Below are positions 1 through 33,293 of a stretch of DNA of 33,293 bases, piece by piece (within the stretch, counting starts at the first letter, position 1; the number at the start of each line of letters is the position of its first letter). Below the pieces are notes generated by a model that worked only from the letters and a program-made list of their open reading frames with translations, searched no databases and was not told where the DNA came from. Made by a program: the position numbers and the translations under genes. The DNA is from Thermus arciformis (lineage in GTDB: Bacteria; Deinococcota; Deinococci; Deinococcales; Thermaceae): assembly GCF_900102145.1 (NCBI RefSeq), contig NZ_FNBC01000025.1:1-33293 (forward strand), read 5' to 3'.

Positions 1-252
1 TCTTGACCGAGGCTTAAGACCGGCAAGGCCCTCTTCCTTGAGGCGTTTCCGCCAGCGGTAATAGGTGGCCCGGCTGATCCCCAAAAGCTCCTGGATCTCG
101 GGCCAGCCCATCCGGTATTTCCTGAGCGCCTCCACCTGTTTGAGCTTCCGTAAGCGGTCCTGAACCGTGGGATCGCCGGCCCCGGCCTCTTGGAGTTCCC
201 GGGCCTTCCGCGCTCCCCGCAAAACCTCTTTGCCAACCGTGGTAAGCTGCAT
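1..252 (-). CDS. IS481-like transposase, N-terminal part (cut by window edge)
   Basis: The first 84 residues of a transposase are visible, starting at the ATG at 252 and running off the left edge. The segment has a basic stretch (VQDRLRKLKQVEAL) followed by a helix-turn-helix (WPEIQELLGISRATYYRWRKR), the usual DNA-binding N-terminus of IS481/IS3-like DDE transposases. The catalytic core is outside the window. A purine-rich ribosome site (GAGAGGGGG) precedes the start and lies partly in a hairpin. A terminal inverted repeat at 303-316 matches one near the right edge, where the C-terminal part of a same-strand copy lies. Family assignment rests on the helix-turn-helix plus the integrase core seen at the other end; the exact IS name is not known to me. 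Confidence 0.8.
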   Translation of the reverse strand, partial: MQLTTVGKEVLRGARKARELQEAGAGDPTVQDRLRKLKQVEALRKYRMGWPEIQELLGISRATYYRWRKRLKEEGLAGLKPRSR

Positions 253-254
253 CC

Positions 255-290
255 GTGGGGACCCCCTCTCTTCTGGAGTGGTCCCCACAT
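255..290 (-). promoter_or_regulatory. Hairpin over the transposase ribosome-binding site
   Basis: GTGGGGACC (255-263) and GGTCCCCAC (282-290) form a perfect 9-bp inverted repeat just upstream of the transposase ATG. In the transcript one arm overlaps the 3' edge of the purine-rich ribosome site, so folding could hide it. Other IS families use such stems to stop translation from transcripts that read in from outside. The role here is inferred. Confidence 0.5.
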
Positions 291-302
291 TTTTACTCGT
301 CC

Positions 303-316
303 AGTCTCACATGTGT
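303..316 (-). repeat. IS terminal inverted repeat, 5' end of element
   Basis: Read on the minus strand this is ACACATGTGAGACT. It matches ACACATTTGAGACT at 32950-32963 (plus strand) at 13 of 14 positions, in inverted orientation relative to the transposase. The exact outer boundary cannot be fixed, because the bases just outside the core do not align well between the two ends. Confidence 0.75.
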
Positions 317-365
317 CTGTCCGGGTTCAGGCTATGCGTCCGGAAAGGCTTCCCGTGGCCCCCGA

Positions 366-403
366 TACCACCCCATGCGGGCTTGCGCCCGCACGGGGGC
401 CCC
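366..403 (+). repeat. Dispersed palindromic element, copy A
   Basis: TACCACCCC is followed by a hairpin (TGCGGGC, loop TTGC, GCCCGCA at 376-393) and then GGGGGCCCC. The same frame recurs five more times in the window. It lies between the IS end and the small membrane protein gene, with no coding sequence of its own. Confidence 0.7.
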
Positions 404-473
404 GGCAAAGGGTCCGCGAGGGGCTTCCTCGGGCTAGCCGGGTGAAGGAAACAGGGAGAGAGGGCATGAGGTG

Positions 474-485
474 TAGGCTTAGGCC
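474..485 (+). promoter_or_regulatory. Leaderless -10 box for the small membrane protein gene
   Basis: TAGGCT at 474-479 is followed by 6 nt and then the ATG at 486. There is no Shine-Dalgarno sequence in the gap and no clear -35. It follows the TANNNT-N6-start pattern seen at many genes here. Confidence 0.55.
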
Positions 486-833
486 ATGCGCGGCCTCCTT
501 TCCCGGCTCATCTTGAACACCCTGGCCCTGTGGCTCGTGAGCCTCCTTTACCCCGGGGTGGCCTTTGCCCCCGGGGCGGGGGTCGTGGACTACCTGGTGG
601 CTGGGGCCATCTGGGGCCTGGCCAACGCCCTTCTCAGGCCCCTCTTCCTCTTCCTCACCCTGCCCCTAAACCTCCTCACCTTCGGGCTTTTCACCTGGGT
701 GGTGAACGGGGCCCTCCTCTACCTGGTGGCCCAGGCCACGGCCCTGGAGGTCCGGGGCTTCCTCGAGGCCCTCCTGGGGGCCTTCCTCCTCTCCTTGGTG
801 AGCCTCTTCCTCAACTGGCTCTTCCGGGATTAG
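486..833 (+). CDS. Small membrane protein of the phage holin 4 / YvlD superfamily (COG1950-like)
   Basis: This 115-residue protein consists almost entirely of four hydrophobic segments: residues about 5-25, 35-55, 58-82 and 90-112. The spacing, the central NALLRPL and the LTLPLNLLTFGLFTWVVNGALLY block fit the 'phage holin family 4' / YvlD proteins. These are common chromosomal membrane proteins of unknown function, linked in some bacteria to envelope stress. The name does not imply phage lysis, and no lysin or phage gene is nearby. The stop codon overlaps that of the convergent CBS gene (830-833). The start at 486 follows a -10 box by 6 nt, which favours a leaderless mRNA. Confidence 0.8.
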   Translation: MRGLLSRLILNTLALWLVSLLYPGVAFAPGAGVVDYLVAGAIWGLANALLRPLFLFLTLPLNLLTFGLFTWVVNGALLYLVAQATALEVRGFLEALLGAFLLSLVSLFLNWLFRD

Positions 834-1261
834 CGGTTTTCCGTCACGTAGCGGGAAAGCTCCTCTATGAGCACCTCCTGCTCGGCGATGATGGCCTTCA
901 CCGCGTCCCCGATGGAGATCACCCCCACCACCTTGCCCCCTTCCACCACGGGCAGGTGCCGCACCCGGTGCTCCGTCATCAGGCGCATGGCCTCGGAGAG
1001 CTCCGTTTCCGGGGCCACGGTGACCACCTGCCGGGTCATGACCTCCTCCACCCGGGTGTCCTTGGAGAAGCGGCCCAGGAGGACCAGCTTCCTGGCGTAG
1101 TCCCGCTCGGAAAAGATCCCGAGAAGCTGGTCGCCCTCCATCACCAAGAGGGCTCCGATGTCGTGCTGGGCAAGCTCTTTGAGGGCCTCCAGCACCGTGG
1201 CCTCGGGCGGGATGGCGTAGACCTCCCTGCCCTTGCGGAACAGGACCTGGCGAACGGTCAT
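830..1261 (-). CDS. CBS domain pair protein
   Basis: The 143-residue soluble protein is made of two CBS domains, about residues 8-65 and 72-132. Both carry the family pattern: AIPPEATVLEALKELAQHDIGALLV...GIFSERDYAR, then TVAPETELSEAMRLMTEHRVRHLPVVEGGKVVGVISIGDAV. CBS pairs bind adenine nucleotides such as AMP, ATP or SAM and act as energy sensors. No other domain is attached, so any partner must be a separate protein. It lies 48 nt downstream of the universal stress protein gene on the same strand, and both families bind adenine nucleotides. A TATAAT at 1288-1293 gives it its own likely promoter with a leader of about 20-30 nt. The ribosome site AAAGGGGG lies just before the ATG. Confidence 0.9.
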   Translation of the reverse strand: MTVRQVLFRKGREVYAIPPEATVLEALKELAQHDIGALLVMEGDQLLGIFSERDYARKLVLLGRFSKDTRVEEVMTRQVVTVAPETELSEAMRLMTEHRVRHLPVVEGGKVVGVISIGDAVKAIIAEQEVLIEELSRYVTENR

Positions 1262-1287
1262 ATGACCCCCTTTCCCTTTAGGGGTTC

Positions 1288-1293
1288 ATTATA
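1288..1293 (-). promoter_or_regulatory. -10 box of the CBS gene
   Basis: A perfect TATAAT (minus strand) lies between the stress protein stop and the CBS start. No convincing -35 lies 16-18 bp upstream. The leader can form a weak ACCCC/GGGGT stem that would include the ribosome site. Confidence 0.5.
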
Positions 1294-1309
1294 CCAAAGG
1301 CGCCCCGCC

Positions 1310-2116
1310 TTATCGGACGGTGAGCACCGGCCCCACCGCGTGGCGCACCACGTACTCCGCCGTGCTTCCCAACACGAGCCGCCGCACCGGGGCCCCCAGG
1401 GCCAGGAGGTCCGTGGGCTCCTGCAGGGCCAAAAGGTGCTCGGCGGGGTCGCCGGAGAGGGCCAGGGCCTCCACCTGAAGGCCCTGGTCCTTCAGGTAGG
1501 CCTCGGCCTCCAAGGCCCAGGAGCCCGCCTGCGTGGGGTCCTCGTGGACGCTCACCACCCGCACCCTAAGCCCCAGGGGCCTCGCCAGGGCGGTCAGGGT
1601 GTGCATGGCCCGCACCGCGCTTTCCGAGGCGTTGTACCCCAGAAGGGCCCCTTCCAGCTCCACGGGTTCCATGGGGGCCACCACCACGGGGGTAGGGGAG
1701 GCCCGGACCACCCGGTCCACGGTGCTTCCCAGGCCCTGGAAGCCTCCCCCGTGGGCCTCCCCGCTTCGGCCCAGCACCAAAAGGTCCGCCCCCCGGGCGT
1801 GGCGCAGGATCGCTTCGTGGGGTAGGCCGGTTTCCAGGATGGCCTCCGCCGTAAGGCCCGCCTCCTGGGCGCTTTTCAGAAGGCGTTCCAGTATGGCCTC
1901 GCCCTTGAGGGTAAGGACCCTTTCCAGCTCCTGGCGGTAGACGGGAAGGGGGATGGTGAGGGCTCCCAGGTCCAAGGGCTCGAGGCCCCGCAGGAGGCGG
2001 ACATCCCGCACATAAAGCAGGATGAGCTTGGCCGAGAGCTTGTAGGCCAGCCACTCCGCCAGCGCCTCCGCTCCCCTGGCCTGGGGCGAGCCGTCCGTGG
2101 CGAGGAGGATCCGCAT
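1310..2116 (-). CDS. Tandem-domain universal stress protein (UspA family)
   Basis: 268 residues form two Usp domains in tandem, about residues 1-135 and 145-268, twice the usual single-domain length. The first starts MRILLATDGSPQA and ends with the ATP-binding pattern G-x2-G-x9-G-S/T (GRSGEAHGGGFQGLGST). The second ends GAPVRRLVLGSTAEYVVRHA, a less complete version, and its start (ALLGYNASESAVRAM) is more divergent. Usp proteins bind ATP and help cells survive stress; the exact role here is unknown. The start is supported by TAAGAT exactly 6 nt upstream. It sits upstream of the CBS protein gene, another nucleotide-binding stress-type protein. Confidence 0.92.
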   Translation of the reverse strand: MRILLATDGSPQARGAEALAEWLAYKLSAKLILLYVRDVRLLRGLEPLDLGALTIPLPVYRQELERVLTLKGEAILERLLKSAQEAGLTAEAILETGLPHEAILRHARGADLLVLGRSGEAHGGGFQGLGSTVDRVVRASPTPVVVAPMEPVELEGALLGYNASESAVRAMHTLTALARPLGLRVRVVSVHEDPTQAGSWALEAEAYLKDQGLQVEALALSGDPAEHLLALQEPTDLLALGAPVRRLVLGSTAEYVVRHAVGPVLTVR

Positions 2117-2128
2117 GCCCCCATCTTA
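2117..2128 (-). promoter_or_regulatory. Leaderless -10 box of the universal stress protein gene
   Basis: TAAGAT (minus strand, 2123-2128), 6 nt, then ATG at 2116. The same TAAGAT-N6-ATG spacing occurs before RNase HII and phosphoglucomutase. Confidence 0.6.
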
Positions 2129-2173
2129 CGCCCTTTCTCCCCGCCTTCTTCGCCCGGCCAAGCGCCCGCGCGT

Positions 2174-2212
2174 TGGGGCCTCTGCTTGGGCGCAAGCCCA
2201 CAGGGGGTAGCG
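2174..2212 (-). repeat. Dispersed palindromic element, copy B, at the MFS gene 3' end
   Basis: Read on the minus strand, CTACCCCC is followed by a GGGC-TTGC-GCCC hairpin and then GAGGCCCCAACG. It ends directly against the stop codon of the MFS gene (2213-2215). It is the most diverged of the six copies, and its position suggests it may serve as a terminator. Confidence 0.55.
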
Positions 2213-3346
2213 TTACGCCCTCCCAGGCGCCCTTTCCCCCACCCTCCGGGCCAAGGCCCAGGCGGGCAGGATGAGGCTTCCCAGGGCCAAAAGCACGGGG
2301 AGCACCCCGAAGGCCTCTATGAGATGGCCGATGGGGGCGTAAAAGAGCCCGGCGAACCCCCAGGTGAAGCCCATGAGGAGGCCGGACACCGTGGCGGTCT
2401 GGTTCGGCTCAAGCTCCTGCGCCAGGGCCACGGCCACGGGGATCCCGGCGTTCATCAGGGCCCCGGTGGCGGCCAGGAGGAGGAGGTAGAGGGGGTTTTC
2501 CGGGGGGAAGAGGAGAAGCCCCAAGTAAAGGGGAAGCCCGAAGGTGAGGGTGCCCACCAGCACCGCCTTCCGCCCCAGGCGGTCCGAGAGGGTGCCCCCG
2601 AGGAAGGTGCCCAAGGTGGCGGAGAAGCTGTAGACGGAAAGGCTGAAGGCGGTGTAGGCGTCCGAAAGCCCCTTCTGCCCGAACCAGTAGGGCAGGGTGG
2701 TGGAAAAGCTCATGAAGACCAGGCTCCTCAGGGTGGCCATCCCCCAAAGCCGGGCCACGTCCCCCCGGAAGACCCTCAGGAAGTCCCTCACCCCGGCGGG
2801 CTTCCCTCGGCGGCGCACCGGGGGCAGGCGGAGGAGGGCCAAAGCGGGAAGGAGGGCCAAGGGGGTAAGCCAGAAGAGCCCCTTAAGCCCCAAGGCCCCC
2901 ACGGTGAAGAGGGCCACCAAAGGGCCCAAGGAGAGCCCCAGGTAGCCCGCGGAGCCGAAGAAGGAAAGCCAAAACCCCTTGCGCTCCTTTGGGGCGAACT
3001 CCCCCACCAGGCTCGCCCCCGAGGCGTGGAAGAGGGCCGAGCCCAGGCCCGCCAAACCCAGGACCAAAAGGAGGAGCTCAAAGCGGGGCCAAAGGCCCAA
3101 AGACCCCATCCCCAGGGCCACCAGGACCGGCCCTAAGGCCGAAAGGAGCCTGCGGTCCATGCGGTCGGCGATGAGGCCGGCGAAGGGCTGCAGGAGGCTT
3201 CCTGTGAGGGAGTAGACCGAGACCAAAAGCCCGGCCGTCCCCAGGCCCACGCCGAAGTGGTCCATGAGCTTGGGAAGGAGGGGGGTGAGGAAGTTGCCGA
3301 AGAGGTCGTTGACGGTGTGAAGCCAGGCCAGGAGGAGGGGCAGCAC
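2213..3346 (-). CDS. Major facilitator superfamily transporter, Fsr (fosmidomycin resistance)-like
   Basis: The 377-residue protein has about 12 hydrophobic segments and a cytoplasmic loop after helix 6 rich in Arg and Pro (LRLPPVRRRGKPAG). Near the first helix is HTVNDLFGNFLTPLLPKL, and later GLGSALFHASGASLV. Both resemble Fsr-type exporters, which have HxxND and GxGSxxFHP at these places. The motif A-like loop ADRMDRRLL follows helix 2 and SDRLGRKAVL follows helix 8. The substrate is unknown; an efflux role is inferred from the family. The start is a GTG preceded by TAGCAT with exactly 6 nt between. An overlapping ATG at 3354 opens a different, short frame and was not used. Confidence 0.85.
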   Translation of the reverse strand: MLPLLLAWLHTVNDLFGNFLTPLLPKLMDHFGVGLGTAGLLVSVYSLTGSLLQPFAGLIADRMDRRLLSALGPVLVALGMGSLGLWPRFELLLLVLGLAGLGSALFHASGASLVGEFAPKERKGFWLSFFGSAGYLGLSLGPLVALFTVGALGLKGLFWLTPLALLPALALLRLPPVRRRGKPAGVRDFLRVFRGDVARLWGMATLRSLVFMSFSTTLPYWFGQKGLSDAYTAFSLSVYSFSATLGTFLGGTLSDRLGRKAVLVGTLTFGLPLYLGLLLFPPENPLYLLLLAATGALMNAGIPVAVALAQELEPNQTATVSGLLMGFTWGFAGLFYAPIGHLIEAFGVLPVLLALGSLILPAWALARRVGERAPGRA

Positions 3347-3358
3347 CCCTCCATGCTA
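3347..3358 (-). promoter_or_regulatory. Leaderless -10 box of the MFS gene
   Basis: TAGCAT (minus strand, 3353-3358), 6 nt (GGAGGG), then GTG at 3346. The GGAGGG touches the GTG and is too close to work as a normal ribosome site, which favours a leaderless start. Confidence 0.5.
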
Positions 3359-3361
3359 CCC

Positions 3362-3377
3362 CCCTTCTCGGGAAGGG
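3362..3377 (-). terminator. Possible terminator hairpin after tRNA-Arg
   Basis: CCCTTC and GAAGGG form a 6-bp stem with a 4-nt loop, about 50 nt downstream of the tRNA and just upstream of the MFS -10 box. There is no T-run on the minus-strand side, so this is only a candidate. Confidence 0.3.
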
Positions 3378-3428
3378 TGTGTTAGAATCCCCACGTGCTT
3401 GGGGCTTTCCGGAGCGCAAAAATGAAGA

Positions 3429-3505
3429 TGGCGCGCCCGAGAGGACTCGAACCTCTGACCTTCGGCTCCGGAGGCCGACGCTCTGTCCAGCTGAGCTACG
3501 GGCGC
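3429..3505 (-). tRNA. tRNA-Arg (anticodon CCG)
   Basis: The 77-nt minus-strand cloverleaf folds fully. Acceptor GCGCCCG pairs with CGGGCGC, the discriminator is G, and the terminal CCA is encoded. The D arm has GCTC/GAGC, the anticodon stem TCGGC/GCCGA, and the T arm AGAGG-TTCGAGT-CCTCT. The anticodon loop CTCCGGA places CCG at positions 34-36, reading the arginine codon CGG, which is frequent in this GC-rich sequence. A consensus-like promoter lies 15 nt upstream. Confidence 0.96.
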
Positions 3506-3519
3506 ACTCAAGCGGGAGT

Positions 3520-3549
3520 ACTATAGCACGGGAAGAAGGAGGCGGTCAA
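3520..3549 (-). promoter_or_regulatory. Promoter of tRNA-Arg
   Basis: Minus strand: -35 TTGACC (3544-3549), an 18-bp spacer and -10 TATAGT (3520-3525). Transcription would start near 3513, about 8 nt before the mature tRNA. The -35 box touches the GTG start codon of the divergent foldase gene and covers the space after its ribosome site. Confidence 0.8.
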
Positions 3550-5355
3550 GTGTTCGGCATCAACAAGAGGCTCATCACCATCCTTTTCGGCTTACTGGCC
3601 CTGGCCTTCGCCGTGGGGGCCATCCTCCTCTTCACCCCCCAGGCGGGGCAGGAGGCCCGCGGCAAGCCCGTCCTTTGGGTGAACGGCAAGCCGGTCTACG
3701 AGCTGGACCTCCTCAGGCTCCAGGGCAACGACCCCCTCTACGCCGCCAACCCCCAGGGCCTCCTCAAGACCCTAGTGGACACCCACTTCCTGGAGCAGGT
3801 AATCCTCACCGAGGCCCTGAAGCAAGACGCCTCCCGGGTGCGGGTGGGGAGCGCCGAGGTGCGCAAGGAGCTGGACCGGATCCGGGAGCAGTTCGGCCTC
3901 AAGGACAAGAAGGCCTACGAGCAGTTTCTCAACCAGATCGGCTACACCGACGCCCAGCTCCGGGCGGAGATCAAGGCCCAGCTCCAGATCCAAAAGCGCC
4001 TGGACCAAATCCGCTCTGCGGCCAAGCTCACCCCCGAGGAGGTGCGCTTTTACTTTGAGGTCCACCAGGAGGCCTACAAGACCGAGCCCCGGGTTCAGGC
4101 TCGCCAGATCGTGGTGGACGACAAGAAGCTGGCCGAGGAGGTCCTTTCCAAGCTCAAGGCGGGGGAGGACTTCGCCGCCTTGGCCAAGCAGTACTCCAAG
4201 GTGGGGGCCGAGCAGGGAGGGGCCCTGGGGGCGGGCCCCGGGGAGACGGAGCCCAAGCCGGTGACCAAGGTGGTCTTCCCCGAGAAGGTGGCGGAGGAGG
4301 TCTTCGCCCTGAAGGGGCCTGGGCTGGTGGGGCCCGTGGAGGCCTCGGGGCGGTACTACCTGGTGAAGGTGGAGGCCTACCTCCCTCCCAAGGTGCCCAC
4401 CTTTGAGGAGGTGAAGGACCAGGTGGAGAAGGACGCCCAGGCGGCCAAGGGGGATGGGGCCCTGGAGGCCTACCTGGAGGAGCTCCGCAAGAAGGCCCAG
4501 GTGCGCTTCGCCGAGGACAGCCCTTACGGCTACAAAAACCCCGTGGTGGCGAAGGTAGACGAGACGGAGATCCTCCTTTCCCAGGTGCTCCAGCCCGTCT
4601 TCTCCAACCAGCAGACCCAGGCCCTCATCCAGCAAGGCCTAGGGGAGCTCGCCGTGCAGTTCTTCCTTCCCCAGACCCTGGAAAGCCTCATAGACCGCGA
4701 GCTCCTCGTGAAGGCGGTCAAAAGAAGCGGCAAGCCCTTCGTGGGCACGAAGGACGCCATAGCCCAGGCCTACCTCCTCTACGAGACCCGAGACGTCACC
4801 GCCACCGAGGCCGAGGCCAAGAAGTACTACGCCGAGAACCCCGCCCTCTTCACCGTTCCCGCAAGCGCCCGGGTGGTGGGGGTGAGCTTCAAGGAGGAGG
4901 CCAAGGCCAAGGCCTTCCGCGAGGCGGCCTTGAAGGCTCAGGACCTCGAGGCCCTGGCCAAGGCCCACGGGGGAACGGTCACCGACTACGGCGCCGTCAA
5001 CCCCAACCAGCTTCCCGCCGTCTTGGACCGCCTGGTCTTCAAGGTGAAGGACACCTTCCCCAAGGGGCCCTTGGGAGAGGTGAGCGAGGTGGTGAAGTTG
5101 GAGGACGGCACCTTCGTGGTGCTCCTCATCAAGGACCGCAAGCCCGAGGTCCTGAAGCCCTACGAGGCGGTCAAGGAGGAGGCCCTTGCGGGGGTGGTGG
5201 CCAAGAAGCGCCAGGAGAAGGCTCAGACCCTCCTCCAGGCCCTGCGCAAGGAGGCCAAGATAGAAAACCGTCTGAGCCAGGTGCTGGCGGAGCTTACCCC
5301 CAAGACGGAGGAGGCCCCCAAGGAGGCTCCCCAGGAAGCGCCCAAGAAGCCCTAG
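3550..5355 (+). CDS. Membrane-anchored peptidyl-prolyl isomerase (SurA/PpiD type)
   Basis: This 601-residue foldase probably acts outside the cytoplasmic membrane. One N-terminal helix (about residues 8-29) follows a short basic cytoplasmic stretch, with no cleavage site, as in PpiD. A SurA-N-like helical region follows (about 40-175). A parvulin domain spans about 178-277 (PRVQARQIVV...GEDFAALAKQYS...GGALG). A second, shorter and degenerate parvulin-like region lies near 470-560, and the tail is rich in Pro, Glu and Lys. The start is a GTG with the strong ribosome site AAGGAGG (3536-3542) 7 nt upstream; a longer frame upstream only reads across the tRNA. Family function: cis-trans isomerisation of X-Pro bonds and chaperoning of exported proteins. 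I expect the first parvulin domain to be the active one. Confidence 0.88.
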   Translation: MFGINKRLITILFGLLALAFAVGAILLFTPQAGQEARGKPVLWVNGKPVYELDLLRLQGNDPLYAANPQGLLKTLVDTHFLEQVILTEALKQDASRVRVGSAEVRKELDRIREQFGLKDKKAYEQFLNQIGYTDAQLRAEIKAQLQIQKRLDQIRSAAKLTPEEVRFYFEVHQEAYKTEPRVQARQIVVDDKKLAEEVLSKLKAGEDFAALAKQYSKVGAEQGGALGAGPGETEPKPVTKVVFPEKVAEEVFALKGPGLVGPVEASGRYYLVKVEAYLPPKVPTFEEVKDQVEKDAQAAKGDGALEAYLEELRKKAQVRFAEDSPYGYKNPVVAKVDETEILLSQVLQPVFSNQQTQALIQQGLGELAVQFFLPQTLESLIDRELLVKAVKRSGKPFVGTKDAIAQAYLLYETRDVTATEAEAKKYYAENPALFTVPASARVVGVSFKEEAKAKAFREAALKAQDLEALAKAHGGTVTDYGAVNPNQLPAVLDRLVFKVKDTFPKGPLGEVSEVVKLEDGTFVVLLIKDRKPEVLKPYEAVKEEALAGVVAKKRQEKAQTLLQALRKEAKIENRLSQVLAELTPKTEEAPKEAPQEAPKKP

Positions 5356-5401
5356 GCTTGCTGCACCAAGACCCGGGGAGGCCGAGCGCCCGCACCGCTT
5401 T

Positions 5402-5442
5402 GGGGCCCCCACCGCGGCTCTGGCCGCGGTGGGGTGCTTAAG
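5402..5442 (-). repeat. Dispersed palindromic element, copy C
   Basis: A perfect 12-bp stem (CCCCACCGCGGC, 5407-5418, with its complement at 5423-5434) carries a 4-nt loop. Read on the minus strand it runs CTTAAGCACCCC, hairpin, GGGGGCCCCAAA. It lies between the foldase stop and the phosphoglucomutase start. Its CTTAAG end overlaps the -10 box of the downstream gene. Confidence 0.75.
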
Positions 5443-5450
5443 ATGAGGGC
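5439..5450 (+). promoter_or_regulatory. Leaderless -10 box of phosphoglucomutase, partly inside repeat C
   Basis: TAAGAT (5439-5444), 6 nt, then ATG at 5451. The first four bases belong to the CTTAAG end of the palindromic element. The 12-bp hairpin stem ends only 4 bp before the -10 box. Confidence 0.55.
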
Positions 5451-7034
5451 ATGGAACCCCGGGACCTCCTCCGCCTCCTCCTCCTCTACTACGAGGCCAA
5501 GCCGGACCCGGAAAACCCCTTGGAACGGGTGGCCTTCGGCACCAGCGGCCACCGGGGCTCGAGCCTCAAGGCCACCTTCACCGAGGCCCACGTCCTGGCC
5601 ATCGCCCAGGCCATCGCCGACCTGAGGGGCTCCTTTGGGGCCACGGGCCCCCTTTTCCTGGCCAAGGACACCCACGCCCTTTCCGAGCCCGCCTGGGCCA
5701 CGGCCCTGAGCGTCTTCGCCGCCAACGGGATTGAGGTGCGCACCGAGGCGGAAGGGGACCACACCCCCACCCCCTTGGTCTCCTTGGCCATCTTGGAGCA
5801 CAACGCCCACCACGGGGCCAAGGCGGACGGCGTCCTCCTCACCCCAAGCCACAACCCCCCGGAGGACGGAGGCTTCAAGTACAACCCCCCCACGGGGGGC
5901 CCGGCGGACACCCGCGTCACCAAGGCCATTGAGGAAAGGGCCAACGCCCTCCTCCGGGAAGGCCTCAAGGGGGTAAAGCGCCTTCCCCTGAAGGAGGCCC
6001 TTTCCCGGGCGAAGCCCTTTGACTACGCCGGGCTTTACGTGGAGAGGGTGGGGGAGGCGGTGGACCTGGAGGCCATCCGCGCCTCGGGCCTCAGGATCGG
6101 GGTGGACCCCTTGGGCGGGGCGAGCCTCAGGGTGTGGGAGCGCCTGGCGGAGCGCCACGGCCTCCCGCTGGAGGTCGTGAACCCCACCCTGGACCCCACC
6201 TTCCGCTTCATGCCCCCTGACCACGACGGCAAGGTCCGCATGGACTGCTCCAGCCCCTACGCCATGGCGGGCCTCTTAGCCCTCAAGGACCGCTTTGACC
6301 TCGCCGTCGGCAACGACCCCGACGCCGACCGCCACGGCATCGTCACCCCCAGGGGCCTCATGAACCCCAACCACTACCTGGCGGCCGCCGTCCACCACCT
6401 CTTCACCACCCGGGCCTGGCCGGGGGCCAGGGTGGGCAAAACCGCGGTCACCAGCGCCCTTTTGGACCGGGTGGCCAAGGCGCTCGGGCGGGAGGTGTAC
6501 GAGACCCCCGTGGGCTTCAAGTACTTCGTGGAGGGGCTTCTTGGGGGGTGGCTCGGCTTCGGGGGGGAGGAAAGCGCCGGGGCGAGCTTTCTCCGGTTTG
6601 ACGGCCGGCCCTTTTCCACGGACAAGGACGGGATCCTCCTCGGGCTTCTCGCCGCGGAGATGACGGCCAAGCGGGGAAAGGCCCCGGACGAGCTCTACGA
6701 GGAGCTGGCCGGGGCTTTGGGCCGTCCCTACTACGCCCGCAAGGACCTGCCCCTGGCCCCGGAGGCCAAGGCGCGGCTGGCCCGGCTTTCCCCTTCGGAC
6801 GTGCGGGAAAAGGAGCTGGCCGGGGAGCCTATCCTGGCCGTGCTCACCCACGCTCCCGGCAACGGGGAGCCCCTGGGGGGCCTCAAGGTGGTGACGGAAA
6901 ACGCCTGGTTCGCCGCCCGGCCCAGCGGCACGGAGGACGTGGCCAAGGTCTACGCGGAAAGCTTCAAGGGGGAGGACCACCTAAAGGCAGTGCTGGAGGC
7001 GGCCTTGTCCTTGGTGGCGCGGGTTTTGGCCTAG
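5451..7034 (+). CDS. pgm: Phosphoglucomutase (alpha-D-glucose phosphate-specific)
   Basis: The enzyme interconverts glucose 1-phosphate and glucose 6-phosphate in the cytoplasm, linking glycolysis to sugar-nucleotide and storage polysaccharide synthesis. At 527 residues it is close to the usual bacterial Pgm length of about 545. All four family signatures are present: phosphoserine loop [11 protein letters not shown] (Ser133), metal-binding NDPDADRHG, sugar-specificity loop [11 protein letters not shown] and C-terminal phosphate-binding [16 protein letters not shown]. The N-terminal FGTSGHRG is typical. GEESAGAS and the overall length favour glucose over mannose specificity. It appears to be a single-gene unit, with a leaderless start at 5451 behind TAAGAT. 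Confidence 0.95.
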
Positions 7035-7043
7035 GCCCCCGCG

Positions 7044-7072
7044 TTGACAGCCCTTCCCCCCCCGGGTAGGAT
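7044..7072 (+). promoter_or_regulatory. Promoter of the TRAP permease genes
   Basis: -35 TTGACA (7044-7049, perfect consensus), a 17-bp spacer and -10 TAGGAT (7067-7072). Transcription would start near 7080, giving a leader of about 20 nt that contains AAGGGGGA as ribosome site. Confidence 0.85.
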
Positions 7073-7098
7073 GGGGGCGGTTTTTAAGGGGGATAAAA

Positions 7099-7638
7099 AT
7101 GCGCGCTCTCCTCCTCATATCCCGTGCCATAGATGCCCTTAACGAGCGGGTGGGGCAGCTGGTGGCTTGGCTGGTCCTCTTGGTAACCCTGCTTTCCGCC
7201 GTGAACGCAGGGGTGCGCTACGCCTTTCGCTACAGCTCTAACGCCTACCTCGAGGCCCAGTGGTACCTCTTTGGCCTCATCTTCCTCTGGGGGGCGGGCT
7301 GGACCCTGAAACACAACGGCCACGTGCGGGTGGACGTCCTCTACAGCCGACTTCCCAAGAGGGCCCAGCTTTGGATAGACCTCCTCGGCACCCTTTTCTT
7401 CCTGCTCCCCATGGTGGGGCTCGTGCTGTGGCTCTCCTGGCCCATCGTGATGGAGTCCTTAAGGATCCGGGAGATGTCGCCCGATGCGGGAGGCCTTCCC
7501 CGCTGGCCCATTAAGCTTGCCCTTCCCATCGGCTTAGTCCTCCTCGGCCTTCAGGGGTTTTCGGAGATCATCAAGCGGATCGCGGCCTTGACCGGGCACC
7601 TCGAGCTTTCCGCCGAGGCTTCGGAGGAGGTGGTCTAA
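7099..7638 (+). CDS. dctQ: TRAP transporter small membrane subunit (DctQ family)
   Basis: 179 residues with four hydrophobic segments (about 18-40, 52-70, 92-118 and 135-155), the standard DctQ layout. Characteristic residues are R-Y in GVRYAFRYSSNAYLEAQWYLF and the loop KHNGHVRVDVLYSRLP, seen in DctQ proteins of the alpha-keto/hydroxy acid branch. It forms the membrane complex with the large subunit, whose ATG shares one base with this stop codon (TAATG), so the two are translationally coupled. The matching receptor gene lies at 9168-10247 on the other strand. The ATG at 7099 is backed by AAGGGGGA 5 nt upstream. Confidence 0.93.
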   Translation: MRALLLISRAIDALNERVGQLVAWLVLLVTLLSAVNAGVRYAFRYSSNAYLEAQWYLFGLIFLWGAGWTLKHNGHVRVDVLYSRLPKRAQLWIDLLGTLFFLLPMVGLVLWLSWPIVMESLRIREMSPDAGGLPRWPIKLALPIGLVLLGLQGFSEIIKRIAALTGHLELSAEASEEVV

Positions 7639-9113
7639 TGTCCTTTGAACTCATGGCCCCTCTGATGTTCTTGAGCCTGGTGGTGGTGCTCCTCCTCGGG
7701 TACCCCGTGGCCTTCTCTCTAGGGGCGGTGGGGCTTGGTTTCGCCTTCTTGGGGATGCACTACGGTTACCTCAACCTAGGGCTCTTGCAAAACATCCCCT
7801 TGCGCATCTTTGACACCATGCAGAACCAGCTCCTCCTGGCCATCCCCTTCTTCACCCTCATGGGGCTCATCCTGGAGCGGAGCGGCATGGCCGAGGACCT
7901 TCTGGACACCATCGGCCAGCTCTTTGGCTCCCTGCGGGGGGGGTTGGCCTATGCCGTCATCTTCGTGGGGGCCCTTCTCGCCGCCACCACCGGGATCGTG
8001 GCGGCGAGCGTGATCGCCATGGGGCTCATCTCCTTGCCCATCATGCTTCGCTACGGCTACTCTCCCAGGCTCGCCACGGGGGTCATCGCCGCAAGCGGCA
8101 CCCTGGCCCAGATCATCCCCCCAAGCCTGGTCCTCATCGTCATGGCCGACCAGCTGGGGGTTTCCGTGGGGGACATGTACAAGGCGGCCTTCGTTCCCGG
8201 CTTCATGCTGACGGGGCTTTACGTGCTCTACGTCCTCCTCACCACCCTCTTAAACCCCAAGGCTGCTCCGGCCCTGCCGCCCGAGGCGCGTCCCTTCGCT
8301 GGGTACGAGCGGGGGGCCCTCTTGGGGCTCTTGAGCTACCTGGTCCTGGCCCTTATCCCCTGGGGGCTTTCCCTCCTCAACCTTCCCTCAAGCCCATGGC
8401 TAGACCTCCTCCTCCTCGGCCTAGGGGTGGCCATCACCCTCTACCTCCTTTGGAGAAACCCCCTTTTCGCCCGGGTTTTCCGGGTCATGATTCCGCCTTT
8501 GGTGCTGATCTTTTTGGTCCTGGGCACCATCTTCCTGGGGATCGCCACTCCCACGGAAGGCGGGGCCATGGGGGCGGTGGGGGCCCTCCTCATGGCTCTG
8601 AGCCGCCGCCGCCTGAACCGGGAGCTCCTCACGCAAGCCCTCCGGGAAACCGCCAAGCTTACCAGCTTTGTGGTCTTCATCCTGGTGGGCTCGCGGATCT
8701 TCAGCCTGGTCTTCTACGGCATAGACGGAGACCTCTGGGTGGCCGAGCTCCTCAAGAACCTCCCGGGAGGGGAGCTAGGGTTCCTTCTCCTCGTGAACCT
8801 CTTCGTCTTCTTCTTGGCCTTTTTCCTGGATTACTTTGAAATCGCCTTCATCATCCTTCCCCTCTTGGCCCCCGCGGTCAAGGCCATGGACATCAACCTC
8901 ATCTACTTCGGCGTGCTCCTTGGGGTCAACCTGCAGACCTCCTTCATGCATCCTCCCTTCGGCTTTGCCCTCTTCTACCTGAGGAGCGTGGCCCCCAAGA
9001 GCGTGAGCACGGTGGACATCTACTGGGGGGCCGTGCCCTTCATCCTTATCCAGCTCCTCATGGTCCTCATCCTCCTCCTCTTTCCCGGTATCGTCTACGC
9101 CTTTCTCGGCTAA
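7638..9113 (+). CDS. dctM: TRAP transporter large membrane subunit (DctM family)
   Basis: A 491-residue protein with many hydrophobic segments that carries the ion-driven transport path of a TRAP system. DctM marks include LLAIPFFTLMGLILERSGMAEDLLDT, the GIVAASVIAMGLISLPIMLRYGYSP block, the substrate-region GTLAQIIPPSLVLIVMADQLGVSVGDMYKAAFVPG, and LGIATPTEGGAMGAVGALLMA. It is somewhat longer than the roughly 430 residues of typical DctM, with an extra hydrophobic stretch near residues 225-290, as in the branch linked to TakP-like receptors. It overlaps DctQ by one base. A strong hairpin follows the stop. The cargo is inferred from the convergent receptor. Confidence 0.94.
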   Translation: MSFELMAPLMFLSLVVVLLLGYPVAFSLGAVGLGFAFLGMHYGYLNLGLLQNIPLRIFDTMQNQLLLAIPFFTLMGLILERSGMAEDLLDTIGQLFGSLRGGLAYAVIFVGALLAATTGIVAASVIAMGLISLPIMLRYGYSPRLATGVIAASGTLAQIIPPSLVLIVMADQLGVSVGDMYKAAFVPGFMLTGLYVLYVLLTTLLNPKAAPALPPEARPFAGYERGALLGLLSYLVLALIPWGLSLLNLPSSPWLDLLLLGLGVAITLYLLWRNPLFARVFRVMIPPLVLIFLVLGTIFLGIATPTEGGAMGAVGALLMALSRRRLNRELLTQALRETAKLTSFVVFILVGSRIFSLVFYGIDGDLWVAELLKNLPGGELGFLLLVNLFVFFLAFFLDYFEIAFIILPLLAPAVKAMDINLIYFGVLLGVNLQTSFMHPPFGFALFYLRSVAPKSVSTVDIYWGAVPFILIQLLMVLILLLFPGIVYAFLG

Positions 9114-9129
9114 AAGCGGTAAAGGAAGG

Positions 9130-9154
9130 CCCCCCGGCCCTTGGGGCCGGGGGG
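9130..9154. terminator. Bidirectional terminator-like hairpin between dctM and dctP
   Basis: A perfect 11-bp stem (CCCCCCGGCCC and its complement) with a 3-nt loop lies in the 54-bp gap between two convergent genes. No T-tract is seen on either side; the very GC-rich stem may pause both transcripts. Confidence 0.6.
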
Positions 9155-9167
9155 AGCCCGCTTGCCC

Positions 9168-10247
<1,080 letters not shown>

Positions 10248-10273
10248 TTTGACCTCCTTCGCGGTCCGACGGG

Positions 10274-10304
10274 ATTATACCCCGGGCCCGGGTGGAGGGT
10301 GCAA
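10274..10304 (-). promoter_or_regulatory. Promoter of dctP
   Basis: Minus strand: perfect -10 TATAAT (10274-10279) and a likely -35 TTGCAC (10299-10304) with a long 19-bp spacer. The leader of about 20 nt carries the ribosome site GGAGG. The suboptimal spacing and overlap with the palindrome at 10299-10314 suggest a regulated promoter. Confidence 0.65.
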
Positions 10305-10314
10305 GTCCTTGCAC
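10299..10314. promoter_or_regulatory. Candidate operator palindrome at the dctP promoter
   Basis: GTGCAAG-TC-CTTGCAC is a perfect inverted repeat with 7-bp arms and a 2-bp centre. One arm covers the -35 box of dctP. It lies in the short gap after the lipoprotein gene and is too short to be a likely terminator. A dimeric regulator binding here would block or recruit polymerase. I found no similar site at the dctQM promoter. Confidence 0.55.
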
Positions 10315-10317
10315 GCC

Positions 10318-10788
10318 TCAGCGCACGTAGAAGTGGGTTTCCGCCACCTGGTAACGCCTGGCCCTCGAGGCCTCCAGATACACCCGGAGCCGGGCGTCCC
10401 AGTCTGTGTAGACCCCCTCAAGCCGCAAGGCCCCCGGTTCCGTATCGGTGTACACCGCCCGCACCCGGTGGAGGCCCCGGGGAGGGGTGAGGACGTAGCG
10501 GTAGGCCCCGGGCGGCAAGACGTGGGTGCCCCGGGGAAGGTAGAACCGGTCCAGCTCGTAGGTGTGGCCGTCCGGGTCCTGAACCACCAGGCTCACCCAG
10601 CCAGGGCTCTCCAGGGTGAGGAAGAAGCGCACCTCCTCCCCCACGAAGTACGTGGCCCCCGTCCCCCGGTCGGGCTCAAAGCGGAGGATGGCCGGGGTGA
10701 GGTCCAGGCGGTAGGTGAGGGTGAGGCCCTCCAGGGTCACGGTGCAGGCGGAAAGAAGCCCCGCAAGGAGCACCAAGAGGAAGCGCAT
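10318..10788 (-). CDS. DUF4384-type lipoprotein
   Basis: A 156-residue exported protein. Its signal peptide ends in the lipobox LLSAC, predicting lipid attachment at Cys15. The rest is beta-rich: ATYFVGEEVRFFLTLESPGWVSLVVQDPDGHTYELD...LPRGTHVLPPGAYRYVLTPPRGLHRVRAVYTD. This matches the DUF4384 pattern, an immunoglobulin-like domain with a 'G-E-x-V-x-F-x-L-x-S-x-x-x-G-Y/W' core found in surface and protease-linked proteins. The biochemical role is unknown. It lies 14 nt downstream of RNase HII and is probably cotranscribed; GGAGG precedes the ATG. Confidence is good for lipoprotein, moderate for the domain name. Confidence 0.72.
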   Translation of the reverse strand: MRFLLVLLAGLLSACTVTLEGLTLTYRLDLTPAILRFEPDRGTGATYFVGEEVRFFLTLESPGWVSLVVQDPDGHTYELDRFYLPRGTHVLPPGAYRYVLTPPRGLHRVRAVYTDTEPGALRLEGVYTDWDARLRVYLEASRARRYQVAETHFYVR

Positions 10789-10802
10789 ACCGACCTCCTT
10801 CC

Positions 10803-11435
10803 TCAGGGTACCTGTTCTTCCCCCTCCCGATCTTGGGGAAACCTTAAGGCCGCCTGGGCCACGGGGCCATAGCGCTTCCGGTGGACGGGGCTAGGTCCTA
10901 AGGCGAGGAGGGCCGCCTGGTGCTCCGGGGTGCCGTAGCCCTTGTGCCGGGCGAAACCGTAGCCCGGGTAGAGGCGGTCCAGCTCGGCCATGATCCGGTC
11001 CCGGTGGACCTTGGCCAGGATGCTGGCCGCGGCCACCGTGGGGCTGTTCTCGTCCGCCTTGGGGGGGGCGAGGAGGGGAAGGGGGGTGGGAAGGGGGAGG
11101 TAGTCCGTGACCAGGGCCTTTGGGGCGAGGGGAAGGCCCTGCAAAGCCCTTTCCGCCGCGAGGAGGGTGGCCTTCAAGACCCCAAGCCGGTCCACCTCCG
11201 CCGCCTCCACCACCCCCAGGGCGTAGGCCAGGGCCACCTCCTTGACCCTTTCCGCCAGGCGCTCCCTCGCTTTGGGGGAGAGGAGCTTGGAGTCCCTGAA
11301 GGGGTACTCCCCCGGGGGCAGGACCACCGCCCCCACCACGATGGGCCCCGCCCAGGCCCCCCGGCCCGCCTCGTCTAGGCCCGCCACGAAGAGGCCCTTT
11401 CGCCAGAAGGGGGCTTCCAAGGGCCCTTCGGCCAT
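10803..11435 (-). CDS. rnhB: Ribonuclease HII
   Basis: The enzyme cuts the RNA strand of RNA-DNA hybrids and starts removal of single ribonucleotides from DNA. At 210 residues it has normal length. Signature blocks are AGLDEAGRGAWAGPIVVGAVVL (Asp21 and Glu22 bind metal), FRDSKLLSPKARERL, LVTDYLPLP and ENSPTVAAASILAKVHRDR, with GYGFARHKGYGTPEH near the C-terminus as in all RNase HII. The start at 11435 follows TAAGAT by 6 nt, so the mRNA is probably leaderless. The gene is divergent from the esterase with only 24 bp between starts, and it heads a probable two-gene unit with the DUF4384 lipoprotein. Confidence 0.96.
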   Translation of the reverse strand: MAEGPLEAPFWRKGLFVAGLDEAGRGAWAGPIVVGAVVLPPGEYPFRDSKLLSPKARERLAERVKEVALAYALGVVEAAEVDRLGVLKATLLAAERALQGLPLAPKALVTDYLPLPTPLPLLAPPKADENSPTVAAASILAKVHRDRIMAELDRLYPGYGFARHKGYGTPEHQAALLALGPSPVHRKRYGPVAQAALRFPQDREGEEQVP

Positions 11436-11459
11436 GGGGCCATCTTATACGCTTAGGGC
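11436..11459. promoter_or_regulatory. Back-to-back leaderless promoters of rnhB and the esterase gene
   Basis: TAAGAT (minus strand, 11442-11447) lies 6 nt before the rnhB ATG, and TACGCT (plus strand, 11448-11453) lies 6 nt before the esterase ATG. The two -10 boxes are adjacent without a gap, so polymerase probably cannot occupy both at once. Confidence 0.5.
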
Positions 11460-13007
11460 ATGCTCCGGCGCGCCCTTCCCTTCCTCGCCCTCCTGGGAGG
11501 GGCCCTCGCCCAGGCCTTTTGGGTGGAAACCCCCTTGGGCCGGGCCCAGGGCCGCCTCGAGGGCGGGGCCATCGCCTTCTACGGCCTCCCCTACGCCGAG
11601 GCGGAGCGGTTCCAGGCCCCAAGGCCCCCAAAGGCCTGGCCCCACGGCGTGGGCCAGGAAGCGGTGGCCTGCCCCCAGGCCCCGGGGATCACGGCCCGCC
11701 TCGGGGGGAGCCTCCCCCCGGAAAGGGAGGACTGCCTGGTCCTGAACATCTACCTCCCCGCCCAGGTCCCGCCCCCGGAGGGCTTCCCCGTCATGGTCTA
11801 CCTCCACGGCGGGGGCTTCACCTCGGGGGCGGCCGCCGAGCCCATCTACCGGGGGCACCGGCTAGCGGAAGAGGGGGTCGTCGTGGTGGCCCCCAACTAC
11901 CGCCTGGGGCCCTTGGGCTTCCTCGCCCTTCCCGCCCTGGCGGAGGAAGACCCCAAGGCGGTGGGGAACTACGGGCTTTTGGACGTCCTCGAGGCCCTCC
12001 GCTTCGTGAGGGACTATATCCGCTACTTCGGGGGCGACCCCAAGAACGTCACCCTCTTCGGGGAGTCCGCCGGGGGGATGCTGGTCTGCACCCTCCTCGC
12101 CACCCCGGAGGCCCGCGGCCTCTTCCAGAAGGCCATCGTCCAGTCGGGAGGGTGCGGGTACGTCCGGGCTTTGGAGGAGGACTACGCCCAGGGGGAGGCC
12201 TGGGCCAAAGCAAGGGGGTGCGACCCCAAGGACCTCGCCTGCCTCCGCGCCCTCCCCCTGGAGAGGCTCTTGCCCGAGGAGCCCGGCCTCGAGGCCATGG
12301 GCCGCTTCCTCGCAAACCCCTCCCTCTTCCGGGCGGGCCCCTTCAAGCCCCACCTCTCCTCCTTCCTCCTCCCCCAGGACCCCAGGGAGGCCCTAAGGGA
12401 GGGGAAGGCGGCGGGTATCCCCCTCATCGCCGGGGCGAACGCCGAGGAGGTGGCCTTCCCCGCCCTCCAAGCCCTCCTCGGGCCCGGGGACTGGGAGGAG
12501 GCGGAGAGGCGGCTCCTCGCCTCGGGGCTTTCCCGGGAGAAGGCCCAGGCCCTCCTCGCCCACTACCGGAAGGAGGCCCCCGACCCCAAAAGGGCCTGGG
12601 GGGAGGTGCAGACCGACCTCACCCTCCTCTGCCCTTCCCTCCAGGTAGCGAGGCTCCAAGCCCCCCACGCCCCCACCTACGCCTACCTCTTCACCTTCCG
12701 GGTGCCGGGATGGGAGGGGCTTGGGGCCTTCCACGGCCTGGAGCTCGCCCCCCTCTTCGGGAACCTGGAGGCCATGCCCTTCCTCCCCCTCTTCCTGGGC
12801 GAGGAGGCCAAGGCGAAGGCGGAGTACCTGGGGCGGAAGATGCGCCGCTACTGGACGGGTTTCGCTAAGGACAGGGAGCCCAAGGGGTGGCCCCGCTGGC
12901 CCCTCTACCGGGAGGGCCACCTCCTGCGGCTGGACGTCCCCCTGGGGCTCCTTCCGGACCCTTACGAGGAACGGTGCCGCGCCCTCGAGGCCCTTGGGCT
13001 ACTCTAA
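11460..13007 (+). CDS. Exported type-B carboxylesterase
   Basis: A 515-residue alpha/beta hydrolase of the carboxylesterase/p-nitrobenzyl esterase family, with an N-terminal signal peptide likely cleaved after ALAQA. Visible parts are the EDCLVLNIYLP motif, the oxyanion hole HGGGF (116-120), the nucleophile elbow GESAGG (Ser203) and the active-site His in LGAFHGLELAPLFGN; the acidic member should lie near KAAGIPLIAGANAEEVAF. It would hydrolyse carboxylic esters outside the membrane; the substrate is unknown. The molybdopterin oxidoreductase gene follows after 4 nt. Codon use is extremely rich in C-ending Leu, Pro and Ala codons, in contrast with the ABC operon at 19802-22753. Confidence 0.92.
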   Translation: MLRRALPFLALLGGALAQAFWVETPLGRAQGRLEGGAIAFYGLPYAEAERFQAPRPPKAWPHGVGQEAVACPQAPGITARLGGSLPPEREDCLVLNIYLPAQVPPPEGFPVMVYLHGGGFTSGAAAEPIYRGHRLAEEGVVVVAPNYRLGPLGFLALPALAEEDPKAVGNYGLLDVLEALRFVRDYIRYFGGDPKNVTLFGESAGGMLVCTLLATPEARGLFQKAIVQSGGCGYVRALEEDYAQGEAWAKARGCDPKDLACLRALPLERLLPEEPGLEAMGRFLANPSLFRAGPFKPHLSSFLLPQDPREALREGKAAGIPLIAGANAEEVAFPALQALLGPGDWEEAERRLLASGLSREKAQALLAHYRKEAPDPKRAWGEVQTDLTLLCPSLQVARLQAPHAPTYAYLFTFRVPGWEGLGAFHGLELAPLFGNLEAMPFLPLFLGEEAKAKAEYLGRKMRRYWTGFAKDREPKGWPRWPLYREGHLLRLDVPLGLLPDPYEERCRALEALGLL

Positions 13008-13011
13008 GGGT
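13000..13011 (+). promoter_or_regulatory. Possible leaderless -10 box inside the esterase 3' end
   Basis: TACTCT (13000-13005), 6 nt, then the ATG of the oxidoreductase at 13012. It overlaps the esterase stop codon. It would allow separate leaderless transcription of the downstream gene. Confidence 0.35.
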
Positions 13012-15024
13012 ATGAAGGCCCGCGCCACCTGCCCCCTGGACTGCCCCGACGCCTGCAGCCTCCTCCTCACCCTGGAGGGAGGACGCCTCCTCCGGGTGGA
13101 GGGGGACCCCCGCCACCCCATCACCCAAGGCTTTGCCTGCGCCAAGACCTACCGCTACCCGGAGAGGGTAAGGGAAAGGCTCCTCTACCCTCTGCGCCGG
13201 GTGGGGAGGAAGGGGGAGGGGAGGTTCGTGCGGGTCTCCTGGGAGGAGGCCCTGGACGAGATCGCCAAGCGCCTCATGGAGGTCCTGGACCGGGAGGGGG
13301 GCGAGGCCGTCCTCCCCTACCACTACGCCGGGACCATAGGCCTTGTGGAGAACCAGCACCCCCTGGCCTTCTTCCGGGCCATCGGGGCGAGCGAGCTTCT
13401 GGAGACCATCTGCGCCACGGCGGGGAGCACCGCCTGGGAGATGACCTACGGCCCCCGCCTCGGCCCCGACCCCGAGGACATCCCCGGAAACGCCCGCTAT
13501 ATCCTCCTTTGGGGCATCAACAGCCTCTCCACCAACAGCCACCTCACCCCCTTCCTCAAGGAGGCGAAAAGGCGGGGGGCCAAGGTGGTCCACATAGACC
13601 CCTACGAAAACCTCACCTCCCGCTTCGCCCACGAGCACATCCGGCTCCGCCCCGGCACGGACGCCGCCCTCGCCTACGCCCTGGCCCACGTCCTCTTCCG
13701 TGAGGGCCTTTTGGACTGGGATTACTTGGAAAGGGCGGCGGTGGGCCTGGAGGAGTTCCATAAAGAAGCGGAAAGGTGGACCCCAAAGCGGGCGAGCGCC
13801 CTCACCGGCGTGCCCGAAGAGGCCATCCTCCGCCTCGCCCGGGAGATAGGGGAGGCGAAGCGGGTTTTCCTGCGGGTGGGCTACGGCATGACCCGCCACC
13901 CGGGAGGGGGAAACGCCCTAAGGGCCGTGATCCTCCTCCCCGCCCTCCTCGGGGCCTGGCGCTACCCGGGGTGCGGGGCCATGCTCTCCACGAGCGGGGC
14001 CTTCCCCCTGAACCGGCGCTTCCTCGGGGGGCGGCACCTCCTCGAGGGGGACCACCCCCACGAGGGCTACTTCCGGCCCAACCCCAAGGCGCGGGCCATC
14101 AACATGAACCAGCTCGGCACCGCCCTCACCGAGCTAGACCCTCCCATCCGGGTCCTCTTCGTCTTCAACACGAACCCCCTGGTGGTGGCCCCAAACACCG
14201 GGAAGGTAAAGGCGGGGCTAGAGCGGGAGGACCTCCTCACTGTGGTCCTGGAGCAGGTGATGACGGAGACCGCCCGCTTCGCCGACTACCTCCTCCCCGC
14301 CACCTTCTTCTACGAGCACCCCGACCTCTACACGAGCTACGGGCACTACTACCTCTCCTGGAACGAGCCCTTAAGCCCGCCCGAAGGGGAGGCCCGGCCC
14401 AACACCTGGGTCTTCCGGGAGCTGGCGAAGCGGCTCGGCCTGAAGGAGCCCACCCTCTACTGGACGGCCGAGGAGGTGGCGGAACGCCTCCTCGCCTCGG
14501 ACCACCCTTACCTAGAGGGGATCACCCTGGAAAGGCTCAAGGGGGAGGGCTTCGTGAAGCTCAACCTCCCTAGGCCCTTCCTCCCCTTTGCCGAAGGCAA
14601 GGTGCGCTTCAGCCCCCCGCCCGAGGTGATCCCCACCGAGCCCCTTCCCGAATACCCCCTGATCCTCCTCACCCCCCCGGCCCACCGCTTCTTAAACACC
14701 ACCTACGGGGACGTGAAGGCCCTGGTGGAGGCGGAAGGCGGGGAGCCTAGGCTTCTCATCCACCCCGAGGACGCCGAGGCGCGAGGGATTCGGGACGGGA
14801 TGCTCGTCCACATCCGTTCCCCTTGGGGAAGGGTCACGAGGAAGGCCCACGTCACCGAGGCCCCCATCCCGGGGACGGTGGTCCTCGAGGGCACCTGGTG
14901 GGAGAAGTGGGCCCCGGACGGCAAGGGGGTGAACCACCTCACCTCGGAAAGGCTCACCGACCTGGGCGGGGGAAGCACCTTCCACTCCACCCCGGTGGAG
15001 GTGGAGCCCCTGCGCCTCGCCTGA
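13012..15024 (+). CDS. Molybdopterin oxidoreductase (DMSO reductase superfamily)
   Basis: A 670-residue enzyme with an N-terminal iron-sulfur motif C-x3-C-x3-C-x27-C (Cys7, 11, 15, 43) for a 4Fe-4S cluster. Molybdopterin-binding blocks follow, including ETICATAGSTAW, which may supply the metal-ligand Cys, ILLWGINSLSTNSHL and GYGMTRHPGGGNALRAVILLPALLGAW. The C-terminal dinucleotide-binding domain (from about residue 545) has LILLTPPAHRFLNTTYGD and ends near GGGSTFHSTPVEVEPL. No twin-arginine signal is visible, so it is probably cytoplasmic. Substrate and redox partner are unknown; no electron-transfer subunit is adjacent. The ATG at 13012 was chosen because the first cluster Cys follows within seven residues; a longer frame only overlaps the esterase. 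mogA at 22781 acts in making its cofactor. Confidence 0.9.
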   Translation: MKARATCPLDCPDACSLLLTLEGGRLLRVEGDPRHPITQGFACAKTYRYPERVRERLLYPLRRVGRKGEGRFVRVSWEEALDEIAKRLMEVLDREGGEAVLPYHYAGTIGLVENQHPLAFFRAIGASELLETICATAGSTAWEMTYGPRLGPDPEDIPGNARYILLWGINSLSTNSHLTPFLKEAKRRGAKVVHIDPYENLTSRFAHEHIRLRPGTDAALAYALAHVLFREGLLDWDYLERAAVGLEEFHKEAERWTPKRASALTGVPEEAILRLAREIGEAKRVFLRVGYGMTRHPGGGNALRAVILLPALLGAWRYPGCGAMLSTSGAFPLNRRFLGGRHLLEGDHPHEGYFRPNPKARAINMNQLGTALTELDPPIRVLFVFNTNPLVVAPNTGKVKAGLEREDLLTVVLEQVMTETARFADYLLPATFFYEHPDLYTSYGHYYLSWNEPLSPPEGEARPNTWVFRELAKRLGLKEPTLYWTAEEVAERLLASDHPYLEGITLERLKGEGFVKLNLPRPFLPFAEGKVRFSPPPEVIPTEPLPEYPLILLTPPAHRFLNTTYGDVKALVEAEGGEPRLLIHPEDAEARGIRDGMLVHIRSPWGRVTRKAHVTEAPIPGTVVLEGTWWEKWAPDGKGVNHLTSERLTDLGGGSTFHSTPVEVEPLRLA

Positions 15025-15037
15025 TTTGCGCCTGGGC

Positions 15038-15060
15038 TACAATCCTGCTACCCTTAGGGG
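15038..15060 (+). promoter_or_regulatory. Promoter region of the Nudix-like gene
   Basis: TACAAT (15038-15043) is a good -10 box giving a short leader. TACCCT (15049-15054) lies exactly 6 nt before the GTG start and fits the leaderless pattern. I cannot tell which is used, and no clear -35 is seen. Confidence 0.45.
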
Positions 15061-15489
15061 GTGCGCGGCGCTAGGCCCCGCAAGCGCTCCGTGGCCCTGG
15101 CCGCCTGGGGCGAGGAGGGGCTTCTTTTGGTCCTCCGCCCCCAGGACGACCCCGAGTTCGCCGGGGCCTGGGGGCTTCCCGCGGTGAGCCTCCAGGGGGA
15201 GGAGGCCCTGGAGGAGGCCGCCTTAAGGGTCGCCCGGGAGAAGCTCGGCGCCGAGGTGGCCGAGGCCCGGCCCCTGGCCTTCGGCGTGGAGGAGCGGCCG
15301 GGCTACACCCTGGAGCTTTGGGTCTACGAGGGAAGGCTTCTGGGAAGGCCCCGCCTCCCCGAGCCCAAGCCGGGTAAGACCTACTACGCGGCCTTCCGCT
15401 TCGGTGGCCCTGAGGAGCTTACGGCGGCCGCAAGGCAAGGCTCCCTTTGCAGCCGGCTTTACCTCGCGGTCAAGGGGCTTTGCCCCTAG
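15061..15489 (+). CDS. Nudix-like protein with a degenerate Nudix box
   Basis: The 142-residue protein has the fold pattern of a MutT-like hydrolase: a strand [19 protein letters not shown], then [33 protein letters not shown] in place of the Nudix box (G-x5-E-x7-R-E-U-x-E-E-x-G-U). The first box glycine is Val, R-E has become R-V, and the E-E pair is E-K. Since these glutamates bind the catalytic metal, hydrolysis of nucleoside diphosphate compounds may be lost or changed; a role in binding is possible. It starts at a GTG behind -10-like boxes and ends 10 nt before thiI, so the two are probably cotranscribed. Confidence 0.6.
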
Positions 15490-15499
15490 AAGGGACACC

Positions 15500-16720
15500 A
15501 TGGAAACCCTGCTTCTCGTACGGCTTTTCCACGAGCTCGCCCTTAAGGGGAAAAACCGCCCCTTCTTCCTCAAGCGGGCCAAGGCCCACGTGGGGCGGGC
15601 CCTAAAGGGCCTGGGGGTGGCCCTTCAGGGGGAGTGGCCCATGGCCCTCCTCTTCCGCCTCCCCGAGGCGGCCTGGCCCGAGGCCAAGGCCCGCCTCCAG
15701 GACACCCTGGGGGTGGAAGGCTTCGCCCGGGTCCATCGGACCCCGCCCGACCTCGAGGCCCTGAAGGCCGCCTTGGAGAAGGCCCTGGAGGGCGAGAGCT
15801 TCCGGAGCTTCCGCATCACCGCCAAGCGCTCCGACAAGGCCTTCCCCCTCACCTCCCCGGAGATAGAGCGGGCCCTCGGGGCCTTCGTGAAGGAGAGGAC
15901 CGGGGCCCAGGTGCGGCTCAAGGGGGCGGAGCGGGAGTTCGTGGTGCGCATCCTCCCCGGGGCGGCCCTTCTGGAGGTGGAGCGCCACCCGGGCCCCGGG
16001 GGGCTTCCCCCTGGGGTCTCCGGCAAGGTGGTGGCCCTCCTCTCCGGGGGCATAGACTCCCCCGTGGCCGCCTACCGCCTCATGCGCCGGGGGGCGGAGG
16101 TGGTCCTCGTCCACTTCCACCCCTTCCCCCTCCTCTCGGGGGCGAGCCGGGAAAAGGCCAAGGCCCTCGCCGAGCGCTTGGCGCGCTTCCAGCACCGCCT
16201 GAGGCTCCACCTGGTCCCCTTCAGCGAGGTGCAGCGCCACATCATCGTGGAGGCCCCCACGGCCTACCGGGTGGTCCTCTACCGCCGCTACATGCTCAGG
16301 ATCGCCGAGGCCATCGCCAAGGAAGAGGGGGCCCTTGCCCTCTGCACCGGGGACAGCCTGGGCCAGGTGGCCTCCCAGACCCTGGAGAACCTCCACGCCG
16401 TGAACCAGGCGGCCACCCTCCCCGTCCTAAGGCCCCTCATCGGGTGGGACAAGGAGGAGATCATGGCCGAGGCCAGGAGGATCGGCACCTACGAAACCTC
16501 CATCCTCCCCGACGAGGAGTGCTGCACCCTCTTCGCCCCCAAGCACCCCGTGACCCGGGCGAGGCTGGAGGTGGTCCTGCAAACGGAGGCCCGCCTCCCC
16601 ACGGAGGCGCTTTTGGCCTTGGCCCTAAAGGAGCGGGAGGTCCTCACCTACACCTGGCCCGGAAAGTCCCTACCCAAGGCGCCGGAGGACGCTTTTATAA
16701 TGGAGCATGGACCTGCTTGA
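15500..16720 (+). CDS. thiI: tRNA 4-thiouridine synthase ThiI
   Basis: The enzyme activates U8 of tRNAs by adenylation and introduces sulfur, also serving thiazole synthesis in some bacteria. The 406-residue protein has an N-terminal ferredoxin-like/THUMP region (about 1-165, with [17 protein letters not shown]) and an AANH/PP-loop domain with SGGIDSPVA (182-190). The conserved [17 protein letters not shown] and [15 protein letters not shown] follow. It lacks the C-terminal rhodanese domain of E. coli ThiI, as in many Gram-positive and thermophilic forms, so sulfur must come from another carrier. The ATG at 15500 with AGAAGGGA upstream was chosen over a longer frame that overlaps the Nudix-like gene. 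Its last 14 bases overlap the amidase gene. Confidence 0.93.
16696..16706 (+). promoter_or_regulatory. -10 box inside the thiI 3' end for the amidase gene
   Basis: A perfect TATAAT (16696-16701) lies 5 nt before the amidase ATG at 16707. It suggests a leaderless amidase transcript in addition to read-through from thiI. No good -35 is seen. Confidence 0.5.
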
Positions 16721-18011
16721 GGCGAAGCGCCTTCTGGAAACGGGGGCCACCACCCCCCTCGCCCTTCTGGAGGAGGCCCTGGAGCGGGCGCAGGCCTTCC
16801 GGGACCGGAACGCCCTCGCCTATCTGGACGAGGAGGCCGCCCGTAAGGAGGCCCTGGCCCTCACGGAGGAACTCAAGCGAGGCCAGGTGCGGGGGCCTCT
16901 CCACGGCCTTCCCCTCACCGTAAAGGACCTCTTCCCCGTGAAGGGGATGCCCACCCGGGCGGGGACGAAGGCCCCCCTCCCCCCCCTTCCCGAGGAGGCG
17001 AGGGCGGTGCGCCGCCTGAGGGAGGCCGGGGCCCTCCTCTTCGCCAAGACCAACATGCACGAGATCGCCCTGGGCATCACCGGGGAGAACCCCTGGACGG
17101 GCCCGGTGCGAAACGCCGTGGACCCCACCCGGCAGGCCGGGGGGTCTAGCGGCGGGAGCGCCGTGGCCGTGGCCTTAGGGATCGGGCTCGCCTCCTTGGG
17201 CTCGGACACCGGGGGGTCCATCCGCATCCCCGCGGGCTTCAACGGGGTGGTGGGCTTCAAGCCCTCCTACGGCCGGGTGAGCCTGGAAGGGGCCCTTCCC
17301 CTCTCCCGCTCCACGGACCACGCCGGGCCCCTCACCAAGAGCGTCCGAGACGCCCACTTCCTCACGGAGATCCTGGCCGGGGAGAGCATCCCCTTGGAGG
17401 GCGTCCAGAACCCCGTTTTCGGGGTCCCTTTGGACTTCCTAGAGGGGAGGCTTGGGGTGGAGGTGCGGAAGGCCTTCACCCGGCTCTTGGAAGACCTCCC
17501 CGCCCTAAGGGCCGAGGTCCGGGAGGTCTCCTTGCCCTTAAGGGGGGTCTATGAGGTCTACACCCGCCTCGTGCGCTACGAGGCGGCCCGGATCCACGAG
17601 AAGGCCCTGAAGGAGCACCCCGAAGGCTTCTCCCCCCAGGTGCGGGAAGCCCTCCTCGCGGGCCTCGCCCTCACGGAGAAGGACTACCGGGACGCCGTGG
17701 CCGAGCGGGAGGCCCTGCGCCTGGAGCTCGCCAAGGCCTTAAGGGGGGTGGACGCCCTCCTCCTCCCCGTCCAGCCCCTCCCCGCGCCCCCCTTGGGCAC
17801 GGAGGAGGTGGAGCTGGAGTCCGGCAGGAAGGGCCACCGGGAGGCCTTCATCACCCTCACCCTCCCCTTCAGCCTCCTCGGGGTCCCCACCCTCGCCCTC
17901 CCCTTCGCCAAGGTGGAGGGGATGCCCGTGGGGCTCCAGGTGGTGGGGCCTTACGGGGAGGACGGGAGGGTCCTGGCCCTCGGGGGGTGGCTCGAGGCCC
18001 GCCTCAAGTGA
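16707..18011 (+). CDS. Amidase signature family hydrolase
   Basis: A 434-residue enzyme with the Lys-cisSer-Ser triad of amidase signature proteins: Lys73 in LPLTVKDLF, Ser147 in [13 protein letters not shown] and Ser171 in [16 protein letters not shown]. Members hydrolyse amide bonds in varied substrates; GatA, the glutaminase subunit of tRNA amidotransferase, is a close relative. With no gatB or gatC nearby and a shorter length than typical GatA, a stand-alone amidase is more likely. The substrate is unknown. It overlaps thiI by 14 nt at its start and the convergent anion transporter gene by 8 nt at its end. Confidence 0.88.
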
Positions 18012-19194
18012 GCCAGAGGTAGAGGGCGGCCAAGGAGAGGAGGGTAAGGGGCAGGCCCAGGCGGAGGTGCTCCAGGAGGCCCACCTGCACGCCCTCCCGC
18101 TTGGCCCCTTCCGCCACGATGAGGTTCGCCACGCTGGCGAGGAGGGTGAGGTTTCCCGCCAGGGTGCTCCCCCCGGCGAGGAGGAGCCACTCCTCCGGGG
18201 TCTTGGCCAAAGGGGCGAGGAGGAGGACCGCGGGCACGTTGGAGATGAGGAGGGAGAGGAGGGTGGCGGCGAGGAGGAGGCCGAGGGGGCTAGAGGCGAG
18301 GGGCAAAAGGGCCTCCGCCACCCCCAGGCGGCGCACCCCTTCCGTGAGGACGAAGAGCCCGCCGAACATCACCAAAAGCTCCCAGTCCACCCGGGTGAAG
18401 TACCGCTCCGAGCGGAGCCTCCGGGTGAAGAGGAGAAGCCCCGCCGCCACCAAGGCCCCCTGGGCCATGGGGTAGCCGAGGAGGAAGGCGAGGAGGAGCC
18501 CCGAGGCCACGAGAAGCCCTTTGCGGAGAAGCCCGGGGTGGAGCCGGTAGCGCAAAGGGGGAGGGGGCGGGAGGGGCCTTAGGGAGCGGGTCTCGGGGTA
18601 GAGGAGGGCGAGGAGGCCCACCTGCAGGGCGAGGCCCAGGAAGGCCACGGGGAAGAGGGCCCGGAGGAAGTCCAGGTAGGTCATCCCCGAGAGGCTCGCC
18701 ACCAGGATGTTCTGGGGGTTTCCCGTGGGGGTCATGAGGCTTCCCGTGTTCACCCCCGCCATGAGGGCGAGGAGGTAGGGCACGGGGTTCAGGCCCAGGC
18801 CCCGGGCGAGGCGGAGGACGAGGGGGGTGAGGAGGAGGGCCATGGTGTCGTTGAGGAAGAGGGCGGAAAGGAGGCCTGAGCCCAGGCTGAGGAGGACGAG
18901 GAGGGCGAAGGGGGTCCTGGCCCTTTTCCAAAGCCCCTCCGCCACCCAGCCGAAGAAGCCCGCGTAGCCCAGGTGGGCGTTCAGGACCATGACCCCGAAG
19001 AGGAAGACCAGGGTGGCGGGGTCCAGGGCCCGCCAGGCCTCCTCGAGGTCCAAGGCGCCGAGGAGCACGAGGAGGCTTGCCCCCACCAGGGCCACCCCCG
19101 CCCGGTTCATGCGGTAGCCGGGAAGCCCCCCCAGGGCGAGGCCCAGGTAGGCGAGGAGGAGGACGAGGAGGCTAAGGGTTTCCCGAAGCGCCAT
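18004..19194 (-). CDS. ArsB/NhaD-type anion transporter (ion transporter superfamily)
   Basis: A 396-residue membrane protein with about 11-12 hydrophobic segments. Superfamily marks are FLFGVMVLNAHLGYAGFF, LNDTMALLLTPLVLRLAR, GVNTGSLMTPTGNPQNILVA in the first half, and LISNVPAVLLLAPLA and GSTLAGNLTLLASVANLIVAEGAKR in the second, mirroring each other as the two inverted repeats of this fold. Such proteins move arsenite, citrate, sulfate or other anions, or exchange Na+ for H+. No arsenic genes (arsR, arsC) are nearby, so arsenite export is not supported. It overlaps the upstream GNAT gene by 23 nt, suggesting a shared transcript and coupled translation. Confidence 0.85.
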   Translation of the reverse strand: MALRETLSLLVLLLAYLGLALGGLPGYRMNRAGVALVGASLLVLLGALDLEEAWRALDPATLVFLFGVMVLNAHLGYAGFFGWVAEGLWKRARTPFALLVLLSLGSGLLSALFLNDTMALLLTPLVLRLARGLGLNPVPYLLALMAGVNTGSLMTPTGNPQNILVASLSGMTYLDFLRALFPVAFLGLALQVGLLALLYPETRSLRPLPPPPPLRYRLHPGLLRKGLLVASGLLLAFLLGYPMAQGALVAAGLLLFTRRLRSERYFTRVDWELLVMFGGLFVLTEGVRRLGVAEALLPLASSPLGLLLAATLLSLLISNVPAVLLLAPLAKTPEEWLLLAGGSTLAGNLTLLASVANLIVAEGAKREGVQVGLLEHLRLGLPLTLLSLAALYLWLT

Positions 19195-19756
19195 AGAGCC
19201 TGGCCTCTAGCCTCGCCTTCACCCCCGGCCACTCCTCCTTGAGGACGCTATAGACCACGTCGTCCCGGAAGGCGCCGTCGGGAAGCCTGCGGTTTTTCCG
19301 CAAGACCCCTTCCCGCACCGCTCCCAGGGCCTCCAGGGCCCTTTGGCTCCTTTCGTTCCTCAGGTCCACCTTGAACTGGACCCTCTCCGCCCCGAGGACC
19401 TCAAAGGCGTGGCGGAGGAGGAGGTACTTGGCCTCCTTGTTGACGGGGCTTCCCCAGAAGGGCTTGAAGAGCATGGTGCCGAGCTCCAGCTTGGCGTGCT
19501 CGGGCTCGGGGGCGATGACGGAGATGCGCCCCGCGAGGGCGTCCTCCCGATAGACGGCCCAGTTCACCCGGCCGGGTTCGGCGAGAAGCCCCTCCAGATG
19601 GGCCCTCAAGGCCTCGGGCGTGGCCTCCTGCGGGGCCCGGCTCAAAAAGCGGTAGACCTCGGGGTCGTAGTGACGGAGAAAGGCGGGAAGGTGGGCGAGG
19701 CTTAGGGGCCTAAGGCGCACGTACCGTCCTTCCAAGACCTGAGGAAAGCGCCACAT
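19172..19756 (-). CDS. GNAT family N-acetyltransferase (RimJ/RimL type)
   Basis: A 194-residue acetyl-CoA dependent transferase. The N-terminal LEGRYVRLRPLSLAHLPAFLRH is typical of RimJ/RimL proteins, the middle has ELGTMLFKPFWGSPVNKEAKYLLLRHAFE where acetyl-CoA binds, and the end has RVQFKVDLRNERSQRALEALGAVREGVLRKNRRLPDGAFRDDVVYSVLKEEW, the family's classic close. The acceptor is unknown. The ATG at 19756 was chosen because CATAAT lies 6 nt upstream; longer reading of the frame would run into the divergent ABC operon. Its end overlaps the anion transporter start. Confidence 0.9.
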   Translation of the reverse strand: MWRFPQVLEGRYVRLRPLSLAHLPAFLRHYDPEVYRFLSRAPQEATPEALRAHLEGLLAEPGRVNWAVYREDALAGRISVIAPEPEHAKLELGTMLFKPFWGSPVNKEAKYLLLRHAFEVLGAERVQFKVDLRNERSQRALEALGAVREGVLRKNRRLPDGAFRDDVVYSVLKEEWPGVKARLEARLYGASGNP

Positions 19757-19801
19757 GAACCCATTATGCTGTGGTAAAATTCCCCTTGAAAGGAGGCAAG
19801 G
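19757..19801. promoter_or_regulatory. Divergent promoter region of the GNAT gene and ABC operon
   Basis: Minus strand: CATAAT (19763-19768), 6 nt before the GNAT ATG. Plus strand: TAAAAT (19775-19780), giving a short leader with the strong ribosome site AAAGGAGG (19789-19796), 5 nt before the ATG of the receptor gene. The -35 boxes are weak on both sides. Confidence 0.55.
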
Positions 19802-21043
19802 ATGTTGCAAAAGCGCTTTCTCTTGGTCCTTTCGTCGCTTTTGGGTCTTTCCTTTGCCCAGACTGTCACCATCACCTACTGGCAGTACGAGTTTAAAAGC
19901 AAGGTGGAGGCGGTAGATGAGCTCATCCGCCGCTTTGAGGCCCAAAATCCAGGGATCAGGGTGGTACAGCAAACCTTCCCTTACGACGCTTACCAACAGA
20001 AGGTGGCCGCAGCCATCCCCGCCGGGCAGGGGCCGGACGTGGTGAACCTCTACTACGGCTGGGCCCCTACCTGGGTCAAGGCGGGTTACCTCGTGCCCTT
20101 ACCCGAAGAGTGGAGCGCGCGGGTAGACCGGGAGTTTGTGTCCATGGTTCAGGCCGTCAAGATCGGGGAGAAGGTCTACGGTGTTCCCACGGCTGTGCGG
20201 AGCCTGGCCCTCTTCTACAACAAGGACCTCTTCCGTCAGGCGGGCCTTTCCGGTCCTCCCAGGAGCTGGGACGAGTTCCTGGCGGCGGCTAAGAAGCTCA
20301 CGGTGAAGCAAGGGGGGCGCTTCACCCAAATCGGTTACGGCATCGCCCCCGATGGGCAGGACCATCATTTGGTGCGGGAGATCTTGGTGCGCCAGTTTGG
20401 CGGTCGTCCCTATTCCGAGGACGGCCGCAAAGTCCTTTACCTCAGCGAGCCAGGCCTCAAAGCCTTCACCTTTTACACCGACTGGGTGCGCAAGCACGAG
20501 ATCGGGGTGCCGAACTTCTTCCCCGGCAATAACGGCTACCGGGATGGCTTCATGGCGGGAAGGATCGGGATGATCATAGACGGCTCCTTCGCCATCGGCA
20601 CCATCCAACAAGGGGCCCGCTTTTCCTGGGGGGTCGCTGAACTTCCCGTGGAGCGGGCAGGAGGCCGGAAGGCCAACTTTGGTTCCTTCTGGATGCATGG
20701 CCTCACCCCCTTGGCTACCGGACCCAAAAGGGAGGCTGCCCTCAAGTTCTTGGCCTTCCTTACTTCCGAGGAAACCCAGCGTTACTGGCTGGAAAAAGTG
20801 GGTGAGCTTCCGGCTAGCAAGGCGCTCATCCGGGACCCCAAGCTTTCCTTGGACCCCATCTATGGACCTTTTATTTTGAGCCTGGGCTACGCCAAGGCCA
20901 CCCCCTTTGTGGACGAAACCGCCCAACGCAAAGTGATGGTGGACGCCATCAACCGGGTCATTCTCCAGGGGATGGACCCGGCCCAGTCCCTGCGCATGGC
21001 CGCGGAGGAGGAGCAGAAGATCCTGGACCGCTTCTGGAGGTAG
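19802..21043 (+). CDS. ABC transporter solute-binding protein (family 1, sugar type)
   Basis: A 413-residue exported receptor. The signal peptide ends near GLSFAQ, without a lipobox. The mature start TVTITYWQYEFKSKVEAVDELIRRFEAQNPGIRV is the classic opening of family 1 sugar receptors, followed by GQGPDVVNLYYGWAPTWVKAGYLVPL, GVPTAVRSLALFYNKDLFRQAGL...PRSWDEFLAAAKKL and, late, EAALKFLAFLTSEETQRYW. The cargo is probably a sugar or oligosaccharide but cannot be read from sequence. It leads an operon with two permeases and no ATPase. Codons such as CTT, TTG, TTT and GGT are much commoner than in neighbours. Confidence 0.93.
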   Translation: MLQKRFLLVLSSLLGLSFAQTVTITYWQYEFKSKVEAVDELIRRFEAQNPGIRVVQQTFPYDAYQQKVAAAIPAGQGPDVVNLYYGWAPTWVKAGYLVPLPEEWSARVDREFVSMVQAVKIGEKVYGVPTAVRSLALFYNKDLFRQAGLSGPPRSWDEFLAAAKKLTVKQGGRFTQIGYGIAPDGQDHHLVREILVRQFGGRPYSEDGRKVLYLSEPGLKAFTFYTDWVRKHEIGVPNFFPGNNGYRDGFMAGRIGMIIDGSFAIGTIQQGARFSWGVAELPVERAGGRKANFGSFWMHGLTPLATGPKREAALKFLAFLTSEETQRYWLEKVGELPASKALIRDPKLSLDPIYGPFILSLGYAKATPFVDETAQRKVMVDAINRVILQGMDPAQSLRMAAEEEQKILDRFWR

Positions 21044-21044
21044 G

Positions 21045-21935
21045 GTGCGGCTTAGCCTCGGCCAGCGGGAAGCTCTTTGGGCGTACGTCTTCTTAGCCAT
21101 CCCCCTGGCTTTCTTCCTCTACTTCCGCATTTTCCCCACCTTCCAGGCCCTAGGGCTTTCCCTTTACGAATGGCACGCTGACCCAGGAGCCAGGAAATTC
21201 GTGGGGCTGGAGCACTACGAGCGCCTCCTCGAGGATCCCCTCTTTCGTAGGGCCTTGACCAACACCTTTTTGTACACCTTGCTCGGGGTTCCGTCCCAGC
21301 TTTTCCTAGGTTTGGCCATCGCCCTTCTTTTGCAACGGGTGAAGGTGGCCCGGGATTTCTTCCGGGCGGTCTACTTCGCCCCCTATGTGACCCCCGCGGT
21401 GGCCGTGGCCTGGGTGTGGAGCTGGATGCTTTCCCCCCACTTCGGCCTGGTGAACGAAATCCTCACCCTCGTTGGCCTCCCACCCCAGCCCTTCCTGCAA
21501 AGCCCCACCCAGGCCTTACCTACCGTGACGTGGGTGGTGGTCTGGCAGAACCTGGGCTTCCAAGTGGTCTTGTTCTTGGCAGGGTTGGAAAGCATCCCCC
21601 GCCAGTACTACGAGGCGGCCCGGATTGACGGGGGGGAGGGCTGGAGGCTTTTCCGGCACATCACCTGGCCCCTCCTAAACCCGGTCCTGGTTTTTTCCGT
21701 GGTGATCGCCACCATCGGCTACCTGCAGCTTTTCACCCAGGTGGTGAACCTTAACTTCACCGACCAAGGGGGGCCCTTGAACAGCACCTTGACCCTGGCC
21801 CTTTACATCTACCAGCTGGCCTTTCTCCGCTTCCAGTTAGGGTATGCGGCGGCGGTCACTGTGGTGCTCTTTGCCCTTATCTTTTTGATTACCCTTGTGC
21901 AGCTCCGGGTCTTTACGCGGAAGGTGGAGCTATGA
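21045..21935 (+). CDS. ABC sugar transporter permease (MalF/UgpA type)
   Basis: A 296-residue membrane protein with six likely helices. It starts with the usual basic end and WAYVFLAIPLAFFLYFRIFPTFQALGLSLYEW, and carries the cytoplasmic EAA loop YYEAARIDGGEGWRLFRHITWPLL that contacts the ATPase. The GTG start lies one base after the receptor stop codon, so translation is probably coupled. It overlaps the second permease gene by 4 nt (ATGA). It shares the looser codon style of the receptor gene. Confidence 0.93.
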   Translation: MRLSLGQREALWAYVFLAIPLAFFLYFRIFPTFQALGLSLYEWHADPGARKFVGLEHYERLLEDPLFRRALTNTFLYTLLGVPSQLFLGLAIALLLQRVKVARDFFRAVYFAPYVTPAVAVAWVWSWMLSPHFGLVNEILTLVGLPPQPFLQSPTQALPTVTWVVVWQNLGFQVVLFLAGLESIPRQYYEAARIDGGEGWRLFRHITWPLLNPVLVFSVVIATIGYLQLFTQVVNLNFTDQGGPLNSTLTLALYIYQLAFLRFQLGYAAAVTVVLFALIFLITLVQLRVFTRKVEL

Positions 21936-22753
21936 GGGCGCAAAGGCGTCTTGGGGACCTTTTGGCTCTCCTCCTTCTGGGCCTGGGAAGCGGGGTCATG
22001 GTTCTCCCCTTTCTCTGGATGATCCTCACCTCCCTTAAGCCCTTTCCTGAGCTCTTTACCCTTCGCTTTCTGCCCCAAGAGCCCACTCTGGAAAACTACC
22101 GGCAGGTCCTCTGGGGAACGGGGTTTCCCCGCTGGTTCCTGAATAGCCTTTTGGTGGCCACAGTAACCACGGCCTCCGTGCTCTTCTTTGACAGCCTCGC
22201 GGGCTATACCCTAGCTCGGCTCCGCTTCCCCGGGAGGAACGTCTTTTTCGTACTGATCCTCTCCACCCTCATGGTGCCCACGGAGATGCTGGTCATCCCA
22301 TGGTATGTAATGAGCGCGGAAAAAGGATGGATCAACACTTACTTTGGCCTCCTTTTCCCGGGCCTCATGAGCGCCTTTGGCATCTTCCTCATGCGGCAGT
22401 TTTTTGAGACCCTGCCCCAGGATCTCTTCGATGCCGCCCGAATTGACGGGCTTTCCGAGTTTGGGGTCTTTTGGCGGGTGGGCCTTCCCTTGGTGCGTCC
22501 GGCTCTGGCCGCCCTGGGTATCTTCACCTTCCTAGGTAACTGGAACGCCTTCCTCTGGCCTCTCATCGTGGTGCAGACCCCACAGATGCGCACCCTGCCG
22601 GTGGGGATCGCCCTCTTCTCGGGGGAGGCGGGCACGGCCTGGAACCTGATCATGGCCGCATCAAGCCTGGCCATCCTACCGGTCTTGGTGGTCTTCTTCT
22701 TCTTCCAGCGGCAGATCATCGAGGGCGTGGTACTGACGGGGCTCAAGGGCTGA
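21932..22753 (+). CDS. ABC sugar transporter permease (MalG/UgpE type)
   Basis: A 273-residue membrane protein with six likely helices. Family marks are the early LPFLWMILTSLKPFPELF, the central DSLAGYTLARLRFPGRNVFF, and the EAA loop LFDAARIDGLSEFGVFWRVGLPLVRPALAALGIFTFLGNWNAFLWPL. The end FQRQIIEGVVLTGLKG is the standard close of this subunit. With the preceding permease it makes the heterodimeric channel. No ATPase gene follows; the next gene is mogA. An ATPase shared by several sugar systems, as MsiK or MalK does elsewhere, is inferred. Confidence 0.94.
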   Translation: MRAQRRLGDLLALLLLGLGSGVMVLPFLWMILTSLKPFPELFTLRFLPQEPTLENYRQVLWGTGFPRWFLNSLLVATVTTASVLFFDSLAGYTLARLRFPGRNVFFVLILSTLMVPTEMLVIPWYVMSAEKGWINTYFGLLFPGLMSAFGIFLMRQFFETLPQDLFDAARIDGLSEFGVFWRVGLPLVRPALAALGIFTFLGNWNAFLWPLIVVQTPQMRTLPVGIALFSGEAGTAWNLIMAASSLAILPVLVVFFFFQRQIIEGVVLTGLKG

Positions 22754-22767
22754 TCCGGGGAGCGTGA

Positions 22768-22780
22768 TAGGCTAAGGGCA
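22768..22780 (+). promoter_or_regulatory. -10 box of mogA
   Basis: TAGGCT (22768-22773), 7 nt, then ATG at 22781. This fits leaderless transcription independent of the ABC operon. Confidence 0.45.
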
Positions 22781-23275
22781 ATGTTCCGCGTGGGCATCCT
22801 CACCGTCTCCGACAAAGGCTACCGGGGCGAACGGGAGGACACCACCCACTTGGCCATCCGGGAGGCCCTGAAGGGAGGGCCCTTTGAGGTGGCGGCCTAC
22901 GAGCTCGTGCCCGACGAGCCCCCCATGATCAAGAAGGTCCTCAGGCTCTGGGCGGACCGGGAGGGCCTGGACCTCGTCCTCACCAACGGGGGGACGGGGC
23001 TTGCCCCCCGGGACCGGACCCCCGAGGCCACGCGGGAGCTTCTGGACCGGGAGGTGCCGGGCCTCGCCGAGCTCATGCGCCTTGTGGGGCTCAGGAAGAC
23101 CCCCATGGCCGCCCTCTCCCGCGGGGTGGCGGGGGTCCGGGGAAGGACCCTGATCCTGAACCTCCCGGGAAGCCCCAAGGGGGCGAGGGAGTCCTTGGAG
23201 GCCGTGCTCCCCGTCTTGCCCCACGCCCTCTCCCTGGTGACGGGCAAGCCCTGGAAGGAGGGGCACCATGAGTAG
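22781..23275 (+). CDS. mogA: Molybdopterin adenylyltransferase (MogA/MoaB family)
   Basis: A 164-residue enzyme of molybdenum cofactor synthesis that adenylylates molybdopterin before metal insertion. It opens RVGILTVSDKGYRGEREDTT and has LVLTNGGTGLAPRDRTPEAT, the family's MPT-binding motif, and LILNLPGSPKGARESL near the end. MogA and MoaB cannot be separated safely by eye. No other cofactor gene adjoins it, but the window encodes a molybdopterin enzyme at 13012-15024. Its last 8 bases overlap the aminotransferase gene, which suggests coupling without an obvious metabolic link. Confidence 0.92.
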   Translation: MFRVGILTVSDKGYRGEREDTTHLAIREALKGGPFEVAAYELVPDEPPMIKKVLRLWADREGLDLVLTNGGTGLAPRDRTPEATRELLDREVPGLAELMRLVGLRKTPMAALSRGVAGVRGRTLILNLPGSPKGARESLEAVLPVLPHALSLVTGKPWKEGHHE

Positions 23276-24425
23276 GGTCCCGGAGCCCTCGGTCTTTCTG
23301 GTGGTGGACGAGGCCAAGCGGAAGGCCCGGGAGCGGGGCGTGAGGCTCCTTGACCTCTCCATCGGCTCCACCGACCTCCCGCCCCCCGAGGCCCCCCTGA
23401 AGGCCCTGGCCGAGGCCTTGAACGACCCCGCCACCTACGGCTACTGCCTGAAGAGCTGCACCCTCCCCTTCCTGGAGGAGGCGGCCCGCTGGTACCAGGG
23501 CCGCTACGGGGTGGGCCTGGACCCCAGGCGGGAGGCCCTGGCCCTCATCGGAAGCCAAGAGGGGCTCGCTCACCTCCTCCTCGCCCTCACGGAGCCCGAA
23601 GACCTCCTCCTCCTCCCCGAGGTGGCCTACCCCAGCTACTTCGGGGCGGCCCGGGTGGCCTCCTTGAGGACCTTCCTCATCCCCCTAAGGGAGGACGGCC
23701 TCGCCGACCTCCAGGCGGTGCCGGAAGGCGTGTGGCGGGAGGCCAAGGTCCTCCTCCTCAACTACCCCAACAACCCCACGGGGGCCGTGGCCGACTGGGG
23801 CTACTTTGAGGAGGCCCTGGGCCTTGTGCGAAAGCACGGCCTCTGGCTCATCCACGACAACCCCTACGTGGACCAGGTCTACGAGGGGGAGGCCCCCTCC
23901 CCCCTGGCCCTCCCCGGGGCCAAGGAGCGGGTGGTGGAGCTCTTCTCCCTCTCCAAGAGCTACAACCTGGCGGGCTTCCGTCTGGGCTTCGCCCTGGGGA
24001 GCGAGGAGGCCCTCGCCCGCCTGGAGCGGGTGAAGGGGGTCATAGACTTCAACCAGTACGCCGGCATCCTCCGCATGGGGGTGGAGGCCCTGAAGACCCC
24101 CAAGGAGGTGACCCAGGGCCACGCCCGGGTCTACCGGGAAAGGGCCTTGGGGATGGCCGAGGCCCTAAAGGGGGCCCTAAGCCTCCTTCCGCCCCGGGCC
24201 ACCATGTACCTCTGGGGGCGGCTTCCCGAGGGGGTGGACGACCTGGAGTTCGCCCTCGGCCTGGTGGAGCGGGGGGTGGTCCTGGCCCCGGGCCGGGGGT
24301 TTGGGCCGGGGGGCGTGGGGTGGGTGCGCATCGCCCTGGTGAGGCCCCTGGAGGAGCTCCTTCGGGCGGCGGCGATCCTCCGGGAAGCCCTGGACGGCCC
24401 GCCTCGCTTGGGCGGGGGCCTCTAG
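23268..24425 (+). CDS. PLP-dependent aminotransferase, class I/II
   Basis: A 385-residue fold-type I aminotransferase. Visible are LLDLSIGSTDLPPPEAPLKAL at the start, the aromatic-binding region LIGSQEGLAHLLLAL, LLLNYPNNPTGAVAD, the Asp in LIHDNPYVDQVYEG, and the PLP Schiff-base Lys in FSLSKSYNLAGFRLGFA. RIALVRPLEEL near the end holds the carboxylate-binding Arg. The pattern resembles the LL-diaminopimelate / succinyl-diaminopimelate aminotransferase group, but the substrate cannot be fixed. The start overlaps mogA by 8 nt and has GGAGGGGC just upstream. Confidence 0.88.
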   Translation: MSRVPEPSVFLVVDEAKRKARERGVRLLDLSIGSTDLPPPEAPLKALAEALNDPATYGYCLKSCTLPFLEEAARWYQGRYGVGLDPRREALALIGSQEGLAHLLLALTEPEDLLLLPEVAYPSYFGAARVASLRTFLIPLREDGLADLQAVPEGVWREAKVLLLNYPNNPTGAVADWGYFEEALGLVRKHGLWLIHDNPYVDQVYEGEAPSPLALPGAKERVVELFSLSKSYNLAGFRLGFALGSEEALARLERVKGVIDFNQYAGILRMGVEALKTPKEVTQGHARVYRERALGMAEALKGALSLLPPRATMYLWGRLPEGVDDLEFALGLVERGVVLAPGRGFGPGGVGWVRIALVRPLEELLRAAAILREALDGPPRLGGGL

Positions 24426-24426
24426 G

Positions 24427-24527
24427 CTAAGTACCCCGCTCTGGCTTGCGCCAGAGCGGGGGCCCCAAAAGAGCCTTCGCAAAGCCCTACCCCCGGCGTC
24501 CCATGTGGCGAAATCAAGGTGCGGGCA
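24427..24527 (+). repeat. Dispersed palindromic element, copy D, with about 65 bp conserved tail
   Basis: CTAAGTACCCC runs into a perfect 12-bp stem (24434-24445 with 24450-24461, loop TTGC), then GGGGGCCCCAAAAG and a tail ending GCGAAATCAAGGTGC. It directly follows the aminotransferase stop codon and is tandem with copy E. Confidence 0.75.
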
Positions 24528-24632
24528 CTTAAGTACCCCGCCGCGGCTTTCGCCGCGGTGGGGGCCCCAAAAGGACCTTCCCAAGCCTTATTTCGGGCAA
24601 CCCGTGTTGCGAAATCAACGTGCAGCTACTTA
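24528..24632 (+). repeat. Dispersed palindromic element, copy E, tandem with D
   Basis: CTTAAGTACCCC, a 12-bp stem with one G-T position (24536-24547 with 24552-24563, loop TTTC), GGGGGCCCCAAAAGG, then a tail ending GCGAAATCAACGTGC and CTACTTAG. The stem sequence differs from copy D but resembles copy C, while frame and tail match D. Confidence 0.75.
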
Positions 24633-24640
24633 GGGCGGCG

Positions 24641-24997
24641 TCAACCCGCCCGGAGACCCAGGAGAAACCCCCCCAGGAAACTCGCCCCGAAGGGGAGGTT
24701 GTAGGTGAGGGTGGAAAGGAGCCTCTCCCAGAGGCTTTTCAGGCCGGGCTGCTGCAGGAAGGGCTCCACGTCCCGCTGGATGCGGGTCCAGTCCACCTCC
24801 ACGTAGCCCGCCTGGGCCAGGAGCTGGAGGGCCACGAAGAGGAGGCCCAGGGCCAGGGCCAAAAGGCGGCCCACCTTCTTGAGGGCGTAGCCCACGGCGT
24901 ACCCGGCGAGGCCGCCGAAGGTGATCTGCCCCAGGTAGGGGGTGAGGTCGGGGAGCTCCACGCCTTCCACCCTAGCGGCAAGCGGGGCCCCGGGCAA
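24641..24997 (-). CDS. FUN14 family membrane protein
   Basis: The 118-residue protein has the FUN14 core: PYLGQITFGGLAGYAVGYALKKVGRLLALALGLLFVALQLLAQAGYVEVDW, then a helix and a final glycine-rich segment GASFLGGFLLGLRAG. FUN14 proteins occur from archaea to mitochondria (FUNDC1); the bacterial role is unknown. The start is uncertain. The longest form begins with a TTG directly after the TAG of the HD gene, which would need re-initiation. GTG codons at 24970 or 24961 would shorten it by 9 or 12 residues without touching the core. It is surely cotranscribed with the HD gene. Confidence 0.8.
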   Translation of the reverse strand: MPGAPLAARVEGVELPDLTPYLGQITFGGLAGYAVGYALKKVGRLLALALGLLFVALQLLAQAGYVEVDWTRIQRDVEPFLQQPGLKSLWERLLSTLTYNLPFGASFLGGFLLGLRAG

Positions 24998-25549
24998 CTA
25001 CTTGAGGCCCAGAAGCTCGGCCTCGGCCTTCATGGCCTCGAGGACGAAGGCCAGGTGCTCGTCCAAGGGCACCCCCAGCTCCTCGGCCCCAAGCCGGATC
25101 TCCTCCCGGTTCACCCCCTTGGCGAAGGCCTTGTCCTTGAACTTCTTCTTGAGGCTCGGGAGCTCCAGGCCCAGGATGGAGCGGTCGGGGCGCACGTACA
25201 CCGCGGCGGTGATGAGCCCCGTGAGCTCGTCCACGGCGAAGAGGGCCTTGGCCATGAGGCTTTCCCGGGGCACCCCGGTGTAGCTCGCGTGGCCCAGGAT
25301 GGCCTTTAGGACCTCCTCCGGGTAGCCCAGGCGTTTAAGCTCCTCCACGGCCCTGTAGGGGTGCTCCTCGGGGTGCTTCTCGTAGTCCATGTCGTGGAGC
25401 ACCCCGGCCATGGCCCAAAGCTCCTCCTCCTCCCCAAAGCGGCGGGCGTAGGCCCGCATGGCCACCTCCACCGCCCGCATGTGCCGCCTCAAGGACTCGC
25501 TTTCTGTCCAGGCCTCCATGAGGGCCAGGGCCTCCTGAAAGCTCGGCAT
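24998..25549 (-). CDS. HD domain phosphohydrolase
   Basis: A 183-residue protein with the metal-binding pattern H...HD...D: His in LRRHMRAVEVAMRAYARRFG, the HD pair in MAGVLHDMDYEKHPEEHP and the distant Asp in ALFAVDELTGLITAAVYVRP. This small stand-alone HD type, often annotated as a predicted hydrolase of the HD superfamily, probably acts on a nucleotide or similar phosphate; its substrate is unknown. The start is supported by TATACT 7 nt upstream. The divergent ispF start lies only 16 bp away. Downstream, its TAG is followed at once by the possible TTG start of the FUN14 gene. Confidence 0.88.
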   Translation of the reverse strand: MPSFQEALALMEAWTESESLRRHMRAVEVAMRAYARRFGEEEELWAMAGVLHDMDYEKHPEEHPYRAVEELKRLGYPEEVLKAILGHASYTGVPRESLMAKALFAVDELTGLITAAVYVRPDRSILGLELPSLKKKFKDKAFAKGVNREEIRLGAEELGVPLDEHLAFVLEAMKAEAELLGLK

Positions 25550-25565
25550 GCCCTAGAGTATAGCC
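25550..25565. promoter_or_regulatory. Overlapping leaderless promoters of the HD gene and ispF
   Basis: In only 16 bp between divergent start codons, TAGAGT (plus, 25554-25559) lies 6 nt before the ispF ATG and TATACT (minus, 25557-25562) lies 7 nt before the HD ATG. The boxes overlap, so initiation in the two directions should be mutually exclusive. Confidence 0.5.
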
Positions 25566-26024
25566 ATGCGCCTCGGCTACGGGGAGGACAGCCACCGCCT
25601 CGAGGAGGGGAGGCCCCTTTACCTCTGCGGCCTCCTCATCCCAAGCCCCAGGGGGGCCTTCGCCCACTCCGACGGGGACGCCCCCCTCCACGCCCTCACC
25701 GACGCCCTCCTTTCCGCCTACGGCCTCGGGGACATCGGCCTCCTCTTCCCCGACACCGACCCCCGCTGGCAGGGGGTGAGGAGCGAGGTCTTCCTGAGGG
25801 AGGCCCTGCGCCTGGTGGCGGAGCGGGGGGGAAGGCTTCTCCAGGCGAACCTGGTCATCACCCTGGATTGGCCCAAGCTCTCCCCCCACCGGAAGGCCCT
25901 GGTGGAAAACCTCGCCCGGCTTTTGGGCCTTCCCGAGGACCGGGTGGGCCTCGGCTTCAAGACCTCGGAGGGCCTGGCCCCAGGCCACGTCCAGGCCCGG
26001 GCGGCGGTGCTTTTGGATGGTTGA
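25566..26024 (+). CDS. ispF: 2-C-methyl-D-erythritol 2,4-cyclodiphosphate synthase
   Basis: The enzyme makes MEcPP in the MEP route to isoprenoids. The 152-residue length is standard. The zinc ligands Asp8, His10 (GYGEDSHRL) and His42 ([18 protein letters not shown]) are present, as are [18 protein letters not shown] and the C-terminal KTSEGLAPG, the usual KTTEgLGF/GR site in slightly altered form. It overlaps the UPF0126/TRIC-like gene by 8 nt, suggesting coupling. The MEP pathway supplies carotenoid and quinone precursors in Thermus; no other MEP gene is in the window. Confidence 0.95.
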
Positions 26025-26613
26025 GGTCCTCGTCTGGCTCGGCACCCTGGTCTTCGCCGCCACCGGGGCCCTGAAGGGGGTGGAGAAGGGGTTTGACCTC
26101 CTCGGGGTCCTGGTCCTGGCCACGGTGACCGCCGTGGGAGGGGGGTCCATCCGCGACGTCCTGGTGGGCCTTCTGCCCCCAAGCGCCTTAAGGAACGAGC
26201 CCCTCCTTTGGAGCGTGGTCCTGGTGGGGCTTCTCGTCTTCCGCTTTCACCCCAGGGTGCAGGCCCTGGAGCCTTTCATCTACTACCTGGACACCCTGGG
26301 TCTCGGCCTCTTCGCCGCCCTGGGGGCGGAAAGGGGTCTGGCGGCGGGACTCGGGCCCTTCGGCGTGGCCCTGGCGGGCACCCTCTCCGGGGTGGGGGGC
26401 GGGGTGCTGCGGGACCTCCTCTCGGGGGAGGTGCCGGGCATCCTCTACCGGGCGGGGGACCTGTACGCCTCCGCGGCCCTCTTGGGGGCCTTGGTGGTCT
26501 ACGCCCTCCACGGAAGCCACCCGGAGGGGGCCCTCTTCCTGGGGGCCCTGACCACGGTGCTCCTCCGGGTCTTCGGGCGGAGGCTCGGCCTCCGCCTCCC
26601 CACCCCCAAGTAG
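26017..26613 (+). CDS. UPF0126/TRIC-type membrane protein (YicG-like)
   Basis: A 198-residue membrane protein built from two repeats of three helices. Each repeat carries the glycine-rich kink: [15 protein letters not shown] (about residue 45) and [19 protein letters not shown] (about residue 130). This matches the UPF0126 family, whose bacterial and archaeal members resemble TRIC cation channels; transport of glycine has also been proposed for some. Function here is not defined. The start overlaps the end of ispF. The gene ends 2 nt before the convergent TPR gene's stop. Confidence 0.85.
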
Positions 26614-26615
26614 GC

Positions 26616-27317
26616 CTACTTCAGCTTGGCCAGCTCCTGGCGGGCCCTCTCCTGGTCGTAGCGGTCGGCGGCGGTCTTGGCGGGGAGGGAAAGGGCGGTT
26701 TCCAGCTGCTTCCTGGCCTCCTCCTTCTTTCCCCAGGCGGCGAGAACCCGGGCGTACTCCACCCGGTGGATGATGGCCTCGGGCTCCAGCTCTATGGCCT
26801 TGCGCATGAGGGGCTCCACCTTGGCCCCATCCGCCCCCTGGGTGGCGGCCACCAGCCAGCCCTTCTGCACCAGCTCAAAGTGCCAGAGGGCCAGGGCCAC
26901 CATGGCCCCGGCGTGGTCGGGCTTGAGCTTTAGGGTCTTCTCCAGGTCGCTCCGGATCTTGGGGGCAAGCCCCTCGGCCAGGGCCTCGAGGATCCCCTTG
27001 TACTGGGAAAGCCTGCCCAGGGCCCGGGCCCGCTCAAAGTAGCCCTCGGGGTAGTCGGGGGCCTTGGCGATGGCCTGGGAAGCGGCCTTTTCCGCCCGCT
27101 CAAACCAGGTGCGCTTCTCGGCGTCCTTGGCCTGGTACATGGCGTAGAAGCTCGCGGCCTTGGCCGCCAGGGCCAGGGCCTCGGGGGTGGCGAGCTTGGA
27201 GCCCATCTCGTAGGCCTCCTGGAACCGCCCGGCGTCCAGAAGGGCCTCCACCTGGGAGGCCTGGGCCAGGGCCAGGGGCAAAAGGCTCGTCAGGAGCAGG
27301 ATAAGCGCACGCCTCAT
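26616..27317 (-). CDS. Exported TPR repeat protein
   Basis: A 233-residue protein with a signal peptide (ILLLTSLLPLALAQA) and tetratricopeptide-like helices. The clearest are AAEKAASQAIAKAPDYPEGYFERARALGRL, SDLEKTLKLKPDHAGAMVALALWHFELV and VEPLMRKAIELEPEAIIHRVEYARVLAAWGKKEEARKQLETALSL. The middle, WHFELVQKGWLVAATQGADGAKVEPLMRKAIELEP, faintly resembles the RMDN family. It probably acts outside the membrane as a protein-binding scaffold; the partner is unknown. It is divergent from another exported TPR protein gene, 69 bp apart, and has its own promoter. Confidence 0.78.
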   Translation of the reverse strand: MRRALILLLTSLLPLALAQASQVEALLDAGRFQEAYEMGSKLATPEALALAAKAASFYAMYQAKDAEKRTWFERAEKAASQAIAKAPDYPEGYFERARALGRLSQYKGILEALAEGLAPKIRSDLEKTLKLKPDHAGAMVALALWHFELVQKGWLVAATQGADGAKVEPLMRKAIELEPEAIIHRVEYARVLAAWGKKEEARKQLETALSLPAKTAADRYDQERARQELAKLK

Positions 27318-27335
27318 GGGGTTCCTCCGGGAAGG

Positions 27336-27363
27336 ATTATACCCGGTCTAAAGCCGGGGGCAA
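27336..27363 (-). promoter_or_regulatory. Promoter of the exported TPR gene
   Basis: Minus strand: -35 TTGCCC (27358-27363), a 16-bp spacer and perfect -10 TATAAT (27336-27341). The spacer contains the inverted repeat CCCGG-TCTAAAG-CCGGG, a possible operator. The leader carries GGAGG upstream of the ATG. Confidence 0.65.
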
Positions 27364-27386
27364 GGGGTGGGCGTAAACTGGAGGGC

Positions 27387-28835
27387 ATGAGGCGTATTCT
27401 GGGGCTTGCATGGATATTGAGCCTTCTGGCCCTGGCCCAAGGGGCCGAGGAGTATTACGCCCGCTGCGAGCGCCTTTACGGGCAAGGGGCCTTGGAAAGC
27501 GCCCAGGCCACCTGTGAGCTCGCCTTGGTAGAAGACCCCGGGTACCGCCCCGCCCTCCGCCTTCTGGTCCGCATCCACCTGGAGAAGGGGGATCTGGCCC
27601 AGGCCGAAGCCTACCTCTCCCGCCTGGGAGAGGACCCGGAGGCCCTCGTCCTCCGGGGAAGGCTTCTCCTCCTGAAGGGGAAGGCGGAGGAGGCGCTTGG
27701 GCTTCCCCTCCCCCCAACCCCCGAGGGGAGGCTCCTCCGGGCCCTGGCCCTTCGGGCCCAAAACCGCCTGGAGGAAGCCCTAAGGGAGGCCCAGGGCCTT
27801 CCCCCCACCCCGGAGGCCCGCCTCCTTTTGGCCCGGATCCACCTGGCCCTGGGGAACCCCGAGGCGGGGCTTGCCGCCTTGGGGTCCACCCTGGAGGAGC
27901 GGGTGGAGCGGGGCCGCCTCCTTTTCCTCGCGGGGAGGCCCGAGGAGGCGGTGGCCCTTCTGGAGGAGGTCTTGCCGCAGACTTCCGGCCGTACTGACCT
28001 CCAGCGCGAGGCCCTTTCCACCCTGGTCCTGGCCTACTTTGGCCAAGGGGACTGGGCCCGGGGGCAGGCGGCCTTGGGGCAGCTTGCGGGGCTTGTCAAC
28101 CTCCCCGCGCTCTTTCTCGCCCGGGTGTGGCCCTGGCTTCTCGCCCTGGGCACCTTTTTGGTCCTGGTGGTCCTGGGGGAAAGCCGCATTGAGCCCTTGC
28201 GCACGGTGGAGGTGGTGGAAGACCCCCTTCCGGGGCCGGGGAGCCTCTACCTCGCGGTCCTCCTGGCCCTGGCCTTGGCCTTAGGGGTGGCCCTCTTCCT
28301 GGGCAAGGCCCTCTTCGCCAACCTCCTGGCCCTTTTTACCCCCTACCAGAAGGCCCAGGTTCTCCCGGGGTTCTTCCTGGCCTACGGCCTCTTCCTCTTC
28401 GCGGGGCTTCTCCTCTGGCAGAGGCGGCGCCTTCCCCAGCTCCTGGGGCCTTTGGAGGGCTGGGTGGAGGGGTTTTGGGTGGGGCCGGCCTTGGTCCTCG
28501 CCCTTTGGGCCTACGGGCTGGTGCGGCCCTTCCTGGGGTTTCCCACCCTGCCCTTGCACCTCCTCGTCTTCCTGGGCCTGGCCCTCATGGAGCCCTTCTT
28601 CCGGGGCCTCGCCCCTTGGGTGTTCAAGGAGCGCTACCGGGAGCTCGCCCCCTACCTCTCTGCGCTCTTCTTTGCCTTGGCGGTGCCCGGTCCCACCCTC
28701 CTCTTCCTCCTCCTTGGGGCCGGGCTCCTTTGGGCCAAGGAGCGGGCGGGGAGCGTCTTGGGGCTCGCCTTGGGCTGGGTGGTGGCCGGGGTGGCCCTGG
28801 CCCTTTTCCCCTCCGCTTGGCTGCGCAGGTTCTGA
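27387..28835 (+). CDS. TPR protein fused to a CPBP-like membrane domain lacking catalytic residues
   Basis: A 482-residue protein. After a signal-like segment, residues about 20-245 form TPR-like helical repeats rich in Leu, Ala and Glu (ALESAQATCELALVEDPGYRPALRLLVRIHLEKGDLAQAEAYL...). The rest has about eight hydrophobic segments. The last part aligns with CPBP (Abi) intramembrane proteases: LMEPFFRGLAPW where EExxFRGxL is expected, SALFFALAVPG for SxLxFALxH, and LLLGAGLLWAKERAGSVLGLALGWVVAGVAL for the block ending HxxxN. The first Glu is Met and both histidines are gone, so protease activity is unlikely. TAAACT 7 nt upstream supports the start. Divergent from another exported TPR gene. No function can be named. 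Confidence 0.7.
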   Translation: MRRILGLAWILSLLALAQGAEEYYARCERLYGQGALESAQATCELALVEDPGYRPALRLLVRIHLEKGDLAQAEAYLSRLGEDPEALVLRGRLLLLKGKAEEALGLPLPPTPEGRLLRALALRAQNRLEEALREAQGLPPTPEARLLLARIHLALGNPEAGLAALGSTLEERVERGRLLFLAGRPEEAVALLEEVLPQTSGRTDLQREALSTLVLAYFGQGDWARGQAALGQLAGLVNLPALFLARVWPWLLALGTFLVLVVLGESRIEPLRTVEVVEDPLPGPGSLYLAVLLALALALGVALFLGKALFANLLALFTPYQKAQVLPGFFLAYGLFLFAGLLLWQRRRLPQLLGPLEGWVEGFWVGPALVLALWAYGLVRPFLGFPTLPLHLLVFLGLALMEPFFRGLAPWVFKERYRELAPYLSALFFALAVPGPTLLFLLLGAGLLWAKERAGSVLGLALGWVVAGVALALFPSAWLRRF

Positions 28836-28876
28836 GGCCGGTCAGGGATCCCCGGTTGCGAACGGGAGGCGCTTAG

Positions 28877-29668
28877 ATGAGGCCGGTGTTCTTCCTCTCC
28901 GACTTCGGCCTGGAAGACCCCTACGTGGGGGTGGTCAAGGCGGTGCTCCGGGAGCGGGCCCCGGGGGTTAAAGTGGTGGACCTGGCCCACGACCTTCCCC
29001 CCCAGGACCTCCGGCGGGTGGCCTACGCCCTCTTTGAGGCGGTGCCCTACCTTCCGGAAGGGGCCGTGGTGCTGGCGGTGGTGGACCCGGGGGTGGGGAC
29101 CTCCCGGCGGGCGGTGGCCGTTTGGGGAAGGCGGTGGTACGTGGGCCCGGACAACGGCCTCTTCAGCCTGGCCTGGCTCCTGGACCCGCCCCGAAGGGCG
29201 TTTCTTCTGGAGCGCGTCCTTCCCCCGTTTCCCCAAGGGGCGCTTCCTGGCTGGCGCCCGGGAGAGGCCACCTTCCACGGCCGCGACCGCTTCGCCCCGG
29301 CGGCGGCCCACCTGGCCCTGGGCCTTTCCCCGGAGGCCTTGGGCCTCGAGGTTCCCCTAGAAAGCCTCAAGCGCCTTCCCCTCGCCCTGACCCCGGGGCC
29401 CGAAGGGGAGGTCCTCACCTTTGACCGCTTCGGCAACGCCATCACCACCTTGCTCCAGGCCCCTTTGGGGGGATCGGTGGAGGTGGCGGGGAGGCGGCTT
29501 CCCATCCGCCGCACCTTCGGCGAGGTGGCGGCGGGGGAGGCCTTGGCCTATTTGGGAAGCGCCGGGCTCCTGGAGATCGCCGTGAACGGGGGAAGCGCCC
29601 GGGAGGCCCTGGGCCTGAGGGAGGGGATGCCCGTGAGGCTCCTCTTGGCCCCCCCACCGGGGCTTTAG
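28877..29668 (+). CDS. SAM hydrolase / SAM hydroxide adenosyltransferase family protein (DUF62)
   Basis: A 263-residue enzyme of the family that splits S-adenosylmethionine with water to adenosine and methionine, related to fluorinases and chlorinases. The N-terminal FFLSDFGLEDPYVGVVKAVL holds the Asp, and ATFHGRDRFAPAAAHLALG holds the Arg and His of the Asp-Arg-His triad typical of the hydroxide-using enzymes. VVDPGVGTSRRAVAVWGRRWYVGPDNGLFS and the C-terminal beta domain (TFDRFGNAITTL) are also family-typical. The halogenase-specific loop is absent as far as I can see. GGGAGG 7 nt before the ATG supports the start. It is convergent with surE; a palindromic element separates them. Confidence 0.92.
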   Translation: MRPVFFLSDFGLEDPYVGVVKAVLRERAPGVKVVDLAHDLPPQDLRRVAYALFEAVPYLPEGAVVLAVVDPGVGTSRRAVAVWGRRWYVGPDNGLFSLAWLLDPPRRAFLLERVLPPFPQGALPGWRPGEATFHGRDRFAPAAAHLALGLSPEALGLEVPLESLKRLPLALTPGPEGEVLTFDRFGNAITTLLQAPLGGSVEVAGRRLPIRRTFGEVAAGEALAYLGSAGLLEIAVNGGSAREALGLREGMPVRLLLAPPPGL

Positions 29669-29705
29669 CCTTTCCCCCGCTGGCTGCCTCGAGGAAGCCC
29701 CTGCC

Positions 29706-29744
29706 GGGGCCCCAGGCTGGCCAAGCCAGCCTGGGGTGGTATTA
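29706..29744 (-). repeat. Dispersed palindromic element, copy F, likely terminator between convergent genes
   Basis: A perfect 12-bp stem (29710-29721 with 29725-29736) has a 3-nt loop. On the minus strand the order is TAATACCACCCC, hairpin, GGGGCCCC, and the TAA is the stop codon of surE. It separates surE from the SAM hydrolase family gene, so it may end both transcripts. Confidence 0.75.
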
Positions 29745-30488
29745 GAGCTTCTCCGCCCAGCGGGCGAGCTCGGGGAGGAAGTCCTCGGCGGTGAAGTCCA
29801 GGCTCACCGGGGTGAGGGAGACGTACCCCCGGCGCACCGCCCAAAGGTCCGTCCCCTCCTCCTCCTCCCCCACGGGGGTGCCGGCGATCCAGTAGTAGGG
29901 GCGGCCCTCGGGGTCCAGGCGCTCCACCACCCGGTCCTCAAAGCGGTGGGTGGAAAGCCGGGTCACCCGGAGGCCCCGGGGGGCCCCGGCGGGGAAGTTC
30001 ACGTTGAGGAGCACCCCTTTGGGCAGGCCCTCCTCCGCCACCTTCTTGGCGATGCGCACCGCCCACTCCGCGGCATGGGCGAAGTTCAGCTCCTCCGAGG
30101 TGTCCAGGCTGAAGGCGATGGAGGGGATGCCCAGGGAGGTGCCTTCCAGGGCCGCCGCCACCGTGCCCGAGTGGGTGAGGTCCAGGCCGAGGTTCACCCC
30201 GATGTTGATGCCCGAAACCACCAGGTCTGGCCGCCCCAGGAGGTGCACCCCAAGGACCACGCAGTCCGCCGGGGTGCCGTCCACCCGGTAGGCGGGGATC
30301 TCTCCGAAGCCCGCGCTCGCCGTGTGCTTGAAGCGCAAGGGGCGGCGCACGGTGATGCCGTGGCCCACCGCCGACTGCTCCACGTCGGGGGCCACCACGT
30401 AGACCTCTCCCAGGGCCCGCATGGCCAGTCCCAGGGCCTTGATGCCGGGGGAAAAGATGCCGTCGTCGTTGGAAACAAGGATGCGCAT
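29742..30488 (-). CDS. surE: 5'/3'-nucleotidase SurE
   Basis: A 248-residue metal-dependent phosphatase acting on nucleoside monophosphates, often with polyphosphatase activity. Metal site residues are Asp8 and Asp9 in VSNDDG, Ser in VEQSAVGHGIT and Asn in DLVVSGINIGVNLG. Other family blocks are YRVDGTPADCVVLG and DLTHSGTVAAALEGTSLGIPSIAFSL. The length is that of other thermophilic SurE proteins. TAGGCT 6 nt before the ATG indicates a leaderless mRNA. The stop codon is part of a palindromic element. The upstream csp gene has a strong terminator, so surE is probably its own unit. Confidence 0.95.
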   Translation of the reverse strand: MRILVSNDDGIFSPGIKALGLAMRALGEVYVVAPDVEQSAVGHGITVRRPLRFKHTASAGFGEIPAYRVDGTPADCVVLGVHLLGRPDLVVSGINIGVNLGLDLTHSGTVAAALEGTSLGIPSIAFSLDTSEELNFAHAAEWAVRIAKKVAEEGLPKGVLLNVNFPAGAPRGLRVTRLSTHRFEDRVVERLDPEGRPYYWIAGTPVGEEEEGTDLWAVRRGYVSLTPVSLDFTAEDFLPELARWAEKL

Positions 30489-30500
30489 ACCCCTAGCCTA
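30489..30500 (-). promoter_or_regulatory. Leaderless -10 box of surE
   Basis: TAGGCT (minus strand, 30495-30500), 6 nt, then ATG at 30488. It lies just beyond the csp terminator hairpin. Confidence 0.55.
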
Positions 30501-30503
30501 AAG

Positions 30504-30533
30504 GGAAAGGACCCCCTTTAGGGGGTCCTTTCC
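30504..30533 (-). terminator. Intrinsic terminator of the cold shock gene
   Basis: A perfect 13-bp stem (GGAAAGGACCCCC with its complement) and a 4-nt loop lie 13 nt after the csp stop. On the minus strand it is followed by CTTT, a short T-run. It is the clearest terminator in the window. Confidence 0.85.
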
Positions 30534-30546
30534 GAACTTACGGGGT

Positions 30547-30753
30547 TTAGAGGCGGCGGACCTTCTTGGCCTGGGGGCCCTTGCCGCCCCGGCCCGGTTC
30601 CACCTCAAACTCCACCCGCTCCCCCTCGTTCAGGGTGCGGAAGCCCTCGGCCTCAATGGCCGTGAAGTGCACGAACACGTCGGGGCCTTCCTCCTGCTGG
30701 ATGAACCCGTAGCCTTTTTCCGCGTTGAACCACTTGACGGTACCCTTCTTCAT
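30547..30753 (-). CDS. csp: Cold shock domain protein (CspA family)
   Basis: A 68-residue single cold shock domain that binds single-stranded RNA or DNA and melts RNA structure. It opens [18 protein letters not shown], with RNP1 (KGYGFI) and RNP2 (VFVHF) intact. The C-terminal half is unusually basic and glycine-rich ([15 protein letters not shown]), typical of thermophile forms. It is monocistronic: a promoter with TTGACT/GATAGT and a leader of about 40 nt precede it, with GAAGGAG as ribosome site, and a strong hairpin follows. It is divergent from the PP2C phosphatase gene. Confidence 0.96.
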
Positions 30754-30800
30754 GCTTCTCCTTCATCCCGAAAACCCGCTTGGCTTTCCAGGGACTCCTT

Positions 30801-30829
30801 ACTATCCCACGCCCCTTCGGAAAAGTCAA
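30801..30829 (-). promoter_or_regulatory. Promoter of the cold shock gene
   Basis: Minus strand: -35 TTGACT (30824-30829), a 17-bp spacer and -10 GATAGT (30801-30806). Transcription should start near 30794, giving a leader of about 40 nt, much shorter than the long thermosensing leader of E. coli cspA. Confidence 0.8.
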
Positions 30830-30839
30830 GCCCCTGGGG

Positions 30840-30851
30840 TAGAATCCCCTT
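30840..30851 (+). promoter_or_regulatory. Leaderless -10 box of the PP2C phosphatase gene
   Basis: TAGAAT (30840-30845), 6 nt, then GTG at 30852. It lies 10 bp from the -35 box of the divergent csp promoter. Confidence 0.6.
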
Positions 30852-31775
30852 GTGCCTGGCCTCGCCTTCGCCGAAAGGACCCACCCGGGCCTCAAGCGCC
30901 CCAAGAACGAGGACGCCCTGGGCCACCTCCTCACCCCTTGGGGAGGGGTCTTCGTGGTGGCCGACGGGATGGGGGGGCACCGCACCGGGGAGGTGGCGGC
31001 CAGGCTTGCGGTGGAGACCATCCTCGGCCACTTCCAGGAGGCCGAACCCTCCCCCAAGGCCCTCCTCGAGGCCTTTGAGCGGGCCAACGCCCGCATCCAC
31101 CAAGAGGCCCAGCGCCCGGAGAACCGGGGCATGGGCACCACCGCCACCTGCCTCCTCCTGGACCTGCCCTACGCCCTGGTGGCCCACGTGGGGGACTCGA
31201 GGGCCTACCTCCTCCGGGGAGGGGAGCTTACCCTCCTCACGGAGGACCACTCCTGGGTGGCGGAGAGGGTGCGCCAGGGCCTCTTGAGCCCAGAGGAGGC
31301 CCGGACCCACCGCTGGCGCAACGTGATCACCAACGCCTTGGGCTCCTTCCCCCAGGCCCGGGTGGACCTCCTGGGGCTCAAGCTTTTCCCCGGGGACACC
31401 TTTCTCCTCTGCACGGACGGGCTTTCCGGGGTCCTGGAGGACCGCACCCTCAAGGAGGTCCTCAAGAACTTCCCCCCCGAGGAGGCCGCCCGGCGCCTGG
31501 TGGAGCTGGCCAACGAGTGGGGAGGGCCGGACAACATCAGCGCCATCGTGGTGCGGGTGCCGGAGGAACTCCCCCAGTCCACCCGCCCTTACGCCCTGCC
31601 CCTGGAGGCCGCCCAGGGGGCCCCGGTGCGCCTGAAGCTCGGGGAGGAGCCCGAGGAGCTCCCCACCCAGGTGCTGGAGCCCAAGAGGCCCGGCCTCGGC
31701 TGGCGGGACGTCCTCCTCATCCTCCTCTGGATCGTGGTGGTGGCCTACATCCTCCTGGGCTACTTCCGCCCCTAG
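30852..31775 (+). CDS. PP2C-family Ser/Thr protein phosphatase with a C-terminal membrane anchor
   Basis: A 307-residue phosphatase that would reverse protein kinase action. PPM motifs in order are HPGLKRPKNEDALG, VVADGMGGHRTGEVAA, MGTTATCLLLD, VAHVGDSRAYLLRGGELTLLTEDHSW, LCTDGLSGVLED and GGPDNISAIVV; the metal-binding Asp residues are all there. After the domain (about residues 1-235) comes a Pro/Glu-rich linker and one helix (VLLILLWIVVVAYILLGYF) anchoring it, with the enzyme in the cytoplasm. No partner kinase gene is nearby. The GTG start follows TAGAAT by 6 nt. Confidence 0.93.
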   Translation: MPGLAFAERTHPGLKRPKNEDALGHLLTPWGGVFVVADGMGGHRTGEVAARLAVETILGHFQEAEPSPKALLEAFERANARIHQEAQRPENRGMGTTATCLLLDLPYALVAHVGDSRAYLLRGGELTLLTEDHSWVAERVRQGLLSPEEARTHRWRNVITNALGSFPQARVDLLGLKLFPGDTFLLCTDGLSGVLEDRTLKEVLKNFPPEEAARRLVELANEWGGPDNISAIVVRVPEELPQSTRPYALPLEAAQGAPVRLKLGEEPEELPTQVLEPKRPGLGWRDVLLILLWIVVVAYILLGYFRP

Positions 31776-31796
31776 GCCTGCTAGACTTCTAGGGGT

Positions 31797-32210
31797 ATGG
31801 AGCGGACCTTCGTGATGGTCAAACCCGACGGCTTCCGGCGCGGCCTGGTGGGGGAGATCCTCGCCCGCTTTGAGCGCAAGGGCTTCCGGTTGGTGGGGCT
31901 TAAGCTTCTAAGGATCTCTCGGGAGCTCGCTGAGCGGCACTACGCCGAGCACCGGGAGAAGCCCTTCTTCCCGGGCCTGGTGGACTTCATCACCTCGGGC
32001 CCGGTGGTGGCCATGGTCCTGGAAGGGCCGAACGCGGTGGCCGAGGTGCGCAAGATGATGGGGGCCACCCACCCCAAAGACGCCCTCCCCGGCACCATCC
32101 GGGGGGACTACGCCACCACCATTGACGAGAACGTCATCCACGGCTCGGCCACCCTCGAGGACGCCCAGAGGGAGATCGCCCTCTTCTTCCGCCCCGAGGA
32201 GTTGCTCTAA
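31797..32210 (+). CDS. ndk: Nucleoside diphosphate kinase
   Basis: The enzyme transfers the terminal phosphate of ATP to other nucleoside diphosphates. The 137-residue length is standard. [20 protein letters not shown] opens the protein, and the phosphohistidine is His115 in [13 protein letters not shown], where most family members have NVIHGSDS; the change SD to SA lies next to the active His but is accompanied by all other conserved positions ([22 protein letters not shown]). TAGACT lies 9 nt before the ATG. A hairpin built from the two convergent stop codons separates it from the NYN gene. Confidence 0.96.
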
Positions 32211-32236
32211 GCCCCCCGGCCATTGCGGGGAGCTTA
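32208..32236. terminator. Bidirectional hairpin formed by two convergent stop codons
   Basis: TAAGCCCCCCG (32208-32218) pairs with CGGGGAGCTTA (32226-32236) over 11 positions with one mismatch and a 7-nt loop. The outer TAA is the ndk stop and the outer TTA is the stop of the convergent NYN gene. Confidence 0.6.
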
Positions 32237-32776
32237 ACCCTCCTCCGGGGCCTGGGGCGGGGTCTGGGCCCGCAGGCGCTCCCAGGGGAAGTCGTCCAGG
32301 GGGTAGAAGCGGTCCGCCTGCTGGGCCAGGCGGTGGGAGGAGAGGGCGTGGAAGGTGGTGTTTTCCACCTGCTTGCCCATGTCCTGCACCACCCGCACCA
32401 CCTCGGCGAAGTCCCCGTCCCCGGAGACCAGCACCGCCACGTCGTAGGCGTCGGCGTAGGCCAGGCGCAGGATATCTATGGCGATCTGGATGTCCACCCC
32501 CTTTTCCACGAAGCCGTCCGCCCGCCGTTCCAGCCGCCCCAGGCGCACGGCCACGTAGGGGACCCGCTTCAGGTAATTGAGGAAGCTTTGGTGGGCCTTG
32601 GCCGCGGGGTCCTCGGGGGGGAGGGGGGCGTTGTAGTAGTAGGCCCGAAGAAGCCTCCTCCCGGCGGTGAGGAGGGTGATGAACTCCACAAAGTTCAGCC
32701 GATAGTCCGACCCCAGGTGCTGCACCAACCCCTTGTAGAGGTTGGAGCCGTCAATAAATATGGCTACCCTTTCCAT
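32234..32776 (-). CDS. NYN domain protein (LabA/PIN-like)
   Basis: A 180-residue protein with the PIN-like NYN fold. Acidic residues expected to bind metal lie in RVAIFIDGSNLYKGL, FVEKGVDIQIAIDILRLAY and VAVLVSGDGDFAEVVRVVQDMGKQVE. Such proteins are predicted ribonucleases, and some act in RNA processing or regulation; the target here is unknown. The ATG at 32776 was chosen because the fold begins two residues later. A GTG at 32800 in the same frame, 4 nt behind a TAAACT box, would add eight residues. The end runs into the ndk terminator hairpin. Confidence 0.88.
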   Translation of the reverse strand: MERVAIFIDGSNLYKGLVQHLGSDYRLNFVEFITLLTAGRRLLRAYYYNAPLPPEDPAAKAHQSFLNYLKRVPYVAVRLGRLERRADGFVEKGVDIQIAIDILRLAYADAYDVAVLVSGDGDFAEVVRVVQDMGKQVENTTFHALSSHRLAQQADRFYPLDDFPWERLRAQTPPQAPEEG

Positions 32777-32837
32777 ACGGGCCCGCCCCTTCTCGGGCAC
32801 CCTCAGTTTACCCCGTTAAGGGTGAGAAGGTTTATAG

Positions 32838-32861
32838 CCCACCGCTCAAAGGAGCGGTGGG
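32838..32861. repeat. Perfect 10-bp hairpin in the gap before the right IS piece
   Basis: CCCACCGCTC and GAGCGGTGGG with loop AAAG. It differs in frame from the palindromic family A-F (no GGGGCCCC). Below it, GGAAGCATACC and GGAATGCTACC are loosely related. It could be a remnant of an IS200/IS605-type end or a terminator. I see no gene at 32801-32946. Confidence 0.5.
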
Positions 32862-32946
32862 GGAAGCATACCGTTTTCGGCTTAGCCCTTTGCGGGCAGG
32901 GGAATGCTACCACACCTCTTCCATGAGCGCAAGATGATGTAGTCGG

Positions 32947-33293
32947 TCAACACATTTGAGACTCTGTGGGGACCGCCTCCCCCCGTATTCTAGCCAGGTA
33001 CTCTAAAGGGGCCAGGCCCCCCAAGGCCCGGTGGGGTCGCCGGCGGTTGTAGTGGTCCAGGTAGGCGTCAAGCTCCCTTTGGAGCTCGGGGATCTGTGAA
33101 GGCAACGGTCGTGTGTAGAACTCATCCCTAAAGGTCCGCTGCATCCGCTCCACGTGACCATTGAGCTTGGGGCTCCTCGGAGGAAGAACGAAGAGCTTAA
33201 CGCCCAAACGTTCACAGGCCTCCTCAAAATCGGACATAAACTCGCTGCCCCCATCCACCTGCACCGCACGGATAGGAAAAGGCGCTCGCACCA
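32947..33293 (-). CDS. IS481-like transposase, C-terminal part (cut by window edge)
   Basis: About 115 residues of the integrase core (rve) of a DDE transposase enter from the right edge. VQVDGGSEFMSDFEEACERLGV carries the second Asp, and PPRSPKLNGHVERMQRTFRDEFY the final Glu. The DAYLDHYNRRRPHRALGGLAPLEYL close is typical of IS481/IS3 proteins. The stop codon is inside the terminal repeat, whose bases encode the last residues (ESQMC). It has the same strand as the N-terminal piece at 1-252, and the two cover non-overlapping parts of one protein type. Confidence 0.88.
   Translation of the reverse strand, partial: VRAPFPIRAVQVDGGSEFMSDFEEACERLGVKLFVLPPRSPKLNGHVERMQRTFRDEFYTRPLPSQIPELQRELDAYLDHYNRRRPHRALGGLAPLEYLARIRGEAVPTESQMC
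32950..32963 (+). repeat. IS terminal inverted repeat, 3' end of element
   Basis: ACACATTTGAGACT pairs with the repeat at 303-316 with one mismatch, in the orientation expected for the two ends of one kind of IS. It overlaps the last codons of the transposase. Confidence 0.75.

Follow-up and report, generated by a model that had tools for sequence, protein, structure and literature searches.

A predicted periplasmic TPR array joined to a CPBP-derived membrane domain that lacks the catalytic set in Thermus arciformis

Scaffold or regulatory roles have been described for non-catalytic relatives of the CPBP intramembrane proteases. In S. aureus, the CPBP homolog SpdC scaffolds the glucosaminidase SagB (PMC10581084), and key catalytic residues are missing from it (PMC7387801). 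LnsB, a CPBP-like protein that diverges at all motifs, is required for lipoprotein N-acylation and has been proposed to have a non-catalytic or chaperone role (PMC7387801). APH-1 of gamma-secretase combines the CPBP fold with degenerate catalytic residues inside a membrane complex (PMC6588880, PMC7387801), and Abx1 of group B Streptococcus works by protein contact without using its putative catalytic residues (PMC3578759). The pneumococcal CPBP/Abi protein ComM likewise acts on membrane partners, and it may be catalytic (PMC12214887).

We analysed a 33,293-nucleotide stretch of Thermus arciformis DNA (hereafter the window), in which one gene joins tetratricopeptide (TPR) repeats to a membrane domain of apparent CPBP origin. 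SpdC/LyrA, likened here by description, resembles the product of this gene in being a CPBP homolog without key catalytic residues that serves as a scaffold; unlike the Thermus family, it has no noted TPR domain. LnsB is similarly CPBP-like without catalytic motifs, but it partners LnsA and no TPR domain is noted in it. Abx1 acts on membrane partners but itself keeps the putative catalytic residues, and neither it nor ComM has a noted TPR domain, while APH-1 differs in being eukaryotic and in keeping a QExxR motif and conserved histidines. These precedents overturn the claim of the sequence-only reading that no comparable system had been described, and SpdC/LyrA, LnsB, Abx1 and APH-1 (PMC10581084, PMC7387801, PMC3578759, PMC6588880) are closer analogues than the iRhoms that it had invoked. 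A search of the open-access literature for TPR together with CPBP or CAAX protease returned no relevant description. Non-catalytic CPBPs are already described; the new part is the TPR fusion and its clade-wide family.

Domain architecture and CPBP ancestry

The open reading frame is intact (482 aa, ATG start, TGA stop) and is divided as follows.

27387..28835, + strand: whole fusion gene, encoding a predicted signal peptide, a predicted periplasmic TPR domain and an 8-helix pseudo-CPBP membrane domain
27387..27437, + strand: predicted signal peptide, residues 1-17, ending in ALA ahead of Q, read from sequence; the N-terminus is similarly hydrophobic in orthologs
27444..28088, + strand: TPR domain, residues 20-234, seven helix pairs (Pfam, AlphaFold2 helices, Foldseek)
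28101..28832, + strand: membrane domain of CPBP descent, residues 239-482, predicted to cross the membrane with eight helices (AlphaFold2, hhalign, fold search)

Tandem TPR helix pairs place the product among the TPR proteins. Pfam matches in the window protein span residues 30-224, the best being to TPR_19 (E 1.4e-15, above cut-off); the full-chain AlphaFold2 model (pLDDT 93.6, pTM 0.85) contains seven TPR-like helix pairs followed by the membrane domain, and Foldseek pairs the TPR region with consensus TPR arrays (2.6e-6). The membrane domain modelled alone reached a pLDDT of 92.8 and a pTM of 0.90. At the N-terminus stands the signal-peptide-like segment MRRILGLAWILSLLALA, followed by Q. 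Within the membrane domain, loops 3, 5 and 7 are rich in K/R and loops 2, 4 and 6 are almost neutral, with loop 1, predicted to be cytoplasmic, an exception to the pattern in being net acidic. Loop charges and signal peptide are consistent with periplasmic TPRs and with loops 3, 5 and 7 facing the cytoplasm, which agrees with the earlier placement of the TPRs on the exported side; beyond the loop charges, we infer the topology.

Searched as a single sequence against Pfam and NCBIfam, the membrane part of the window protein gave no CPBP match. Orthologs were therefore scanned, which resolved the assignment: PF02517 was matched by 31 of 54 (best 5.6e-9; scanned singly, E up to 10). In a profile-to-profile comparison by hhalign, the family aligned with a profile of 27 CPBPs from the same phylum over 81 columns with a probability of 96.1% and an E of 3.1e-9. 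As controls we used eight further membrane proteins encoded in the window, together with CPBP alignments that had been reversed (one) or column-shuffled (ten); all remained at or under 0.54%, so the resemblance to CPBP lies above chance. Single CPBP sequences ranged from 0.3% to 91%; most stayed under 20%, and a few did not reach 1%.

Against a CPBP from the same genome, hhalign aligned MEPFFRG (401-407), FALAVPGP (429-436) and KERAGSVLGLALGWVVAG (451-468) with AEEVFFRG, FALLHPAP and TGSLLPGVLAHFLHN, respectively, bearing out the claim that three CPBP blocks occur in the right order and spacing. The sole PDB match of the family profile was MmRce1 (4cad_C), with a weak E of 0.027, aligned via FEELGWRG and a common R-Y. 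By fold, MmRce1 chains ranked 1, 2 and 7 in Foldseek (probability 0.51-0.75, with the other rows shown at or below 0.12), a match that is weak in absolute terms (TM 0.43-0.45, E 1-2). Descent of the membrane domain from the CPBP/Rce1-like superfamily is supported, with more weight on the hhalign comparison than on the fold match. With the CPBP/Rce1-like proteases (PF02517; MmRce1, PDB 4CAD), the Thermus family shares the homologous core, the order and spacing of motifs, the FRG and GSx blocks and the R-Y after motif 1; it differs from them in having one Glu for the EE dyad, no catalytic His pair or Asn, and an added TPR domain.

Catalytic motifs and selection across the family

Residue counts were taken from an alignment of 88 orthologs, in which three degenerate motifs, two invariant cysteines and several features particular to the family can be located.

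27465..27467, + strand: invariant Cys27, first TPR helix (88/88 orthologs)
27513..27515, + strand: invariant Cys43, second TPR helix (88/88 orthologs)
28176..28196, + strand: GESRIEP, a motif peculiar to the family that follows TM1 on the predicted cytoplasmic side, with invariant E265 (ortholog alignment)
28320..28349, + strand: NLLALFTPYQ, a loop peculiar to the family that connects TM2 to TM3 on the predicted periplasmic side, with N312, T318, P319 and Q321
28587..28607, + strand: degenerate CPBP motif 1, MEPFFRG (401-407), with E402 alone left of the EE dyad and R406 retained
28632..28637, + strand: invariant R416-Y417, also present in MmRce1 (88/88; PDB alignment)
28674..28694, + strand: degenerate CPBP motif 2, ALAVPGP (430-436), with V433 in place of the catalytic His and P436 retained
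28737..28790, + strand: CPBP motif 3/4 block (451-468), His replaced by W464 and Asn by G468 in the hhalign register

In place of the EExxxR of motif 1, the family has a single E plus R: the EE dyad is found in 0/88 orthologs, position 401 varies among M, A, L, S, T and N without ever being E, and E402 and R406 are each kept in 87/88. Loss of the dyad had been claimed and holds, but the proposed substitution of its first Glu by Met fits less well. Orthologs from sister families have VPLAEIFFRA or IPLAEPFFRG where the canonical sequence is VPLAEELVFRG, and the dyad of motif 1 seems rather to have contracted to one Glu (PLAEELxFRG to PLAExFFRG). E402 sits at R minus 4, like the second Glu of EExxxR, yet three residues past Pro, like the first; the losses at motifs 2 and 4 are independent of which Glu it descends from.

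At motif 2 (FxxxH), position 433 is V, L, I, F, Y or W and never H in 88/88. At motif 4 (HxxxN), position 464 is W in 52 orthologs, Q in 17 and H in one, the rest having other residues, and position 468 is G in 52, H in 13, W in 11 and N in two, again with other residues in the rest, so that the aligned His occurs in 1/88 and the Asn in 2/88. Apparent retention of the motif-4 His in orthologs of one related family (f5) was considered and rejected; that His occupies the Asn column, 468, and not 464. Replacement of both catalytic histidines, placed by the sequence-only reading within AVPG and LGWV, is thus confirmed at V433 and W464. Judged by these residues, the family falls outside the active CPBP proteases at all three motifs, and the catalytic set is lost in all 88 aligned orthologs; the loss is family-wide and is not decay of the window copy. 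Neither outcome that the sequence-only reading had named as refuting it, a profile comparison lacking a significant CPBP hit or orthologs with the catalytic set complete, was observed. The label of a dead protease stands as far as the catalytic set goes, while deadness as such is inferred only, the motif-1 Glu and Arg being kept almost throughout.

Nei-Gojobori dN/dS between close Thermus pairs came to 0.13-0.21 over the whole gene and to 0.02-0.23 over the membrane core (390-475), supporting purifying selection on the fusion gene. The family also has residues of its own under conservation: C27, C43, E265, P319, G366, R416 and Y417 are present in 88/88 orthologs, and S266, R267, N312, T318, E402, R406 and P436 are nearly invariant. 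The predicted topology places some of these residues on each side of the membrane, and the ortholog alignment contains no invariant His, Cys or Asp within the membrane domain. From the helix hairpin that holds them, a Cys27-Cys43 disulfide is probable. By sequence, then, the family presents a CPBP-derived domain without the catalytic set that is conserved by selection, as in non-catalytic CPBP scaffolds.

Distribution and gene neighbourhood

All 50 sampled Thermaceae genomes contain matches, which cover the full length or close to it except in G038 (T. parvatiensis), whose copy is split, and in G042, where the genome itself is fragmented and incomplete. At two T. parvatiensis loci (L003, L060), an apparent frameshift near codon 294 splits the fusion gene. 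With the membrane-domain profile, the family was found in 94 of the 111 sampled genomes of the phylum, a count obtained as 112 matching genomes minus the 18 listed as 'same domain'; all 111 carry one order label. Among 390 sampled genomes, the matches outside the order (18 genomes) are weak, below 40 bits, and where inspected they are canonical CPBPs with EE and His motifs. Among the 17 phylum genomes without the family, genera g14 and g30 are represented in full and g29 for the most part. The fusion gene thus appears to be absent from several lineages of the order, some of which have smaller genomes. Plasmid records queried with the membrane domain gave no match.

Three features lie beside the fusion gene or at the edge of the window.

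26616..27317, - strand: divergent neighbour, an exported 233-aa TPR protein (TPR233), usually head-to-head with the fusion gene
28877..29668, + strand: downstream gene, presumably S-adenosylmethionine-hydrolase/DUF62-like; it keeps its place beside the fusion gene at several loci, and we propose no functional tie
32947..33291, - strand: fragment at the window edge resembling an integrase/transposase core (DDE-type), from its translation

TPR233 flanks the fusion gene in 36 of the 39 Thermaceae/f4 loci examined, a set that includes some species twice and in which TPR233 sits farther upstream in at least one locus (L015); by coordinates it also adjoins the fusion gene in two f5 genomes (G073, G099). 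TPR233 has a conserved GRLxQ(Y/F)(R/K)G motif. Strict co-inheritance of the two genes was rejected, each occurring without the other in several genomes of the phylum, and the link between them is suggestive. At four f3 loci (L068, L069, L071, L073), the divergent neighbour, instead of TPR233, is a protein of 300-343 aa that by its sequence letters (GGGxRG, GTSSG) resembles a patatin-type phospholipase.

Possible roles of the fusion protein

The reading to which we lean, with somewhat better than even confidence, is that the fusion protein serves as an envelope scaffold, built from a pseudo-CPBP domain and periplasmic TPRs and comparable in its action to SpdC/LyrA, LnsB or APH-1. In this model, the signal peptide would send the TPR array to the periplasm, where the putative Cys27-Cys43 disulfide would brace the first repeat; after the TPRs, the chain would enter the inner membrane via the eight-helix CPBP-derived (Rce1-like) domain that lacks the catalytic set. 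The TPR groove may bind one or more exported or envelope proteins, and the former CPBP substrate cavity, together with the GESRIEP loop, the NLLALxTPxQ loop, E402/R406 and the RY pair, may hold a membrane partner. Coupling of TPR client and membrane partner would then position or regulate that partner, as SpdC/LyrA does SagB. Capture of client proteins and their retention at the membrane, suggested by the sequence-only reading, stays at the level of a proposal, as does the scaffold role. Counting against this reading are the near-invariant intramembrane E402 and R406, which exceed the strict needs of a passive scaffold, the want of strict co-inheritance with TPR233, the weak MmRce1 fold match, the net acidic loop 1 and the fact that no partner of the fusion protein has been identified.

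The density of invariant polar residues in the membrane domain, with E402 and R406 each kept in 87/88, could instead point to a repurposed enzyme, in which E265, N312, Q321, E402, R406, R416 and Y417 would form a new active site, for example for acyl or lipid transfer to exported proteins presented by the TPRs. LnsB offers a parallel in being needed for lipoprotein N-acylation without canonical catalytic residues (PMC7387801). The candidate residues are, however, spread over both predicted membrane sides, an invariant His, Cys or Asp is missing from the membrane domain, and no enzyme is consistently linked as a neighbour; we regard this possibility as rather unlikely.

The preservation of a divergent TPR233 at many loci of Thermaceae and f4, and next to the fusion gene in two f5 genomes, raises a further alternative, that of a transport or secretion accessory acting with this neighbour in the manner of the TRAP T-component (TAtT) TPR proteins. 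The similarity of TPR233 to TAtT and RMD1-3 is weak, with a TAtT signal in one ortholog (Pfam), whereas TPR233 and the fusion gene are each found alone and the TRAP genes of the window lie about 17 kb away. Such a role seems to us unlikely. A protease with a variant site would work without the usual histidines through the lone Glu, which at R minus 4 is placed like the first Glu of the EExxR of PrsW/APH-1. Conservation of E402 is what such an enzyme would need, and the one-residue contraction of motif 1 recalls EExxR/QExxR motifs (PMC6588880); the motif-2 His position, though, is hydrophobic in 88/88, the motif-4 His is replaced by W, Q or a hydrophobic residue in nearly all orthologs and the Asn is missing in nearly all, leaving this reading highly improbable.

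That the gene is a decaying ordinary CPBP fused by chance to a TPR gene, as the missing Pfam match of the window protein alone might suggest, is hardly credible and already refuted by the ortholog set and dN/dS, since nearly all Thermaceae, and most of the phylum as sampled, carry a full-length ortholog, dN/dS is far under 1 and the family has invariant residues peculiar to it.

A broader form of the scaffold reading, which we advance tentatively, is that of a clade-specific envelope machine organised by an ex-protease that joined a periplasmic TPR domain for client binding. The protein would then correspond to APH-1 in a bacterial, single-chain form, and E402/R406 might mark a new polar active site.

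Only a few pseudoenzymes are known from intramembrane protease families. The Thermus-type family would be a well sampled bacterial one, with a loss common to every ortholog examined, a fold under selection and a protein-binding domain on the same chain. The genus Thermus, with Thermus thermophilus, is genetically tractable, and the family offers a clean place to test the role of a CPBP fold that does not cut.
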